Assembly (NCBI GenBank): GCA_947475525.1
Contig: CANJMI010000014.1
Location: forward strand, 1-64,000
Length of the DNA: 64,000 nucleotides
Direction: 5' to 3'
From: Polyangiaceae bacterium
GTDB lineage: Bacteria > Myxococcota_A > Polyangia > Polyangiales > Polyangiaceae
Numbering within the stretch: the stretch's first letter is position 1; each line of letters opens with the position of its first letter. The notes beneath the pieces were generated by a model that worked only from the letters and a program-made list of their open reading frames with translations, made no database searches and was not told where the DNA came from. Shown piece after piece: positions 1-64,000 of the stretch. The position numbers and the translations under genes were made by a program.

Positions 1-1
1 C

Positions 2-286
2 GATAGCGTCATCGCGCTCATCGCCCTCGGGCCCATCATCCGTTCGACCATCCGCTTCCGAAACGCCGCGCTGTATTCCATCGTCCTCAATCCTGTGCCC
101 CCAGGGCCGTCATCCGATCGGTGCGGCAACTATCCTGACGCAGGGGGCGGGCTCGTAGCGGCCCTGACGAAGGGGCTCGCGAGCAACGTGCTCGTAAGTT
201 CGGTTCCGCAAAGTTCGAAAATTTCCGACCCGACGGCCCAGTATTTCGGTGAGACACTTAGTGTGCACTTAGTGTGTTTGTATTGA
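2..286 (+). other. open frame running in from the left edge, unassigned
   Basis: One plus-strand frame is open from the first bases of the window to a TGA at 284-286 and could be the 3' end of a gene that starts upstream. The translated stretch begins hydrophobic (VIALIALGPIIRSTIRF) and then turns into unremarkable sequence with no motif I recognise. A minus-strand frame (130-531) covers part of the same DNA and contains a passage that reads like protein (ELERTLEHGAILTGDRG). I cannot choose between them. It may be a gene remnant. Confidence 0.15.
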
Positions 287-746
287 TGCGGGATCAGCAC
301 CGGTACGACCCCGCGGACATCAATGGTGTTGCTCTCAACCTCACGGACACCGGAAAGTCGCAAGCCAATCGGCACCATCCGGTGGACCACAACGCCTCGA
401 TCACCGGTGAGAATCGCTCCATGCTCGAGCGTTCGCTCCAGCTCATCCATGATGCGGCCAGCGTGAAAGCTCGCAACAACCCGGAAGCGAAGCTGTGGCC
501 ATAGGTCTTTCGAGGCGCATGATTCGGGCACCGCGAGCCATCAGGCGGCGAACGTTACTTTGGGTTTAGCGTCGAAAATACCGCAACGTCATCGTAGGGC
601 ACCAGCGCAGCGTGCGCCACCGCCCAGCAATCGACGCCGCGAGGCGCAGGTGCGTTCGCCAGTCGCCAAACAGCGTCGAAGCGCCGCCCTTCCCGCGATG
701 GTCGAAGCCGATAGACCGTCGATCGGAAGCGACATAGATTCACCGG
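287..746. other. 460 bp with no supportable gene
   Basis: Several short frames overlap here on both strands, but none has a convincing start, domain or neighbour. The region is slightly less GC-rich around 200-300 and holds two close copies of a 9-base word (cttagtgtg) near 257-277. It precedes the GTG start of the lipoprotein at 747 and probably contains that gene's promoter, although I see no clear -35/-10 pair. Confidence 0.4.
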
Positions 747-1445
747 GTGCGTGTTCGGTATCTTCGTTCTTGGGTGGCTTCTTGGTTTACGCTGGGTTTC
801 GTCGCTCTCGGTTGTGGGAGCAGTGGCGACGGGGGCGGAGGCGGCGGGTCGGGGTCGACCGCTGTCTTGTATGCTCCGTGCTCGGGCACGCCGTTCACCA
901 ACGATGGCTCGTGCGCGGGCGGGGTCTGCGCTTCGGGCGACGTGGCCGTGAAGGTGTTCGCGGCCTGGAGGTCCAAGGTGCTCTCGCTCTCGGGGCTGAG
1001 CGAGCAGGAGCTTGATAAGCGCGTGAGCGTCTCCGCGATCGACACGAGCTCCGCCAGCTTTGTGGAGATCAAATACATCGTGGTGCTGGACTGGGCTCGC
1101 TCGCGCCAGGTCGACTCGGTGGGCATCTCGGGCCTGTCGTCGCCACCGACCGACGCCGAGATCGAGAAGGCCGTGAAGCTGGCGGTGGAGGTGGCGGAGT
1201 GGACCGGCCTCGGCGGCATTGCATCCGTCGCCTCGGAGGTGAATGTGCAAGCGGCCTTCGACGGGTGCGGCTCCGATATTCCCATCGACTGGTGCCATAT
1301 CGACTTCATGAATGTCACGGGGACGCTCAACGTGTGGGGGATCAAGGAGGTGAACGCGGCGAACAACGACTGCCTCCAGGCCACGGTCGACGTGGCCAAG
1401 GGTGTGGTGGTCGACTGCATTCCGGTGCCTTGCGCGGTGAATTAG
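747..1445 (+). CDS. predicted lipoprotein of unknown function
   Basis: This is a 232-residue protein starting at GTG. Residues 1-22 form a lipoprotein signal peptide with a basic start, a hydrophobic core and lipobox V-A-L-G-C, so Cys23 is the expected lipidation site. A short Gly/Ser-rich linker (about 24-37) follows, as is common in myxobacterial lipoproteins. The mature part has paired cysteines near its start (CSGTPF, CAGGVC) and a second cysteine group near the C-terminus (CGSDIPIDWCH, CIPVPC), suggesting disulfides in the periplasm or on the outer membrane. The middle is a helix-rich region I do not recognise. It sits alone between unassigned sequence and the convergent methyltransferase. 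The function is unknown. Confidence 0.7.
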   Translation: MRVRYLRSWVASWFTLGFVALGCGSSGDGGGGGGSGSTAVLYAPCSGTPFTNDGSCAGGVCASGDVAVKVFAAWRSKVLSLSGLSEQELDKRVSVSAIDTSSASFVEIKYIVVLDWARSRQVDSVGISGLSSPPTDAEIEKAVKLAVEVAEWTGLGGIASVASEVNVQAAFDGCGSDIPIDWCHIDFMNVTGTLNVWGIKEVNAANNDCLQATVDVAKGVVVDCIPVPCAVN

Positions 1446-1579
1446 CGCGAGGAAGGCCCAGTCGAAGCGGCCGGTGCATAACGAGACAAATCCCTCACAA
1501 AAACTCGTTCACTGACTGACGATGAGTGCCACCGGGGCGTTTGAACGGCCAAGTTGTGTGAGCGGTAGGTCGGCAACTT

Positions 1580-2209
1580 TCAAAACCTCACGTGGAAGCA
1601 TTTCTGGCGAGCATCGAGCAGTTGGAGGCTGGCTCCTTCGGCCTTGGATTCGCCCACAAGCTCCACCGAGAGCCCGGCGAAGTGTTCGCGGAGCTCGCTT
1701 TCGGAGACGGAGAATGGGGGGCCCTCGTGCGTGTGCTGAGGGTATTCGACGGTGATGACGAGCCCGCTCACTGCGGCCGGCAGCAACGCTCGGAGGTGCT
1801 GCGCATAACGGAGGCGCAACGCGGGCGGCAAGGCGATGATCGCCGCTCGATCGTAGAGCGCATCGACCGGGCCGAGCACGGTGGCCGTTGACGCGAAGAA
1901 GTCACCAGCGAAGAGCGTGATGGGACCACATGCATACCGCACGAACGGTCCCATCCGCGTCACCTCAGGCACCATGCCGTGCTCCTCGAAAAAGGATTCG
2001 ATCGCCGCAGGCTCGAGCTCGACACCGACAACTTGATGACCGTGCGCGCCGAGGAACGCGAGGTCCTCGGCTTTGCCGCAGAGCGGAACGAGGACACGTC
2101 GCTTCGTGCCGAGTCGCCCAAGGTGCTCCGCGAGCTGCGCGTTGGGGAGACCCTCGTGAAAGCCAATGCGACCGTCGCGCCAGCGCGCTCGCCAATAGTC
2201 ATCGTTCAT
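1580..2209 (-). CDS. tpm: thiopurine S-methyltransferase family protein
   Basis: The 209-residue protein matches bacterial thiopurine S-methyltransferases in length and order of motifs. It has an N-terminal W-x-x-R-W-x-x-G-x-x-G-F-H segment (residues 6-18), the SAM-binding stretch VLVPLCGKAEDLAFL, the acidic ribose-binding strand VVGVELEP, and D-x-x-Y-D-R-A-A after the fourth strand. Enzymes of this family transfer a methyl group from S-adenosylmethionine to thiols. Bacterial members are known to act on thiopurines and on selenium or tellurium oxyanions; the natural substrate here cannot be read from sequence. It is monocistronic and divergent from the DUF1592-type gene, with 179 bp between the two starts. 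Confidence 0.9.
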   Translation of the reverse strand: MNDDYWRARWRDGRIGFHEGLPNAQLAEHLGRLGTKRRVLVPLCGKAEDLAFLGAHGHQVVGVELEPAAIESFFEEHGMVPEVTRMGPFVRYACGPITLFAGDFFASTATVLGPVDALYDRAAIIALPPALRLRYAQHLRALLPAAVSGLVITVEYPQHTHEGPPFSVSESELREHFAGLSVELVGESKAEGASLQLLDARQKCFHVRF

Positions 2210-2388
2210 CGGCCGCGAGCGTACTTTTTTTGGAGGCGTTTGCGGAAGTGGGAGCGCACGTTATTTCGCGCGCTTGGGCGGTTGAGTGAGTCAAGACGGC
2301 GAGCCTCGGCCCCCGAACTGTCCTTTCGTGCCTACACGCCCGGCGAATGGACGTAGTTGACCCGCGCAACGTCGGATAGCGTTGCGTC

Positions 2389-4944
2389 ATGCGGCTCACT
2401 GTCCTGCCTCTATGTGCGGTCGTCGCGCTCGGCTTCGCTTACGGTTGTGCAAGCGAGCACGTCGAGGCGCCGACCATGTGCAGCGGGGCCCAGGCTCAAT
2501 CGCGACAAGCCCTCGACGCTCGCTACGCCGCCGACCTTCATCCGCTGCTCGTTCGCGCGGCCGAGGCCGGCGGCTGCGCAACGTGCCACGGGCCTGGCCA
2601 ATCGCCAGGGCGAAAGAGTCCCTTCACGGTGTGGCCGGAGCCGGCGACGACCATGAAGTATCTGTGGTCGAACGACTTCTTCGCGACGAGCGGTGATCGC
2701 ACCCTGCTCGCGATGCTCGCTCGCGGCGACGCTATTCGGATGCCACTCGGGGCATCCGCGTGGTCCGAAGCCGAGCAAGCGCAGGTAGCCTCGTTTGCGT
2801 GCGACCTCGAGGCGAGCGGGCTCGACCCCTGCGAGTCGCCTGATGCTGGCAACGTTCTGCTCCGCCGCTTGTCGAACTTCGAGTACGACCGCACGGTGGC
2901 AAGCGCGCTCGGCGACACCACCGCGCCCTCGCCTTCACTCGCCGCCGACGACCACGCCCATGGCTTCGACGCCGTCGCGTCCGCTCAGACGCTCTCGTTC
3001 GGTCACCTCGAGCGCTACCACGATGCGGCCGCACGGCTCGCTAAGGAGACGCTGCTCGTGCCCGCGGGCATCGACCGAGCGCTCGAAGCGGAAACATTGC
3101 CGGCGTTCATCTTCAACGGGCAAAAACCGAAGGCTGGCCAAGGCTCAGCCGTAGAGGGCCACTACCACTTCGAGAACATTCGCAGCTACTTGTCCCTTGG
3201 CCTTCAGCCCTTCCCCTTCAACGGAACGTACACGCTCACGGTCCTCGCGCGCGGCCAGAACGCGGAACATTGGACGTGCGAGGAGCCCGAACCCTACGCC
3301 AAGTGCGTCGCCGCCATGGACACACACGGCGAGCCCTGGAAGCTCTATGCCAGCGACGTTGCGCCTCAACTCCGCGTGATGGTGGACGGCAGCTACACAA
3401 GCGATCCCGTAGACGTGGTCGGCATCCCGAAAGACCACACGGTGATGGGCGCGTGGAAGAGCTATTCGTTCACGCTGCCCATGGTCGCCGGCCCGCACTC
3501 GGTCCGCGTGTGGGCCGAAAACCCTGTCCTTTGGGGGCGTGAGGAACTCAAGGTGATGCTGGACGTTGACAGTCTCGTGCTCAGCGGACCGCTCGTGAGC
3601 GAGTTGCCGAAAGTCGATCAGGCGCGCATCGATCGCTTTCTCATCTGCGAAGACTGGGCCTGCGGCGAGGAAGCGCTCCGGCACGGACTGACCGCGCTCT
3701 GGCGACGTCCCGCCAAGAGCGAGGAGATCGCGCGGTACGCTTCGCTGCTCGCGGACGCCAACGCGGCCGGCGAGACCTTCAAAGACGGTCTCGAGGCGGT
3801 GCTCGAAGCCGCGCTCCTGTCGCCGAACTTTTTGTTTCGTCCCGAGCTCGACGCGCCGCCGGACAGCGATGTCCCCGAGACCCGGCCACTCGAGTCGTTC
3901 GAGCTCGCGACTCGACTCAGCTATTTTCTCTGGAGCGCGCCCCCCGACGCCGAGCTTCTCGCGCGCGCCAGCGAAGGCCACTTGAACGACGAAGCGGTGC
4001 TCGACAAGGAGCTCGAACGCATGCTCGTCGATCCACGTGCGAGCGCCCTCGTCGACCACTTCGCGGGGGCGTGGCTTCAGTACGACGCGCTCAAAAGCGT
4101 CGCCCCGAACGCCGCCACGTTCCCTGACTTCGACGACGCGCTGCGAAGCTCAATGGCGGGCGAACTGCGAGCGCTGGTCGCCGACGCCTTCGACCACGAC
4201 CGCACGATTTTCTCGCTGCTCGACGCGCCCTACACTTTCCTCGATGCACGCCTCGCCAAGCACTACGGAATCGACGGTAAAAACCTCGGCAGCGCGTTCG
4301 AGAAGACCGACGTCAGCGAGGCGGGTCGCGGCGGACTGTTGACGACAGCGGGCGTGCTCACGCTCACGTCCCACCCAGAGTTTACCTCGCCGACCAAGCG
4401 CGGAAAATGGATCCTGGAGCAGCTGCTCTGCCGACCCCCGGGTGCGCCGCCGCCAAACGTCAACACGAACATCACTGCGGAGGAACTCGATGACCTCGGG
4501 CCGAAGGAGCTGCTCAAGCTCCACGCGGCGGAGCCTCAGTGTCGCGGCTGCCACGCAGCGATGGACCCGCTCGGCTTCACCTTCGAGCACTTCGACGCGG
4601 TGGGTCAGTTCCGCGAAAACTACCCCAACGGTTCGCCGGTCGACGCCTCGGCCATGCTGCCCGATGACACCGTGCTTACCGACCACCAGGACACGATTGA
4701 CTACGTGAAAAACGACCCTGGCTTTCCTGCCTGCGTCACACATAAATTGCTCATCTACGCGCTTGGTTCCGATCCGCAGCGCTTCGATGCGTGCGCGACC
4801 AAAGAGGTCGAACGAAGCTTCCGCGAGAGCGGCCACACCCTCCGCGGCCTGGTGCGCGCCATCGTGCTCGGGCCGATGTTCCGAACGCGGCGTTCCGCAA
4901 AACCTGACGAATACGCCGATATTTACGGCAAAGGGAGCAACTGA
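2389..4944 (+). CDS. DUF1592/DUF1588/DUF1585-type haem-motif lipoprotein
   Basis: An 851-residue protein with lipobox F-A-Y-G-C (Cys20). A haem-type motif follows at Cys63-Ala-Thr-Cys66-His67 and a second CxxCH-type motif near the C-terminus at Cys718-Arg-Gly-Cys721-His722. Between them the order resembles the large planctomycete/myxobacterial PSD-like proteins: an inserted carbohydrate-binding-like beta region (about 230-395), a DUF1595-like helical part (ALRHGLTALWRRP), a DUF1592-like segment (LATRLSYFLWSAPPDAELL), a DUF1588-like segment (GVLTLTSHPEFTSPTKRG) and a DUF1585-like tail (TLRGLVRAIVLGPMFRTRR). In this protein class it is nearly always paired with a DUF1552 protein, which here begins 3 bp downstream. 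The role is unproven; a surface redox or polysaccharide-linked function is inferred from the haem motifs and binding-like domain. Confidence 0.85.
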   Translation: MRLTVLPLCAVVALGFAYGCASEHVEAPTMCSGAQAQSRQALDARYAADLHPLLVRAAEAGGCATCHGPGQSPGRKSPFTVWPEPATTMKYLWSNDFFATSGDRTLLAMLARGDAIRMPLGASAWSEAEQAQVASFACDLEASGLDPCESPDAGNVLLRRLSNFEYDRTVASALGDTTAPSPSLAADDHAHGFDAVASAQTLSFGHLERYHDAAARLAKETLLVPAGIDRALEAETLPAFIFNGQKPKAGQGSAVEGHYHFENIRSYLSLGLQPFPFNGTYTLTVLARGQNAEHWTCEEPEPYAKCVAAMDTHGEPWKLYASDVAPQLRVMVDGSYTSDPVDVVGIPKDHTVMGAWKSYSFTLPMVAGPHSVRVWAENPVLWGREELKVMLDVDSLVLSGPLVSELPKVDQARIDRFLICEDWACGEEALRHGLTALWRRPAKSEEIARYASLLADANAAGETFKDGLEAVLEAALLSPNFLFRPELDAPPDSDVPETRPLESFELATRLSYFLWSAPPDAELLARASEGHLNDEAVLDKELERMLVDPRASALVDHFAGAWLQYDALKSVAPNAATFPDFDDALRSSMAGELRALVADAFDHDRTIFSLLDAPYTFLDARLAKHYGIDGKNLGSAFEKTDVSEAGRGGLLTTAGVLTLTSHPEFTSPTKRGKWILEQLLCRPPGAPPPNVNTNITAEELDDLGPKELLKLHAAEPQCRGCHAAMDPLGFTFEHFDAVGQFRENYPNGSPVDASAMLPDDTVLTDHQDTIDYVKNDPGFPACVTHKLLIYALGSDPQRFDACATKEVERSFRESGHTLRGLVRAIVLGPMFRTRRSAKPDEYADIYGKGSN

Positions 4945-4947
4945 ACG

Positions 4948-6453
4948 ATGGCCCTCCACGACGCTACGAGCCTCCGTCGACGCCGCTTTTTGCGCGGCCT
5001 CGGCGCGTGCCTGGCATTGCCGTTTTTGGACAGCTTGATGCCGCGCGGGGCGAAGGCCGGCCCCGACACGAAGACCCAGCGACTCCTCTACTACTATGTG
5101 CCGAACGGCTTCGACGCAGGCGAGGTGGAGGAAGGCGTGAACGTGCCTCCGGCCGCGTGGACCGACATCAAGACGACGCTCGCGGGCGGCGCGCTCTCGA
5201 CACACGCGACCCTGCCCCGTTTTTTGAAACCTCTCTCCAAATTTAGCAAAAATTTGCTGATTGTGAGCGGGCTCGACAACGCGCCCGGGAACTACGACAA
5301 AAACAAAGACGAGGACAGCAACGGCGCACACTTCCAACAGACGGCGAGTTTTCTCACTTGCAAACACGTCGACAAGGCACCCTTTAGCGCCGGCCAATCG
5401 ATCGACCAAGTGGTCGCCAAGTCCTTTGGCTACAAGACCCCGCACCGCTCGCTGCAGCTCGGACTTCATCCAGGCGACGCGAACAGCGCCTGCGGCTCCG
5501 GCTGGCCCTGCGCCTACCTCGGGTTCATCTCGTGGGCCGACGCGAAGACGCCGCTCGCGCAGTTGAACGATCCTTACGAAGTTTTCACGACGCTCTTCGC
5601 GACGAACGGCGGCGCCGTCTCGAAGGCGGAGTTCGAGCGTCGCAGAGCCCGAAAATTAAAGGTGCTGGACGTCGTGAAAGAGGACGCGAAATCCCTGCTC
5701 ACGAAACTTGGCGCGAACGATCGCCACAAGCTCGACCAGTACTTGACTGCAGTTAACGAAGCCGAGGACAAAGCGAACGCGATGGCGACGCCCGCCAGCT
5801 GCGACGAGTACACGCTCAACTCAGCCGAGTGGACGTACCCACAAAAACTCGATCTGATGGCCGACCTCATGGCGCTCGCCTTCAAATGCGATCTGACGCG
5901 CGTGATCACGTTCATGCGCCACGCGGGCGGCAGCTCGTTCGGGGACGCCTACGATTGGGTTGAGCACGAGGGCAAAGCCTTGACCGCGCCGAAGCATCAC
6001 TACAGCCACTGGCAATCGCCGAATCAAGATGAGCCTGGCTCGCTAGCGGAAAAAGTTCAGGGCTATCGGGCGAAGGTCGAGGCGATCAACACCTGGGAAC
6101 TCGAGCGCTTCGCCTACCTGCTCGCGAAGCTCGATGAGTTCGAGGAGCCGAACGGTAAGACCGTGCTCGACAACTCGATTGTGATGTTCGGAAGCGAGCT
6201 TGGCGACCCCAACCTGCACCTAGCGAACGACCTACCCATTGTGATCGCGGGCTCTGGCGGCGGCGTGCTCGTGACCAACCGGCACTTGACCTACAACGCT
6301 CAGGTGCCGATGGGGCAGACGAAGAGCGACACCTTCGCCGATCTCCACCTCGCGCTCGCCGCGAGCGTAGGCGTGCCCTTGCCCCAGCCGATGGAAAACG
6401 GCGTGCTCTTCGGCGAGGACGGGACGAAGGCACTCACCGGACTCGGCGCGTGA
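4948..6453 (+). CDS. DUF1552 family secreted protein
   Basis: A 501-residue protein that starts 3 bp after the DUF1592-type gene, so the two are co-transcribed. The N-terminus carries a run of arginines followed by F-L-R-G-L-G and a hydrophobic stretch ending around AKA (residue 37), which resembles a twin-arginine export signal. The start of the mature part (RLLYYYVPNGFD), the ASFLTC segment and the late IVMFGSELGDPNLH segment are typical of DUF1552 proteins, which share a sulfatase/alkaline-phosphatase-like appearance but have no established activity. Export of a folded protein by Tat fits a metal-binding enzyme. The substrate is unknown. Confidence 0.85.
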   Translation: MALHDATSLRRRRFLRGLGACLALPFLDSLMPRGAKAGPDTKTQRLLYYYVPNGFDAGEVEEGVNVPPAAWTDIKTTLAGGALSTHATLPRFLKPLSKFSKNLLIVSGLDNAPGNYDKNKDEDSNGAHFQQTASFLTCKHVDKAPFSAGQSIDQVVAKSFGYKTPHRSLQLGLHPGDANSACGSGWPCAYLGFISWADAKTPLAQLNDPYEVFTTLFATNGGAVSKAEFERRRARKLKVLDVVKEDAKSLLTKLGANDRHKLDQYLTAVNEAEDKANAMATPASCDEYTLNSAEWTYPQKLDLMADLMALAFKCDLTRVITFMRHAGGSSFGDAYDWVEHEGKALTAPKHHYSHWQSPNQDEPGSLAEKVQGYRAKVEAINTWELERFAYLLAKLDEFEEPNGKTVLDNSIVMFGSELGDPNLHLANDLPIVIAGSGGGVLVTNRHLTYNAQVPMGQTKSDTFADLHLALAASVGVPLPQPMENGVLFGEDGTKALTGLGA

Positions 6454-6506
6454 GCTGCCCCGCCGGGCGTTGGACATCGGCATGCGCCCGTGAGAATCTC
6501 CCGCGC

Positions 6507-8093
6507 ATGCACTCGCGTACCCATCGACTCCACACCGCCACCATCGCATCCGTCTTCGCTTGTGCCGTCATCGCAGGGAGCTTCGGTGCTTGCTCATCGG
6601 ACGTCGACACCGGGAGCGCGACGACCACGAGCGCCGCGGGTGGCAGTGGAGGTCAGGGCGGCGACCCTGGGGTCGGCAATGGTGGGAGCGGCGGTGGCAG
6701 TGGAGGGAGCGCCCCGGCGGCGTTGACCCCCGAGACGTTCTGCAGCGAGTATGCGAGCGCCATCTGTACCGCAACCGACGGCTGCAATTGTCCCGCGGTG
6801 GACGGCGCTGCCCCCTGCGTCGAGAAGACCACCAACAACTGCGAGCAACAGCTCGCGTCGTTGATCGGCGCGATCGCGCTTGGCGACCTCGTGTTCGACG
6901 AGGCGAGTGCGCGCGCGTGCGTCGATGGGGCTGCAGCAACGCTGAAGACGTGCGTCCTGCCCACCCAGTTCAACAAGCCACCCGGCTGCGGATTACAGTT
7001 CCAAAACAAGGCGACGCTCGGCGCGGCCTGCTCGCAATTCGGCCTTGGCCTTCTCTGCGCGGCCGGACTCGGAAGGTGCGACATCAACACCGGCAAGTGC
7101 GAGCCAATCGGCAAAGAGGGCGAAGCGTGTGCAGGCTCGGAGCATGACTGCGCCGCTGAGCTCATCTGCAGCAGCACAGGAACGTGCGAAAAACCCGCGG
7201 CGCTTGGGGAACCCTGCAATTTACCGTGGGAATGCGCAAGCAAGGTGTGCGCCTTCGAGACCAACACCTGCATCCCGCCGAAACCGAAAGCCGCCGGTTG
7301 CAACGAAGCAGCAGAGTGCGCCGACGGCCTCGGTTGCATCGCCTCCAAGTGTGACACCGCCCTCGCCTTGGGCGAAGGTTGCCAACCGAGCGAGTGCGGT
7401 GCGAACAACATTTGTTTCGACACGCCCGGGCTGAAGACGTGCGGCGCCAAAGCGAAGGCCGGCGAGCCTTGCCAAAGTCCCGACGACTGCGCACAAGGGA
7501 CCGACTGCGATTTCGCAAAATTCCCCAACATGACGTGCGTGACGACGCCGAGCCTCGGTGAAGCGTGTGTCAACGCGTGCGCGGGTGGCGCGACCTGCAA
7601 CGGGAGCATCTGCATCACCCCACCGAAGCTCAACGAGGCGTGCGCGTTTGGCGGGGAAAAACCATGCGCCGACGGACTTGGCTGCGGGATGGGCGATATC
7701 TGTGTCCTAGGCGGCAAACCCGGTGAAGTGTGCACCGGGACCAATCAGGCGTGCGCGCTCGGCGCCGTGTGCGATTACACGACCAATCCTCAGACATGCA
7801 AAACGCTCGGCGCCCTCGGGGACCTCTGCGGCAACGACGACGCATTCTGCAAGGCGGAATTCTTCTGTGACTTCCAGAGCAACACGTGTTTGGCCCCACT
7901 CGCTCTAGGCAAAGCTTGCATGTCACCACGCGCTTGCGAAGCCGGTTCGTACTGCCAGTTCAACGTGAACGGGGGGACCTGCGCGACGCTGCCGAGCATG
8001 CTCGACGACAGCTGCGTGGACATCTGCGGTGGCAACCTTCGTTGCGCCGGCCCCTCGGGAACCTGCGAGCTGGGCGCCTGCGTGGTTCGCTGA
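6507..8093 (+). CDS. cysteine-rich lipoprotein with repeated EGF-like spacing
   Basis: The frame opens at a GTG overlapping the DUF1552 stop, but the ATG at 6507 is the better start. It gives a clean signal peptide ending in a Gly-Ala-Cys lipobox, followed by a Ser/Gly linker (about residues 40-70). The remaining sequence is a ladder of short cysteine modules (for example CSSTGTCEKPAALGEPC, CDINTGKCEPIGKEG), giving several dozen cysteines in 528 residues. Such proteins are common and functionally unassigned in Polyangiales. The spacing suggests many disulfides and a stiff surface stalk. The 53-bp distance to the DUF1552 gene suggests it is the third gene of that operon. Confidence 0.75.
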   Translation: MHSRTHRLHTATIASVFACAVIAGSFGACSSDVDTGSATTTSAAGGSGGQGGDPGVGNGGSGGGSGGSAPAALTPETFCSEYASAICTATDGCNCPAVDGAAPCVEKTTNNCEQQLASLIGAIALGDLVFDEASARACVDGAAATLKTCVLPTQFNKPPGCGLQFQNKATLGAACSQFGLGLLCAAGLGRCDINTGKCEPIGKEGEACAGSEHDCAAELICSSTGTCEKPAALGEPCNLPWECASKVCAFETNTCIPPKPKAAGCNEAAECADGLGCIASKCDTALALGEGCQPSECGANNICFDTPGLKTCGAKAKAGEPCQSPDDCAQGTDCDFAKFPNMTCVTTPSLGEACVNACAGGATCNGSICITPPKLNEACAFGGEKPCADGLGCGMGDICVLGGKPGEVCTGTNQACALGAVCDYTTNPQTCKTLGALGDLCGNDDAFCKAEFFCDFQSNTCLAPLALGKACMSPRACEAGSYCQFNVNGGTCATLPSMLDDSCVDICGGNLRCAGPSGTCELGACVVR

Positions 8094-8120
8094 GGCATTC
8101 GCCCAAAAAGCGTTACAGGC

Positions 8121-8909
8121 TCACTTTTTAGCGGGGCGCGCGGCCTGCGAACGGGACGCAACGCGGTCGAACAGGGCCTTAGGAAGGACGGCCTTGAGGG
8201 CGATGTCGTGGGCGCCCTCCGCCTGGGTATCCATGCGGCACAGAACCGCCGGGATTGGCGTGCGCGACTTATCCGCCACAACACCAAAGACCAACCCTTT
8301 TACGGATCCTCCGCGTTCGACCGCCTTCAACTCCGCTGCCGCCGCCGAGCTCGCAGGCAAGAGGAGGGAGAACGTGAGCGAGCCGTCCGCCATGACGACA
8401 CTGTAGTCCCTCACGGGCAGTGGACCTTCAGCGCCGAGCCACGCGACGAACGCGGCCCCGCCGGGCTCACGTTTTATTTTCCGCTCATCGACCCCTTTGG
8501 TGCGGCTGCGAGCGGAGCTTGCCGCGCGGGCGGCCCCGTCTGTCGAAGCTTGCTTGAGTTTGCGATCGAAGGGCAGCGCCCGGCGACCTTGGACCCAAGC
8601 GGTCACAAACACAGGTGCCGACTTCGAGAGTTCGACGAAGTCACTCAGTGCGACCGCGCCGGCCTGCTCGATCGTGATGTAGTAACCGAGCGCCGCGATA
8701 GCCGCATCGACGCGCGCTACTTGCTCGTCGTCTTTCGCCTCGAGCATCGAGACGACGTCGTAAGCACCGAGCGTCACGAATGCCCCAATCACTTTGGCGC
8801 CGACGGCATGGATCGCTCCAAGAGTTTTTGCGGCCACCTCCGAGGAGTTGCGGCTGACTGCATCGAGACCGACGTCTGTGAAGCGAATGAGGCGGATGAA
8901 AACAGGCAT
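8121..8909 (-). CDS. GYD-domain protein
   Basis: The frame begins at 8942, but the Met codon at 8909 starts directly at the conserved domain (MPVFIRLIRFTDVG) and is preferred, giving 262 residues. Residues 1-95 match the GYD family: a small alpha/beta barrel-like fold with the signature LGAYDVVSMLEAKDDEQV followed by a second strand (GYYITIEQAGAVAL). The C-terminal part (about 160-262) is a separate alpha/beta-looking region with no motif I recognise; a basic, Ser/Ala-rich linker joins the two. GYD proteins are small and mostly uncharacterised, so the long C-terminal extension is unusual. The gene converges on the Cys-rich lipoprotein gene. Confidence 0.75.
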   Translation of the reverse strand: MPVFIRLIRFTDVGLDAVSRNSSEVAAKTLGAIHAVGAKVIGAFVTLGAYDVVSMLEAKDDEQVARVDAAIAALGYYITIEQAGAVALSDFVELSKSAPVFVTAWVQGRRALPFDRKLKQASTDGAARAASSARSRTKGVDERKIKREPGGAAFVAWLGAEGPLPVRDYSVVMADGSLTFSLLLPASSAAAAELKAVERGGSVKGLVFGVVADKSRTPIPAVLCRMDTQAEGAHDIALKAVLPKALFDRVASRSQAARPAKK

Positions 8910-8976
8910 TGTAGAACTCAGTGTGAGGACGGAGTGAAGCACTCTAGACCATCTCAGACTTCCCGCTGTCGTTGAT

Positions 8977-11097
8977 TCAACGCTTGCGTTGTTGTTCTGC
9001 CGCGACCAGTACGGGATCGGGTTCGAGGGTCAGCTCATGGGCGCCGAGACATGGCAGGTACTCGACCTTGAGCGCACTGACCCAAAACGGGCCAGGCAGG
9101 ACGCCGAGGCGCACATTGCGCCATCGACAGCGCGACAGCGTTCGCTGGTTGGTGCGCCCGACGAGCACGCCCTGGACGTAAACGGGAGCGTCGACCGACG
9201 ATTTGACCGTCAGGTAAGCCTCGAAGCTGAGCGGCTTGCGCGTCGCCACGTCGGTGATGGCGGGCGCCGCGGAGGGCATCGCGCTGGCGCTTGGGGTGGG
9301 CTCGGCCACGGCGGTGGCGCTTGGGGCGAGCTCGGCCACGGCGCTGGCGCTGGCGCTTGGGGCGAGCTCGGCCACGGCGCTGGCGCTCGCGCTTGGGGCG
9401 GAGGAGCTCGGAGGCGCATCCTCACTATTGACGGTGGTCATGGACTCAACGGCCACGGGCTTCGGCGACTCGACGAACGCTGCCGCGCGCGCGAGCCATG
9501 GCGGCAGTGCACCGCCGCGAGCCACGACGAAGACGAACCCAGCCGCGACACCGAACACGATGCCGAAGGCGACCAACCACGGTAACCCACTGCGCCGTTT
9601 GGTCGCAGGCGTCGTCGGGTCGGGGCTCGCCGCAGGTTCGACCACTGGCGTCGTTTCGGGCGCCACCGTGGACGTGCGCGCTTCGACGGCGGACTTTACC
9701 GTCAGGTCCGTTCCTTGGCCGGGGAGCAGTTTCTTGGGGGGCGGCGCCGGCGGTGTCGGCGGTGTTGGCGGTGTTGGAGGTATCGGGGCCACCTTCTGCG
9801 TCGCGCCCACGGGAGGGCGCGGGAGGGGGAGAGGGTCATCGTCATCGTCACCGACCACCGTCCGCACCAAGGGGTGCGACGCCGACATGAGAGTCGCACG
9901 CGCGGCCTGTATTTTGTTTGGAACGCCGACGAATTCAGCGGGACGCTCAATCACGAGGGTGCCCTCGAAATCGAAATCGAAATCGGGTTCGACGGGCTCG
10001 GACTCGCCGCTACGGGTCGAGCTTGGCGCACCCGTCACCTCGTCGTGGATCATCGTCGCGCTTTCCTCCTCGCTGATGTCGCTCAAGCTGGCCAAGTCGT
10101 CGACGCGCGGCGCCTCCTTGGCACTTGCAAGCTTCGGTCCCTGCCCCCCAGCAGCTTTACGGGTGGCCGAATCCGGGAGTTGGCTTCGCCCGACGTCGTC
10201 GGACGGCGGCAGCTTCGACGTCGAACGATTCGACCACAGCGCCCCGAGACTCTCGAATGGTGCAACGGTCTCTCGCAGCGCTTCGCAGCCCGCATCTTCG
10301 CGTGCCATCGTCGAGATCCAGCGCGCCAATTCGGCGCACGACGCGCGCGTCGCCGAGAGAGCGATCATCCCGCGATCGAGCGCCCGCCCAAGCTCGGCGG
10401 GCAGGTCGGGCCGCAGCGCATCGAGTGGGGTGGCCGAAGCGCCGGGCGCGGGGCGATCTTCGCCCGTGAGGAGGGCCCGCAACAGCAGCGTGACGCCATA
10501 CGAGTCGGAGCGCGATGAGAGGTTTCCGGCCTGATGGAACTCGGGCGCGAACCACGACGATGACGCTCGAGACGGGCGCTCACCAGGGTACTCGACGCCT
10601 CGAACGAGCGGGCAGAGCCCCATCACAACGACGCGGCCTTCCCATGAAATGAGGATGTTTTCCGCGGCAATGCGCCCGTGGAAGAACGAGGCCGGTTTGC
10701 CATCCGCGCTGCGAGCCGAATGACAGCGCGCGAGGGTCTGAGCGAGTTGGTGGACGACGTACCAGGTGGCCGCGTCTGGAAATCGTTCCTCGGAGACGCG
10801 CATGTGGCTCATCAACCGCGCGAGGGTGACACCGTCGACCGGCTCCAAGACGAGGCCGAGATTCGGGCCGTCGTCCACGACGTCGACGAGACGCGCCAGT
10901 CCCCCCGCGTCGCGGCTGAGCCTCGTGAACCTTTCGAGTTCCGCGGTGGCAGCCGTCTCGGGTCGAGCGACCCGGTGCACGACGTACGTTACGCCGCCGT
11001 ACCTGGCGTAATACACGCCCCCGGCATCGCCAGCGGGTGGCGACACGCAGCCAGTCACTTCGTAGCGACCAATCGCCCTTGGGAGCTCGCTCGACAT
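8977..11097 (-). CDS. membrane-anchored Ser/Thr pseudokinase
   Basis: The start is the ATG at 11097, just before the kinase fold (ELPRAIGRYEVTG); the longer frame to 11280 would run into the divergent Nudix gene. Residues 10-270 follow the Hanks kinase fold, but the three catalytic positions are replaced: the beta-3 lysine position reads VVHRV, the HRDLKPEN loop reads HGRIAAEN (140-147, Asn147 kept), and DFG is replaced by M-G-L (159-161). The APE motif is retained (SWFAPEF). This marks a pseudokinase. A Pro/Ser-rich linker, one membrane segment (about 505-526) and a 12-residue repeat (SASASAVAELAP) precede a C-terminal beta-rich region (YLTVKSSVDAPVYVQGVLVG) like a PEGA-type domain. It probably acts as a membrane signalling scaffold or ligand sensor. 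Confidence 0.8.
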   Translation of the reverse strand: MSSELPRAIGRYEVTGCVSPPAGDAGGVYYARYGGVTYVVHRVARPETAATAELERFTRLSRDAGGLARLVDVVDDGPNLGLVLEPVDGVTLARLMSHMRVSEERFPDAATWYVVHQLAQTLARCHSARSADGKPASFFHGRIAAENILISWEGRVVVMGLCPLVRGVEYPGERPSRASSSWFAPEFHQAGNLSSRSDSYGVTLLLRALLTGEDRPAPGASATPLDALRPDLPAELGRALDRGMIALSATRASCAELARWISTMAREDAGCEALRETVAPFESLGALWSNRSTSKLPPSDDVGRSQLPDSATRKAAGGQGPKLASAKEAPRVDDLASLSDISEEESATMIHDEVTGAPSSTRSGESEPVEPDFDFDFEGTLVIERPAEFVGVPNKIQAARATLMSASHPLVRTVVGDDDDDPLPLPRPPVGATQKVAPIPPTPPTPPTPPAPPPKKLLPGQGTDLTVKSAVEARTSTVAPETTPVVEPAASPDPTTPATKRRSGLPWLVAFGIVFGVAAGFVFVVARGGALPPWLARAAAFVESPKPVAVESMTTVNSEDAPPSSSAPSASASAVAELAPSASASAVAELAPSATAVAEPTPSASAMPSAAPAITDVATRKPLSFEAYLTVKSSVDAPVYVQGVLVGRTNQRTLSRCRWRNVRLGVLPGPFWVSALKVEYLPCLGAHELTLEPDPVLVAAEQQRKR
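9321..9392 (-). repeat. 36-bp in-frame tandem repeat in the pseudokinase linker
   Basis: Two consecutive 36-bp units differ by one base and encode two copies of a 12-residue Ala/Ser-rich unit (SASASAVAELAP). A third, more diverged partial unit adjoins on the 5' side of the plus strand. The repeat lies in the extracytoplasmic linker between the membrane segment and the C-terminal beta domain. It is likely to vary in copy number between strains. Confidence 0.8.
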
Positions 11098-11239
11098 CTC
11101 GGCGCCAATGTAGCCTGCTCGCGACCGCCGGAACCACTCTCCTGCCAGAGCGCCGTCGTTCACATGGTATGCTGATCCGCGCAACGCCGAAGCTGAGCGG
11201 GATTCGACCCTGGCTTCGAAGAGCACCCGGGAACGGAAC

Positions 11240-11665
11240 GTGGCGCGCAAAATCTCTTCAGGGACCGTGTTGCATCGCACGCGGGAGGGGGTGCTCGAGG
11301 TCTTGCTCGTCCACCCGAACGGGAAGGTCCACGCGACGAGTCCGTGGGGAATTCCGAAGGGTTATCCGCACGTAGGAGAGCTCTTGGAAGACGCGGCCAG
11401 GCGGGAGACGTGGGAGGAGACCGGCCTCGTCCCCCTGAAACTCGAGCCGCTTGGAGCCATCAATTACCGGCGCACCCACAAGCGCGTGTACGCGTTCGCA
11501 GGGCCCGCTCCCGAAGGCGAGCCGCGCTGCGCGAGCTTCGAGGTCGATGGCGCGGTCTACATGCCGATGGCCGAGGCCCGGCGCCGTATTCACCCGGATC
11601 AGCAGCCGTTCTTGGACCGCCTCGACGCCATGCTTCAAGGCAACGTCCCACCCGACGCTACCTGA
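11240..11665 (+). CDS. Nudix hydrolase
   Basis: A 141-residue protein starting at GTG. The Nudix box is complete: G-(x5)-E-(x7)-R-E-x-x-E-E-x-G-x is satisfied from GYPHVGE through RRETWEETGL. The Glu residues of R-E-x-x-E-E coordinate the divalent metal that cleaves nucleoside diphosphate-linked substrates. The N-terminal half (SGTVLHR, LLVHPNGKVHATSPWGIPKG) resembles the ADP-ribose or dinucleoside polyphosphate pyrophosphatase type. Substrate identity is not predictable. It lies head-to-head with the pseudokinase (142 bp between starts) and converges on the ZIP-like transporter gene. Confidence 0.9.
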   Translation: MARKISSGTVLHRTREGVLEVLLVHPNGKVHATSPWGIPKGYPHVGELLEDAARRETWEETGLVPLKLEPLGAINYRRTHKRVYAFAGPAPEGEPRCASFEVDGAVYMPMAEARRRIHPDQQPFLDRLDAMLQGNVPPDAT

Positions 11666-11681
11666 CATCGAGGCAGACAAG

Positions 11682-13229
11682 TCAGTGCGCGTGCTCGTGC
11701 TCGTGCTCGTGCGCATGCGGGGTCGCCGCGTCAGGCTCGACGACGGCGGCAACAATGGCACGCGGACCTGCGCGAAAGAGTTTCAACGCGAGCAAGACGA
11801 GCGCCGCCCCCATGCAAAACGCGCCCACCGACGCGAGCTCACGACCGAGCACAGGAGCGCCCTCAACCGGGGCGAGCCAAGTCGGCATCAACGTCGCGGC
11901 GAGTGCCCCAAGTAGCGTCGTCGTCAGCGCCCCTATCGACACCGCGATTAAGGTCGCACGTGCGCCTACGCGAAGCTCCGCGCGACGCATCACCGCCCTC
12001 GTTCCGAGCGGCGCCACGATCGAAAGGACCAACGCCGCGGCCGGCGCGACCGGCTGCAGCGCGAACGCCGCCATCCCGGCCGCAACGCCGCTAAGCGGCA
12101 CCGCCCAAGCCGCGGCGCCTGCGACGAACGCCCACGCAGGATGCGGCAGCGACACCTCACCGAGGCCCGCGTGCACGAGACCCGCGCACACCGCGCCGAG
12201 CATCAACTGCCCCGCGAATCCCTCGCCAATCGAGGTCAAACCCCGCGAAGCAGAGCTCTCCTCGGCGTCATCATCGGGCGCAGACTTATGCCCGATGCGA
12301 CTTGTGACAACGACCGCCGAGACCGCGAGCGCGAAGCGAAGTGCAGCCCATCGACTACCGAAAAGTCCGAAGGACAGCAGCAGCGGTCCGACGTGAAGCG
12401 GGCCAAGCCATGGGCCAAAGCGCCGACGCAAAGCCGCGAGCAGCGAGAAAGCGCGCGGGGCGAAAGCCAGTAGGAGCGCGGCAGCGAACGTCCAGGGCGC
12501 CGCAGTCTGAGCGAATGAGAGGATTGCGAGGGTGCCGTGACTATGCGCGCCCCCCTCCGCGTGAACGACCATCGCGAGGGAAGCGAGGCCGAGCAGCGCA
12601 CCGACCGCCGACCACCGCGGGTGGTCCGGCGCCACATCGTCACCGTGCCCGTGCCCGGCCACGACATGGAGCAGCGAGCCTCCAACGAGCGCCTGAAATG
12701 TGCCGATGGTCGCGAGCGGCAAGGCCGTAACGAGGCGACCCGCTCCAAAGTAACCGAGCGCCGTCGCCGCCCCGATGACCGCTACGGCAGTGGCCGCGCC
12801 GCGAACGCCGTGACGCGGGCGAACGAGCCACCACATCGTGACGCCGACCGGAACGCGGTGCAAGACGACCCCGAGACCGAGCGCGCCGACGGTCGATGAG
12901 GAACCCACGAGCGCCGCTCCATCGAGCGTCGCATGCAAGCTGTACGCGAGGACCGCGCCCCAGGTCACCGCGCCGTGCAACTGACCTTCCGCAACGTGGA
13001 GCCGGCCTTCGAGCAAGCGTGGCAATGCGACGCCTACGATGGCGGCCGCGACCGCCGCGACCCCGCCGTGCTCGAGCGCTTCGGGCAACACCTCGAGGCC
13101 CACGATGCCGAGCAGCGCGGCGATGATGAAACCATCGACCATCGCGAGCGGAGCACGACGCTGTCCGGCCACGCGCGACAACGCCGGACCGACGAGCAAC
13201 GCGACGACGCTGGCGACGAGCAGCAGCAC
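11682..13229 (-). CDS. multi-pass membrane protein, ZIP-like transporter with His-rich tail
   Basis: A 515-residue, strongly hydrophobic protein with more than ten likely membrane helices, starting at GTG. The N-terminal half has the metal-site arrangement of ZIP zinc/iron transporters on two helices, here HATLDGAALVG and HRVPVGVTMWW, where classical ZIPs have HNxxDG and HExPEG. A His-rich loop (GHGHGDDVAPDH) follows. The C-terminal half contains a second membrane bundle resembling DUF318-type permeases. The last residues form a His/Glu tail (PHAHEHEHEHAH), a common metal-binding feature. It probably moves a divalent metal or senses its level. The two-part architecture is unusual compared with about 250-residue bacterial ZIPs. 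Confidence 0.7.
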   Translation of the reverse strand: MLLLVASVVALLVGPALSRVAGQRRAPLAMVDGFIIAALLGIVGLEVLPEALEHGGVAAVAAAIVGVALPRLLEGRLHVAEGQLHGAVTWGAVLAYSLHATLDGAALVGSSSTVGALGLGVVLHRVPVGVTMWWLVRPRHGVRGAATAVAVIGAATALGYFGAGRLVTALPLATIGTFQALVGGSLLHVVAGHGHGDDVAPDHPRWSAVGALLGLASLAMVVHAEGGAHSHGTLAILSFAQTAAPWTFAAALLLAFAPRAFSLLAALRRRFGPWLGPLHVGPLLLSFGLFGSRWAALRFALAVSAVVVTSRIGHKSAPDDDAEESSASRGLTSIGEGFAGQLMLGAVCAGLVHAGLGEVSLPHPAWAFVAGAAAWAVPLSGVAAGMAAFALQPVAPAAALVLSIVAPLGTRAVMRRAELRVGARATLIAVSIGALTTTLLGALAATLMPTWLAPVEGAPVLGRELASVGAFCMGAALVLLALKLFRAGPRAIVAAVVEPDAATPHAHEHEHEHAH

Positions 13230-13241
13230 GGGCGGCGGACG

Positions 13242-13343
13242 TTAGTCCAAAGGGTTCAGGCCGGGAAGCGGCAAGCCTCCGAACCCAAAGGCCGAGGCGA
13301 TCGGCAGCTCGACTGGACGTTCAGCCCTTGCGCCGGCGAGCAT
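13242..13343 (-). CDS. possible 33-residue peptide upstream of the transporter
   Basis: A short minus-strand frame with an ATG at 13343 ends 12 bp before the GTG start of the ZIP-like gene. Its translation starts MLAGARAERPVEL and ends in a hydrophobic Gly/Pro/Leu stretch (FGFGGLPLPGLNPLD). The frame stays open further upstream to 13556, where it overlaps the divergent hydrolase gene, so chance is a real possibility. If real it could be a leader peptide or a tiny membrane peptide for the transporter gene. Confidence 0.2.
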   Translation of the reverse strand: MLAGARAERPVELPIASAFGFGGLPLPGLNPLD

Positions 13344-13449
13344 GCCCCTCGAAAGGCTCGACGCACTGGAGCGGACCACTCCGCACAGACGCTTGAGCCA
13401 TGGTGCAGGATGCTGCGAAAAGCGCGGCTCACCTGGTACCCTCCCCTGC

Positions 13450-15372
13450 ATGTGGAGATGCGTGCTCACGACCCTCCTTCTGCTCACGGCGTGCGCCCCC
13501 GAAGCGACCGAGCCGCTCAACGTGCGCGAGGGATGCAACCCGCTGGGCGCAGGCATGACGGGGGACGCCGACTGCCTGCTTCCTTACCCGAGTGACGTCT
13601 ACCGCGTGAAGGACGGCGCGAGTGACGCCTACCGGCTCGATTACCCCGACGCCGCGCTGCCGCACGACAAGAACGGCAACACGGTGAGCCCGGTCAGGCT
13701 CCGGCCAGCGACGGGATTTTCCGCGGGCACTCAAATTTTAGCGTCATTTCCCGAAGGAATCGATCCGACGAACCTCGTCGGCGCGCCGAGTGATCCCGCG
13801 GAGTCGCTCGACGATTCGAGCCCGACCTTGCTCGTCGATGACGCGGGACACCGGGTGATGCACATCGCCGAGCTCGATCCGCGTGCCAAAACAGAGGACC
13901 GCCGTGCGCTCGTCATCCGACCACTCGAACGACTTCGGAGCGGTGCGCGCTACATCGTCGCGATCCGCGGACTGCGCGGCATGACGGGCGAGCGGCTGCC
14001 ACCCCGAGAAGGCTTCCGGCGGCTACGCGACGGGGAGCTCGAAGGCGAGACGGCACTCGCGGCGCTCGGCGACTTCGATGCGCGCGTACTCGGTCCCCTT
14101 GAAGCGTTCGGCGTGGCGAGGAGCGAGCTTCAACTCGCGTGGGATTTTACGGTCCGCGAAGACGACGACCCCACCCGCGATCTGCGCAACGTACGTGAGC
14201 TCGTGCTCGCAGCCCCGCCACCCAAGGTCACGGTCGTGAGCTCGAAAGCGGGCACCGACAAGCACACGGGCCGCAAGGTAGAGCTCGAGCTCGAAGTGCC
14301 GCTCTACCTCGAGACCATCGCACCGTTTGCGCGACTTCACCGCGACGCCGCGGGCAACGTCACCGCAAACGGCGTGGCCAAAGTTCCCGTCACGCTTTGG
14401 ATCCCCAAGTCGGTTGCCGACGCGCAAGCGGGCGCGCCTCCCGCTCGCTTGATGCAGTTCGGCCACGGTTTTTTCGGAAACCGCCACGAAGTGGACGACT
14501 TCGCGATTGAGCTCGCCGACGAGCGGGGCTTCGTCATCGTCGCCGCCGACTGGTGGGGCATGACCGACGCGGACAAGGTCCCGCTGGCGGGCGCGCTCGC
14601 GGGCGACGTTGGAGCGGCCCTCGTGTTTTGCGACCGCGTCCATCAGGCATTCGCGAATCAGCTGATGCTCGCGCGCGCAGCCGAGGCACTTGCGGCGCTC
14701 CCGGAAACGCAACGCGCGGCGACTCCAACTTTCGATCCGAAGGAGGTCTATTTTTACGGCATCAGCATGGGCTCGATCCTCGGCGGCATCTACCTCGGGC
14801 TCTCGCCGATTGTGCGCCGCGGAGTCCTCAGCGTCGGAGGCGCGGATTGGTCGATGATGATGTTTCGCGCGCGCCCATTTCTCGGGTTCCTCGCGTTCGT
14901 GCAGATAGCCCTCCCCGACGCGCTCGATCAACAAAAGTTCGCGGCATTCGCGCAGCTCGAGATGGATCGCATCGATCCGCTAACGTACGCGCCGTTGCTC
15001 GCGGCGACGCCACTTCCCGAGAGTCCGAAGGATCGACGAGTCATGATGCAAGTCGGAATCGGCGACGCCGCAGTCCCCAACCTCGCGTCCCACCTTTATG
15101 CACGCGCGCTCGGTGCAGCGCTCCTCGCCCCCGCACCGCGCCCCATCGCGGGCCTCGAAGAAGTCTCCGGTCCGTACGACGGCAACGCACTCGTCGAGTT
15201 TGACTTCGGCATCGATCCGCTCCCGAGCCGCACGGCCCAACCTTCGCTCGACGACACCCCCGCGCACGAAGGCGTTCGGCGCGCGAAAGCCGGCCAAGAG
15301 CAACTCGATCGATTCTTTCGACCCGGCGGAACGATCGAGGCCACGTGCGATGGCCCGTGCAACCCGAACTAA
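13450..15372 (+). CDS. secreted alpha/beta-hydrolase lipoprotein
   Basis: The ATG at 13450 begins a good lipoprotein signal (MWRCVLTTLLLLTAC), so the upstream frame from 13342 is not used; the protein has 640 residues. The N-terminal domain starts with CNPLGAGMTGDADCLLPYPSD, similar to the beta domain found before the catalytic part of some bacterial virulence-type lipases. The catalytic region contains an oxyanion-type QFGHGFFGN segment, a VIVAADWWGM strand and the nucleophile elbow YGISMGS; a late Asp/His pair is expected but not certain by eye. It should hydrolyse esters or lipids outside the cell. Its stop overlaps the stop of the convergent MYXO-CTERM gene in a CTAA. Confidence 0.75.
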   Translation: MWRCVLTTLLLLTACAPEATEPLNVREGCNPLGAGMTGDADCLLPYPSDVYRVKDGASDAYRLDYPDAALPHDKNGNTVSPVRLRPATGFSAGTQILASFPEGIDPTNLVGAPSDPAESLDDSSPTLLVDDAGHRVMHIAELDPRAKTEDRRALVIRPLERLRSGARYIVAIRGLRGMTGERLPPREGFRRLRDGELEGETALAALGDFDARVLGPLEAFGVARSELQLAWDFTVREDDDPTRDLRNVRELVLAAPPPKVTVVSSKAGTDKHTGRKVELELEVPLYLETIAPFARLHRDAAGNVTANGVAKVPVTLWIPKSVADAQAGAPPARLMQFGHGFFGNRHEVDDFAIELADERGFVIVAADWWGMTDADKVPLAGALAGDVGAALVFCDRVHQAFANQLMLARAAEALAALPETQRAATPTFDPKEVYFYGISMGSILGGIYLGLSPIVRRGVLSVGGADWSMMMFRARPFLGFLAFVQIALPDALDQQKFAAFAQLEMDRIDPLTYAPLLAATPLPESPKDRRVMMQVGIGDAAVPNLASHLYARALGAALLAPAPRPIAGLEEVSGPYDGNALVEFDFGIDPLPSRTAQPSLDDTPAHEGVRRAKAGQEQLDRFFRPGGTIEATCDGPCNPN

Positions 15373-16742
15373 CGCGCGCGCCGCAAAAAGAACGCGAGGA
15401 GCCCCGCTGCGGCGACGCCCAGTCCGGCGCTTCCCCTTGAGGGCGCGGTGGTACATTGGCAGGCGCCCGGATCGTCTGGGGCGGTAGCTGGCGCAGGCGT
15501 GCAGCTCGTAGGCGCGATAAGTTCCTTCGCTTCCTTCGCCCACACCTCTGAACACGCCATGCCGACGTCCGTCGATGGCTCGCACTCGAGCGGCCCGCAC
15601 GCGCTCGTGAGCGATGTCACCGGCGAGAACGTGGCTCCACCATCTTGGCTCTTGCCGACGCTGAAACCATCGACGAACGCGTTGCCGCACGCGTAGAGCC
15701 CGCCCGCGTTCCAGCTCAAACAGCCAACGCGCGTCTTGTTCGTCTGGGCAGCCGTCTTGGCCTCAGCGAGTGCGTTTGCTGCGACGACGCGGAGACCCGT
15801 TTTTTCGCCGCCGAAGGCTACGGTCATCCCGTCGGGCGAGAGCGCGAACCCGGGCAAAATCTCTTCGGCCTCAAAGTAGCTGCTCCACGTCACGCCACCA
15901 TCACGGCTAACGAGGTTCGTTTGCCGTCGCAACGGCGGGGCATCGAGGACGCCGGCGGCGTAAACAGTCAGTGGCGCGGTCGGCGACACCGCTTGAAGGT
16001 AAGGCAGCGTCTCGACACCATCGAGGCCCGGGACGACGTTGCGCTGCCAGCTCACACCCCGGTCATCGGAGCGCAGCACGACGGCTTGGTAGCCACTCAG
16101 CTCGTTACCATCGCGCCCGCTCACGTAGAGCGTGCCCCAAGCGTTGGGTTCGCCCTCTTTTGGAGAGGCCGCGATCGAGAGCGCCAGAAATTCAACCGAA
16201 AACGGACTCCCGAATTCCTCCCAGCTCGCCGCGCCGTCGGTGGTCTCGAAGAGCTTCACGGAGAACGCGTCGACGCCCGTCCCGTTGGAACTGAGCGCGA
16301 GCACGGGGCTTCCTTTCGCCGGCGCGTCCGGCCGTGGCAACGCGGCGAACCCAACGACGTAGCGCTCCGCCACAAGCGCGACGGGCTCGTAATCGCAGCG
16401 GTCCTCGCTGCCGACGACGAGCCCGCCAAACGTGCCGAGAACAAGACGCCCGCCCGCAAAGGTGAGCGCCGGATCTTCCTTGTCCGAATTGAACCCCGCA
16501 GCCACGGCGCACACGTAGCGCCATCCCTCTTTCGGTCCCGCGCTTGCCGTCTCGTTGTCGTAGAGACCGAAGGTCGTGCGGACGATCAGGTGGTCCGCGT
16601 TGGTCGGATCGAAAACGAGCCCGTTCGATGCCGGAAAGCGACCGTGAGCGTCGGCCGAAGCGTCAACCGAGAGCACGAACGCCCACGCGGCAGCGCCTAG
16701 AACCGACCGGAACTTTTGAGGAAAAAACCGAAACCGCCGCAT
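15369..16742 (-). CDS. MYXO-CTERM protein with BNR/propeller-like repeats
   Basis: The true start is the ATG at 16742, giving a 457-residue protein with a signal peptide (hydrophobic core about 14-27, ending near ASADAHG). The body contains several S-x-D-x-G-x-T/S-W motifs (VSRDGGVTWSSY, RSDDRGVSWQRN, KSQDGGATFSP), which are Asp-box/BNR repeats of beta-propellers such as sialidases and photosystem-assembly Ycf48-like proteins. The end has the myxobacterial sorting-tail pattern: Cys-containing patch (GACQC), a glycine/alanine membrane segment (AGLGVAAAGLLAFFL) and a terminal Arg cluster (RRAR). It is therefore likely to be displayed on or released from the cell surface. No enzymatic residues are evident. 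Confidence 0.8.
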   Translation of the reverse strand: MRRFRFFPQKFRSVLGAAAWAFVLSVDASADAHGRFPASNGLVFDPTNADHLIVRTTFGLYDNETASAGPKEGWRYVCAVAAGFNSDKEDPALTFAGGRLVLGTFGGLVVGSEDRCDYEPVALVAERYVVGFAALPRPDAPAKGSPVLALSSNGTGVDAFSVKLFETTDGAASWEEFGSPFSVEFLALSIAASPKEGEPNAWGTLYVSGRDGNELSGYQAVVLRSDDRGVSWQRNVVPGLDGVETLPYLQAVSPTAPLTVYAAGVLDAPPLRRQTNLVSRDGGVTWSSYFEAEEILPGFALSPDGMTVAFGGEKTGLRVVAANALAEAKTAAQTNKTRVGCLSWNAGGLYACGNAFVDGFSVGKSQDGGATFSPVTSLTSACGPLECEPSTDVGMACSEVWAKEAKELIAPTSCTPAPATAPDDPGACQCTTAPSRGSAGLGVAAAGLLAFFLRRAR

Positions 16743-16752
16743 CTCGCCTATA

Positions 16753-17526
16753 ATGACATGCGTGGCGCGCCCGAGAGTGATCATTACCTCGCCCGACGCG
16801 AGCGTAACGGTGAATCTCATCGCGTCGCTCAACCCGAAACGGTACCGCGTCGAGCACATCCACGATCTCAGCGAGGCGCTGCTGCGTGCCGAGTTCGTCC
16901 TCGCCCACGCCGTCATCGCGCACGTCGACGAGCTCGACGAGAGCGTCAATAAACGCCTGATACGCGCGATCGATCGCGGGATCTCGCTCGTCGTGGTCTC
17001 GAACAGCGCAACGGTCGCGGCAGAAGCCAAAGCCCTCGGAGCCCACCCGCTCCGATTTCCGTACGCGGTCCACGACGTCAAACGCACGGTCCTCGACGCG
17101 GTCTCGGAAGCCCATGCGCTGCGTTCAAGCGACAGCGCGGTCGTGTCACGGGGTGAGCCGCGGTCCCTGACGCAGCGGGTCGTGGTGCTCGTGAGCGAAC
17201 GGGACGCCGCCGAAATCATGGCGGCAACACTGCGCAGTCAGCTCGCTGTCAGCTGCGACGCCACGCCGTCCGCGAACGACGCGATGGGTGAGCTCGTCCG
17301 GGGATTCGACTGCTTGGTCACGAGGCCAAGCTTTCTCCTCGGGTCGGAAGACGGCGCGAAGCTCGCTCGAAAGCTCGCACGACGCGGGATCTCCATCGTG
17401 CCACTCAGCTCGAGCGAAGACCTCGACGCGAGCACGGCCGGACAGATCGCCTGGGCGCTCGTTCCGCAAGTGCGGCGTAGCCTCCAAGCCCGCGCACGTC
17501 TCACCCGCCCGCGCACGCCTGAATGA
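16753..17526 (+). CDS. hypothetical protein with two receiver-like halves
   Basis: A 257-residue protein starting at ATG 16753 (a GTG at 16762 is an alternative). Each half looks like an alpha/beta Rossmann-like unit resembling response-regulator receiver folds: first PRVIITSPDASVTVNLIASL with LAHAVIAHVDELDESV and GISLVVVSNS, then QRVVVLVSERDAAEIMAATL with FDCLVTRPSFLLG and GISIVPLSSS. Neither half has the full set of acidic residues and Lys of an active phosphoreceiver. It may be a pseudo-receiver. The start lies only 10 bp from the start of the divergent MYXO-CTERM gene. Confidence 0.6.
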   Translation: MTCVARPRVIITSPDASVTVNLIASLNPKRYRVEHIHDLSEALLRAEFVLAHAVIAHVDELDESVNKRLIRAIDRGISLVVVSNSATVAAEAKALGAHPLRFPYAVHDVKRTVLDAVSEAHALRSSDSAVVSRGEPRSLTQRVVVLVSERDAAEIMAATLRSQLAVSCDATPSANDAMGELVRGFDCLVTRPSFLLGSEDGAKLARKLARRGISIVPLSSSEDLDASTAGQIAWALVPQVRRSLQARARLTRPRTPE

Positions 17527-17548
17527 GCGCACGCTCGCAGCACGACAA

Positions 17549-19237
17549 TTAGGCCTGGCCCCACGCGACGCTCGCCCCGTCATCCCACGGGACGTGCGGC
17601 TCCCGAACGAGGGCCCCGGCCTTGGCCCCGAAGGCATTCACCATCAGCTCGTGCACCGCCACGCCGGACACCCCGGCGACGGATTCCCCGGACAGCGGCA
17701 CGCTGCACACGCGTGCCTCGAGACTCCACCCTAGCGCGACGCGCACGTCGGCCCGCTCGGCTCGCACCGTCGCAAGATCGCGCGCCACGACGGCCGCACT
17801 CGCATCGCCGCGCCAACACCACACGGCGAGAGCGGGAGTCGCGCCGAGGCAGACGGCATCGCCGGTCGCGGGTGGCATCGCGGACACCGCCCCACCGAGC
17901 TCGGGATGCACGAGAACGGCGACGTAGAGCCCGGGAGGCGCGAGGACGAGTGCGGCCAGGCGGCTTGTGTTGCGCTGACCTCCGAGACGGCGCGCGCTCA
18001 TCGCAGCGAGCGCGAGCGGTTGTTTGTAGAGAAGCTCGATCTCGTGGGCTGCGGCGACGTGAGCGACGGTCTGTGCAGTGGCCGCGATGGCCGAGTCGAG
18101 CGCGTCGAGATAGAGAGGCTCATCGCCCGAGACACGTTGCCGATGCTCGAGGAGCAGCGTCGCGACCCGGGGAGCAAGCCCAAGCGACGCGAGTTCCCAC
18201 GCAGCCTTGGCCCACCCTTCGACCTCACCGTGACGGGCGCCGTCCCACGTCACGAGCGCACAACCGAGCTTATTGCCTAGGATCCGAAACTCGCGCTGCG
18301 CACATTCGAGGTCATCGAGCGCCGCCGCATCGCCGAGTTCGAGGCGCGCCCGGCCCCGCAGACGCGTCGCGTGGGCAAGCCACATCGTCAGCGGCGGCTC
18401 GACGGACAGCGCGAGGTCACGCGCACGGGTGGCAAGCTCGCGGGCCTCATCGGGGCGACCCCGGTCGAGCGAGATCTCCGCGAGAAAGACGAGCGCGCGG
18501 GCGCGACCGAACGTGTCGCCGATGGATTCCGAGAGCCACTCCTGCCGCAGCAAAAACCGGCGAGCCGCCTCCGGTTCTCCCTGCGCCAAGGCCGCGCTGC
18601 CGAGTTGACCACAAGCTATCGCCTCACCCATCGCGTCTTTCAAGCGTTTCGCTAGATCCGCTGCGTGTTCAAGCAGCGATCGGGCCGCCCCGTGCGCACC
18701 GAGCAGCACGTACAGCGTACCCAGTGAGTTGAGGATTTGGGCGCGCTCCGGGAGGAGACCCTCGGAGTCGGCAAGCGCCCGAAGGAGCGTCGCCTGCGTC
18801 TCTTCGGCGCGGCCCGCGTGCCGCAGTGCGGTGCCCAAGTAGTGGGTGGCAACGACCCGCACGCGGCGTGTCGAGGCCTCACGCGCGAAGCCTTCGAAGG
18901 CGTCGATCGCCGCCTGGTACCCAACGCCCGCTCCGCCGTCGAGCGCGGCCTTGCCTCCAAGCCGCACGCGTCCAAGCCACGCCTCGACCATCGCGAGCTC
19001 GGCGGCTTCGGCTTCGGACGCATGGGCAAATTCTTCCGCGGCGCACTCGAACTTCCCTTGCGCCACCGTGAAGCGCCCTTCGCGAATCGCAAACGCCCCG
19101 TGACCGTATGAGCGCGCCGCACGGCTTGGGGCATCGAGCGCGAGCGCATCGAGCCTCGCCAGCTCCGCACGCACAGCAAGCGGGAGCGCACGTCGCAAGA
19201 GGTCCTCGAGTGCCGGAAGCGGATCGAGCGGACGCAT
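17549..19237 (-). CDS. TPR protein, last gene of the ABC-GAF-subtilase operon
   Basis: A 562-residue soluble protein. About residues 65-340 form tetratricopeptide-like helix pairs (for example THYLGTALRHAGRAEETQATL, ILNSLGTLYVLLGAHGAARS, LVFLAEISLDRGRPDEA), suitable for protein binding. The C-terminal about 150 residues are alpha/beta; a stretch reading GDAVCLGATPALAVW, then VRVALGWSLEARV, then FGAKAGALV resembles a degenerate class III nucleotide cyclase without catalytic metal residues, which is an inference of low certainty. It begins 9 bp after the subtilase stop, so it is translated from the same transcript. It may recruit or regulate the protease or its substrate. Confidence 0.7.
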   Translation of the reverse strand: MRPLDPLPALEDLLRRALPLAVRAELARLDALALDAPSRAARSYGHGAFAIREGRFTVAQGKFECAAEEFAHASEAEAAELAMVEAWLGRVRLGGKAALDGGAGVGYQAAIDAFEGFAREASTRRVRVVATHYLGTALRHAGRAEETQATLLRALADSEGLLPERAQILNSLGTLYVLLGAHGAARSLLEHAADLAKRLKDAMGEAIACGQLGSAALAQGEPEAARRFLLRQEWLSESIGDTFGRARALVFLAEISLDRGRPDEARELATRARDLALSVEPPLTMWLAHATRLRGRARLELGDAAALDDLECAQREFRILGNKLGCALVTWDGARHGEVEGWAKAAWELASLGLAPRVATLLLEHRQRVSGDEPLYLDALDSAIAATAQTVAHVAAAHEIELLYKQPLALAAMSARRLGGQRNTSRLAALVLAPPGLYVAVLVHPELGGAVSAMPPATGDAVCLGATPALAVWCWRGDASAAVVARDLATVRAERADVRVALGWSLEARVCSVPLSGESVAGVSGVAVHELMVNAFGAKAGALVREPHVPWDDGASVAWGQA

Positions 19238-19246
19238 GCCAACCTC

Positions 19247-20032
19247 TTACCTCAGCGCCCCGGCGGCGGCGATGGCGTGCAACGCAGCCTTCACGGACTC
19301 GATTGGCAAACGCGGTGAGGCCGCAAGGATCCGAGCGATTTGCGCGGCAACGAAGGGCGTGGCGAATGACGTCCCCGTCCAGCGCCGCTCGCCGCCACCG
19401 AGAGCGGGCGCGAGCACATCGGTCCCGGGAGCCAGGAACTCGTGGTCCTCACAGCGCGCGGTCTCGAGCCTTTCCATCTCGGTGAAGTTCCCGCGTCCGA
19501 CGCCCACGAGTGACTTGAACTTACCGGGGTACGTGCGCACTTCCGGAATGTTCGGCCCTGCCGCAACGAGGATGACGCCCGCCGTCACCGCCGCATCGGC
19601 CAGCTCGTACAGGCTGAGCACAGGCATCGTGTCACTCGCCTTGAGCGCCGCGCGGCGTGGCACATCGATGCCCAGGCTCATGTTGACGACGTCGAAGCGC
19701 TCCGAGACGCAGTACCGAAGCGCGACCAGCAACGCGTTGCGCGAACAGCGGCCGTCTTCGCCGAGCGCCCGAACATCCACGATGGTCGCCGCGGGCACCA
19801 TGCGGTGGAGGATGCCCGCGCAAGCCGTACCGTGACCGCTCGCATCTCCCCCGACCTCGTTTGGAGTCACCCGGTAGCTCTCACCTACGCGATCGATCCG
19901 CACGTGTTCGAGCGTCGCGCGAGCCAACCACGGATGCGTGCGATCGATGCCGGAGTCGACGACCGCGATTCGAACACCAAAACCGTCGCGCCTCACGTTG
20001 ACGGGCGAAAGAACGGCACTCACGGCGTTCAT
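19247..20032 (-). CDS. minimal cytosolic subtilisin-like (S8) serine protease
   Basis: A 261-residue protein with the complete subtilase triad: Asp26 in AVVDSGID, His67 in GHGTACAG and Ser222 in GTSFATPFVAA, plus Asn161 in the oxyanion position (VAAGPN). There is no signal peptide, no inhibitor-like prodomain and no C-terminal extension, so it should be made active, or activated by a partner, in the cytoplasm. Secreted subtilisins are normally larger and carry a prodomain. The closest functional parallel by context is peptide-maturing subtilases next to ABC exporters. Its ATG overlaps the GAF gene stop (ATGA), implying coupled translation. Confidence 0.85.
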   Translation of the reverse strand: MNAVSAVLSPVNVRRDGFGVRIAVVDSGIDRTHPWLARATLEHVRIDRVGESYRVTPNEVGGDASGHGTACAGILHRMVPAATIVDVRALGEDGRCSRNALLVALRYCVSERFDVVNMSLGIDVPRRAALKASDTMPVLSLYELADAAVTAGVILVAAGPNIPEVRTYPGKFKSLVGVGRGNFTEMERLETARCEDHEFLAPGTDVLAPALGGGERRWTGTSFATPFVAAQIARILAASPRLPIESVKAALHAIAAAGALR

Positions 20033-20829
20033 CGCCCCACGAAAGGCAGCTCAAAACCGCCCTCGCCACCGTGCTCGAGTTGCAGGCGACCCACGTAGCG
20101 TTCAACGCGCGCAACAAGATCAGCGGCAAGTTCTGCCTCGGCGTCACCGTGATTCACAAGCCGCGCTATCGCGTCCGCGAGCGCGAGGCGGCGGCGGTAT
20201 GCGGGGGTGAGCCGCAACGAGTGGATGTAGCGTTCCAGGCCTCGGGCGAAACCGGTTTCCCCATCGACCGCGCAGAGGTCGGGAAGCACCTGTGCAAAGA
20301 GTTCGAGCAGCACCTGCTCGGTCCGGTAAGCCTCCAGGGTCCCGGCCGCGACGTCCGCAAGCCGTTCGCCGAGGACGAGCGCATCCTCGCCGAAAGAAGC
20401 CGTACTCCGCAGGAGAGCCACGCCGCCAACGACGTCCGCACCGAGGCGAATCGGCACGAAAATCCCGGTTCTTGGAGTCGTCGCAAATACGTCACCGAGC
20501 GTCGCCAGCATCGGGTCGTCGACGAGGAGTTCCGCTGCATGCCCCGCGCCCCCCGCGAACAGGTAAGCGAAGGGCGTCCCGAGCGGCGAGAGCTCCAGCT
20601 CAAGCGGACGCCACGCGTCTTTCGACGCGATGCCTGGCACGAGCATGCGCCCGAGATGCTCCTGCTCGACCGCGACGAAGGCCTCGTCGCAAGGGACCGA
20701 AAGGCACGCAAACTGGAGCAGCGAACCGAGCCCCCGCACGCGCCGCTCGCCCGCGCCGAGCACAGCCCCGACCTCGAGCGTCCCGAGGACGTCGGAGAGC
20801 CGTGAAGCGAACGCATCGGTCGAAGGCAT
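20029..20829 (-). CDS. GAF-domain protein
   Basis: A 266-residue soluble protein. The N-terminal 170 residues fit a GAF sensor domain: VLGTLEVGAVLGAGERR, a central FVAVEQEHLGRMLVPGI strand pair, IFVPIRLGADVVGGVALLR as the core strands and a closing helix LVLGERLADVAAGTLEAYR. The C-terminal about 90 residues are helical (GLERYIHSLRL, YRRRLALADAIARL), with no output enzyme and no clear DNA-binding motif. GAF domains bind small ligands such as cyclic nucleotides or formate. It sits 7 bp after the ABC transporter gene and overlaps the subtilase start by 4 bp, so it may gate the protease or the exporter. Confidence 0.75.
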   Translation of the reverse strand: MPSTDAFASRLSDVLGTLEVGAVLGAGERRVRGLGSLLQFACLSVPCDEAFVAVEQEHLGRMLVPGIASKDAWRPLELELSPLGTPFAYLFAGGAGHAAELLVDDPMLATLGDVFATTPRTGIFVPIRLGADVVGGVALLRSTASFGEDALVLGERLADVAAGTLEAYRTEQVLLELFAQVLPDLCAVDGETGFARGLERYIHSLRLTPAYRRRLALADAIARLVNHGDAEAELAADLVARVERYVGRLQLEHGGEGGFELPFVGR

Positions 20830-20836
20830 GTTCCCT

Positions 20837-22825
20837 CTATACCGTAGAACGCTGGGCCTTCATCGCATCGGCGAGCAGCCCACGGTATTCTTCTGAGCTT
20901 GCCACGAGCTCGTCATGCGTCCCGGTTGCCACAACTTTGCCATCCCGCAATACGACGTTGAAGTCCGACCGCAAGAGATGCGGAGCATGCGTCACAACGA
21001 CGTTCGTGCGCCCGCTCGCGGCCCGCACCAGCGACTCGAGCAACGCTTCGGCCGTCGCGCTCGGGAGCCCCGCCTCCGGCTCGTCGAGCAACTGCACGCG
21101 CGCGTTACCGAGCAGCATCCGCGCGAGCAAGAGGCGCCGGCCCTCGCCGCCCGAAACATTCGGCGGGCTCTTGCGCACGACCGTATCGAGGCTGCGCGGC
21201 CCATCTTTTAGCGCGAACGAATCGAGTTCCACCTGGGCGAGCATCGCACGCAGCGTCTCGTCGCTCGGCGGTTCACGCAGCCCAATCGTGAGGTTCGCGC
21301 GCACCGGACGTTCGAGCAACTGCGCGGACTGACGCAGCACACCGAAGAGCCCCGGCAACTGGGACGGCTCGATCGTCCGCACGTCGAGGCCATCGAGGAG
21401 AATGCGTCCACGTTGCGGGTCATCCAAGCGAAGGACGAGGCGCAAGAGCGTCGATTTCCCCGAGCCAGAGGCTCCGCACACGCCGACCACACTCCCGGCC
21501 GGTATCCTTAACGAGAGTCCATCGATGATGGCGCGCGACGCCCCGGGCGGCGTGAACGTGACATCCTCGAAAACGAGCTCACCACCGAGCGCCGCACCAT
21601 CGACCGTGACGGCATCCGCGGCTCGCGCCGGAGCCGCCTCGAGCGCGAGAAGATTGAGCGTCGCATCGACCAACGGCTCCCGTTCGATCAGAGCCTGGCG
21701 CACGCCGTCGAGCACATCCAATCGCCCAAGCAAAAGGGGCACGAGCAACAGCAAGTTGGCAACGCCGCCTGCATCCATCGCGCGCCCACCGAGTTGCAGC
21801 GCGACGACGACGAGCAGCGGCGACATTGCGCTAAAGACGCTCTTGACTTGTCCCGCCGTAGCCATCGCGGCCGAGAACCGGCGACGCGCATCGGCACACT
21901 CGTACGCGCGCGCCGCAAACTCCGACACCGCCTGACCGCGCGCGCCCCAAAGTCGCAGGTCTTCAAGCGACCCGAGCGTCTCTTGCAGCATCCCGAAAAC
22001 CCCGGCATCCGCGTGTTGTAGACCCCGACGCGCATCGGCCACCCTGCGTGAGGCGCGCTCGGCGACCCATCGCGACATCCCAAAAAGGACCCCGCCTCCG
22101 AGCAACACGACCCACGAGCCGCCCGTCACGAGCTCGACCGCGAGCACGAGCAGCGTCGCGACGGCTTGCGGCAATGAGGTGAGGAGCGAGACGGCGAACT
22201 CACTTACGAGGGCGGCCTCGCGCGCCACCGCAAGTTGGACGACCGCTGCCCGCTGCGCTTCCGGTGCCGCAACCTCTGGAGTCGCGACCCCACCTGGCAA
22301 TCGCGGGCGTGTCGGCAAGGCGCCGGCCTCACTGACCGCACGCGCGGACGCGTCCACCACCGCGCCCATAAGCTCGATACGCATCGCCGCCGTAAGATCA
22401 CCGGCGAGCGCGGAGCCAAGCTTGCTCGACGCCACGGCAACCGCAACGACCAGAACCGTCACCGCGAGCGTTGCGATGACGATGGCCCACGGCGCACTCG
22501 GCATCGCCCACCCCAAAAAGTGCGCGAGCTTGCCGCCGCGGACTTGGTCCTTCACGCCAGAGACTGCGGCCACCGCCCTGCCGACAACCGCCGGCATCAC
22601 GCCCGCGGTCGCGCCGGCCATCACGGCGACCGCAATCACCGCGGCAACGCGAGCCGAGAGCGAGCCCCGAAACGAACGACGCGCGCGAGATACGAGGGCG
22701 AGGAGGCGCTGCACGCGCACGACGCTACCCGCGATGGGGCCCAGATCGTCAGACAAAACGCTGTAGAATTCGCCACGGCGCAAGAGGCCGAATGCGAATC
22801 GTGGTAGGCGTTGGCCGTGCGGCAC
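20837..22825 (-). CDS. ABC exporter (membrane domain fused to ATPase)
   Basis: A 662-residue half-exporter, first gene of the four-gene operon. An N-terminal membrane part with about six helices (LSARVAAVIAVAVMAGATAG and others) is followed by the ATPase: Walker A GASGSGKS at 451-458, signature VSGGE at 557-561, Walker B VQLLDE ending at 582 and switch His613 in VTHAP. The protein looks like a type I exporter of peptides, lipids or drugs without an N-terminal C39 peptidase. The ATG at 22825 overlaps the divergent lipoprotein start, so a GTG some 60 bp downstream might be the real start. Linkage to a cytosolic protease suggests export of a cleaved peptide, which is an inference. Confidence 0.85.
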   Translation of the reverse strand: MPHGQRLPRFAFGLLRRGEFYSVLSDDLGPIAGSVVRVQRLLALVSRARRSFRGSLSARVAAVIAVAVMAGATAGVMPAVVGRAVAAVSGVKDQVRGGKLAHFLGWAMPSAPWAIVIATLAVTVLVVAVAVASSKLGSALAGDLTAAMRIELMGAVVDASARAVSEAGALPTRPRLPGGVATPEVAAPEAQRAAVVQLAVAREAALVSEFAVSLLTSLPQAVATLLVLAVELVTGGSWVVLLGGGVLFGMSRWVAERASRRVADARRGLQHADAGVFGMLQETLGSLEDLRLWGARGQAVSEFAARAYECADARRRFSAAMATAGQVKSVFSAMSPLLVVVALQLGGRAMDAGGVANLLLLVPLLLGRLDVLDGVRQALIEREPLVDATLNLLALEAAPARAADAVTVDGAALGGELVFEDVTFTPPGASRAIIDGLSLRIPAGSVVGVCGASGSGKSTLLRLVLRLDDPQRGRILLDGLDVRTIEPSQLPGLFGVLRQSAQLLERPVRANLTIGLREPPSDETLRAMLAQVELDSFALKDGPRSLDTVVRKSPPNVSGGEGRRLLLARMLLGNARVQLLDEPEAGLPSATAEALLESLVRAASGRTNVVVTHAPHLLRSDFNVVLRDGKVVATGTHDELVASSEEYRGLLADAMKAQRSTV

Positions 22826-23479
22826 ACGATCGTAGCTTCGTTCGTAGCCTTCGGCGCCGTTGCGTCCTGCGCGAGAGCCGAGAGGGCCGCCCCCGCCCGC
22901 TCGAGCGAAGTCTATGCCCCACAGGCGACGTCCGCGCCGACGGCTCTACCGGCCCCGGCCTACGCCAATCCCGCCGCGCTCGCCGAGCTTCTCGCCGCAG
23001 CACCGAGCGCACACCGTGAAGCCACAGGGGCGAACGGCACGACGCTCGTCGGCAGCGACACAAAGGTGGAGCCTCCAAAGGGGCGGCGCCCACTCGCTAC
23101 CGCGAACGGCAGCCCTGATAGCCGTGCGCCCGAAGGCGAGAAGCTTCCGCGAGTCTTGGGCCGCGTCACGGTGAGCCCGCCGCTAAGCTCCCCCGTGCTC
23201 GAACGCGCGGCTCGCGAGCAGCTCTACTGGCCGCTTGCGCGTGCATGCCGACTGCCGAACGGCGAGCTGCCGCCGGCCGACAGCGTGACCCTCCACTTTG
23301 ACATCCGGCGCGACGGCAGCGTCCTTCCCGCGAGCGTCGTGGCCTTCGCGGACAACGATGCGTTTCGCGACGTGGCCGCTTGCGTCGAGCGCGTATTCGC
23401 GGCCTCGGGGTTTCATGGCCCGATCGAAGGCCGAGGCGCCAGTACCTCCGTTCAGATCACGTGGCCGTCGGTGGATTGA
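22817..23479 (+). CDS. lipoprotein with TonB/AgmX-like C-terminal domain
   Basis: Starts are TTG 22811 or GTG 22817; GTG is preferred. The N-terminus is a lipoprotein signal (IVASFVAFGAVASC). A Pro/Ala-rich, unstructured spacer covers roughly residues 25-125. The C-terminal about 95 residues have the strand-helix-strand pattern of TonB/AgmX-type domains, with LHFDIRRDGSVLPASVVAF, then FRDVAACVERVFAASGF and VQITWPS. In myxobacteria such domains occur in gliding and envelope proteins. The gene is head-to-head with the ABC exporter and shares its 5' region. No function is assigned. Confidence 0.65.
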   Translation: MRHTIVASFVAFGAVASCARAERAAPARSSEVYAPQATSAPTALPAPAYANPAALAELLAAAPSAHREATGANGTTLVGSDTKVEPPKGRRPLATANGSPDSRAPEGEKLPRVLGRVTVSPPLSSPVLERAAREQLYWPLARACRLPNGELPPADSVTLHFDIRRDGSVLPASVVAFADNDAFRDVAACVERVFAASGFHGPIEGRGASTSVQITWPSVD

Positions 23480-23761
23480 ACGCGGGCGGCGGCGGTTGGG
23501 ATGGCGGCGGTTGGGATGGCGGCGGCACGACGAAAACGTGCTTAAACGCTCGATCGTGTGAAATACCCTGAGTCGTCGTGACGACCAGCTGATGTTCCCA
23601 CCCTGGGTGGGGGAGGCGGAGGCAGAAGACAGTGTGGCGCGAGGGCGAAGGCCGCCAAACAGCAGACAAAAAAACGCCAAAAGGTCGCGTTGCCGCACCC
23701 CTTTAACGCCAAAAGGGCGCGTTGCCGCACCCCTTTGAGGACTGACCGGGAGACGGCCCGT
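23480..23761. other. intergenic repeats between lipoprotein and acnB
   Basis: Between two convergent stops lies repeat-rich DNA. Near 23488-23520 a 15-bp GC-rich word (ggcggcggttgggat) occurs twice in tandem. A hairpin with a 6-bp stem (cccacc / ggtggg, 23597-23602 and 23606-23611) could act as a bidirectional terminator but has no T-run. A 32-bp near-perfect direct repeat follows. No gene is supported here. Confidence 0.6.
23673..23736. repeat. 32-bp direct tandem repeat, two copies
   Basis: Copies at 23673-23704 and 23705-23736 differ at one position (t versus g at the 12th base). Each starts with aacgccaaaagg and ends with gccgcacccctttt-like sequence. It lies in the convergent intergenic region 26 bp before the acnB stop. 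It is too short for an IS end and lacks the spacers of a CRISPR. Confidence 0.85.
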
Positions 23762-26338
23762 TTAGCCGTGAAGCACCGGCAGCGACGCCTTCGACGCACG
23801 CGTCACGTAGGGCTTGAGCTCATTGAAGTTCAAGTACCGGTAGAGGTCACTGGCCATCGAGTCGATGCGCGTCGCGTACATCAGGTACTCCTCCACCGTC
23901 GGCAGCCTCCCTAGAATGGCGGCCACCGAAGCGAGCTCCGCCGAGGAGAGGTACACGTTCGCCCCTTTGCCGAGACGGTTTGGGAAGTTGCGCGTCGAGG
24001 TCGACACGACCGTGGAGTTCGGGTTGACCTGAGCCTGGTTGCCCATGCACAAGGAACAACCCGGCATCTCCGTGCGCGCACCGGCGGCGGCGAACATGTT
24101 GTAGTAGCCCTCCTCCATCAGCTGAGCCTGATCCATCTTGGTCGGAGGCGCGATCCACAGGCGTGTCGGCACGAGGCCACCAAACTCCTTGAGAAGTCGG
24201 CCGGCAGCGCGAAAATGGCCGACGTTGGTCATGCACGAGCCGATGAAAACCTCATCGACTGCGACGCCGCTCACCTCACTGAGCGGCCTCACGTCGTCGG
24301 GATCGTTCGGGCACGCGAGCAACGGCTCCTTTATCGCACTGATGTCGATATCGAGCACGGCCGCGTACTCCGCGTCGGCGTCCGCCTGCATCAGCACGGG
24401 GTTGGCGAGCCACTTCTCCATCTCAACTGCACGCCGCTCGATCGTGCGAACGTCGCCGTAGCCTTCCGCGATCATCCACCGAAGCATCACGACGTTGGAC
24501 TTCAGGTATTCGATGATCGGCTCCTTGTTGAGCCTGATCGTGCACGCAGCGGCAGAGCGCTCGGCCGACGCGTCGCTAAGCTCGAAGGCCTGCTCGACCT
24601 TCAGGTCCGGTAGCCCTTCAATCTCGAGGATACGGCCGGAGAAGACGTTCTTTTTCCCCTGCTTCGCAACCGTGAGGAGCCCCTTTTGCAGCGCGGCGTA
24701 CGGAATCGAATTGACGAGATCGCGCAGCGTAATTCCAGGCTGCATTTTGCCGCTGAAGCGCACGAGCACGCTCTCGGGCATGTCGAGTGGCATGACGCCG
24801 AGCGCGCCCGCGAACGCGACGAGGCCCGAGCCCGCCGGGAACGAGATCCCGATCGGGAAGCGCGTATGGCTGTCGCCGCCGGTGCCCACGCAATCCGGCA
24901 ACAGCATGCGGTTCAACCAACTATGGATGATGCCGTCGCCGGGCCGCAGCGAGATCCCGCCGCGGTTGGTGATGAAGTCCGGCAGCGTGTGCTGCGTGTC
25001 GATGTCGACCGGCTTCGGGTACGCCGCGGTGTGGCAGAACGACTGCATCACGAGATCGGCCGAGAAGCCGAGGCACGCGAGCTCCTTCCACTCGTCGCGG
25101 GTCATCGGCCCCGTCGTGTCCTGCGAGCCGACGCTCGACATCGCGGGCTCACAGTAGGTACCCGGCCTCACGCCCTTCACGCCGCACGCGGCGCCGACCA
25201 TCTTTTGCGCCAGGGTAAAGCCCTTGCCCGTCTCAAACGGATCGCTCGTGACGCGAAAAACCGGTGACAAGCCGAGCCCCAGGGCCTCGCGGGCCCGCTT
25301 GGTCAAGCTACGGCCAACAATCAGCGGAATGCGTCCGCCGGCCTGAACCTCATCCAAGAGGACGTCGGTCTTCAGCGTGAACGTGCTCAGCGTCTCACCG
25401 GACTCATTCGTGATCGTGCCCGCGTACGGGTGCACCACGATGACGTCACCCATGTTCATCGCCGAGACGTCGCACTCGATCGGCAAGGCGCCCGAGTCCT
25501 CCATCGTGTTCAAGAAAATCGGCGCGATCTTCCCACCGATGCAGAATCCCCCCGAGCGCTTGTTCGGAATGAACGGGACGTCGACGCCAAAGTGCCAGAG
25601 CACGCTATTGGTCGCACTCTTGCGACTCGACCCGGTGCCCACGACGTCACCGACGTACGCGACCGGATGCCCTTTCGCCAGGACCTCCTTTATCTGCTCT
25701 TTGGCATTGTGAATGCCCTCGCGTGGATTTTTCAACATCGCCTCTGCATGCAGCGGGATGTCGGGCCGCGACCACGCATCTTGGGCCGGGGAGAGGTCAT
25801 CGGTGTTGGTTTCGCCCGTGACCTTGAAGACCGTCAGCGTGATTTTTTCGGCGAGCTTCGGCCGATTCGTAAACCACTCGGCATCGGCCCACGACTGCAT
25901 CACGGAGGACGCCAACGCGTTGCCATTCTTGGCGCGCTCGGCGACGTCGTGAAAGGCGTCGAACATCAGCAGCGTCTTCTTCAGCTCAACTGCGGCGAGC
26001 GGAGCGAGGGCGGCGTCATCGAGCAAGAGGACGAGCGAGGCGATGTTGTAGCCACCGAGCATCGTCCCGAGGATCTCGACCGCCCGCTCTTTGGAGATGA
26101 GCGGACTCGCGTCGTCACCTCGAACGATGGCCGTGAGAAAACCCGCTTTGACGTACGCTGCGTCATCCACGCCAGCCGGAACCCGCGTCGTGAACAACTC
26201 GAGGAGAAACTCAGCTTCCCCGGCCGGCGGACTCTTGAGTAAGAGAACGAGCGCGGCGGTATCTTCGGCTGAGAGCGGCTTGGGAACGATGCCTTCGGCG
26301 GCCCGCTCGGCTGCGTGTTGACGGTACTGCTGCAACAT
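23762..26338 (-). CDS. acnB: aconitate hydratase B
   Basis: The 858-residue protein matches AcnB in length and domain order: an N-terminal HEAT-like domain 5 ([21 protein letters not shown]), the mobile domain 4, then the catalytic domains 1-3, the order that separates AcnB from AcnA. The iron-sulfur ligands are visible as Cys702 in GSCMTN and Cys761/Cys764 in CSLCMGNQ. Other conserved stretches include [15 protein letters not shown] and [19 protein letters not shown]. It interconverts citrate and isocitrate in the TCA cycle, and apo-AcnB can bind RNA in other bacteria. It is transcribed alone and divergent from a LysR-type gene. Confidence 0.97.
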
Positions 26339-26424
26339 GGGTTCGCGTCTCCTTTGGCGAGCGCATCACGCGCGAGGAAAACTCGCACAAGGCCCGTTCG
26401 TTCAAGGTGTACCCCGCGATGAAC

Positions 26425-26468
26425 CATGCAAAAAGAAGATATTACGCATAGTATTCATGCAAGAAACG
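26425..26468. promoter_or_regulatory. candidate LysR-type operator between acnB and the regulator gene
   Basis: In the 131-bp divergent region, the word catgcaa followed by an A-rich stretch occurs at 26425 and again at 26456, as a direct repeat spaced 31 bp (about three helical turns). Between the copies lies AT-rich DNA with a partly symmetrical element (tattacgcatagta, 10 of 14 positions dyad-matched) that could hold promoter -10 sequences for both genes. The position just before the regulator start suits autoregulation plus control of acnB. No expression data support it. Confidence 0.45.
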
Positions 26469-26469
26469 C

Positions 26470-27354
26470 ATGGATCTTCTCCTTACCCGCTCTCTCCTCG
26501 CGGTCGCTCGCGACGGCACCATCGGCAAAGCCGCTTCGCGCCTCGGCGTCTCCCAGTCGGCGTTGTCACGTCGACTGCAGCAACTGTCGTCTGAGCTTGG
26601 AGCCGAAGTCTTGAGCCCGAGCGGTCGGGGCGTCGTCCTCACCGAGGCCGGGAGACTCGTCGTGGCTGAAGGCACGGTGCTCGTCGAACGGTTCGAGAGG
26701 TTGAAGGCCGAAATTCGCGCGCACTTGAAGCTCGAGGCGGGCACGGTCCGGGTCGGTGGGGGCGCCACCGCGGTTTCCTACATCTTGCCGGAGGCGATGG
26801 CGCGGTTTCGCAAGCGCCACCCCGATGTGCGCTTCCGTCTCGAAGAGGCGGGCAGTCGCGAGGTCGAGGCCGCGGTGCTCGACGACCGGGTCGAGCTCGG
26901 CATCGTCACGCTGCCGGTCTACGCGAAAGCGCTCGAAGTCACGCCCCTCGCGCGGGATCGCATCGTCCTTGTTGCCGCAAAAGACCACCCGCTCGCGAAG
27001 AAAAAGCGCGTGGTCCCGGCGGATCTCGCAGGCCAACCGCTTATCGGCTTCGAGGGCGGCAGCGCGATTCGGCGGCTTATCGACGATGCGCTGCGTGCGG
27101 CCAAGGTCGACGTCAATGTCGTCATGGAGGTGCGCAGCATCGCGGCGATCCTCCGCCTCGTGGATTCGACCTCGAGCCTCGCATTCGTGAGCGACCTGAG
27201 CGCGGAGGGGCGGCCGGTTGTCGACGTACGGGGGCTGCGCATCGAGCGGGAGCTTGGGCTTGTGACCCGCCGCGGCCGAGGCCTGTCCCGCGCGGCCGTG
27301 GCCTTCGCCGCGGAGCTCGCCAAAGGCGCCCCGAGACCGATGAAGCGCGTCTAG
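26470..27354 (+). CDS. LysR-family transcriptional regulator
   Basis: A 294-residue protein with the LysR layout. The N-terminal helix-turn-helix (FLAV-type start LLAVARDGTIGKAASRLGVS, then QSALSRRLQQLSSELG) covers residues 8-50 and a linker helix follows to about 85. The C-terminal effector domain has two alpha/beta subdomains, opening with TVRVGGGATAVSYILPEAM and including ELGIVTLPVYAKALEVTPL. The effector is unknown. The divergent position next to acnB, and repeats in the shared region, suggest that it controls acnB in response to a TCA-related acid; this is inference. Confidence 0.9.
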   Translation: MDLLLTRSLLAVARDGTIGKAASRLGVSQSALSRRLQQLSSELGAEVLSPSGRGVVLTEAGRLVVAEGTVLVERFERLKAEIRAHLKLEAGTVRVGGGATAVSYILPEAMARFRKRHPDVRFRLEEAGSREVEAAVLDDRVELGIVTLPVYAKALEVTPLARDRIVLVAAKDHPLAKKKRVVPADLAGQPLIGFEGGSAIRRLIDDALRAAKVDVNVVMEVRSIAAILRLVDSTSSLAFVSDLSAEGRPVVDVRGLRIERELGLVTRRGRGLSRAAVAFAAELAKGAPRPMKRV

Positions 27355-27358
27355 CCGC

Positions 27359-30300
27359 TCAGCGCAATCGAACGTGAGGCGCGCCGTTGGCGTCAAGCTC
27401 GGCCACGAGATTCGAAGCCCGCTTGGCCACCATGCCCGCGAGCGTTTTGCCGAGCGGCAGCAGCTCGCCTTTCAGCGGTCCCTGGTGCGCGAACGACCAG
27501 GCCACCATCGAGCCTTCGTCATCCCAAGGAGCCACACGTCCCCGCCCTTCGAGCTCCGTCCAGCCGACGAGCTCGCGGCGCGAGAGATGCACGAGCGCAA
27601 GCCCATCGCCCCATGCGAGCAGCGCACGCTCGCCGCCCGGTAAGACGCGCACATCGCTCCATTCGCGGCCTGGCATCGGACCCACGAGCCGCATGTCCTG
27701 CTCACCAATCGAGCGGATGAGGACGCCCGACTCATCGGCAAAGATGAGCTCGCCCGCCTTCGGGCCGTCCGCCATCGCCGTCGCCCGCGGGGCCGCGTGC
27801 CCGTAGGACCTAAGCGTGCCGCTCGCCTGCGCTCGAGCCATCGCCCCGGAGCTGAACGCGAGCCACAGGCCGGGCTCTGTCTCGGCGGAGCCGCTGCTCG
27901 CCCGCGCGTCGAAAACATAGCCATCCACAGCGTAGCCGCCGCCGCCCGGATCGATCGGCGTGGGCTCGATGAGCGAAGCGGCATTCCCCGTCAGCGGCAC
28001 CGAGGCGAGGCGACCGTCGAGCGTCTGGACGAAGAGCCGACTGCAGCTTGGCTCGACGCCCAGCACGAACCCGGGCTTGCTCGCGACACGCGCAACAAGG
28101 CTCCCCCGAGCGGCGTCGATCACCTCCCAACCAAGCGGAGGCTCTCCCTTTCGCCACGCGAGAACCCGCCCGTCCGCGCAGCTCGAGAGGAGGCGAGCCT
28201 TGCGACTCCATAGGCTCTCGCCGCGCAACGTCATCGCGCGAAGTTCGTCACCGTACTGCGCAAGAACGACATCGTTCACGCGCACGATATCGATGATCGA
28301 CGTAGTGTCTTTCGCGGGCTCGTTCGTTTTTATTTGCGTCACGTCGGTGAGCGCTCGCGCGACTGGATCGAAAGCGACGAGATCGCGCGTCACCAGGCGC
28401 CCGTCGGCGAGACGCCAACCGCCGTCAAACTGCCGCGGGCCGACCGACGCGCCATCGAGCAGCAAAGGTCCGTAGGCCGCGAGCGAAGCCAACGGCGCGG
28501 GAGCGTGCGCATCGACGTGGCATGGGCTCGACGCGTTCGGAGGCGGCCCATCGGTCAGAGCGCGGCCGCCGCGACGCAAGTAGGTCCACGTCCCAGCGCC
28601 GTCGCTGTCGCACACCGCGAGGTCGAGCCCACCGTCCGCGAAGCGCGCGTCGACCGGATCGTCGATGCGGTGTTCGAGCGGCGCGCCGGCAAAGAGGGGC
28701 CGCGGCGTGCCCGAAGTGAGATCGAAGAGCAAGGCCACGCGCGCATCGACGACGGCGAGTACCGGATCGCGTGGTGAGAACGCCGCCAGCATCGCCGCGC
28801 CCTGCTCGGGCATCGCAATCTCGGAAGGCTCGTGCCCTCGATGCCAAGCGAGCACGCGCTTCTGCCGAGCAGCAGCGAGCCACTCGCCGTCTGGCGAGAT
28901 CGCGAGAAGGCGGCCCCCGAACGGGAGCGTGTCGGCATGCGCCGGATCGCGTAGATCCCAACGCGCGAGCCCGTCCAACGTCACGCAACTCACGACCGGC
29001 GCGGCGTCCGCGACGAGCACGCGAGAGAGCCCCCGGATGCACCGCATCGGAGACTCGGCCGCGAGCGCGATCTCTCGGTTCTCGCGTAGGCGCCAAACCC
29101 GCAGCGTCCCATCGAGTCCACGGGTGATGAAGCCGTCACCAAACCGCAACGGCTCGACGTCATGGAGTCCACCTTCGTGCGCGGCGAGGCGCGTCTCGAC
29201 CGCGCCCCACTGGACGCCCTCATCGGGCATGAGGTCGAGCAAGACGACGTGCTCGCGAGTGTGACCGAGCACGACGCGCGCATCCCAAGGAAAACGCGGG
29301 TTCTGCGGCGGATCGAGGACGAGAAAGTTCGCGACCGGAAGCTCGCGAGTGGCCGCGAACAACTCAAACGACAAGAGCGGATCACGCGAGTCCGCGTCGA
29401 TCGCCGCGCCGAGCAGCGCGATGCGGCGATACGGATCGGCGGTGCGCCGCGAGGAGGTGACGAGGCGCTCCACTGCCGCTTGGCGGGTCGCTTGGTCGAG
29501 CGCACCTTGCTGTTCGAGTGCCCGCGCACGCCGTACATTCTCAAGGGCAACTGCGCCGAACACGACCGCGACGACCGCGACAGCCGCGACCACGCGAAAG
29601 AGGAGCTGGCGGCGCCGCATCGCGCGGCTCGCCTCGATGAAAGCTCGCTCCTCGCGACCGAGCTCGAGCCATACGCCGCGGAAGCGCCCATCGAGTTCGG
29701 CCACCTTCGCAGGAATCCAAAGCTCGTCCGGCGGCGCGCCCAGTTGGCCCCAACGGCTCGCCGCGGCACGCAACTGCTCGACGAAAACCATGCGCTCGAC
29801 GTCGTGCAACCGGCGGTCGTGCAGTCGGCCCCAGCGGGTTGCGAGTGCCGGGTGTCCGATGCCGACGTTGCCGTCACGCACGCGGACGAGCCTCGCAGCG
29901 CACAGCTCATCGAGCACGTCCAAGACGAGCTCCGGCGCCTCGTGCGCGGCGGCAAGCGCATCAGGCTTTACGTCGATGGCGCTTCCATCGGCGCGCAGGA
30001 GCCGCAAAAGCACCCACTCCGCGACCGCGCGATGCTCCGGCACAAGCGCGAGCAGCGAGCGCTCGGCGTGGTCGGCTAGCGGACCGATGAGCCCGCCTTG
30101 CTTGAGCCAGTGCGCCGCGTCGAGCGGGCCGCGCCACCAACTCGCCAGCGCGAGACTGACCGCCGCGAGGCTCGCGCCCTCACGAGCGAGCTCAGCCTTG
30201 ATGTCCGCGATCACCTCGTCACCGCCCTCGGAGCGAAGGCCTAGGGCGCGTGCGGGGTCGCAGACGAGCTCCTCGGATGCCGACCATGACGGCACCCCAA

Positions 30301-31918
30301 CGAACCGCACGCACGGCTGAAGCGCGCGGCCCGTCTGATGCGCGAGAAACGCTCCAAGCCATTCTTCGCGTAGGAGGCCGATGATGCGCACACCCGGCAT
30401 TCCGTCAGATATTGCAGCAAATACCGGCCAAAATTCGTCAGCGCGAATGAGCCCGTCGAGCGCCGCGCCCAGATCCTCGACGACGACGACGACGCCAACC
30501 TTCGCCGTTGCAGCCCACGCAGCGAGCCGCAAAAGGGCCTCGTTCGGTTGAAGGTCCAGCTCAAAAACCGCTGGCGCATCTCCATGCGCATCGGGCTCCG
30601 CCTCCGCGGTCGCCGACCCCGTGAGCGCTCGAAGCCACGAGCCGATGGCCGCCCCAAACGCGCGATTGGGGTCGTCGCCGAGGCGAACGTGGCACCCTAC
30701 CCAATTCTCTCGACCGTCCGCCCCAGACTTTGCGAGTTCAGGAACGATGCCCGCCCGTGCGAGCGAGGTGAGGCCCGCACCCGCCGCTCCGTGCAAAATG
30801 ACGCAGGGCTGATCCATGAGCTCGCGCGCGACCCGCTCACGCTCTCGGTCGCGACCATGGAGATTGCCTTCATCGCCTGGACCATAGGGCGCGCTACCTG
30901 GGAATGGCGTGCGCGTGGCCCCATGCGGCCGCAGCCACACCTCGTCGAGCTGCGCGGTCAGACTCCCTGGCGCGACGCCGCGTGCAACCGGATCGAGTCG
31001 CAGCCAACGGAGCAGCAACTCCGCAAGCCCGCGTGGGAAACCCGCCGAGGCACCGAGCTCCGTCGCGCCCAAGGCCGCTTGGTCGAGGTCACGCAGGCGC
31101 CCGTGCAACGTCGCGGCCTGGACTTCGGCGATCCACTTCTGCTGCTCCGATAGCGCCTCGCGAGTGGGACGCGCACGCACGTCTTGCGGCAGGTGACCGG
31201 TGACGAGCTGAACCACGCACGCCGCGAGTGCGTACGCATCGGCCGCAGGCATAGCCTCGCCACCTTCGATCACCTCGGGAGCCATGAATCCCGGCGTTCC
31301 AATGACGGTACGCGACATCCCCGTGAGCGAGACGCTGCCCCCCGATGACGAGGCATCGAGCGCCATGAACGCGGCGGTGGACATCGCATCGTCACTGGAA
31401 AGCGTCACGACCTCACGCGCGCCTCCTCGTTGCGCAATGCCGAAATCGAGCACCTTCAAACCCGAAGCCGACAGAAACAAATTGGCAGGTTTGAGGTCGA
31501 GGTGAACGACTCCAGCGCGATGGATCTCGTCGAGCGCCGCAGCCGCTTCGCGTGCCCAGCTGAGCGCACGCCGCCACGCCACCTTGCGCCCCGCATCGAC
31601 GATGCTCGCGAGGTTCTCGCCACGAAGCAGCTCCATCGCGACGAACGGCAACGTCTCGCCGTGAACCGGCAAGAGACCCGCCGCGTAGACCGTGACGAGC
31701 GCCGGGTGCCGCAGCGATGCGATGATGCGCGCCTCCTCCGCCCAGTCCGCCGCGACGCCGCGCACCAGCAATTTCAGTGCAACTTCGCGCAGCGGCTTGC
31801 CGTCGGGCAAGAGCTCTTCCGCGCGCCACACGTCACCGAAGCCACCTCGTCCTAGACTGACAACGAGTCGGTAACGCCCGTCGAGGACGTCCCCCTGCTC
31901 GCACGCCGGCTCGGCCAT
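27359..31918 (-). CDS. Ser/Thr kinase - nSTAND-like NTPase - beta-propeller protein
   Basis: The ATG at 31918 is preferred over a GTG three codons earlier; the protein has 1519 residues. Residues 15-330 form a Hanks kinase with beta-3 Lys49 (VALKLL), HLDLKPAN (139-146, Arg replaced by Leu) and DFG (158-160). Then NLHGRDRERERVA leads into an nSTAND1-like NTPase region whose P-loop reads GAAGAGLTS (377-385), lacking the Walker lysine. The characteristic FIEASRAMRRR precedes a single membrane helix (about 772-791). The 720-residue C-terminus looks like WD40/PQQ-type propellers (RDPLLSFELFA, LAISPDGEWLAAARQKRVLAW). Such kinase-STAND-WD proteins are common in Polyangiales. The gene is the last of a three-gene operon. 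Confidence 0.85.
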   Translation of the reverse strand: MAEPACEQGDVLDGRYRLVVSLGRGGFGDVWRAEELLPDGKPLREVALKLLVRGVAADWAEEARIIASLRHPALVTVYAAGLLPVHGETLPFVAMELLRGENLASIVDAGRKVAWRRALSWAREAAAALDEIHRAGVVHLDLKPANLFLSASGLKVLDFGIAQRGGAREVVTLSSDDAMSTAAFMALDASSSGGSVSLTGMSRTVIGTPGFMAPEVIEGGEAMPAADAYALAACVVQLVTGHLPQDVRARPTREALSEQQKWIAEVQAATLHGRLRDLDQAALGATELGASAGFPRGLAELLLRWLRLDPVARGVAPGSLTAQLDEVWLRPHGATRTPFPGSAPYGPGDEGNLHGRDRERERVARELMDQPCVILHGAAGAGLTSLARAGIVPELAKSGADGRENWVGCHVRLGDDPNRAFGAAIGSWLRALTGSATAEAEPDAHGDAPAVFELDLQPNEALLRLAAWAATAKVGVVVVVEDLGAALDGLIRADEFWPVFAAISDGMPGVRIIGLLREEWLGAFLAHQTGRALQPCVRFVGVPSWSASEELVCDPARALGLRSEGGDEVIADIKAELAREGASLAAVSLALASWWRGPLDAAHWLKQGGLIGPLADHAERSLLALVPEHRAVAEWVLLRLLRADGSAIDVKPDALAAAHEAPELVLDVLDELCAARLVRVRDGNVGIGHPALATRWGRLHDRRLHDVERMVFVEQLRAAASRWGQLGAPPDELWIPAKVAELDGRFRGVWLELGREERAFIEASRAMRRRQLLFRVVAAVAVVAVVFGAVALENVRRARALEQQGALDQATRQAAVERLVTSSRRTADPYRRIALLGAAIDADSRDPLLSFELFAATRELPVANFLVLDPPQNPRFPWDARVVLGHTREHVVLLDLMPDEGVQWGAVETRLAAHEGGLHDVEPLRFGDGFITRGLDGTLRVWRLRENREIALAAESPMRCIRGLSRVLVADAAPVVSCVTLDGLARWDLRDPAHADTLPFGGRLLAISPDGEWLAAARQKRVLAWHRGHEPSEIAMPEQGAAMLAAFSPRDPVLAVVDARVALLFDLTSGTPRPLFAGAPLEHRIDDPVDARFADGGLDLAVCDSDGAGTWTYLRRGGRALTDGPPPNASSPCHVDAHAPAPLASLAAYGPLLLDGASVGPRQFDGGWRLADGRLVTRDLVAFDPVARALTDVTQIKTNEPAKDTTSIIDIVRVNDVVLAQYGDELRAMTLRGESLWSRKARLLSSCADGRVLAWRKGEPPLGWEVIDAARGSLVARVASKPGFVLGVEPSCSRLFVQTLDGRLASVPLTGNAASLIEPTPIDPGGGGYAVDGYVFDARASSGSAETEPGLWLAFSSGAMARAQASGTLRSYGHAAPRATAMADGPKAGELIFADESGVLIRSIGEQDMRLVGPMPGREWSDVRVLPGGERALLAWGDGLALVHLSRRELVGWTELEGRGRVAPWDDEGSMVAWSFAHQGPLKGELLPLGKTLAGMVAKRASNLVAELDANGAPHVRLR

Positions 31919-31963
31919 CTCCCCCACGGTAATGCGATCGGGTTTACCCCGGTAGTGAAACGC

Positions 31964-32389
31964 TCAGCGCGCCCGTGAGCGCCGCAGCTCGGCAGCACGC
32001 TCACGGATCGACTCCGCGCTGACGAGCGGCTCGGTCACCCGCGCCCCTTCGCACTCGCGCTTCACGCCCTCCCACGCCTCCGCCGATTCGATGAGATGCG
32101 GCCACCACGGGTAGGTGCGACACTGCGTGGGCCTGGCATCGTAGAGCCCGCAGCCACGCGTCTCGCGGTTGAAAAACTCGCAATCGCCATTGAATCGCTC
32201 GAAGAGCGAGCGTCTGCCCGCGACAAGTCGAACGTGTTTCTCCTCGAATGCTTGGACCTCGAGGCCGAGGTGAGCCGCGAGCCGCGTGACGTCCGCGTCG
32301 TCGAGCCACACCGCACCGGGCTCGCCCGTGCAACAGTCCCCGCAGCCCGTGCAGTGAAACGGCAGCCCAGGCTCAAACCAGTCGTTCAT
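31964..32389 (-). CDS. YkgJ-type cysteine-cluster protein
   Basis: The start is the ATG at 32389, 10 bp after the kinase stop, giving 141 residues; the longer frame is the antisense shadow of the kinase. It has the YkgJ/CxxCxxCC signature FHCTGCGDCCTGEPGAVWL near the N-terminus, followed by F-N-G-D-C-E-F-F and G-C-G-L-Y-D-A-R-P-T-Q-C-R-T-Y-P-W-W, in which the conserved cysteines probably bind iron or zinc. Family members are small and uncharacterised; some are linked to protein or rRNA modification. It is sandwiched between two kinase genes in one operon. Confidence 0.9.
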   Translation of the reverse strand: MNDWFEPGLPFHCTGCGDCCTGEPGAVWLDDADVTRLAAHLGLEVQAFEEKHVRLVAGRRSLFERFNGDCEFFNRETRGCGLYDARPTQCRTYPWWPHLIESAEAWEGVKRECEGARVTEPLVSAESIRERAAELRRSRAR

Positions 32390-32399
32390 CGCGTCCCCA

Positions 32400-35300
32400 T
32401 CATGATGCGAGCGTGCGCAAGAGGGGCGGCAAACGGCGCGTGTCGCACGTCGTCTCGAGCGCTTCGCCGCTGACGACGCCGCCCATGGTGCACGTACCGG
32501 CCCGTGGCATGTGGTCCATCCAAAAGAGCTCGAATCGATCGTCGCACGCCATGCGGCGGATGAACGGCTCGAGCGGCAATACGAGGCCGTCGCGCCACCG
32601 CGCGAGGTAGACCACGTTCGCGAGTCGCAGTGGAGATGCGAACCCGAACCGGCGGCGTGCCCCGCTCGCGTGCGGCCCAGTATGATCGATGAACTCCACG
32701 GTCTGCGAGTCCCCAAAAAGATCGGGCTCGGTACGCTGCACCGTGACGAGCGTCCAGTTGCAAAGCGGGCGCAGGGCCCTCAAAAACGCACGCGTCATGT
32801 GCTCGAACTCGGGCAGATCCGAACTCGCCCGCGCCTCGTTGTAGTGACCGTGCGCGAACGAGTTGCGCTCGGCGTGCATGAGGTTACTCAGCGCATCGAA
32901 CGTCTGATTGTCTGCGAGCTTCACGTCGAGCACCTGACGGGCGAGCTGGCCAATCGGATCGTCTTTCCCTGAAAATCCCTTCACCGCAAGGCGCGCGAGC
33001 TCGCGCCAGGCCCCGAGTGGCAACCCGGCACGCGTCGCGTGTTTCTCGTAGAACGCACGAATGGCCGTGTGTTCGTCTTCACCGCCCTTCGCGAAGTAAG
33101 CCGCGCCAAGAACGATGGCGATGAAGCGCCACGCACCTTCGAGGACGTCGAAAAGCATCTTGATGCGCTCGATGGCGCTCGATGCCGCGATCGCCGCGTG
33201 CACGCGACCAGCGATCGGATAAGGCAAGCCTCCGCTCAGCGCGGAGAGCACGCCGTGGGCGTCGTTGCACTCGCGCGAGAGCTCGGCGGCGCGAACCTGG
33301 ACCCGCTCCGCCGGGGCCTCTTCCCAGCTGACGCTACGCGGCAACTCGAGCTTGCCGTCCGTGACAGGCGGTCGCGCGTGCCACTCGCACTGCACCTGAA
33401 CGCCGAGCTGGGTCGCGTCGAGCTTGCGAGCCACAGCGGCACCGATCACTCCAGGCGCGAGGCGCGCGAGGGTCGCACCCGGACCGACGAGTGTGGCTAT
33501 CACCGCGGCGAGCTCCTGCTCCAAGGCGCCGATGACGTGGGTCCCGACGTGCTCGAGCGAACTCTGCTCCTCGATGCCAAACAAGAGCACGTGCTGTTTG
33601 GGGCTCGTCGCACGCTCACTGAGTTCGGCTGGGCTTGCGAGGCGGAATCCCTCGTTTCTACCTCGCAAGTCGACGACCTCTGCGGCGGTCGCTCCCGGCC
33701 CCGCGGCAGCTTCAATCGCGTTCAACGCGAGCTCGACCTCGCTGCCCGCGTTGGCGACTTCGCCCCGCAGGCCCCATCGGCCAACAGCGAGCACCGTGAC
33801 GCCTTCGGTCCTCAGCGCGTCGAGAGCCGCCTGCGCCCGCTCGGACAGCCCGAGCGCATTGCCCCGCGCGAGAACCGCCACCACATCCTCGCAGCGCGCG
33901 ACGACGTCTTGCGGCCAGCGCTTGTGGAGCCGCACGGCCGCGGTCACGGCGTTCGATCGACCATTCGGCAGGGCCGTCGCTGCCGTGACGAACAACAAGA
34001 GCGCCGCCTCCCCGCCTTGCTGCAGGGCGGTCGCCACCTCTTGCTCGAGCCCGATGCGCGCCAAGAGTCCGCTCGACACGTCGACGGTCCCCGCCGAAAC
34101 CGAGCGCGACACGTAACGGCGATCGACGAACGACGCCCGCATCCCACCCACCGTGACGAAAGTGCCATGAACCATCGGCGCCCGCTCGCCGCGCTGCATC
34201 GTACGCTCACCCACCTGAACCGGGACGCTGCACTCCTCACGCCGCTCGAGCCACCAGCGCACGCCGTCATGCTCGAGTCGCGCGGCGAGCCGCGACGCGA
34301 CGTCGGGGTAAACGAGTTCATTCGTCTCGTCGGCCACCTGAGCCGACCGGCCGAGTTTCAACTTGCCGACGGGCTCGAGCCGCAGATCGCGGACGCTGCC
34401 GTCACGCGTCTCGATGCGCAAACGGTCGGGTGAATCGACGTCCCCGCGCCAGAGCGAAAACACCGGCGCGTCGGTGAGCCACATCGTCGCCGCGCCGCGA
34501 GTGCGCGAGGCGATGGTCGCATCGAGTGGACCTGCCGCGCCCTCTTGCCCTACGAGGGGAGTCACGACTGCCGGTGGCGTCAGCGGTGCAACACTCCGCT
34601 CGGTGATCACCGCCACCGATGGAGCGGCCAGCGACGCGGCAGGCCCCGAGGCGCGAGGAACCGACCCCTGGGACACCGACGGCGCCGCGCTCGCGAGCCC
34701 TTCCAAGAACGCGTCAGCCGTCGCCCAACGCCGCTCGCGATCACGCTCCATCGCGCGGAAAATCACGGCCTCGAGTTCCGGCGAGACGTCGGGGTTCAGG
34801 CGCGTGAGCGAAGCGGGATCACGCTGGCATATCGCCATCACCAGCCTCGCGTAGGAGCGGTCGACGAACGGCGGAACTCCGGTGAGCATCTCGTACAAAA
34901 TGGTGCCGAGCGACCAAATATCGGCGCGAACATCGACCCCGACGAGGCCCTCTATCTGCTCGGGCGCCATGTAAAGCGGCGTCCCGACGACGACGCCCGC
35001 ACGGGTGAGGCGCGCGGACCTCTCGAACTCGCTCGGCGTCGCGGGCTCGACCTCGAGCAGCATCGACAGACCGAAGTCGACGATCTTCACGTGGAGGCGG
35101 TCGTCGTCGCCCACCACGATGAAGAGGTTTTCCGGCTTCAGATCACGGTGCACGATCCCAGCGTGATGCACCTTCCTCAGGCCACGCAGCGCCTCGACTG
35201 CGAAGTGCAGCGCCTCCTCGACGGGGAGCCGACCGAACTGCACGATGCGCGCGGACAGATCGCGTCCGTCGAGCAACTCCATGACGATGAACGGCGCGCC

Positions 35301-35573
35301 GGCCTCGTCGTGGCCCCAGTCGAACACGCTGACGACATGGTCGCTTTCGACCGCGCACATCGCGCGAGCCTCGCGCTGGAATCGTGCCAAGGACGAGTCG
35401 TCGGCTTGGGCACCGACATGCAGGAACTTGATCGCCACGCGCTTGCCTAGCGCGACGTTCTCCGCCACGTAGACGTGCCCCATGCCGCCCGATCCGAGGA
35501 GGCTGAGAATGCGGTATTTTCCCACCAAAACGCACCCAATGCGCTCGTGGTGGGCGTCGCTCGCCGTACTCAC
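32400..35573 (-). CDS. Ser/Thr kinase with FHA-like, GGDEF-like and HEPN-like C-terminal regions
   Basis: The frame extends to 35843, but the GTG at 35573 gives a start just before the kinase and clears the divergent gene; the protein has 1057 residues. Residues 18-295 are a typical active kinase: glycine loop GSGGMG, Lys49 (VAIKFL), HRDLKPEN (142-149), DFG (166-168), APE (203-205). A Pro/Ala linker is followed by an FHA-like region (about 405-482, KLKLGRSAQ). About 510-640 weakly resembles a degenerate GGDEF domain. The last 200 residues are helical and contain R903-N-S-F-A-H908, the RxxxxH motif of HEPN ribonucleases (MHAERNSFAHGHYNE). A kinase-regulated RNA cutter is therefore possible but unproven. 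Confidence 0.75.
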   Translation of the reverse strand: MSTASDAHHERIGCVLVGKYRILSLLGSGGMGHVYVAENVALGKRVAIKFLHVGAQADDSSLARFQREARAMCAVESDHVVSVFDWGHDEAGAPFIVMELLDGRDLSARIVQFGRLPVEEALHFAVEALRGLRKVHHAGIVHRDLKPENLFIVVGDDDRLHVKIVDFGLSMLLEVEPATPSEFERSARLTRAGVVVGTPLYMAPEQIEGLVGVDVRADIWSLGTILYEMLTGVPPFVDRSYARLVMAICQRDPASLTRLNPDVSPELEAVIFRAMERDRERRWATADAFLEGLASAAPSVSQGSVPRASGPAASLAAPSVAVITERSVAPLTPPAVVTPLVGQEGAAGPLDATIASRTRGAATMWLTDAPVFSLWRGDVDSPDRLRIETRDGSVRDLRLEPVGKLKLGRSAQVADETNELVYPDVASRLAARLEHDGVRWWLERREECSVPVQVGERTMQRGERAPMVHGTFVTVGGMRASFVDRRYVSRSVSAGTVDVSSGLLARIGLEQEVATALQQGGEAALLLFVTAATALPNGRSNAVTAAVRLHKRWPQDVVARCEDVVAVLARGNALGLSERAQAALDALRTEGVTVLAVGRWGLRGEVANAGSEVELALNAIEAAAGPGATAAEVVDLRGRNEGFRLASPAELSERATSPKQHVLLFGIEEQSSLEHVGTHVIGALEQELAAVIATLVGPGATLARLAPGVIGAAVARKLDATQLGVQVQCEWHARPPVTDGKLELPRSVSWEEAPAERVQVRAAELSRECNDAHGVLSALSGGLPYPIAGRVHAAIAASSAIERIKMLFDVLEGAWRFIAIVLGAAYFAKGGEDEHTAIRAFYEKHATRAGLPLGAWRELARLAVKGFSGKDDPIGQLARQVLDVKLADNQTFDALSNLMHAERNSFAHGHYNEARASSDLPEFEHMTRAFLRALRPLCNWTLVTVQRTEPDLFGDSQTVEFIDHTGPHASGARRRFGFASPLRLANVVYLARWRDGLVLPLEPFIRRMACDDRFELFWMDHMPRAGTCTMGGVVSGEALETTCDTRRLPPLLRTLAS

Positions 35574-35799
35574 CCGTGACTTCTCATCTGCCGCTCGGAA
35601 CCTGGTCCGCGAGTGTGCGTCAACCCGCGGCTCCCGTCCACACCCACAGGCCCTCGCAGGCCGGAGCACGAACACGCCGCCTGCGCGTGGGAACAATCGG
35701 GCCCCGCGCGTCGTCCAAGCCCCCTGTGCGCGCTGCACCCAAACCGTCGCCCCGTTGGCGGGCTTACCCGAGCGGTGTATCGTCCGGCCGCCACTCTCG
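35574..35799. promoter_or_regulatory. 226-bp divergent promoter region
   Basis: This region separates the kinase start (35573) from the small-protein start (35809, or 35800) and must carry promoters for both the kinase operon and the plus-strand envelope operon. It is GC-rich throughout, and I could not pick out convincing -35/-10 boxes. The longer frames that cross it on both strands look like shadows. Confidence 0.4.
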
Positions 35800-35808
35800 A
35801 TGGGAACC

Positions 35809-36120
35809 ATGATCGAACCTGACGACGAACCCCACTTCGCCATTCCGCTACCCGGCGGCCTCGTCGCTCGCGTGCCTCGCGCGGTCCTCGAGGGGTACGC
35901 GGTCCAGGGCCTTTCGTGCGTCCACGCAGACTCCGGTGACGACGAGACCGTCGTCTCGGCCCACCACCTCAGTGTCGATGCCGTCGCCGGCTCCCACGAC
36001 TGGCACGCCGACTGGGAGTTCGGCGAGTGCGACTACCTCGACGAAGCTGGATTTCCTCAGCGAAAACACACCTGGCACCGACACCCGTTCGGCACCGAGT
36101 ACGCCGAACTTTACACCTGA
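35809..36120 (+). CDS. small acidic protein, first gene of the envelope operon
   Basis: A 103-residue protein starting at ATG 35809 (ATG 35800 is an alternative); the frame is open much further upstream but without likely coding sequence. It is acidic and His/Asp/Glu-rich (IEPDDEPHFAIPLPGGLVARVP, DWHADWEFGECDYLDEAGF) with no signal peptide and no motif I recognise. Only 2 bp separate its stop from the next ATG (36123), so it shares a transcript with the lipoprotein and outer-membrane genes that follow. Confidence 0.5.
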   Translation: MIEPDDEPHFAIPLPGGLVARVPRAVLEGYAVQGLSCVHADSGDDETVVSAHHLSVDAVAGSHDWHADWEFGECDYLDEAGFPQRKHTWHRHPFGTEYAELYT

Positions 36121-36122
36121 AG

Positions 36123-37364
36123 ATGACCTTTTTTCAAAGAACCCCGGTGCTCGTTTTCTCGGCCAAAGCCCTGCCGCTTGCCGGCGCGCTCACCCTCTGG
36201 CTCATGGCCGGCGCGTGCGTGACTCCACGCCATCCGCTCGCAACCGACGGCGCGCTCGACATGACCCTGGACGGAGGCCTGCTCTTCGCGGTCGACCTGC
36301 TCGACGCCGACGGCCACCCGTTGCTGCCGCGCCAAGAGCCCCACGAAAAACGCGTCAAGCTCTACTTCACGCAGGATGGCTCGGCGGATCGCGGAGCCTT
36401 CGTCGACCTGACGGTTTCACCCCCGCAGGCACTCGAGCTTGTGAGCGTCGACGGCACCTGCGAGGTGCTACCGGGCACGTTCCGCTGCACCGCCGGCATC
36501 GACGGCTTCGCGAGTCTCATCGTGCGATCGGAGTCGACCTACTCCGGCCCCGCGACACTCGGCGTGCTCGGTCGCCGCGCGGACGAAAAGCAAATCGACA
36601 TCGAACCTCCGGGGCTCCCGCCAAACACGACCAACTTCGACATCTTGATCGAAGGCGCATCGGCCAATCGCATCACCGCCTCGTACGACGGCCTCGCGTG
36701 TTCGCTCGAAGCCTCCCCCGGCATGCCCTTCGACAAGTGGCCGGCAGGCTCCATCCGTAGCCGCAAAGCGGAAATTCGCGCGTCCGCGCCGCAGAGCAGC
36801 TCCGCCTCGCTCGGCAACGCGCCCGTCATCGTCGAGACCGTGCACCCCGAGGCCTTCGTGTCGTTCGACGCCGCATGCGCCCCGCCCCACGATCGGCGCT
36901 TGCGCGTGCAGCTCAATGCACTCGGACGATCACCCGAGTTCTACTTTTGCGTAAGCGATCTCGGCGGCGACAACATCCAACTGACCGCGACCTCCGGCGC
37001 ACGGTCCACCAACGTCACGCTGAACGTTGACGCCGAGCCGCGACTCCTGCGGATTGAAACGGTGCCGTCGGTGCTACCTGCGCTCACGGGCGACGAGCAA
37101 CACCTGACGCTCAAGATCTCCGCCTACGACGCCGATCTCGAACGCGTCGGACTCGAGGTCGCCATCAGCTCGAGCGACAAGACCGTCATCCTACCATCGA
37201 CGACGTCGCTCAAATTACTAAGCAAAAACCAGGGAAATGAAGACGCCACGGTCTTCGTCACGACCGGCAACCCGGGCAACGCCGTCCTCACCGTCAGGCC
37301 GCTCTTGTTCGAGATGCCATCCTGCGACTCCGATTCCATCCTCGTCGAAGAGGTCACGCCATGA
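36123..37364 (+). CDS. predicted lipoprotein, unknown function
   Basis: The ATG at 36123 starts a signal peptide with lipobox M-A-G-A-C (after LPLAGALTLWL), giving a 413-residue lipoprotein. The mature region is beta-rich and acidic, with short cysteine pairs (CEVLPGTFRC, CAPPHDRRL) and Ig-like strand patterns (LTLKISAYDADLERVGLEVAISSSD). No named domain is recognisable. Its stop overlaps the next ATG (ATGA), so it is translationally coupled to the outer-membrane-like protein and probably works with it. Confidence 0.65.
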   Translation: MTFFQRTPVLVFSAKALPLAGALTLWLMAGACVTPRHPLATDGALDMTLDGGLLFAVDLLDADGHPLLPRQEPHEKRVKLYFTQDGSADRGAFVDLTVSPPQALELVSVDGTCEVLPGTFRCTAGIDGFASLIVRSESTYSGPATLGVLGRRADEKQIDIEPPGLPPNTTNFDILIEGASANRITASYDGLACSLEASPGMPFDKWPAGSIRSRKAEIRASAPQSSSASLGNAPVIVETVHPEAFVSFDAACAPPHDRRLRVQLNALGRSPEFYFCVSDLGGDNIQLTATSGARSTNVTLNVDAEPRLLRIETVPSVLPALTGDEQHLTLKISAYDADLERVGLEVAISSSDKTVILPSTTSLKLLSKNQGNEDATVFVTTGNPGNAVLTVRPLLFEMPSCDSDSILVEEVTP

Positions 37365-39571
37365 CGCCACGCCTGTGCACCCACGCCGTGCGAGCGCTCG
37401 CCGTTGCGGCCGCATTCATTGCCGTTCCGGCCTCCGCCCAACCCCAGCCAACTCCTCCCGCCCCAGCGCGCGCGCCGTCGGGCAGCCCGATGAAAACCTC
37501 GCCGGCCAAGCCTGCTGACCAAGGCGACGAGGCGCCGGCCGCACCCGAGGACGTCGAGCCCACGCCTCCTCCGCCACTGCCTCCACTGCCTCCGCTGCCG
37601 CCGATCCCGTTTGAGCCCACGTTCGGCGGGTCGGGTGGCGCACTGACGAAAGATTGGCGCAACGCGATCCGCATCCTCAGGGTCCCTGGCTCCGGCGACT
37701 TCGGAGACGCTGAAGCGTCGGCCTCGAGCGAGATCTTTCCCGACGCCGACAAAGTCTTCATGCAGGTGTTCGGGACCGATCCTGCACCCATCGAGGCGGC
37801 ACGGCGTGGTGCACGGCGCTGGTTGTGCAGCACGGGTTGCGCAATGAACCAACCGGAGGACAGCACCCCCGAACCCATCGCCAACGACATCCTCGTGTCG
37901 ATCAAACTGCAGACGCCGACCAACCCCCTGCCCCTGACGATCTGGCAGCCCAGCGAAACGTCACCCGGCGGCAAACTGATGTTCGATCCGCGGCTGATGG
38001 GCAACCGCAGCTACCAGGATTCCTGCGCCTTCGCGCCAGTGACCTCGCGCGCAAAACTCGGCGATCGCGTAGGAGACTGCGCGTCGGAGCGAAAGCTGCC
38101 AGCAGGCGGCCGATCCATGCCGAAGCCGAGCGCCGCCGAGATGTTTCTCGGTTTGCGGATGCCCGTGGCGACGACCAGCGCGCGGTTCCAATACGTGGCT
38201 GTGACAGACCAGTGCGGCAACGCTCACGTCTACCCTTTTCAACACGCGCTCTCCGTTCCGGTCGTCATCGCGACCGGCGGCTGCGGAAAGGCCGACGGCA
38301 CCGTGTTGCGCGTCGCGCCGAGCGGCGGCTGGGCACGTGTCACGGCATTCAATCTGGACTCAACGGCGGCCGGCGGCGTCGCGAGCGTCACCTACCGCGT
38401 CAGCGTCCCGGCCCTCGAGAATTTCGTCAGCGCCGAGCCCGCGCCACTGCTTTTTCCCGACATTCGGATGGATGAGCTGACACTCGACTGCGGCCCGCGA
38501 CTCTTGCCACCAAAGCCCGTGGCGACCGCCGCGCCACCGCCAAACCCGAAGGGCCCACCGCCGTTCGTTCCGATGGCTGCGATGACGCCGGACAGCGAAC
38601 CTGTCGGTCAGCCGCTCGCTCACGAAAGCCTCGTGATCGCGCCCGAGCCGATCCTCGGCGGGAGTTGCCGGCTCGAGTACCGCAGTCCATTGAAGGGGCG
38701 CCTGATCGCGCCGCTCGCATTGAAAGTTCGCGTCACGCGCACGGACAAAGCAGGAGGCGACGCGCGCTTGCTCGAAGCCGACTGGGTGATCACCCCGACG
38801 GACGCGACCTTCCGCATCCCGAAGCTGCCCATCGACGGCGAGTCGCGGTTGCTCGTCGAGGTCACCTCGAATCCACTCAGCCCACTCGGCAACGTCGTGC
38901 TCCTCGGCGACGCGGGGCGGTACCAACGCAAAGACGCAGGCGCGCAGCCCCTCGGCGAGGCTCAACTTCAGCGCGTAATCGGGACCGCCACCGTGCACAC
39001 CGCCCCACTCTGCGGCGAGTCGAACTTCCAGCTCGCGAACAAGGCGGGGCGCTGTTTCCGCGGATACTTCACGGTCCCGGCGATGCTCGCGACGCTGCAG
39101 ATCACGCGCGCGCCTTGGGTGGAGCGCCCGCTGATCACGCGGAACGTTCTCAGCGCGGTGGGTGTGGCGTTCGCCCTCGATCGCTACGACCCCGTCGAGC
39201 GCAAGGCGTTCCCCATCGCGATGCAGCTCGGCGGCTTCGTCGAAGATCTTAGCGACTCACGCCTCGGGCTGACGACCTACCTCGGCATCGCGCCTACCGT
39301 GCCGGTGCTCGGTTCGGGCGGCAACACGACCAACCTCGGGCTGCTCGGCGGCGTCGGGATGAGCTACATCACCCGCAGCAACGGCCCCGACGAAGGCTTC
39401 AAGCCAACCGCATTTCTATCCATCGTCGTTCAAGTCGGCCAGGTAAATCCCTCGTTGCAAGACGCGAGCGGCAACTCCTTCGGCACGTACGGCACGTACA
39501 CGCCCGCAGCAAACGGCGGCGCCGCTGGCAACTTCGGCGGCGGCGGCGGGGCGCAGATCAGCCCCTACTAG
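37361..39571 (+). CDS. large secreted protein with C-terminal beta-barrel-like region
   Basis: A 736-residue protein with a Sec signal peptide (about residues 1-26, cleavage after ASA-type AxA). A Pro-rich segment follows (PPPPLPPLPPLPPIPFEP). The central region has strands and cysteines but no motif I can name. The C-terminal about 150 residues show alternating hydrophobic strands ending with aromatic residues (FALDRYDPVERKAFPIAMQLG, GLTTYLGIAPTVP, GLLGGVGMSYITRS, LSIVVQVGQV), which look like a partial outer-membrane barrel. Coupling to the preceding lipoprotein suggests an outer-membrane complex. The exact role is unknown. Confidence 0.6.
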   Translation: MTPRLCTHAVRALAVAAAFIAVPASAQPQPTPPAPARAPSGSPMKTSPAKPADQGDEAPAAPEDVEPTPPPPLPPLPPLPPIPFEPTFGGSGGALTKDWRNAIRILRVPGSGDFGDAEASASSEIFPDADKVFMQVFGTDPAPIEAARRGARRWLCSTGCAMNQPEDSTPEPIANDILVSIKLQTPTNPLPLTIWQPSETSPGGKLMFDPRLMGNRSYQDSCAFAPVTSRAKLGDRVGDCASERKLPAGGRSMPKPSAAEMFLGLRMPVATTSARFQYVAVTDQCGNAHVYPFQHALSVPVVIATGGCGKADGTVLRVAPSGGWARVTAFNLDSTAAGGVASVTYRVSVPALENFVSAEPAPLLFPDIRMDELTLDCGPRLLPPKPVATAAPPPNPKGPPPFVPMAAMTPDSEPVGQPLAHESLVIAPEPILGGSCRLEYRSPLKGRLIAPLALKVRVTRTDKAGGDARLLEADWVITPTDATFRIPKLPIDGESRLLVEVTSNPLSPLGNVVLLGDAGRYQRKDAGAQPLGEAQLQRVIGTATVHTAPLCGESNFQLANKAGRCFRGYFTVPAMLATLQITRAPWVERPLITRNVLSAVGVAFALDRYDPVERKAFPIAMQLGGFVEDLSDSRLGLTTYLGIAPTVPVLGSGGNTTNLGLLGGVGMSYITRSNGPDEGFKPTAFLSIVVQVGQVNPSLQDASGNSFGTYGTYTPAANGGAAGNFGGGGGAQISPY

Positions 39572-39642
39572 CCGACCTCGGTCCGTTGCACTAACGTGCC
39601 GGCTCGTGCCGTGGAGCCATTACGCTCCCGGAGGAGAGGCCC

Positions 39643-40311
39643 ATGACCGCGCGACCATCCCTTGTTTGCTGTGCCGCTTTTTCGGCGCTCGCATTGTTCG
39701 GCTGCCCAAACGCCGAAGCCGAGTTCGGTGAGTTTCAAGACCGCTACGAGGCGATTCATCCGGACATGACCGGAGGCGCCGGCGGAGGCTCAGCGTGCGC
39801 GGCGATCCCGAAAGCGGGAGAGCTCGACGGAGACTTCATCTTCGCGCTTGCGGCGAGCCTCGATCCCAAGAGCCCGGTGCTCTTCGACGCGCAGCTCACC
39901 ACGAAAGACGGCGCGACCGGTCTCGAGCTCAGCATGAAACTGCAAGCGCTCGACACCTGCGACCGCATGACGAAAGTTGGCGAAACGTTCGCTCTCGGCC
40001 CGTTTGCCGTCGCGGCTGACGGCAGCTTCGAGGCCAAATTCCCCCCGCTCGAAGTGACGGGGCTCGCGAATCCGTTTTCGGAAAATCCCATCACGGCCGA
40101 AACGACGATCACCGGCACGCTGTGCTCACCCGCCGATTTCATCTGCGGTGATCTCGCCGGCAACGTGACGAAGCCGTCCAACATCAGCCTCGCGAAGTCC
40201 ACGTTCACCATCGAGCGTCTGGCGATGCCCGGCGTGTATCCCGCGATCCTCAAGGTCAACTGCGCGGGAACAACCGCGAACGAGAAAACCCCCGCCAAGT
40301 GCAAAAAGTGA
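39643..40311 (+). CDS. predicted lipoprotein, unknown function
   Basis: A 222-residue protein with lipobox A-L-F-G-C and a strong upstream ribosome-binding site (ggaggag, about 7 bp from the ATG). The mature part begins with a short acidic stretch and a Gly-rich break, then a beta-rich domain with four or more cysteines (CAAIPKAGELDGDFIF, CSPADFICGDL, CAGTT). It resembles carrier-type or Ig-like periplasmic lipoproteins but no family is recognised. It lies 71 bp after the barrel-like gene and 8 bp before the FadL-type gene, so it probably forms part of the same transcript. Confidence 0.65.
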   Translation: MTARPSLVCCAAFSALALFGCPNAEAEFGEFQDRYEAIHPDMTGGAGGGSACAAIPKAGELDGDFIFALAASLDPKSPVLFDAQLTTKDGATGLELSMKLQALDTCDRMTKVGETFALGPFAVAADGSFEAKFPPLEVTGLANPFSENPITAETTITGTLCSPADFICGDLAGNVTKPSNISLAKSTFTIERLAMPGVYPAILKVNCAGTTANEKTPAKCKK

Positions 40312-40319
40312 AGCCCGCC

Positions 40320-42044
40320 ATGAACAACCCAAGCACGATTGAACTCGGTGCCGCGCGGCCAGTTTCCCGCCGGCTCGCAGGCGGCCTCATCGCCACGAGC
40401 GCACTGCTCGTTGGCCTCGACGCCCAGGCGGCGGGCTTCGCTACGGCGCGCTTCGGCGGCGAGCTCGGCAACGCGATGACCAACTCACCGACCGCGATTT
40501 ACTACAATCCGGCCGGCATCGCCCTAAGCGAAGGACTCAATGTTTTCGTTGATGGAACGACCGCGCTCCGCAGCCTGAGCTTCGACAGGAGGCCGAACGC
40601 GAACGCCCCCGGTGAAGTGCCCGAGCCCGCCGACGCCAGCGGCGCGAACTCTGGCAAATCGAGCCTCTTTAACGTGGTTGCCGCCCCGATGCTCGGCGCC
40701 ACGTTCCAGAACAAGGTCTCCGAGTCCATCGGCCTCGCCGGCGGCCTCGCGATGTTCGTGCCCTTCGGCGGCAGCGCCGTTTGGGACAAGAATGACGCCT
40801 TCGCCAACAACGCGAAGTACCCCGGTCCCGCCGACGGCACGCAGCGTTACCACACGATTCACGGCAGCATCCGCTCGCTCTACATCTCCGCTGCGGCAGC
40901 GATAAACTACAAGAACTACGTCTCGTTCGGCTTGAGCGGCGGCGTCTCGCAGAACTCGATCGACTCGGTGCGCGCCCGTGACGTCGCGGTTGACACGAAC
41001 CTCGACAACGAAGGCCGCGCCTGGCTGAAGGCAAAGAACACCACAGCCCAGCTCGGCGCAGGCGTCATGATTACGCCGTTCGGCGACAAGGACCGCCTCC
41101 GCATCGGGCTGAGTTACCAGGCCTCGCCCGGCTTCGGTCCGATGGCCCTCAAAGGGCTCTTGCAGAAGTACTTCGCCGGCACTCTGAGCGGCGAGCGCGC
41201 GGGCACCGACGACGTCGAGCTTCACCAAACACTGCCGGACATCTACCGCATCGGCATGAGCTACCGCCCCCGTCGGGACCTCGAGCTGCGCGGCCAGTTC
41301 GACTACACGCGCTGGAGCCTCTTTCAAGATCAGTGCATCACCAACGCCGGCGAATCCTGCGAGATAAGCCACGGAGATGACGGCTTGAAGGACGGGCAGC
41401 CGAAGCCCGGTTCCGAGAACGTGAGCGTCAACCTTCCCCGCCGTTTCAGCAACTCGGTGAGCGCGCGCGTCGGCGCAAGCTACTGGCCGACGAATGAAAA
41501 CCTCGAGCTTTACCTCGGCGTGGGTATCGATCAACACGCGATCCCGAACGAGACCGTCGAGCCTTCGATGGTGGACTTCGACAGTTTAAGCACCGCCGTC
41601 GGTGCTCGAGCGCGCTTCACCAAGCACCTGCAAGGCTCGCTCACTTACACGCAATTTTTCTACGCCTCGCGCGACACGACGGGACTATCGAATCTCGCGA
41701 ACTACGCGGCGCCTTCGAATTCACCCGACTCCGGTGGCATCTACAAGCAGAGCATCGGCGTCATCGACGTGAACTTCCAAGCGAGCTTCGATCCGTGCGG
41801 CCAGCAAGTCGAGCAGTCGGAGCGCCTCGCCGAAAAGTCAGCGGTTGACGCACCTGTCACCCCGGCTCCGGTTGTCGCTCCGGTTGTCGCTCCGGTTGTC
41901 GCTCCGGTTGTCGCTCCGGTTGTCGCTCCGGTTGTCGTGCCCGAAGCTCCGGCTCCGGTTGCCGCTCCGGTTGTCGTGCCCGAGGCTCCGGCTGCCGCTC
42001 CGGTTGTCGCTCCGGTTGTCGCTCCGGTTGCACCCGCGCACTGA
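40320..42044 (+). CDS. FadL/TodX (OmpP1) family outer-membrane porin
   Basis: A 574-residue outer-membrane protein starting at ATG 40320, eight bases after the previous stop. A signal peptide (to about residue 39) is followed by the diagnostic N-terminal hatch: AGFATARFGGELGNAMTNSP and the NPAG motif in AIYYNPAGIAL, typical of FadL/TodX hydrophobic-substrate channels. Later strands such as VSFGLSGGVSQ and LRIGLSYQASPGFG are consistent with a 14-strand barrel. FadL proteins import long-chain fatty acids or aromatic hydrocarbons. The C-terminus is unusual: after CGQQVEQ the chain ends in a Val/Pro/Ala repeat (VVAP units), which may anchor to peptidoglycan or span to another protein. Confidence 0.85.
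   Translation: MNNPSTIELGAARPVSRRLAGGLIATSALLVGLDAQAAGFATARFGGELGNAMTNSPTAIYYNPAGIALSEGLNVFVDGTTALRSLSFDRRPNANAPGEVPEPADASGANSGKSSLFNVVAAPMLGATFQNKVSESIGLAGGLAMFVPFGGSAVWDKNDAFANNAKYPGPADGTQRYHTIHGSIRSLYISAAAAINYKNYVSFGLSGGVSQNSIDSVRARDVAVDTNLDNEGRAWLKAKNTTAQLGAGVMITPFGDKDRLRIGLSYQASPGFGPMALKGLLQKYFAGTLSGERAGTDDVELHQTLPDIYRIGMSYRPRRDLELRGQFDYTRWSLFQDQCITNAGESCEISHGDDGLKDGQPKPGSENVSVNLPRRFSNSVSARVGASYWPTNENLELYLGVGIDQHAIPNETVEPSMVDFDSLSTAVGARARFTKHLQGSLTYTQFFYASRDTTGLSNLANYAAPSNSPDSGGIYKQSIGVIDVNFQASFDPCGQQVEQSERLAEKSAVDAPVTPAPVVAPVVAPVVAPVVAPVVAPVVVPEAPAPVAAPVVVPEAPAAAPVVAPVVAPVAPAH
41865..41936 (+). repeat. six 12-bp tandem units encoding the FadL Pro/Val tail
   Basis: Six perfect copies of gctccggttgtc run from 41865 to 41936, followed by diverged units to the stop at 42044. 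They encode A-P-V-V repeats. Perfect short tandem units of this kind expand or contract by slipped-strand synthesis, always by four residues, without breaking the frame. Confidence 0.9.
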
Positions 42045-42065
42045 TCGCGAACACAAAAAGAAAAC

Positions 42066-42098
42066 GACGCACGAGCCGTCTTTATTGGCGCGTGCGTC
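42066..42098 (+). terminator. hairpin downstream of the FadL-type gene
   Basis: An 8-bp perfect inverted repeat (gacgcacg at 42066-42073 and cgtgcgtc at 42091-42098) with a 17-base loop lies 21 bp after the stop of the envelope operon. It has no T-run after the stem, so it might be a Rho-independent terminator of a weak type or an mRNA-stabilising hairpin. The position fits the operon end. Confidence 0.5.
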
Positions 42099-42263
42099 GA
42101 TTACCGATCTTAGCGAGAGATCCGAGACGGCGACCGAGCCTGGTCCACCTACGTCACCTCCCGCCACAGGTTGCGGCGCAAGGGACCAGGGGATGGGCGC
42201 TCGGCGCGCCGTCTCAATCCATGCGAACGGTCGCACGCTTAGACCCTTGAGGAGAATTCGACG

Positions 42264-43487
42264 ATGCCCATCAAGACGGCGCTGACGCTGACGCTGCTCG
42301 GCCCCTTGATGGCGTGCGACCCCGTTCTTGCCTCGGACCCGCAAGAGACGACGAGCGGCGTAGGCGGCAGTGCATCCACACTCGATGTTTTGCTCACGGC
42401 ACTGGACGCGAACCTCGAGGAAACCCTGCACGAAGTCAGCGCCACGGGAGGCTGGCCCGCCGCGGTCAACGGCGGGTACCTCGTCGTATCCACGGACCTC
42501 GCGCGCACCTTGGTCGCAGGCGAGTTCTCGAGCTGGAAGCCCACGGCGATGACGCTCGGTGACGACTTCGCGTGGGCGGTCATCGACGCAAAAGCCGGAG
42601 GCCCTTACAAACTGACGGACGGCGCAAAAGACTGGGTCGCCGATCCGTGGTCGCGCGTGTACGGCTACGACGACAACGGCGAGATGAGCTATGTCGCGGG
42701 CACCACGGACGCGCACCTCGAGCGACACCTCGCGATTGCGGCAGCGGGCCTTGCGGCGCGCACCGTGCGTGTCTGGCGACCTGCATCCACACCAACGCGT
42801 GTGCTCTACGTGCACGACGGCCAGAACCTCTTCGATCCGACCGCGCTCTTCGGCGGCTGGAAGCTCGCCGACGCCGCGCCAGACGGCATGATGCTCGTCG
42901 GAATCGACAACACCCCCGCGCGAATGGCCGAGTACACGCACGTGCCCGACGACCTCGGCGATGGCCCGGTCGGTGGAAAAGCCGCCGCCTACGCCACGTT
43001 GCTCAAGACCGCCGTGCGACCGATCATCCAAGCCCACTACGGCGAGCCCCCGCTCGTCGGCGTGATGGGCTCGTCGCTCGGCGGACTCGTGAGCCTCGCG
43101 ATCGCGGACGCGTCTCCGGGCGAGTTTCAGTTCGCGGCCTCGCTCTCCGGCACGCTCGGATGGGGCTCCGTCGGCGCCGCCGTTCACAACGAAACCATGC
43201 TCGCCCGTCACATCAAGCACGGGCATCAAAGCACGGTGCTGTACGTCGACTCGGGCGGCGACGGCGGGTGCGCCGACACGGACAACGACGGCGTCGCGGA
43301 CGACGGTGACGACAGCGACAATTACTGCGTCACACAACAGTTCGCGACGAACCTCCTCACGCTCGGTTACACCGAAGGCAAGGACCTCTTCACTTTCCAC
43401 GAACCCGGCGCGACCCACAATGAAGCGGCCTGGGCCGCGAGAGCGTATCGCCCGCTCGAAATTTTCGCGACACTCGCCCCCAAGTGA
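42264..43487 (+). CDS. secreted esterase-like lipoprotein (putative esterase D family)
   Basis: A 407-residue protein with a good ribosome-binding site (gaggag) and a lipobox-like L-M-A-C at residues 15-18. The first about 150 residues include a beta-sandwich reminiscent of a CBM48-type or immunoglobulin-like lid (YKLTDGAKDWVADPWS). The catalytic part begins with VLYVHDGQNLFDP and contains the nucleophile elbow GVMGSSLGGL; an Asp and His are expected near GGCADTDNDG and the late H-E-P-G-A-T-H segment. It resembles the PF00756 esterases that act on polysaccharide-linked or small ester substrates. Its stop overlaps the next gene's GTG start (GTGA). Confidence 0.75.
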   Translation: MPIKTALTLTLLGPLMACDPVLASDPQETTSGVGGSASTLDVLLTALDANLEETLHEVSATGGWPAAVNGGYLVVSTDLARTLVAGEFSSWKPTAMTLGDDFAWAVIDAKAGGPYKLTDGAKDWVADPWSRVYGYDDNGEMSYVAGTTDAHLERHLAIAAAGLAARTVRVWRPASTPTRVLYVHDGQNLFDPTALFGGWKLADAAPDGMMLVGIDNTPARMAEYTHVPDDLGDGPVGGKAAAYATLLKTAVRPIIQAHYGEPPLVGVMGSSLGGLVSLAIADASPGEFQFAASLSGTLGWGSVGAAVHNETMLARHIKHGHQSTVLYVDSGGDGGCADTDNDGVADDGDDSDNYCVTQQFATNLLTLGYTEGKDLFTFHEPGATHNEAAWAARAYRPLEIFATLAPK

Positions 43488-44536
43488 AAGCGTACCTGCT
43501 CGTCGCCAACCCCACCGCCCAGTCGGGACGCGCCAGCCTTCGCATCGACGAAGCATGGGCGGTGATGCGCGCCGCGGGCATGAGTGTCGAGGTCTGCACG
43601 ACGGAGCCCGAGCGCCGCACCGTCAGCAAAGTAAGCGAGCGGGTGCGGCGCGGCGGCATCGACGTGGTCGTCTACCTCGGGGGCGACGGCACGTTCCACG
43701 AGGTGGCGACCGGTCTGCTCCTCGCATCCGAAATGACTGGGAAAACATTGCCATTGGGCATGCTTCCCGGTGGCACTGCGAACGACCAAGGGCTCTCCTT
43801 CGGCATCCAGAAAGGTGAAACCGAACGCAACGTCGCGATCATCGCCGAGGGACACACGACGCTCCTCGACGTCGGGCACGTCGAGCAGCTCGGCATGGAC
43901 GATGCCGTGCTCAAGGCGAGTTACTTTTTCGACTCGTGCTCGTGGGGTGTGTCGTCGGACATCCTCGCGCTCCGCAACCGTCACCGCTCGCTCATCTCCG
44001 AAGTGCCGCTCCTGCGCGAGGTCTACCGCGACAAACTCGTCTATTTTAGCGCGACGATGGCGAAGCTCCTCGAGAGCTACGTCGAGCCCGTGAAATTCCG
44101 CGCCGAGGTCATCGTCGACGGTGAGACCCATGTCCTCGACGGGTTGCTCGACCTCATCATCAGCGCCACGCCGATCTACGCAGGACACTGGGTACTCGAT
44201 CGACGCGCCGAGCCCGACGACGGCATCTTCGAGATGATCCCAATGCAAGGGCGGCGCGATTGGATGAGCAAGGCTATCCGCGATCTTGCGGTGAGCCCAC
44301 TGTGGCAAGAGCAGCTCGACGCCCTGGGCGTGACCCACTCCGCGACGTTGCGTGGCTCGACCTTCACGCTCGACCTCTATCGGCCCGAGCGGGTGGACCT
44401 CCTCTCGCAAGTGGATGGTGACGAATGGCAGCACGGCGACCGTTACCGCGTGACCGTTTTGCCGCGGCGACTCCCGGTGATAACGCCGCGCGAGTTCGTG
44501 CCACCGTGGCGCCCGACCGCGAGCGAGCGACGGTAG
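43484..44536 (+). CDS. diacylglycerol/lipid kinase-like protein
   Basis: A 350-residue protein that begins by 4-bp overlap with the esterase gene. It has the lipid-kinase fold of DgkB/YegS enzymes: N-terminal LLVANPTAQSG, the nucleotide-binding GGDGTFHE (66-73) and the second loop LPGGTANDQ. The C-terminal beta domain (LDGLLDLIISATPIYAG) is also conserved in the family. It probably phosphorylates diacylglycerol or a related lipid alcohol using ATP. The coupling with a secreted esterase might mean a shared lipid metabolism role, which is inference. Confidence 0.85.
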   Translation: MKAYLLVANPTAQSGRASLRIDEAWAVMRAAGMSVEVCTTEPERRTVSKVSERVRRGGIDVVVYLGGDGTFHEVATGLLLASEMTGKTLPLGMLPGGTANDQGLSFGIQKGETERNVAIIAEGHTTLLDVGHVEQLGMDDAVLKASYFFDSCSWGVSSDILALRNRHRSLISEVPLLREVYRDKLVYFSATMAKLLESYVEPVKFRAEVIVDGETHVLDGLLDLIISATPIYAGHWVLDRRAEPDDGIFEMIPMQGRRDWMSKAIRDLAVSPLWQEQLDALGVTHSATLRGSTFTLDLYRPERVDLLSQVDGDEWQHGDRYRVTVLPRRLPVITPREFVPPWRPTASERR

Positions 44537-44624
44537 GCGCGCTCCATTCCATGTGGTACCGCCACCCGCGCACACGGCCCGCGAGCCGACGCCCCGCTTC
44601 CCACCTCGAGGCCATGCAAACCGA

Positions 44625-45317
44625 GTGAATCCCCGCGACCGCATTCCCCTGCCCGCGTTCGTTCGTGCACTCCCTCCTGCCGGGTTCGAGGCGCGTCTCC
44701 TCGGCATCGGTGCACGCATCGGCGCGCCCGAGATGGACCTCCTCGGGGACTACCTCGGGCTGCTCCTCGCCATGAACGACCTCCTGAATTTAACCGCGAT
44801 CGTGCTGCCCGATGCGGCCTGGGAGCGCCACATTCTGGACGCGCTGAGCTTGCTGCCCGAGCTCGCGTCCATCCCCCCAGGCGCACGCGTAGCCGACCTC
44901 GGCTCGGGCGGCGGCGTCCCTGCGATCCCGCTCGCGCTCACGCGCCGGGATCTCGACTTCACGCTGATCGAATCCACTCAAAAAAAGTGCGCGTTCCTCG
45001 AGGATGCCGCGAGCATGCTCGGCCTCACGAACGTGCGCGTCGTCGCCCTTCGCGCCGAAACTGCCGCGAGAGGTGAGTTGCGTGCGAGCTTCGCCGCCGT
45101 GACCGCGCGGGCCGTAGCTCCGCTCGAGAGATTGGTCCCGCTCGCCGCGCCGCTCTGTGCGCCGGGTGGACGCATGCTGTTGATCAAAGGGCAGCGCGCC
45201 GACGACGAGCTCCATGCCGCGAAGGCGGCGCTCGTGCAGACGGGGGCGCGCCACATCGCGACGCGACCGACCCCGACCGGACGCATCGTCGTGCTCGAGA
45301 AGCAGCCTTCCAAGTAA
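44625..45317 (+). CDS. rsmG: 16S rRNA (guanine527-N7)-methyltransferase RsmG
   Basis: The most likely start is GTG 44625, giving 230 residues; longer frames overlap the shadow before it. It carries the RsmG/GidB features: the LLAMNDLLNLTAIV segment, the SAM site VADLGSGGGVPAIPLAL, the HILDALSLLP region and FTLIESTQKKCAFLEDAA. The enzyme adds a methyl group at N7 of G527 in 16S rRNA, in the decoding region. It is separated by about 90 bp from the lipid-kinase gene and not next to parAB or mnmG as in many genomes, so its context is unusual for the family. Confidence 0.92.
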   Translation: MNPRDRIPLPAFVRALPPAGFEARLLGIGARIGAPEMDLLGDYLGLLLAMNDLLNLTAIVLPDAAWERHILDALSLLPELASIPPGARVADLGSGGGVPAIPLALTRRDLDFTLIESTQKKCAFLEDAASMLGLTNVRVVALRAETAARGELRASFAAVTARAVAPLERLVPLAAPLCAPGGRMLLIKGQRADDELHAAKAALVQTGARHIATRPTPTGRIVVLEKQPSK

Positions 45318-45640
45318 GCCCGCCGCAAACCAAGGCGTGATGCTCGCTAGGCTCCTTGGTGTGGAGGCGGACTCGCAGGCAGTTTTGCTTTTTTCGATGC
45401 GCCTGACGCGAATGAAACGCCCGCGAAGGCGGGAACCCAGGCTTCCTTCACACCGCCATTGCCGCGAAGGCGAGAATGACGGGCTTGGGTACCGACTCAA
45501 TTGAGGGCGACCGCCGCTTAGGCGGCGGGCAGTTCAGCGGCGGGCAGTTCAGCGGCAGAGCCCAGCACCCGGCCTATCGCTCAAGCAAGAAACATGCCGC
45601 CCCTATTCGTGTCCAAGGTCAAGGGTTCAACACCCGAGAG
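45318..45640. other. 323-bp intergenic region with hairpins and a 15-bp tandem repeat
   Basis: This convergent region has no gene. It holds a T-rich stretch near 45385, a hairpin with a cccgc/gcggg stem and gaag loop at 45420-45433, a related word repeated about 45 bp later (gcgaaggcgagaatgacggg), a second stem ccgcc/ggcgg at 45511-45525, and two perfect copies of ggcgggcagttcagc at 45524-45553. The gcgaaggcggg/gaatgacggg words resemble dispersed REP-like sequences seen in other genomes. One of the hairpins may act as a bidirectional terminator. Confidence 0.5.
45524..45553. repeat. 15-bp perfect direct repeat
   Basis: Two back-to-back copies of ggcgggcagttcagc follow directly after a GC-rich stem. 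A shortened third copy (ggcag) may follow. It lies in non-coding DNA between rsmG and the FGE-like gene. Confidence 0.85.
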
Positions 45641-47224
45641 TCAAGGGAAAAAAGAACCGGCACAGCGAAAGCCCGTGCCGGCGCTGCGGTCCGACGGGCT
45701 GACTCTGACGCGGATAATGGAGAGGAAGCTACGCGGGTCGTCGAGGGCCCAGCAACCGCCACGAATGCCGCGGCCTTCTCCTTCATTGTAGGCAGATGAA
45801 GTCCATTCCCATACATTGCCTGACATATCGGATAGGCCAAAAGGAGAGTTGCCCGCGGGGAAAGATGCGACGGCGCAGGTGGAGTTGCGCATGCCTTTGC
45901 CTTTACGGTTCCAGCACAGTTGGCCTGCCGGTTCGGCGTCGCCCCACGGGTACATGCGACCATCGGTCCCGAACGCCGCGTACTCCCACTCCTCCTCGGT
46001 GGGTAGCCGCTGTCCTTGCGCCTCGCAGTAGGCCGTCGCCTGCTTCCAGTCCACACAGTTGATGGGGAGGTTGCCGCGTTCGGCGAAGCCAGCATTGCAA
46101 TAACTACCATTGGCCAACGCCGCCGTGCATTTGCCGCTCTTGACGCAGGTCGCGTAGGCCGCGGTCGTCACCTCGGTCGTGTCCATGCAGAAGGCGGCGA
46201 CTTCAGCGAAGTCGGTCGCTCGTGCCGCGTAGTCATCGACTCTCATCACCAACGCTGCGGCAGGTACCAAACTCATCCCTTCGCGGCACTTCGGTGGTGG
46301 TGTCGCCGCGAACTGCCAGCCGCCAGCACCCACCACGTCTCGCACAACCCAATGTTTGTCCTTTAAGTTGTTCGCTTGGACCACCGCCTTGGTGGGCTCA
46401 TCGGCCGAACGCAGCTTCACAATACCTTCGCGCTTGTCATCTTTGCGGAGCCAAGCGTTTTGCGGTTCCGTCGACTCCGAAATCGCCAGCTCAACGCTGA
46501 CGTAGTCCTTTTCGCTAAAGTCCTTGTTGTAGTTCTTCACGACCTTGACGACCACGCGCCGGCCGTCCGCGCCGTCGAGCATCTCGGTGCAGCGCAGATC
46601 GACGGACAGCTTGTCGTTGTCGCGGCGTACACACACCTCCGCGACTTTGCCATCACCCAAGGTGGTCTTCGCGACGCAGCGCCCGTCCTTCGCGTGAAGC
46701 GTGCCCGCGCAGGCTGCGAGGTCGAGCGATTTTATGTCGGCCTTGCAGCTTTTTTGACGACTCTTGAGGAGCGCCAGTTGCTCTTTGTTCTCATCGGGAG
46801 CAAAGAGCAGCTTCGCCCGTTCGTCGCACCCGTCGGCGGCAAAATACTGCCGCACAAGCGCTGCGGCAGCGGTGCAGCCCGCGTCGAGTTTGAACGCGTC
46901 AGCACTCTTCGTGAGGCAATAATCGACGGCATCTGGCCCCTCTTTCGCCGCGCGCCCGTGAGCGACACAAGGACCGTCGCCCGTGAGCTTTTTGCAGGTA
47001 TCTTGCTCGATGAACGCGTGTTTTTGAGGGCAACTCGGCGCTTGGCCGACCAGCACCTCGTCCTCTTTTGTGTCGAGCACCGCGTTGCGGGTGGGGCAGC
47101 TACCTTCACCGACGAAGGCCAGAACGGCCTTCTCCGTGCCGCTTTTGCATCCCACAATTCCCATGACGGCGACCGCGGGCAGCAGCAGCCGCGCGCGGCG
47201 TAGCACAAGCCTGACTTTTTTCAT
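45641..47224 (-). CDS. FGE/sulfatase-modifying-factor-like lipoprotein
   Basis: The ATG at 47224 starts a signal peptide with lipobox G-I-V-G-C (Cys26), giving a 527-residue lipoprotein. Residues 27-320 are rich in paired cysteines and have no domain I can name. The C-terminal about 190 residues are an FGE-sulfatase domain (C-type lectin-like fold): FCMDTTEVTTAAYATCV, INCVDWKQATAYCEAQGQRL, PTEEEWEYAAFG, GLSDMSGNVWEWT and FLSIIRVRVSPSDRS. The last region has only one cysteine where formylglycine-generating enzymes have a catalytic pair, so it is probably a binding or non-FGE paralogue. It faces away from the crotonase gene. Confidence 0.8.
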   Translation of the reverse strand: MKKVRLVLRRARLLLPAVAVMGIVGCKSGTEKAVLAFVGEGSCPTRNAVLDTKEDEVLVGQAPSCPQKHAFIEQDTCKKLTGDGPCVAHGRAAKEGPDAVDYCLTKSADAFKLDAGCTAAAALVRQYFAADGCDERAKLLFAPDENKEQLALLKSRQKSCKADIKSLDLAACAGTLHAKDGRCVAKTTLGDGKVAEVCVRRDNDKLSVDLRCTEMLDGADGRRVVVKVVKNYNKDFSEKDYVSVELAISESTEPQNAWLRKDDKREGIVKLRSADEPTKAVVQANNLKDKHWVVRDVVGAGGWQFAATPPPKCREGMSLVPAAALVMRVDDYAARATDFAEVAAFCMDTTEVTTAAYATCVKSGKCTAALANGSYCNAGFAERGNLPINCVDWKQATAYCEAQGQRLPTEEEWEYAAFGTDGRMYPWGDAEPAGQLCWNRKGKGMRNSTCAVASFPAGNSPFGLSDMSGNVWEWTSSAYNEGEGRGIRGGCWALDDPRSFLSIIRVRVSPSDRSAGTGFRCAGSFFP

Positions 47225-47488
47225 GAGCGCGGAGGTTAACGCCCGCCCCCATAATGACAAGCCTCAACTGCATCGACAAGCCGCCGACGTCGATCGACCG
47301 ACCGGCTGTCGAAACATGCGCCATGCGGCTCTCGCCTTCCGCCGTCACCAAGCGGAACCGCCTAGCCGAACGGCTCCCCGAAGCACTCGCCCGCATGGCA
47401 CGCCGCGTCGAGAGCGGACCCGCCCCGCGTCGAAACTCCCTGCTATTTTGCTAGTGAACCTTCGATTCACCGCGCTAGGGTTCGGACC
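47225..47488. promoter_or_regulatory. 264-bp divergent region between FGE-like and crotonase genes
   Basis: Both flanking genes read outward, so their promoters must lie here. Short frames that cross it (for example from 47322) read as chance. No clear -35/-10 pair stands out; the sequence just before the crotonase start has a T-rich word (ctattttgc, near 47443). Confidence 0.35.
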
Positions 47489-48187
47489 ATGGCGGTTGTT
47501 CACTACACGCTCGAAGGTTCCACGGCGTTCATCCAGATGGACGATGGCAAGGCAAACGCGCTCTCCGACGCGATGATAAACGAGCTTGGTGCGGCGTTGT
47601 CTCGCGCGCATGAAGAGGAGGCCAGCGCGGTCGTTCTGGCAGGGCGCCCCGAGCGCTTCTGCGCGGGCTTCGACCTCCGCGTGATGATGAGCAGCCCCGA
47701 GGCCGCGCGCGCCCTCTTGAAGAGCGGAGCCGAGCTCTTGATGCGCCTCTACGGCTATCCCCGCCCGCTCGTCGCCGCATGCACCGGGCACGCGCTCGCC
47801 GGTGGGGCGCTCGTGTTGCTGACGGCGGACGAGCGCATCGGTACGGCAGGCGCGTTCCGCATCGGCCTGAATGAAGTGTCGATCGGCATGCCCGTGCCCG
47901 TGCTCGCGGTGGAGCTTGCCCGCGACAGGCTCGCCCCGACCGAGCTTGGCCGTGCCACGCTGCAAGCGCGCATCTACGACCCCGCAGGCGCCGTACGCGC
48001 GGGCTACCTCGACGAGGTCGTTGACGCGAGCGAGACCATCACCCGTGCCATGCAGACGGCGGCAGCACTTGGCGCACTCTCGCGCACCGCCTTCGAAGCG
48101 AGCAAACAGCGCCTGCGCAGCCGAACGATCGACCACATCCTCGGCTCCCTCGATGAGGACATGCGCCGCATCACCCTCGGTCAATAA
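47489..48187 (+). CDS. enoyl-CoA hydratase/isomerase family (crotonase) protein
   Basis: A 232-residue crotonase-fold protein. The oxyanion-hole segments are visible: ERFCAGFDLRVM near residues 55-66 and ACTGHALAGGALVL near 97-110. Comparing with the hydratase active site, the first catalytic Glu position (GGGCEL in hydratases) is replaced by Val109 in GGALVL, while Glu129 in GLNEVSIG is kept. This argues against a normal hydratase and for an isomerase, hydrolase or another crotonase reaction on an acyl-CoA. It stands alone and converges on the radical SAM gene. Confidence 0.85.
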   Translation: MAVVHYTLEGSTAFIQMDDGKANALSDAMINELGAALSRAHEEEASAVVLAGRPERFCAGFDLRVMMSSPEAARALLKSGAELLMRLYGYPRPLVAACTGHALAGGALVLLTADERIGTAGAFRIGLNEVSIGMPVPVLAVELARDRLAPTELGRATLQARIYDPAGAVRAGYLDEVVDASETITRAMQTAAALGALSRTAFEASKQRLRSRTIDHILGSLDEDMRRITLGQ

Positions 48188-48220
48188 CGCGCGCGACGCG
48201 GCCACCCAACACGTGTGAAC

Positions 48221-49444
48221 TCACGGTTCCGGCCAAGGCTCTTCCACAATCTCGAAGCGCCCGAAATCGAAAGGCAACCGCGGCGCATTTTCGACCTTGA
48301 CCAGACGCTCACGGATTCCTTTTTTTCGGAGCTGGGTCACGCGGTGGTAGCAAAATGGCATGTTGCCCCGGCGGCCTAGGGTCGTGTGCGCCGTCCACGA
48401 GCAGCCCGCACGGCACGTGTCGGCGTAATAGCAAGTCTTGCAGAAGCCCCAGAGCTCATCGGCGGTCCGGTCCCGCGCGAAGCGAATCACCTCCGAGTGC
48501 TCCCACAGCTCCTCGATCGACATCGTGCGTACGTTGCCGCCTGCGTAGGGGCCGGTCGGTAGCGTCGGGCACGCCTTTACGGTTCCATCCGACTCGATGC
48601 CGAGCGCGAAAATGCCGGCTTGGCATCCGCGCCAATGTGCCTCGCGGCCGAGTGGTCGCGAGCGAAGGACCTGCTCGTGCGGTCCAAAATAGCCGATGTT
48701 GTTGTTGGCGACGATGTTGAACGGAATGCCGCCTTCGTGCTCGCGGACGGCATCCAATTGGATCCCCGCGAGCGTGTCGATGATCGGCACGATTTGCCAG
48801 GGATCGATGATCCACTCGGGGTGATCGGCCGCGCGTCCGAGAGGACCGGTCAGCTGGACTTGCCATGACTGCACGCCGTGATCGCGGAGCAGCCGGGCCG
48901 TCTCGGGCAGAAACTCGCAGTTGAGTTTGTTTATTTGAGTGTTCGCCGAGGGGATGAGTCCAACCTCGCGCGCGGCATCGAGCGCCCGCAGCGCCGATTG
49001 GTGACTGCCGAGGTTGCCACGCAGGCGATCGTGCGCCCGCGCGGGGCCGTCGATCGATACCCCGAGACCTTGAAGCCCCGCATCCCGAAAACGCTTCGCG
49101 AGCTCGGGTGTGAACGCGCGCCCGCCGGTCTGCATGGTCACGCGCATGCCGAGGTCGGCGATGAACCGGATGAGGTCCTCGCAATCCGCCCGCAGGTACG
49201 CTTCACCGCCGATAAGCGTCACTTCCCGGCTCCCAAGCCGCGCGAGCCCCCGGGCGACTTCAAACATCTCCTCGGTGCCAAGCTCGCTCGGACGTGCCTT
49301 CCCCGACCGCGAACCGCAGTGCTGACAGGGCTGGTCACACCTCATCGTGATCTCCCAAACAACATACACCGGCACCGCGCGACCTTCATCGCCGGGGCGA
49401 ACCGCACGAACAGGGATGGGCAGGGAAATGAGCTCACTCGACAT
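48221..49444 (-). CDS. radical SAM/SPASM domain protein, candidate peptide maturase
   Basis: A 407-residue protein. The 4Fe-4S cluster motif is Cys36-x3-Cys40-x2-Cys43 (RCDQPCQHCGSR), followed by a typical SAM-binding strand, VTLIGGEAYL, and VTMQTGGRAF. The C-terminal SPASM domain has the cysteines expected for auxiliary clusters: Cys274, Cys292, then CKTCYYADTCRAGC (335, 338, 344, 348) and Cys365. SPASM enzymes typically modify ribosomally made peptides or other proteins (thioether, C-C bond or epimer formation). The divergent neighbour at 49516 is a small protein with a Gly-rich tail, a plausible substrate. No transporter or RiPP recognition domain lies next to it. Confidence 0.85.
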   Translation of the reverse strand: MSSELISLPIPVRAVRPGDEGRAVPVYVVWEITMRCDQPCQHCGSRSGKARPSELGTEEMFEVARGLARLGSREVTLIGGEAYLRADCEDLIRFIADLGMRVTMQTGGRAFTPELAKRFRDAGLQGLGVSIDGPARAHDRLRGNLGSHQSALRALDAAREVGLIPSANTQINKLNCEFLPETARLLRDHGVQSWQVQLTGPLGRAADHPEWIIDPWQIVPIIDTLAGIQLDAVREHEGGIPFNIVANNNIGYFGPHEQVLRSRPLGREAHWRGCQAGIFALGIESDGTVKACPTLPTGPYAGGNVRTMSIEELWEHSEVIRFARDRTADELWGFCKTCYYADTCRAGCSWTAHTTLGRRGNMPFCYHRVTQLRKKGIRERLVKVENAPRLPFDFGRFEIVEEPWPEP

Positions 49445-49515
49445 TCAGCCACACTACGGTCATTCAATAGAAATTTCAATTGACGCAGTTTGTTAGCGAG
49501 GAGTTCAATCAATAG
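49445..49515. promoter_or_regulatory. AT-rich divergent promoter between radical SAM and small protein genes
   Basis: This 71-bp region is markedly more AT-rich than its flanks. A TTGACG word (49480-49485) and a TTCAAT word about 18 bp later could form a plus-strand promoter, but the TTCAAT lies very close to the start codon. A gaggag ribosome-binding site (49498-49503) precedes the ATG at 49516. A shared control of enzyme and substrate would be expected from this arrangement. Confidence 0.4.
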
Positions 49516-49902
49516 ATGTCCTCACACGCGCTTATCGCCTGTCCCTCATGCAACTGCCACGCGAACCAGGCTGAGGTCACCTGCCCTCACTGCGGCCAAG
49601 CGCTCCGCCGAGCCAATGGCTCCATCGAACGGACCGCGGCGTCGGTCATGCTCGGCCTCGCGGTTTCGATCGCGGCGCCGGCCACGCTTACCGGCTGCGA
49701 CGGTGAGACGGCGGACGACACGACGAGCAGCATGAATGTCTCGAGCAGCACCTATCCGGATGTCGTCTCAGCTTACGGCATCAGCGTGACCGGCGGCATG
49801 AGCGTGACCACCGGCGAAGACGGCGTTGGCGGAGCTGGCGGCGTTGGCGGCGTTGGCGGCGCTGGCGGCGTTGGCGGCGCTGGCGGCGCTGGCGGCAAGT
49901 GA
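49516..49902 (+). CDS. small zinc-ribbon, lipobox and Gly-repeat protein; candidate maturase substrate
   Basis: A 128-residue protein with three parts. Residues 7-28 form a zinc-ribbon-like motif, CPSCNC plus CPHCG. Residues 41-61 are a hydrophobic stretch ending in A-T-L-T-G-C, which looks like a lipobox (Cys61) but lies 40 residues further in than usual. After the cysteine come a Ser/Thr-rich segment with the motif STYPDVVSAYGISVTGG (78-94, Tyr80 and Tyr87) and a C-terminal Gly/Val/Ala repeat (103-127). The position divergent to the radical SAM/SPASM gene suggests that the Tyr/Thr/Gly region is its modified substrate. I know no named family for the whole protein. Confidence 0.7.
   Translation: MSSHALIACPSCNCHANQAEVTCPHCGQALRRANGSIERTAASVMLGLAVSIAAPATLTGCDGETADDTTSSMNVSSSTYPDVVSAYGISVTGGMSVTTGEDGVGGAGGVGGVGGAGGVGGAGGAGGK
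49822..49893 (+). repeat. eight 9-bp units encoding a Gly-Val/Ala-Gly tail
   Basis: Eight consecutive 9-bp units (variants of ggcgttggc and ggcgctggc, one ggagctggc) encode G-V-G or G-A-G triplets at the end of the small protein. Variants alternate, so the array is not a simple recent expansion. The repeat keeps the frame when copy number changes. Confidence 0.9.
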
Positions 49903-49927
49903 TGCGCGCGCTCGTGTGACGCCCGAG

Positions 49928-52900
49928 TCAACGCGTCGGCCGCGTGCGTGTTGCGAACCACACGCGGTTTTTCTCCATCGCGCGGGCTTGCCCCGTCGGT
50001 GCGTGACGCGTGCAAGTGGCGAGCTCGTCCGAGCCTTCGGCCGCGCCCCAACGCGCCTCGGCGCAGTCGTTCGGATTGTATGCGAGTTCGAGCGAGCGTT
50101 GCCGAGCGACCACATCACCCACCGTAAGCTTGAAGCGTGAACCGTCCGACCGTGGGTACTCGAAGCTGAGCTCGGCTACGCGCGAGGTGATGCGCTCACG
50201 CAGGGCCTGGAGGCGCGCCTCCAATTCGGCCGGGGCCGAGGGCAAACCGAAGCGTGCGGGCTGACGCTGCACGGCCTGCGGAAAGCCCATCACGGTGTCG
50301 AGCGCGATCAGGAGGCGCATGTCGCGCGAGGGCGTGGAGTAATCCTCCCACGCGCCGCTGGTCTCGAAGAGCGAGTGACCGTGAGGCATCTCGATAGCCG
50401 AGCGGTGCGCACGCATGTACTCCTGCCCATTCTCGATGCTCGTCACACGGGCTTTGAGTTGCTCGAAGAGCGCCGCCAGCAACGCCTCGAGCGCATCATT
50501 CGCCGCGAGCGGGCGCGGATTGATCAGGTTCTCGAGGGTGTCGTACCAGGCGTCTTTGTCGAGCTCGTACGGCTCGAGGCTCCACGGCGTAAACCCGGGG
50601 CGGTCCTCCGCGATGCGTTCGTTGGCGATCGACGTGACCTTGCCGCCCTTCATCCACACCGGGCGAAAATGCTTGAAGCCCGCCCCCGCCTCGGTCGTGT
50701 CGGGCGAGTAGAGAAAGGTGCCGCGCCAGAAACGACGGCGACCGATCGTGCCATCGGGCTGCGCATCCGCGCCAATCAACATGCCGTGGGTCGTCAAACC
50801 TTGGGGGACCCAGCCGGCGAGCACGTAACCGTGACCGTAAGGGTCCGCGAACACCGAGCCTGGCGTCAAGGCGTCGCGCGTGAGAGGGACCGAGTAATGG
50901 TCGGACACCGAGTCACGCGGACTCGTCCTGCCCGTACCTGAGTGCACGCCGTTCGCGAGATTCGAACGGGCGAAGGTCGCGAACTTTTCGGTCGCGTCGC
51001 GGCCTTCGGGTTGCGCGCTCACATTCGAGTGGACCTCCTTGTCGCAGTAAGGCGCCTCGCCTTTTCGGCCGCGGTTGCAGTGGCGGTAGGCGAACGGCAA
51101 CCCGAGCTTCCATGAGAAGTAAGCACGGAGAAAATAGGGCAGATCCGCGCAATCCGGCTCGAGGGCGATGCGCTGCTCCTCGGCGACGCCGAAGTGGCCA
51201 GAGAGGAGGTTGTGCTCGCCGTCGCGGAGGAGCGACTCGAGGTTTTTCCACGTGCGATCATCGAACGGGTACGCGAAGAGTTGTTCGACGAACACCCCGT
51301 AAAGATTCTCGAACGCGGGCGTCCACTTCTGGCGCACCGACCATGCGCTCGCGGCACCACGTTCGCGCCCCGCTGCTCGCTCGTGCACACGGACAACCTG
51401 ACACGCGTGCGAAAGTGGACCATCGGCGAGCCTCACCGTCCACTCACCCACCGCCGGACTTGTGACCTCCGCCCAGTAACCGTAAGGCGGACCACCCGTG
51501 CGATGAAGTGGAGGCGCGATGCGCGCGCCATCCGGCCCGTCGAAGACAAGCTCAACCGAGCCGAGGTCGCGGCCGCTTGCCACGATCACACGGAGCGGCT
51601 GACCTGGGTGTGCACGCCCGGGCACGACGAGCAGCATGACGTCCGCATGCGACTCAGCCTCCTCGCACGCGCCACGCGACTCCGTAGGGGCCGGCGGACG
51701 CAGCGTCGCGACGCCCGCGAGCGAAGGACCGGGACTCGTCCCGAGGATCGTGATGCGCCCAAGCCGTTCGAGAAAGGATTTTCGCGAGGTCCCGCCGCCG
51801 AGCCGCAAATCGCTGACTTGTACGCGATCGACCGAGACGAGGGTCTCGCCACCGCACGTCGGAGAGCCAGGTTCGAGGTACTCGGCGAACGCGTGCATCA
51901 CCATCGGCGTGCCCTCAGCGGAGCGGCCAAGGTAGAGCATGATGTGTCCGGGGAAGCTTAGGAGCACAACGCCTCGCTCGGCCGCCGCATCGATCAGCGC
52001 GAGCCGCTGCGTCTCTTCCGTCACCGTCGCAAGATCGATGGACATCGTTCCGGCGCGAGCCTGCGCGCCGCTATGGCGAGGCAGCGAAAGGCCAAACGAC
52101 GCGAACACCGACGAGAGAAACTCGGAGCAATCTCGCCCGCCGCCACGCCCTCCCCAACCGTAAGGAGTATCGAGATACCGAAAGGCCTCTTCGAGCAACG
52201 CGCGGCGGGTAAGCGGCCGCAGGGTCGTGGCATCCTCGAGCATCGAGCCTGTCCCAAATCCAGTCGCGGTCGCCACCGCGGGGCGCACGTTGTCGCTCGC
52301 CGCGAGGAAGGTGTTCGCCGGGACGGTCACCGCCGGCGAGCCGAACCCGAGGGAGGTCTCCGTGCGCACTCGAAGTCGCGGCGCACTCGCGAACGTGGCG
52401 CGCAAATCGGGTGGAACGGGCGGCGAGAGCGGAGCCTGCGCGTCGATCCAGCCGAGGGTGGCGCGGCTGCGGACGAGGGTCATCCCGTTCGGAAAGCTCG
52501 CGAGGACGCTGAGCGCTTCCTGAGGTCGCAGCGAGCTGCAGAGGTTTCGATCGAAGGCCTCTTGCACGTCGCCCGATTTGTAGAGGCCGGAACCGTCAGG
52601 CCCGCAGTGGAGCGGCACCAGGGCGAGCGCCACGCGAAGCTCCCCGCCGAGCGCGGACGCAAGAAGCGGCGGCAGCTCGGTGAGGGGTGCGAACGGCCCC
52701 GCGTCGGGTTTTTCACCACCGCGCGTGACGAGCTCGCCGTGCACGATGCGGGTCCGCAAATAGGCGAGCCGCGCGTTGACTTCCGTCAATAAACGAGCCG
52801 AGTCAACGGCGTGAGTAAGGTCGAATGGGGCCAGCGCATCGGTGTCGGGCTCACGTGCGTCCCGCGCAAGAAACGCCGCGTCATGAGCGCGAATCGCAGC

Positions 52901-53164
52901 GATCGAGAGGACTTCGTCGTCGGGGTGCGGTTGGCGAGCGACCCAATAGGCCGCCGTGCGCTGAAGCTCGGTGACGCCGGGCAAAGGATTGGGCGCGCTC
53001 GCGTGGCTCGGACAGCCGGGCTTGTCGAGCGGCGCTCCCTGACCTGACGCGTTTGGCGGGGGACTCGAAGGCTTCCCGCAGCTCACCGCCCCGACGACGG
53101 CGAGCACGAGGAGAGAGTGCCAATGACAACGATCGCGTCTCGTAACTAGGGTCATCGGCTTCAC
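49928..53164 (-). CDS. NlpC/P60 lipoprotein with SH3-like N-terminus and long C-terminal extension
   Basis: A 1078-residue protein (GTG start; ATG at 53155 possible) with lipobox A-V-S-C (Cys29). Residues 60-310 resemble the N-terminal and SH3-like region of YkfC-type enzymes. The NlpC/P60 domain follows at about 320-430, with catalytic Cys346 in GGRDCSEFLSS, His407 in FPGHIMLYLG and a third polar residue probably His424. These enzymes cut peptide bonds in peptidoglycan stems, usually D-gamma-Glu to diaminopimelate. The remaining 640 residues have no match I recognise, which is far longer than the family norm. It follows the thioredoxin-fusion gene by 69 bp. Confidence 0.8.
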   Translation of the reverse strand: MKPMTLVTRRDRCHWHSLLVLAVVGAVSCGKPSSPPPNASGQGAPLDKPGCPSHASAPNPLPGVTELQRTAAYWVARQPHPDDEVLSIAAIRAHDAAFLARDAREPDTDALAPFDLTHAVDSARLLTEVNARLAYLRTRIVHGELVTRGGEKPDAGPFAPLTELPPLLASALGGELRVALALVPLHCGPDGSGLYKSGDVQEAFDRNLCSSLRPQEALSVLASFPNGMTLVRSRATLGWIDAQAPLSPPVPPDLRATFASAPRLRVRTETSLGFGSPAVTVPANTFLAASDNVRPAVATATGFGTGSMLEDATTLRPLTRRALLEEAFRYLDTPYGWGGRGGGRDCSEFLSSVFASFGLSLPRHSGAQARAGTMSIDLATVTEETQRLALIDAAAERGVVLLSFPGHIMLYLGRSAEGTPMVMHAFAEYLEPGSPTCGGETLVSVDRVQVSDLRLGGGTSRKSFLERLGRITILGTSPGPSLAGVATLRPPAPTESRGACEEAESHADVMLLVVPGRAHPGQPLRVIVASGRDLGSVELVFDGPDGARIAPPLHRTGGPPYGYWAEVTSPAVGEWTVRLADGPLSHACQVVRVHERAAGRERGAASAWSVRQKWTPAFENLYGVFVEQLFAYPFDDRTWKNLESLLRDGEHNLLSGHFGVAEEQRIALEPDCADLPYFLRAYFSWKLGLPFAYRHCNRGRKGEAPYCDKEVHSNVSAQPEGRDATEKFATFARSNLANGVHSGTGRTSPRDSVSDHYSVPLTRDALTPGSVFADPYGHGYVLAGWVPQGLTTHGMLIGADAQPDGTIGRRRFWRGTFLYSPDTTEAGAGFKHFRPVWMKGGKVTSIANERIAEDRPGFTPWSLEPYELDKDAWYDTLENLINPRPLAANDALEALLAALFEQLKARVTSIENGQEYMRAHRSAIEMPHGHSLFETSGAWEDYSTPSRDMRLLIALDTVMGFPQAVQRQPARFGLPSAPAELEARLQALRERITSRVAELSFEYPRSDGSRFKLTVGDVVARQRSLELAYNPNDCAEARWGAAEGSDELATCTRHAPTGQARAMEKNRVWFATRTRPTR

Positions 53165-53233
53165 GCGCTCGCTCCCAGCGCTTTCATAACGCTCCGGGCG
53201 GGTCGCGGGCCAGTTTCGGGAGCCGCCCCGTCG

Positions 53234-55831
53234 TCAGCGCAAACGCCGCAAACGGCTACGCGCTTCCGCGAGACCCTCGGCGTTGTTCGGATTGGCCATC
53301 GCCGTAGGCGGCAACGCTTCGTAGGTTCGAACGAGCTCGGCTACGACCTCACGCTCCCGCGCGAGCGAGCCGAGCGCCTTCACGATGTCGGCCTGCATGC
53401 TCAAGTAACGGATGCGTCTCGGGCCGCGCACGCGAGTCAATGCCGAAGCGATCGCGAGCTCGGCCTCGGCAAACCGGCCGAGCGCCGCATGTGCCTGCGC
53501 GAGGCGTGCGTAAGGCTCGTAATTGTCGGGCATCTGACGGCTGCGCTCGGACAACATCGAGACTGCGCGTTCGCCGTTTCCCGAGGCGAGGTAGGCGTTC
53601 ATCCGTGCGTAGTCGAACGTGGCCGCGGCTTCAGGAGAAGCTGCCGCAGCGGCCGCATCCTCGAGCAAGGTGAGTTGCCGCCCGAGGAGCGCGCGCGCAC
53701 CCGCCGCGTCGCCTTGTGAACGCAAGGTGCTGGCGAGAGTCGCGAGGACATCGGCGCGGTCGTCGGTCGAGGCCCCAGCCGGTGGAGACAGAACCCACGC
53801 GCGCAGCCGCTCGGTCGCAAGCTCGGTTGCACGCATTCGCTCGGGGCCGTGCGGTAGCCCGGCGGCACACTCGAGCAAGGTGCTCGCTACGTCGGCGGGC
53901 GCAGAGGTCCCTTGCAGCGTCGCTATCTCGGCTGTGCCGGTCTCGACGCAGGCCTTCCAGTGCCGCTGCCGCTTTTGACAGTAGATGAGACCTTTGACCG
54001 CCTCACCACGCCGCTTCCAGGCCGCTCCTCCACGCGCAAGCGCGCTCGCATAATTGACCACGGCAGTCGAACAGCGCCCGGCCGCCTGGGCACGCGCGCC
54101 CTCGAGCAGCGCCGCCAAGGCCGCATCGCTCGTGGCACCACGCGCGTCGGCCGCAGCGAGAATGAACGTGCGCAATTCATCGATCGAGGCCGAGCCCTCC
54201 CAGAGGCCGAGCACCGAACCGTCCTTCGGCTCCAGCATCAAAAGCGTCGGCCATACTCCGACGCGATAACGCTCTAAAAATGCGGAATTTGCTGCATTTT
54301 CACTATCAACCGCGGCAAAGACCACGCGCTCATTCAAGGCGGCGATAGCCGGATCGGGCAGCACGAACGCGCGCATGCTGAGGCACGTGTGGCACCACGC
54401 CGCCCACACCTCGACGAACACGGGCACGTTGCGGGCGCGCGCTGTCGCGAGTGCGGCAGGCACGTCATCCTCGAGCATCGCGAGCGGCACGACGACGGGA
54501 GGATGCGGCAACACCGGCTCGGCTGCGGCGACCACCGAAGGCATCGCCGACGAGGCTGGTGGCGAGGCTGGGGGCGAGGCTGGGGGCGAGGCTGGTGGCG
54601 CCGCTGTGGATGGAGCGCTCAGTGGCACGCTCACCGCGTTCGCTCGGCAAGCCGAGGCCAGCAGCGCGACGCCGAAAAGCAGGAGCACGAGCGCCGCATG
54701 CCGCGACATCGCGAGCAACCGCGTGAGAATGCGTTGCCAAGCCAAAGCCAGCTTCTCCGACCCGAATCGCCCAAGCTCAATCGGCCCGTGATCGGACTCG
54801 CACACGAGCACGTGCTCGCCGCTCTCGCTCCGCTGCGTGAACGCGCCGATGCCGGCGATCGGCAGAGCCGCGCCGTAGCGGCCTTCGGGGGCAAGCATGA
54901 CTTCCCCGCGCCGCGAAACCCACGGAGCCGGAACGACGCGATCGCGGTACGCGAGGAAGACCGGCGAGTCGAGGGCCTGGTAGCGTGCCGTGTGAAGCGC
55001 GATGTGCAACGCCGCGTAGCTCGCGATCGCGGCCACAACCGAGCACAGCGCGAAGATCACTGCACGTTCCGGCTCGCCGGCCTCGAGTGAAAGCGCGCCG
55101 CCGAGCCCGCAGCCGAGCGCGATCACCACCAACACGAACAGCAGCGCGAGCTCGCGACCGAGGGTCCCGCGCAAACCCGCCTTCACGCGATCCCGGACCA
55201 CCCATCGCCCCGCCTCGCTCCGCAGCGACCACTGGGCAAGTTCGAGCGCGGAGAACTCGAATGGAGCATCGGCTACCGGAGGGACGGCCACCTGTGGGGA
55301 TGCGTCCACGGCCGCAGCCTCATCGAGCGCGACTCCGTGGTGGTGCACGCTGACGCCGAGCGCCTTTGACAACGCAACCGCCAGCGCGCGCGCGTCCTCG
55401 GCACCGACCCCTTCATGAACCCAAAGCCCGCGCGGCTCCTCGTCACCTTCAAGTTCAAACACCACCGCGTAACGCCTGCGCGTCCGCTCGCACCTCGGCG
55501 CATCGCAACACCATTCCTCGGACGTCTCGAGCCCGATGGCACGGACCGCGCGCTCGACGACCTGCCCGGCAACGAGCGGCGTCATCCGAAGCCTGCGAAG
55601 CGACGGCTCGACGCAAACCCAAACACCATCGAGGGGCTGTGGACCGAGCTCGCCCGTCCCCGTCGCGAGCTCGCGGCCCGCACGCACGAGCACCGCTTGC
55701 CCCGCCACGAGCGCGCGCTCGAGGTGACGAGGTTCGAGCGTCCCGTCGTAAGCGCGAGCATCGGGACCGAACCCGAGCGCGACAACGGCACGGGTCACTC
55801 CGTCACGGAGTTCATCGCTACGAGCTGCCAT
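53234..55831 (-). CDS. membrane protein fused to a thioredoxin/TPR lipoprotein
   Basis: The ATG at 55831 follows the trypsin-like gene stop by 13 bp; the protein has 865 residues. The N-terminal half has two membrane helices (about 225-248 and 256-278) and no recognised domain. At residue 375 a complete lipoprotein start appears in the same frame (MSRHAALVLLLFGVALLASAC), with lipidation-type Cys395. A Pro/Ala linker follows, then a thioredoxin-like domain with C480-H-T-C483 in WAAWCHTC and a TPR region near the C-terminus. Either two genes are fused or an internal start at 54709 makes a separate lipoprotein. The CxxC suggests periplasmic disulfide or cytochrome maturation chemistry. Confidence 0.75.
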   Translation of the reverse strand: MAARSDELRDGVTRAVVALGFGPDARAYDGTLEPRHLERALVAGQAVLVRAGRELATGTGELGPQPLDGVWVCVEPSLRRLRMTPLVAGQVVERAVRAIGLETSEEWCCDAPRCERTRRRYAVVFELEGDEEPRGLWVHEGVGAEDARALAVALSKALGVSVHHHGVALDEAAAVDASPQVAVPPVADAPFEFSALELAQWSLRSEAGRWVVRDRVKAGLRGTLGRELALLFVLVVIALGCGLGGALSLEAGEPERAVIFALCSVVAAIASYAALHIALHTARYQALDSPVFLAYRDRVVPAPWVSRRGEVMLAPEGRYGAALPIAGIGAFTQRSESGEHVLVCESDHGPIELGRFGSEKLALAWQRILTRLLAMSRHAALVLLLFGVALLASACRANAVSVPLSAPSTAAPPASPPASPPASPPASSAMPSVVAAAEPVLPHPPVVVPLAMLEDDVPAALATARARNVPVFVEVWAAWCHTCLSMRAFVLPDPAIAALNERVVFAAVDSENAANSAFLERYRVGVWPTLLMLEPKDGSVLGLWEGSASIDELRTFILAAADARGATSDAALAALLEGARAQAAGRCSTAVVNYASALARGGAAWKRRGEAVKGLIYCQKRQRHWKACVETGTAEIATLQGTSAPADVASTLLECAAGLPHGPERMRATELATERLRAWVLSPPAGASTDDRADVLATLASTLRSQGDAAGARALLGRQLTLLEDAAAAAASPEAAATFDYARMNAYLASGNGERAVSMLSERSRQMPDNYEPYARLAQAHAALGRFAEAELAIASALTRVRGPRRIRYLSMQADIVKALGSLAREREVVAELVRTYEALPPTAMANPNNAEGLAEARSRLRRLR
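54552..54599 (-). repeat. four 12-bp units encoding PPAS repeats
   Basis: Four 12-bp units (gaggctggtggc and gaggctgggggc) encode a Pro-Pro-Ala-Ser repeat in the linker after the internal lipoprotein signal of the thioredoxin-fusion gene. A periplasmic spacer of this kind usually tolerates length changes. Confidence 0.85.
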
Positions 55832-55844
55832 CGTCCTACCTGCG

Positions 55845-56906
55845 TCAGTCCCGGCGACGTCGACGCGAAAGCGCAAAAGCGAACGCCGCCGCGAACAACC
55901 ACGTGCCCCGCGAGGACTCCGTTTCCGAGGCTCGAGCTGCAAGCGCGCACGAGCTCGTCACGATGTCACCGGAATGTTCGGTTGGCTTGAGATTGCCTGC
56001 GGTCCACGTCTCGTCCGCGCCGGCCCCACTCGTCGTGCCGGGGGCCCCGCCCGCGCCACCCGTCGCGGCACTCGAGCTCACGGCGGCGTCAGTCGACGAG
56101 GTCGCCCCACCGGTGGACGCGCTCGCGCTCACGCTCGTGCTCGAGCCGGAAACGCCGTCGTTCGGCAGGCCTCCGATGAACGGAAGAATGAACGCCTTGT
56201 AGACGCCCGACACGCGGCCGCTCACGCCCGCCGCTTTGCACTCCGCATCGCCAAAAGAGACAACCCCCGCCACGCGCGTCCCGAACGGCGTCTCGACGAG
56301 CCCCGGTCCGCCACTGTCACCCGAGCACGGACCGCTCGACGGCTGATTGTAAGAGAGCTGCAGCTGCGAGAGCATGTCGATCTGCCCCATCACGTGGTGG
56401 CGCAAGGTCGTGTCGCCGCCCGGGTAACTTATCAGCCCGTAACCCACGTGTTCCATCGCCGCGCCGGGCTTCATCTTGTCTTCGGCGGGCGCCATCGGAA
56501 GAATCTGAGCGATGTCGTCGGCGGCGTACTTCGCCTTCATGATCGCAAAGTCGTACGTCAGGTCTTTGTCCGTGTAGAGCGGGTGAACTTTGTAGTCGAC
56601 GACCTGCAACACTTGGTCGGGCTTCTCATAGTCATTGCCCCGCATGACGACTTGGATCGGACCCGAACCAAAGCAGTGCGCGGCCGTGAGAACGTAAGCC
56701 GCGCCGCCGGTCGCGTAGAGGATCGTGCCGGTGCACTTGGCCATCTCGCTGAACACCGCCACGACGGCCTGATGGGTCGTATCGAGTTCGCCGTTGATGA
56801 TGCGCTGCTCGGTCGCGCCCACAAGCTCACTCGCCTCGGGCGCGCACGCCACCGCGGAGAGAGCTGCCAAGAAACCGGCCGAGTAAACGAAGCGTCGGGT
56901 CATCAT
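55845..56906 (-). CDS. trypsin-like serine protease with MYXO-CTERM tail
   Basis: Starts at ATG 56906 (56903 is also possible), supported by the ribosome-binding site gaggagg at 56914-56920. The 353-residue protein has a secretion signal with a Cys at position 21 (AVACAP), then a trypsin fold: N-terminal RIINGELD, His77 in TAAHC, Asp119 in YDFAIMK, Ser198 in GDSGGP. The activation and specificity pocket residues cannot be settled by eye. After a Ser/Thr/Gly linker comes a MYXO-CTERM-like tail: CALAARASETESS, a hydrophobic segment (GTWLFAAAFAFAL) and terminal arginines (SRRRRRD). It should be a surface-displayed or released protease and leads the operon through to 49928. Confidence 0.9.
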   Translation of the reverse strand: MMTRRFVYSAGFLAALSAVACAPEASELVGATEQRIINGELDTTHQAVVAVFSEMAKCTGTILYATGGAAYVLTAAHCFGSGPIQVVMRGNDYEKPDQVLQVVDYKVHPLYTDKDLTYDFAIMKAKYAADDIAQILPMAPAEDKMKPGAAMEHVGYGLISYPGGDTTLRHHVMGQIDMLSQLQLSYNQPSSGPCSGDSGGPGLVETPFGTRVAGVVSFGDAECKAAGVSGRVSGVYKAFILPFIGGLPNDGVSGSSTSVSASASTGGATSSTDAAVSSSAATGGAGGAPGTTSGAGADETWTAGNLKPTEHSGDIVTSSCALAARASETESSRGTWLFAAAFAFALSRRRRRD

Positions 56907-57077
56907 CAACGGTCCTCCTCGTACGAGCGCCCCCACTCTAGTTGCGTGAGCGTCGACCATACCAGAGCGCGCACGTCCGAGGAGACCGATTGGGGTCGCC
57001 GGCGGCCGAACTCCAGCCGATCAGCGCGGGCGGCTTCGTGGCTGGAAAACGCCCGCGATACGGGCTACTGCTGAAGG

Positions 57078-57821
57078 ATGAGCTTCGCGCGCTTCGTTCT
57101 TCTCGGTGCTTGTGCGTTCCCCGTGATCGCTTGCGGGGCGGGCGGCGAGTTCCTCTTCGGTGACCCGGCTCCCGACGCGGTCACTGGCGCTGGCGGCGCG
57201 GTCTCTGGCGCTGGCGGCGCGGTTTCGTCTGGCAACGTGATGCCGTCAGGCTCCGGAGGCGGCTCCGCAACGGGCAGCGGTGGCGCGGTGGCGTCGAACG
57301 GTCCGTCCACGACGGCGTCTACGACGGCGTCGAGCAGCGCGTCGGGGATGATGTCCACGACGTCGAGCTCGTCGAGCGGCCCTCCACCGAGTCCACTCGC
57401 GTGCGGCGGTACGACCTGTGATCTCAACGCGAAAGAAGCCTGCTGCTGGGACAACTACGGGCTCCTCGCCGGCGAGCAAGGGACGTGCGTCACCGGCCCG
57501 ATCGAGAGCGACGGCTGCAACACGTTGCAGGCCGGTTACGGCCCCGAGACGCGCGTCGATTGCCAGTCGAGCGACCAATGCGAGTCAGGCAAAATCTGCT
57601 GCGGGCATCGCCAAAATTACTTCGCGAACGGCAAGAAATACTCGCTCTACGATCAGGTGACCTGCGAGACCACCTGCGGCGGCTTCGACACCGTCATTCT
57701 CTGCATCCCGAACGTGACGGCGTGCCCGATCGTTCAGTCGCAGGGCGGCAACGTACAGACGGTTTGCAAGCCAAGCACGCTCTTGCCGACCGGCTATTAC
57801 GTCTGCGGCAATCCCCCCTGA
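57078..57821 (+). CDS. predicted Cys-rich lipoprotein
   Basis: A 247-residue protein with lipobox V-I-A-C (Cys19). Residues 20-105 form a long Gly/Ser/Thr linker (GAGGAVSGAGGAVSSG, ASTTASSSASGMM). The C-terminal about 140 residues hold a compact cysteine domain (CGGTTCDLNAKEACCWDNYG, CQSSDQCESGKICCGHR) with about 16 cysteines, giving a disulfide-rich surface module of unknown function. It is similar in layout to other Polyangiales surface lipoproteins. It is divergent from the trypsin-like gene and convergent with the membrane-protein gene. Confidence 0.7.
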   Translation: MSFARFVLLGACAFPVIACGAGGEFLFGDPAPDAVTGAGGAVSGAGGAVSSGNVMPSGSGGGSATGSGGAVASNGPSTTASTTASSSASGMMSTTSSSSSGPPPSPLACGGTTCDLNAKEACCWDNYGLLAGEQGTCVTGPIESDGCNTLQAGYGPETRVDCQSSDQCESGKICCGHRQNYFANGKKYSLYDQVTCETTCGGFDTVILCIPNVTACPIVQSQGGNVQTVCKPSTLLPTGYYVCGNPP

Positions 57822-57825
57822 AGCG

Positions 57826-59400
57826 TCAGCGCGCGATGACCACGGGGCTCGTCGCACCTTCGAACGGCACCCGAACGCCGCGCCCCGGAAAGAACAAGTC
57901 CGTCACGCGGTTCGTGCGGCCCACGGCATCGCGCAGCTCGACCGACCGAGCCAGGCGCGCCGTTCGGTTGAAGACGCAAACTCCGCCGTCGCGAACCTCG
58001 CACGCGGTCCACGGATCGAGCGTCAGGGCAAGGGCCGCTCGGGTGGGCTCCTCGAGCGGAGACAAGGCACCGAGAGCGTTCGCCGCCGAAGATGCGCGCG
58101 CGTCACCGAGGTACGCGAGCATCGTGGCACCATGCAGGCGCACGGCCGCCACATTCGCTCGGTCGAGCTTCGCGAACACGTCCGCAATCGCGTAGGGCTG
58201 CTGCTCGACAGCGGCCGGCAAGTAGCTCGTGATTCGCAGGGCATCTCCTTTCGCACGCACCCGCCACTTCACCGAATCGCCGGGTTTCAGCACGTGCGGC
58301 CACGACAGCCCACGCTCGATGATGGCGCGGCGATCGTTGCCGTCGCGCCGCCAAAAAGTCAGCACGAGCGTCGCCTCGGGGATCGAAACGGACGCGCCAT
58401 TGACGAGCGCAAGGTCGAACTCGACGCGCTCGCGCGGGCCAGGTTTCACGTGATAAACGACCTCGGGTGTGAGCCGCATCGCATCGAGCTCGCCTATGAT
58501 CGGCGTGACGAGGAGGACCACCCGAGGCGGAGGCTCAAGCCACAGCGGCGAGTCGGCCCGGTCGCAGCCACACTCGGGATGCGTCGGGCGAACCGCGGCG
58601 CGTGAAGCCGCGAGGAGCGAAGGGACGGGCGCCCCGAGGCCCGCGTGCGCGTCGGGGACCGGCAACCGAACGACGCGCGTGATGCCATAGCGTTGAACAG
58701 CACTGCCTGCGGCGAGCAAGCCGACCACCGCCAAGGCCAGCGCGGGACCAAGCCTACGCGGACGCGAAACGGTCGCGAGCGCATCGTCGATTCCGTCGGT
58801 GGTGTCCGCGAGCGCGACGACTCGAGCGGCTCGGTCGCCCAAGCCAAGCCTCTCCGCCAACGCGGCCTCGAGCTCGTCGCGCAATCGATCCGACGCCGCC
58901 CCGCCCCACAGGATGCGACGCCCGAGCGCGCGCACCGCGAACCGAACGGCAAGCGCAACCGCCACCGCGGCCACCCCTCGCGAGAGCAGCGCGGCCCCGA
59001 CGAGCCGCGTGAAAACTCCTGTTAGAGCCGCGAGAACAAACGGCAAGAACCACGAGGCGAACGCCACGCCACGAGCGAGGCTCGCGCGCGACGGCCCATC
59101 CCCAACGGCGGCGCGACGAAACTGCACGAGCGCGAACCGGTTGTAGGGGTAGAGCACGCGCGGATCGAACGACACGAGCAGCACGCGACCCTCGCGGACG
59201 ATGCCTCGCACAGCGGCATACGGCACCTCGAGCGTGACGCGGACAGCCTCGCCGCCGAGCGCAAATCCCCGCAAATGCGGGCGAACTCCCGCGAACTCGA
59301 GACGCAACGCCGCATCATCCAGCGTAAAGACGACCGGCCCAACCGCATTGGAAGTCCGATGCGCGACGGCGAGCGCGGCATAACGCGCCACCACCTTCAC
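57826..59400 (-). CDS. membrane protein of unknown function, last gene of the kinase operon
   Basis: A 524-residue protein whose ATG overlaps the kinase stop (ATGA), so both are co-translated. Residues 1-110 form a beta-rich soluble part (TLDDAALRLEFAGVRPHLRGF), then membrane helices (LARGVAFASWFLPFVLAALTG and around AVAVALAVRFAVRAL), a soluble segment, and a further helix (GPALALAVVGLLAAGSAV). The C-terminal 260 residues are probably extracytoplasmic. No domain is recognised. Being coupled to a kinase makes it a possible kinase substrate or sensor. Confidence 0.6.
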   Translation of the reverse strand: MKVVARYAALAVAHRTSNAVGPVVFTLDDAALRLEFAGVRPHLRGFALGGEAVRVTLEVPYAAVRGIVREGRVLLVSFDPRVLYPYNRFALVQFRRAAVGDGPSRASLARGVAFASWFLPFVLAALTGVFTRLVGAALLSRGVAAVAVALAVRFAVRALGRRILWGGAASDRLRDELEAALAERLGLGDRAARVVALADTTDGIDDALATVSRPRRLGPALALAVVGLLAAGSAVQRYGITRVVRLPVPDAHAGLGAPVPSLLAASRAAVRPTHPECGCDRADSPLWLEPPPRVVLLVTPIIGELDAMRLTPEVVYHVKPGPRERVEFDLALVNGASVSIPEATLVLTFWRRDGNDRRAIIERGLSWPHVLKPGDSVKWRVRAKGDALRITSYLPAAVEQQPYAIADVFAKLDRANVAAVRLHGATMLAYLGDARASSAANALGALSPLEEPTRAALALTLDPWTACEVRDGGVCVFNRTARLARSVELRDAVGRTNRVTDLFFPGRGVRVPFEGATSPVVIAR

Positions 59401-60299
59401 CGGAGCGATGCAGGTCCGACGGAGGCCACACCCTTCCCGGCCTGGCGAAGGTCATCCCAGACGTCGCGCGCCAGCTGGTAGCGGTAGGCATCGCGCCGCC
59501 GCAGGAGCTTCGCGATCACGTTGCCGATGGGTGTGCCGAGCGCCTCGGCTCGCTGACGCGGGAACCCTTCGGCGATCGAGCGCGTGAGGTCGGCGTAGCT
59601 CGTGCCCTCGGGGATCGCGCTCTCGCCGGTGTGCATCGCGAACATCAAAAGGCCGAGCTGATAAAGGTCGCTCTGCCGCGTCGTGTACCCGGCGGTCACG
59701 AGCTCGGGCGTCAGGATCTTCGGGTTCGCGACTTGGGGGCGGAACCAGTTGTCGCTCTCGAGTTGATGCGAAACGCCAAAATCGGTGATCTTCACGACGG
59801 CGGGGGCGCGGTCCGACGACCTGCGAAAGAGCGCTTCGACGTTCGAGATGAGCACGTTGCCGCCGTGCAGATCGGAATGCACCAGACCGTTGTCGTGCAG
59901 GTAATCGAGCGCGACGAGGAGCTGGCGGGTGAGCTCGACGACCACATCGTCGGGGAATGCCTGCGTCGTGAGAACACGCAAGCTTGTGTCGCAGCGTTCG
60001 AGCGCGATGTAGAAGAGAAAATTGCTCTCGAAGGCGTCGTAGATGTAGACGATGTTCGGGTGGCGGTAGCTCTCGAGCCGCTTCATCTCGGCCGACCACT
60101 CCATCTTCACCGTCTCGTAGTGACGGTTCGCGGGGCGGAACATCTTGAGCGCGTAGACCTGGTCGAACGGACCGACCGCCTCGTAGACGGAGCCGTACTG
60201 TCCATCACCGATCAGCGTGCCGATGGTGTAGCTGCCGCGCGCACTCGTGAGGACGGTGCCCGGCGTGGGAAACGGGATGATCGGCGACGACGTCGTCAT
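59397..60299 (-). CDS. Ser/Thr protein kinase
   Basis: A compact 300-residue cytoplasmic kinase with almost no flanking sequence. It has the glycine loop IGDGQYGSVYE (30-40), Lys52 in ALKMF, a catalytic loop HSDLHGGN (141-148; HRD is HSD and the following Lys is His) and DFG at 173-175. APE reads TPEL. The catalytic Asp and Asn are present, so it is probably active although the loop is atypical. It sits in a four-gene operon after the TerB-like gene and before the membrane protein gene. Confidence 0.9.
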   Translation of the reverse strand: MTTSSPIIPFPTPGTVLTSARGSYTIGTLIGDGQYGSVYEAVGPFDQVYALKMFRPANRHYETVKMEWSAEMKRLESYRHPNIVYIYDAFESNFLFYIALERCDTSLRVLTTQAFPDDVVVELTRQLLVALDYLHDNGLVHSDLHGGNVLISNVEALFRRSSDRAPAVVKITDFGVSHQLESDNWFRPQVANPKILTPELVTAGYTTRQSDLYQLGLLMFAMHTGESAIPEGTSYADLTRSIAEGFPRQRAEALGTPIGNVIAKLLRRRDAYRYQLARDVWDDLRQAGKGVASVGPASLR

Positions 60300-60317
60300 G
60301 CCTTGGCGTCCATCCCC

Positions 60318-60839
60318 TCAGGCGCTGACGGGAGGCTCCGCATCGAGGGCCCCCGCAACCGCCGCGAGCGGTGTGGCGGCCGGCCCGGCCCCCGTCGAAG
60401 GACCGCGCGTGAGCTCGCGAACGAGATCCGCGGCCTCGTCGGGATCGACCGCGAGGGCTTCGGCAAGATCGAGCAAGAGCTCGCGTTCACTCGTGCGAAT
60501 CACGCCGTCGGCGGCCACGACACGAACCGCGAGGCCAAGAGCCCCTTTGCGAGTCGCGGAGTCGCGGAGATGCTCCTTGACGGCCAGCAGACGCGCGTCG
60601 CGGCCATCCCGCTTCAAAACGTCGTAGGCCGCGTCAACCAGTGTCTTCAAGGCATCGCCCGACGCGAGCGAGGCTAGCTCCGTCCCCGCGACGACGTGGC
60701 CGATCTGGACCGCGAGCTCGGTTCGCTCGTCGGCCTCGAAGTCGCCGTCCGCGTCGGCCGCGAGCACCATGGTCTCGACGAGTGCACCGACGGTCGTCTC
60801 GTCGATGCCGCTAAACAATGCCGCAAGATCGATTGCCAT
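60318..60839 (-). CDS. TerB-like domain protein
   Basis: The ATG at 60839 is the start (the longer frame is antisense to neighbours), giving 173 residues. The first about 145 residues have the TerB-like all-helical fold with its acidic metal-site pattern: MVLAADADGDFEADERTELA and LAVRVVAADGVIRTSERELLLDLAEAL, both with D/E at equal spacing. TerB domains are linked to tellurite response and phage-inhibition operons and may bind divalent metal. The Pro/Ala-rich tail is likely to be disordered. It precedes the kinase by 18 bp. Confidence 0.8.
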   Translation of the reverse strand: MAIDLAALFSGIDETTVGALVETMVLAADADGDFEADERTELAVQIGHVVAGTELASLASGDALKTLVDAAYDVLKRDGRDARLLAVKEHLRDSATRKGALGLAVRVVAADGVIRTSERELLLDLAEALAVDPDEAADLVRELTRGPSTGAGPAATPLAAVAGALDAEPPVSA

Positions 60840-60871
60840 GATGCGATGCGTACACCGTGCGACCGGCGCTG

Positions 60872-61228
60872 TCACTTCGCGGGGTTCATCTGGCCCGCGA
60901 GTTCGCGGAAGACACAAAGTCCCTGTTTGCAGTAAATTTCGGGCGTTTCTCGACAAACCGCCTTCTCTTCCACGCACTTGCCCTTGTCGAAGGTCTCCTT
61001 GAGTTCGAGAACGCGCCCTTTGTTTTTCGAGTTGACCGGCTTCGCGCAGCCCGGCCACGTCGTGGGGAGACAGTCCGCATCGTCCGCGCAGACGTGCGCT
61101 GCATTGACCACCTCGAAGGCCTGACCGCGGAGCCCCTCGCACGCGGTCGGCTCCATCTTGTTGCAGCCGCCGACGGCGAACAGCAAAGCCGCCAAACCCA
61201 TCCCAATTGCGTTCGCTTCCCTTCGCAT
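60872..61228 (-). CDS. small Cys-rich lipoprotein
   Basis: A 118-residue protein with signal peptide MRREANAIGMGLAALLFAVG and lipobox V-G-G-C (Cys22). The mature part has a cysteine pattern (CEGLRG, CADDADCLPTTWPGC, CVEEKAVC, CKQGLC) that suggests several disulfides. It lies 32 bp before the TerB-like gene and is probably the first gene of that operon, making an unusual set: surface lipoprotein, TerB-like, kinase, membrane protein. Confidence 0.75.
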   Translation of the reverse strand: MRREANAIGMGLAALLFAVGGCNKMEPTACEGLRGQAFEVVNAAHVCADDADCLPTTWPGCAKPVNSKNKGRVLELKETFDKGKCVEEKAVCRETPEIYCKQGLCVFRELAGQMNPAK

Positions 61229-61275
61229 CGCAAGACGGCTAACACGCCGCGGTTGCTGCGGACAGGGCCACGAAT

Positions 61276-62073
61276 TTGCGCATAAGCATCCTCACCATCA
61301 ACATCTGGAATCGCTCCGGCCCGTGGGAAGAGCGACTCGCGCGGCTTCGAGCGGGAATCGATGCGCTGAACCCCGATGTCATCGGCATGCAAGAGGTGAT
61401 GAGTGACGGCACCCACACGCTTGCCCATGAGGTGGCCGAAGGACTTGGCTACGGCATCGTTTACGGCGAAGCCAAGGAGCTCGGCGGAGGGATCTCGTTC
61501 GGCAACGCCGCCCTCTCGCGATGGCCCGTCCTCACCACCGCGATCGTGCCGCTACCGAACGCCGGTAGCGACGAGCAGCGCAGCCTCCTGATGACCGAGG
61601 TCCGTACGCCGACAGGTCCGCTGCCGTTCCTCGTCACCCACCTCGCGTGGCGGATGAACCACGGCTTCGTCCGCGAGGCTCAAGTGAAAGCCATCGCCGA
61701 GGCCATCGAGCTGCGCGAGCCGATGAGCGAAGCGCGCCTCCCGCTGGTGATGGTGGGAGATTTCAACGCGCGGCCCGACGCGACGGAGATCCGGTACCTG
61801 ACGGGACTGCACGCACTCGACGGCCACAGCATTCACCTCGCAGACGCGTTCGACGTCGCTGGACGCGGGCCGGGCTTCACGTACGACGGCGACCACAATC
61901 CGCATGCGGCGATGATGAACGAACCGCCGCGCCGCATCGACTACGTCTTTCTCCGCGGTCCGGATGAGTGGCATCGCGGTCGAGTGCGCGAAGCACGCGT
62001 GGTACTCGACGAGGTGCAGGCTGACGTGGCGGCGTCCGATCACTTCGGCGTGTTCGCAGAGCTCGAACTCTAG
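61276..62073 (+). CDS. endonuclease/exonuclease/phosphatase (EEP) family hydrolase
   Basis: A 265-residue protein with a TTG start. The EEP metal-dependent phosphohydrolase motifs are clear: N-terminal ISILTINIWN, VIGMQEVM (metal Glu), the ALSRWPVLTT strand, FLVTHLAWR, VMVGDFNARPD and the catalytic SDHFGVFAEL at the end, with the Asp/His pair. There is no signal peptide. The family includes DNase I, sphingomyelinases and inositol phosphatases; the substrate is uncertain. It converges on the Hsp70-family gene. Confidence 0.9.
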   Translation: MRISILTINIWNRSGPWEERLARLRAGIDALNPDVIGMQEVMSDGTHTLAHEVAEGLGYGIVYGEAKELGGGISFGNAALSRWPVLTTAIVPLPNAGSDEQRSLLMTEVRTPTGPLPFLVTHLAWRMNHGFVREAQVKAIAEAIELREPMSEARLPLVMVGDFNARPDATEIRYLTGLHALDGHSIHLADAFDVAGRGPGFTYDGDHNPHAAMMNEPPRRIDYVFLRGPDEWHRGRVREARVVLDEVQADVAASDHFGVFAELEL

Positions 62074-62112
62074 TCACGCGGCACGGTGGCTGCGCGCGCG
62101 CGACGCTGTGGC

Positions 62113-64000
62113 TCAATCGGTCGGCACGAGGCGCAAGCCGCTCGGTAAGTCATCTCCGAAGAACGCGGAATGGTCCGCGGAGCGAAGCGCAACGACATCG
62201 TGGAGCGGGGCGCGGAACGCCTCGTCGAGATCGAGAGCTGCGAGCTTTTTGTCGACGAGTTCGCGCGTTCGGTCGGCGACGTCGCGCTCCCTGTCGCCGG
62301 TGAGACGGCACATCGCGATCGCCGCGGCTGGGGCTGTCGGCACGGCGTCCCATTTCTCGCGGACAAGGTGGTCAACCCAGCGCGAGACGGTCTCCGCGCG
62401 AACCACCTGGTGGACGCTCCCGTAAACGGGGATGCGCCCCCCCGTGCGACCGAGCGCAGCCCAGAGCCGCGGATCGCGTTCGGTCCAGGTTCGCTCGACT
62501 GTCCAGCTTCCGAGCTCGGCGCGGCGCAGCGAGGGGACCCGTTCGAGGCTCGCCGCAAGCTCGAGCATCTCCGCCGCGGCGTCATTGCGAAAGCCCTTGT
62601 CGCGTTTCAATCGGAGCTCGGTCGGCGCGAGCTCCGGATCGAGGACATCACGCACACGAGCTTGAGCCGTCTCATCGAGACCGGCAGCCACGCGACGCCA
62701 CGCGATCCAAAATTGCTGCCAGCTGCGCGTCTCGGGATGCGCGAGGCGCACGTCGAAAAGACGGAAGAGCAAGGCTGCGCGTTCAGGATCGCGAGCGGCG
62801 CCAGCACCCGGCCTAAGCGTATAGCCGGCAACCTGCCAAAACACGCGCTCGTGCGTTTTCGATTGGCGACGCCCTTTGTGAAAGACCATCAGCCGATCGA
62901 AAAGACTTCGGCAAACCTCGCCGTCCCAGCTCTCGCGTTTGCCGCAGCAGCGCTCGAGTTCGCGCAGCAAATCCTTGACCTCGCGTTCCGTGGCGCTCGC
63001 GGCTTTGCCGAAAACCTTGTCGAGCACCGCGGTCGCAAGCTCCATCGACTTCGGCGCGGCGCCCCGAATTGGCGCGCGGCGCGACGTGAGCGATGCGCCA
63101 TCGAGCCCCGGAACGCGACCCGCCGACCGAAGCTCGAATGACAGCGCGAAGCTTCGCCCGTCAGCCGCAAGGCATGCAAGCTCGAGGGTGCCGACCGCCG
63201 ACAGCTGAGCTTCGAGCGTGACCTCCACGGTGCCCGCCCCATCGAGGGCCGCGACGAGCGGCGGCAAGGGCTCATACGACTCGTCCTCGGTCGACACGGC
63301 ACCAACGGAGTCGAGAGCCTCCCGACTCCAGAGCTCGAACTGGACGGTCTCCCCGAGCACGAGCGCGAACGTCTGGGGCGCGCGATGCAACGTGCCGTCC
63401 TCGGCGCCGAGCGGCAGCACGCACACGGTCTCTCGCTGCCCTTTTTTATTGGTGATCCCGACGTAAAAGCTGCGCGTGCTCCCCGCGCGAATCCGCAGGC
63501 CACGACCCGCAAGGGCAAGCGCATAACGAACGGCACCGCAAGCGACGGCGAACTCCGGACGCGCCGCCGGCAACCGCACGAGGGGAGCCTCGCTGAAACT
63601 CGCGACGACAGCCTGAAGACGCTCCGCGAACGCCCGCGCGTGGAACACGCCACCGTTGACGAGCAGCGCGGTTGGCTGCCCGTATTTTGCGCAAAATGCA
63701 GCCACATGCCGCGTAATCGCGACGTCGCGCTCGAACGGCAAGCCAAACGCGACGACGGCCGCACGGGTGCGAATAGGCTCGGCGTCTTTCGGGACGTGCG
63801 GGAAAAATCCGTCGACGAGCAACGCGGTCACTTCAGCACGCTCGAGGGTCGTGGTCCGCGCGCCACCGAGAAGCTTCGAGCCGCCGCCGCGCAGCACCAC
63901 GGTCACGGCCTCCGGCGCATCGGGTGCAAAGATACGCTCCTTCGCGTGCCGGCACGCCACCGCGAGCTCCGCAAAGCGCGGTGCGGCGAGCCTCTCCTCG
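62113..64000 (-). CDS. Hsp70-family protein, truncated at the window edge
   Basis: The frame runs off the right end of the window (63960 is only the first in-window start codon; upstream coding reads LAAPRFAELAVACRHAKER), so the N-terminal ATPase part is missing. The visible 629 residues include LLGGARTTTLERAEVTALLVDG and a nucleotide-binding-domain-like GQPTALLVNGGVFHA segment, then an extended C-terminal region (CCGKRESWDGEVCRSLFDRL, GYTLRPGAGAARDPERA) that resembles the DUF3731-type tail of a bacterial Hsp70 branch. These are chaperone-like ATPases outside the canonical DnaK group. The start and substrate-binding part cannot be judged here. Confidence 0.8.
   Translation of the reverse strand, partial: EERLAAPRFAELAVACRHAKERIFAPDAPEAVTVVLRGGGSKLLGGARTTTLERAEVTALLVDGFFPHVPKDAEPIRTRAAVVAFGLPFERDVAITRHVAAFCAKYGQPTALLVNGGVFHARAFAERLQAVVASFSEAPLVRLPAARPEFAVACGAVRYALALAGRGLRIRAGSTRSFYVGITNKKGQRETVCVLPLGAEDGTLHRAPQTFALVLGETVQFELWSREALDSVGAVSTEDESYEPLPPLVAALDGAGTVEVTLEAQLSAVGTLELACLAADGRSFALSFELRSAGRVPGLDGASLTSRRAPIRGAAPKSMELATAVLDKVFGKAASATEREVKDLLRELERCCGKRESWDGEVCRSLFDRLMVFHKGRRQSKTHERVFWQVAGYTLRPGAGAARDPERAALLFRLFDVRLAHPETRSWQQFWIAWRRVAAGLDETAQARVRDVLDPELAPTELRLKRDKGFRNDAAAEMLELAASLERVPSLRRAELGSWTVERTWTERDPRLWAALGRTGGRIPVYGSVHQVVRAETVSRWVDHLVREKWDAVPTAPAAAIAMCRLTGDRERDVADRTRELVDKKLAALDLDEAFRAPLHDVVALRSADHSAFFGDDLPSGLRLVPTD

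Follow-up and report, generated by a model that had tools for sequence, protein, structure and literature searches.

A splicease-branch radical SAM enzyme and its zinc-ribbon lipoprotein neighbors: a predicted lipoprotein modification system in the Polyangiales

In a Polyangiaceae bacterium whose genome comprises 5.15 Mb in 59 contigs, a radical SAM/SPASM enzyme gene lies back to back with the gene for a small lipoprotein headed by a zinc ribbon. Is this an enzyme beside its substrate, and if so, which residues might be modified, by what chemistry, and to what end? Within the window, by which we mean the whole 64,000-nucleotide stretch of DNA that was analyzed, the enzyme gene (407 aa; 48221..49444, minus strand) and the gene for the predicted substrate (128 aa; 49516..49902, plus strand; recognized from sequence, alignment, and an AlphaFold model) diverge from an intergenic region of 71 bp (49445..49515) that is 61% AT versus 34% AT across the window; coordinates, lengths, divergent orientation, and the shared AT-rich spacer are all as an earlier sequence-only reading had them. 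A consensus scan found 0 matches to a sigma-70-type promoter in 49300-50000. The same kind of evidence alone supports a terminator-like hairpin 3′ of the substrate gene (49945..49974, plus strand), which falls within the 3′ end of a convergent NlpC/P60 ORF (49928-53164; 1078 aa) ending 26 bp past the end of the small gene. The enzyme is single copy in this genome, the sole other match being weak and partial (E 3.7e-8, residues 30-171).

The enzyme was assigned from its ORF, Pfam and NCBIfam matches, alignment, and an AlphaFold model. That it is a radical SAM/SPASM protein, as that reading had proposed, is confirmed by its Pfam domains (Radical_SAM, E 1.9e-21; SPASM, E 3.2e-8) and its invariant cluster cysteines: in 20 aligned enzymes, the window's included, C36, C40, and C43 of the CxxxCxxC radical SAM cluster motif (CDQPCQHC; 49316..49339, minus strand) never vary, nor do C274, C292, C335, C338, C344, C348, and C365 of the SPASM region (48350..48625, minus strand; Pfam PF13186 at residues 274-339). 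The model (mean pLDDT 85.3) resembles PqqE, SkfB, BlsE, and SuiB, and a PDB sequence search returned 4 distinct sequences: BlsE twice, SkfB, and PqqE. Among the 69 NCBIfam models that match the enzyme, the best are TIGR03913, the GDL motif peptide-associated maturase model (423.3 bits), and TIGR04103, the nif11-class peptide maturase model (413.5 bits); the third scores 153 bits, so these two lead all others by more than 260 bits, and the enzyme reaches neither equivalog cut-off (591.75 and 725 bits, respectively). We take PlpX, the splicease of Pleurocapsa, to be a member of TIGR04103. In keeping with that membership, PMC11002830 assigns PlpX to IPR026482, with precursors of the Nif11 or nitrile-hydratase type. 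Our criterion for the splicease branch is a CxxxCxxC motif combined with a seven-cysteine SPASM region, which the window enzyme meets; we conclude on sequence grounds that it belongs to the PlpX branch, the splicing chemistry itself being inferred.

Both that chemistry and the enzyme branch are already known. PlpX is reported to excise tyramine from Xaa-Tyr-Gly, after which the ends are rejoined as an alpha-ketoamide (PMC11002830, PMC10533398, PMC10373908), the net reaction joining the remaining Tyr carbonyl to the carbonyl of X (PMC10533398); the activity was shown together with the RRE protein PlpY (PMC11002830), and a further 27 characterized and 939 predicted splicease systems come from the same group (PMC10533398). 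Our stand-in for the Pleurocapsa PlpX/PlpY system was a Nostoc nif11-class peptide radical SAM maturase 3 that exceeds the TIGR04103 cut-off. It is 46% identical to the window enzyme over 94% of the latter, and the adjoining Nif11 precursor ends in IALYGLPPELF, with XYG flanks similar to those of the ribbon-lipoproteins described below; the PlpXY tag GGPIRPLYGLPI / RPLYGLPI, given in PMC10533398, is likewise close to those flanks. The window system differs from the PlpX/PlpY type in having neither a Nif11 nor an NHLP leader, in lacking any small partner gene that we could find, and in having as its predicted substrate a lipoprotein with a zinc ribbon at the N-terminus.

The enzyme and ribbon-lipoprotein families co-occur. 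Among 183 genomes of the order Polyangiales, 107 have both, 64 have neither, 11 have the enzyme only, and 1 (G126) has the lipoprotein only (Fisher p 1.7e-36, with no correction for kinship of the genomes), and the lack of co-conservation that would have refuted the proposed pairing was therefore not met. Matches were accepted at E up to 1e-60 for the enzyme and up to 1e-6 for a lipoprotein profile (A2) built from genes beside the enzyme, ignoring adjacency; because scoring covered no more than the best 10 first-look candidates per genome for the enzyme and the best 35 for the lipoprotein, misses are possible for both. The families are also neighbors. In a first set, consisting of the 80 enzyme matches at the head of the list for the order, with flanks of up to 5 kb (the window and a near copy included), 69 loci have a ribbon-lipoprotein ORF no more than 2.5 kb from the enzyme, with 114 such ORFs near the enzyme versus 1 farther out in the same loci; in a second set of 60 enzyme matches from outside the order, the same lipoprotein profile finds a neighbor in 43 loci (63 near ORFs versus 4 far). 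No neighbor was found by profile in 11 of the 80 and 17 of the 60 loci. When these 17 were inspected, 5 proved to have a ribbon and YG and 1 to have LYGVP only, and no partner could be seen for five enzymes of one clade (L200, L202, L205, L209, and L210). Might the window pair nonetheless be chance neighbors, an ordinary radical SAM enzyme beside an unrelated small lipoprotein? This view has in its favor nothing beyond the absence of biochemistry and those loci or genomes where one partner is missing, and it is contradicted by the co-occurrence and by the XYG conservation described below; we give it almost no credence.

The small protein consists, in order, of a zinc ribbon (C9-x2-C12-x10-C23-P-x-C26; 49540..49593, plus strand), a hydrophobic stretch (residues 41-60; 49636..49695, plus strand) that we interpret as an unusually late signal peptide, a lipobox cysteine (C61; 49696..49698, plus strand), and Ala86-Tyr87-Gly88 (49771..49779, plus strand). 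Across 18 aligned small proteins, the window's included, the start Met, C9, C12, C23, C26, the Pro after C23, and C61 are all invariant, which for the ribbon cysteines and C61 is more than chance; one further invariant Gly is not informative. The zinc ribbon and late lipobox previously read from the window alone are thus confirmed. LTGC61 satisfies our criterion for a lipoprotein, a hydrophobic stretch followed by a lipobox Cys, and is where we predict cleavage by signal peptidase II and attachment of the lipid; the n-region of 40 residues is unusual. A lipobox is present in 40 (strict definition) or 98 (loose definition) of 112 neighbors' sequences. In the AlphaFold model of the small protein, mean pLDDT is 81-90 for residues 1-30 and mostly below 60 for the remainder, including a low-confidence helix at residues 41-53. 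No Pfam or NCBIfam model matches the window's small protein at its cut-off, and the small proteins of relatives likewise gave nothing above cut-off; TIGR03913 matched the ribbon region of 3 of 10 substrates below cut-off (E 0.012-0.11), where unrelated ribbon models did as well or better.

Which residues of such a protein might be modified? Two candidates can be ruled out: Tyr80, which is not conserved in the 18-sequence alignment, and the Gly-rich tail, which is among the parts of the window's protein and is replaced in relatives by Asp/Ala- or Pro-rich tails. Of the YPDVVSAYG segment singled out by the sequence-only reading, only the final Tyr-Gly is conserved, G88 being invariant and Y87 nearly so in 15 close relatives. 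A splicease system should have a partner with X-Tyr-Gly, and A86-Y87-G88, with its YG conserved in relatives, fits this description. The first set carries most of the evidence: i) 112 of the 114 neighbors have a Cys in the searched stretch and 110 of these 112 have YG after it, one of the two exceptions being cut by a contig end; ii) Gly follows 241 of 256 Tyr in those mature parts (the sequence beyond the lipobox Cys) that do not exceed 150 aa, compared with 57.6 ± 6.3 (maximum 80) in composition-preserving shuffles, and 239 of 252 once the window and its near copy are removed; and iii) the leaders contain 11 Tyr in 6261 residues and no YG. In the second set, YG is found in 57 of 60 mature parts and missing from 3, and 75 of 128 Tyr precede Gly (shuffled, 16.9 ± 3.8) while 53 do not. 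When both sets are dereplicated, Tyr precedes Gly in 100 of 130 cases (shuffled, 24.0 ± 4.2); the fractions for 12 other residues before Gly are 0.06-0.31, none exceeding 31%.

The number of sites per protein varies (0 in 2, 1 in 24, 2 in 39, 3 in 24, 4 in 13, and 5 in 3 of 105 proteins), the X position is occupied mostly by A, L, R, P, M, D, V, E, or I, and the flanks follow the pattern G-G-V-x-[PA]-X-Y-G-[AG]-P-P. Pro stands two residues past Gly at 181 of 246 sites and is absent from the window's own site, SAYGISV. Tyr-Gly is kept while its surroundings vary, and free variation of the segment, the other outcome that would have told against the pairing, was not observed. The same sites help to weigh the possibility that a different radical reaction befalls the XYG Tyr, such as crosslinking or a mycofactocin-like oxidative decarboxylation, and that no ketoamide is formed. 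The chemistry of SPASM maturases is varied (PMC8326336), both curated equivalog cut-offs are missed, and a PlpY-like partner was not found; on the other hand, no other model comes near TIGR03913 and TIGR04103, which lead by the wide margin given above, the site looks like that of a splicease, flanks included, and Tyr-Gly is conserved after a free residue, as for PlpX. We consider another reaction unlikely, without dismissing it.

XYG lipoproteins are also encoded at a distance from the enzyme. With the best 35 candidates per genome scored, G005, G007, and G006 have 27, 26, and 22 ribbon-lipoprotein matches, respectively, and three, three, and four enzyme matches. We identified a sample of 20 ribbon-lipoprotein genes away from known enzyme matches: no enzyme-like ORF was found near any of them in about 0.8 kb of flank, all 20 have YG after the Cys, and 47 of 50 Tyr precede Gly (shuffled, 8.4 ± 2.5). 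In the window genome, where 150 of 330 candidates were scored, the lipoprotein profile has one strong match, the enzyme's own neighbor, and two weak ones (E 2.6e-4 and 3.6e-4) in ORFs of 607 and 391 aa. The mature parts of XYG lipoproteins are dissimilar, and in the second set are often Asp-rich with DxDxDG repeats.

We could find no widely conserved third gene. When ORFs of 50-700 aa lying no more than 1.2 kb from the enzyme were clustered, no family among the 14 largest groups listed occurs in more than 7 of the 140 loci, and only one of these groups, a protein-kinase-like family (5 loci), is not made up of close relatives. Nor was a PlpY-like RRE partner found at the 140 loci, where a very divergent RRE could have been missed. 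An RRE elsewhere in the genome was rejected as a dedicated partner, the only PqqD over cut-off sitting in a lasso-like cluster, as was DUF1843 as the usual partner in the phylum, where it was matched in 4 of 329 genomes, in three of them inside an ORF of more than 1600 aa. If a conventional RiPP cluster is one that includes an RRE or a dedicated peptidase or transporter, the 140 loci do not qualify. The absence of an RRE and a dedicated transporter, first noted in the window alone, is borne out as far as the search of these loci goes; the suggestion that the small protein is a modified, membrane-anchored substrate is supported by the co-occurrence and the kept Tyr-Gly, and comparison of loci likewise favors the reading as modification of a lipoprotein over that as a conventional RiPP, the modification itself being inferred in both cases. 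The splicease branch, the X-Tyr-Gly target, the enzyme-fused ribbons, and the many lipoproteins in trans did not figure in that earlier reading.

Our inference that the ribbon is a docking leader rests on its invariance in the 18 aligned sequences and on four relatives that carry a similar ribbon on the enzyme, three of which adjoin XYG proteins without one: i) the Azospirillum and Aureibacter enzymes have a C-terminal ribbon and adjoin ribbon-free DUF1843 peptides; ii) the Tropicibacter enzyme has an N-terminal ribbon (substrate not identified); and iii) the enzyme of Myxococcota locus L262 (genome G335) has a C-terminal ribbon and two ribbon-free XYG neighbors with signal-like N-termini. The searches favored ribbon-bearing enzymes and the count of four is therefore uninformative on frequency; none of the 93 enzyme ORFs of the first 80 loci has a fused ribbon. 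The Azospirillum protein is over the TIGR03913 cut-off and adjoins a DUF1843 peptide with RPYGPAMVEAISTGDL. Of the two Azospirillum DUF1843 copies, one has PYG at the corresponding place and the other has YM there and AYG elsewhere; one of three Aureibacter copies has PYG at that place. This suggests what the "GDL motif" of TIGR03913 (older name, Y-x10-GDL) denotes: in one Azospirillum peptide, the Y of the motif is the Tyr of the PYG site. The Azospirillum and window systems are alike in that TIGR03913 is the best model for the window enzyme, one partner peptide has XYG, and the ribbons are similar, but the Azospirillum ribbon is C-terminal on the enzyme whereas the window's heads a lipobox-bearing substrate, and the Azospirillum partner peptides are small and soluble. 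L262 likewise combines a splicease-branch enzyme with XYG proteins that have signal-like N-termini, and differs in that the ribbon is on the enzyme and absent from both neighbors.

A substrate-ribbon profile gives the fused ribbons 25.4 (Azospirillum), 9.2 (Aureibacter), 21.7 (Tropicibacter), and 22.5 bits (L262), compared with a 5th to 95th percentile range of 13.6 to 47.3 bits on the substrates themselves, so that Aureibacter alone falls below the range. Among 79 other four-cysteine ORFs, five score 6.1 to 21.1 bits and look like missed ribbon-lipoproteins, and the best of the remainder scores 4.1. As a separate observation, alignments of the fused-ribbon enzymes do not end at the stop codon that closes an ordinary enzyme gene but continue into the ribbon encoded just beyond it in several genomes (G003, G241, G052, and G077). 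When 158 enzymes are placed in a tree, the four with a ribbon lie among relatives with ribbon-substrates and require two label changes; the method was a quick one, and the Tropicibacter and L262 rows are long-branched. The ribbon need not be a docking leader: it could be a solubility aid or a zinc-dependent export switch, with the enzyme recognizing XYG alone. Zinc ribbons are often structural in role, which counts for this alternative. According to PMC10533398, moreover, some foreign proteins bearing short XYG tags were modified by PlpXY, although most FtsZ tags tested were not accepted. The alternative is harder to reconcile with similar ribbons fused to the enzymes of four relatives, three of them beside ribbon-free XYG proteins, and with their two separate places in the tree; we judge a non-docking ribbon improbable, if not negligibly so.

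We return to docking and propose the following, none of it with biochemical evidence. The enzyme would act in the cytosol on X-Tyr-Gly of ribbon-lipoproteins, A86-Y87-G88 of the neighbor being the one clear predicted splice site in the window genome (the prediction resting on YG in 110 of 112, 57 of 60, and 20 of 20 sequences of the two sets and the trans sample), with the N-terminal ribbon standing in for the leader and RRE on which known splicease systems rely. Tyramine would be excised, with loss of C8H9NO (about 135 Da), and export of the spliced protein and its lipidation at C61 would follow. Signal peptidase II would then cleave it and, by removing the ribbon, would double as leader peptidase. 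The product would be a lipid-anchored alpha-ketoamide in which X, whose carbonyl is joined to that of Tyr, forms the acyl side of X-CO-CO-NH-Gly; the spread of X residues would then give different P1 groups, and the likeliest use would be to inhibit, at the cell envelope, proteases of the serine or cysteine class. As one explanation, combining a splicease-type enzyme, ribbon docking, removal by signal peptidase II, and likely protease inhibition, we regard this as probable and well short of certain. Against it stand the missed equivalog cut-offs, the lack of a PlpY-like partner, a window site without the usual Pro, loci and genomes in which one partner is unpaired, and mature parts without YG.

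The inferred inhibitor function has a competitor of its own. The product could instead be a reactive surface tag, its ketoamide reacting with groups of the matrix or of a partner, or a metal-handling lipoprotein: up to five XYG per protein on dissimilar mature parts could suit a general tag, and many second-set mature parts carry Asp-rich DxDxDG repeats. Spliceotide products are, however, reported as protease inhibitors in PMC11117315 and PMC10373908, both citing other work, and the X residues look like a spread of P1 specificities. We hold a tag or metal-handling role to be possible and take it seriously, while leaning the other way.

In the literature searched, which did not include the primary survey (Scott et al. 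2022), we found no description of a zinc-ribbon or lipoprotein splicease substrate, nor of the ribbon-lipoprotein architecture, a ribbon on either partner, a PlpY-less system, or many substrates in trans. Since the main splicease survey lies outside that literature, we make no claim of priority.

We wish to add a broader proposal, which remains tentative and which we are inclined to doubt rather than to believe: that Myxococcota possess a general, RiPP-independent form of lipoprotein modification, in which one or a few spliceases serve more than 20 envelope lipoproteins per genome in some cases, their mature parts dissimilar, the ribbon is a portable docking domain on the substrate or, once relocated, on the enzyme, signal peptidase II acts as the leader peptidase, and lipid-anchored ketoamides with differing P1 residues are displayed as protease inhibitors. 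If the favored explanation, a splicease acting on ribbon-docked lipoproteins, is true, tyramine splicing would no longer be confined to peptides but would take in a standing array of envelope lipoproteins across a large phylum; a zinc ribbon on either partner would be a recognition module of a new type among radical SAM maturases; and two-gene cassettes could place ketoamides in membrane-anchored proteins.

In many of the predicted substrates from outside the Polyangiales, an Asp-rich repeat of the type DxDGDGY...DCDD...HPGA.E..GDG.DSNCDG lies C-terminal to XYG (X-Tyr-Gly), the predicted splice site; its carriers include the mature parts, after the lipobox Cys, at loci L198, L199, L201, L203, L204, L207, L213, L221, and others. 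From its sequence alone, the repeat looks akin to MopE-type metal-binding motifs. Judged by sequence alone, the DUF1843 (PF08898) peptides of L169 and L171 also look like splicease substrates: one Azospirillum and one Aureibacter copy carry PYG at the corresponding place, and the remaining copies at these two loci have no YG there. DUF1843 is described as a domain of unknown function that is repeated in operons (PMC10994174).

A splicease-branch gene with 62% identity to that of the window occurs in CALQBK020000010.1 (L079), titled as a 'Bifidobacterium breve' MAG; this contig probably comes from a member of the Myxococcota and was binned or labelled wrongly.

Within the window, a 539-aa protein encoded two genes from the pair (45641-47260, minus strand) matches an FGE-sulfatase (formylglycine-generating-enzyme-type) domain. 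Elsewhere in the same genome lies a lasso-peptide-like cluster (L166; G000:C1, about 236,000-239,200), in which a PqqD/RRE protein scores over the Pfam cut-off, and the adjoining nucleotidyltransferase-like, kinase-like, asparagine-synthase-like, and small precursor-like ORFs were assigned by eye from translations.

Near five starred-clade enzymes (L200, L202, L205, L209, and L210), we saw neither a ribbon-lipoprotein nor another convincing XYG partner. G118, the genome of L147, is among the 11 with the enzyme but no detected ribbon-lipoprotein; the L147 splicease-branch enzyme itself ends in KYGAPPMRK, as does an ORF about 200 bp downstream, and DNA comparison of the two sites (L147:6216-6245 and 6721-6750) reveals similar DNA at both ends, indicating that the XYG tail is carried by the enzyme itself.
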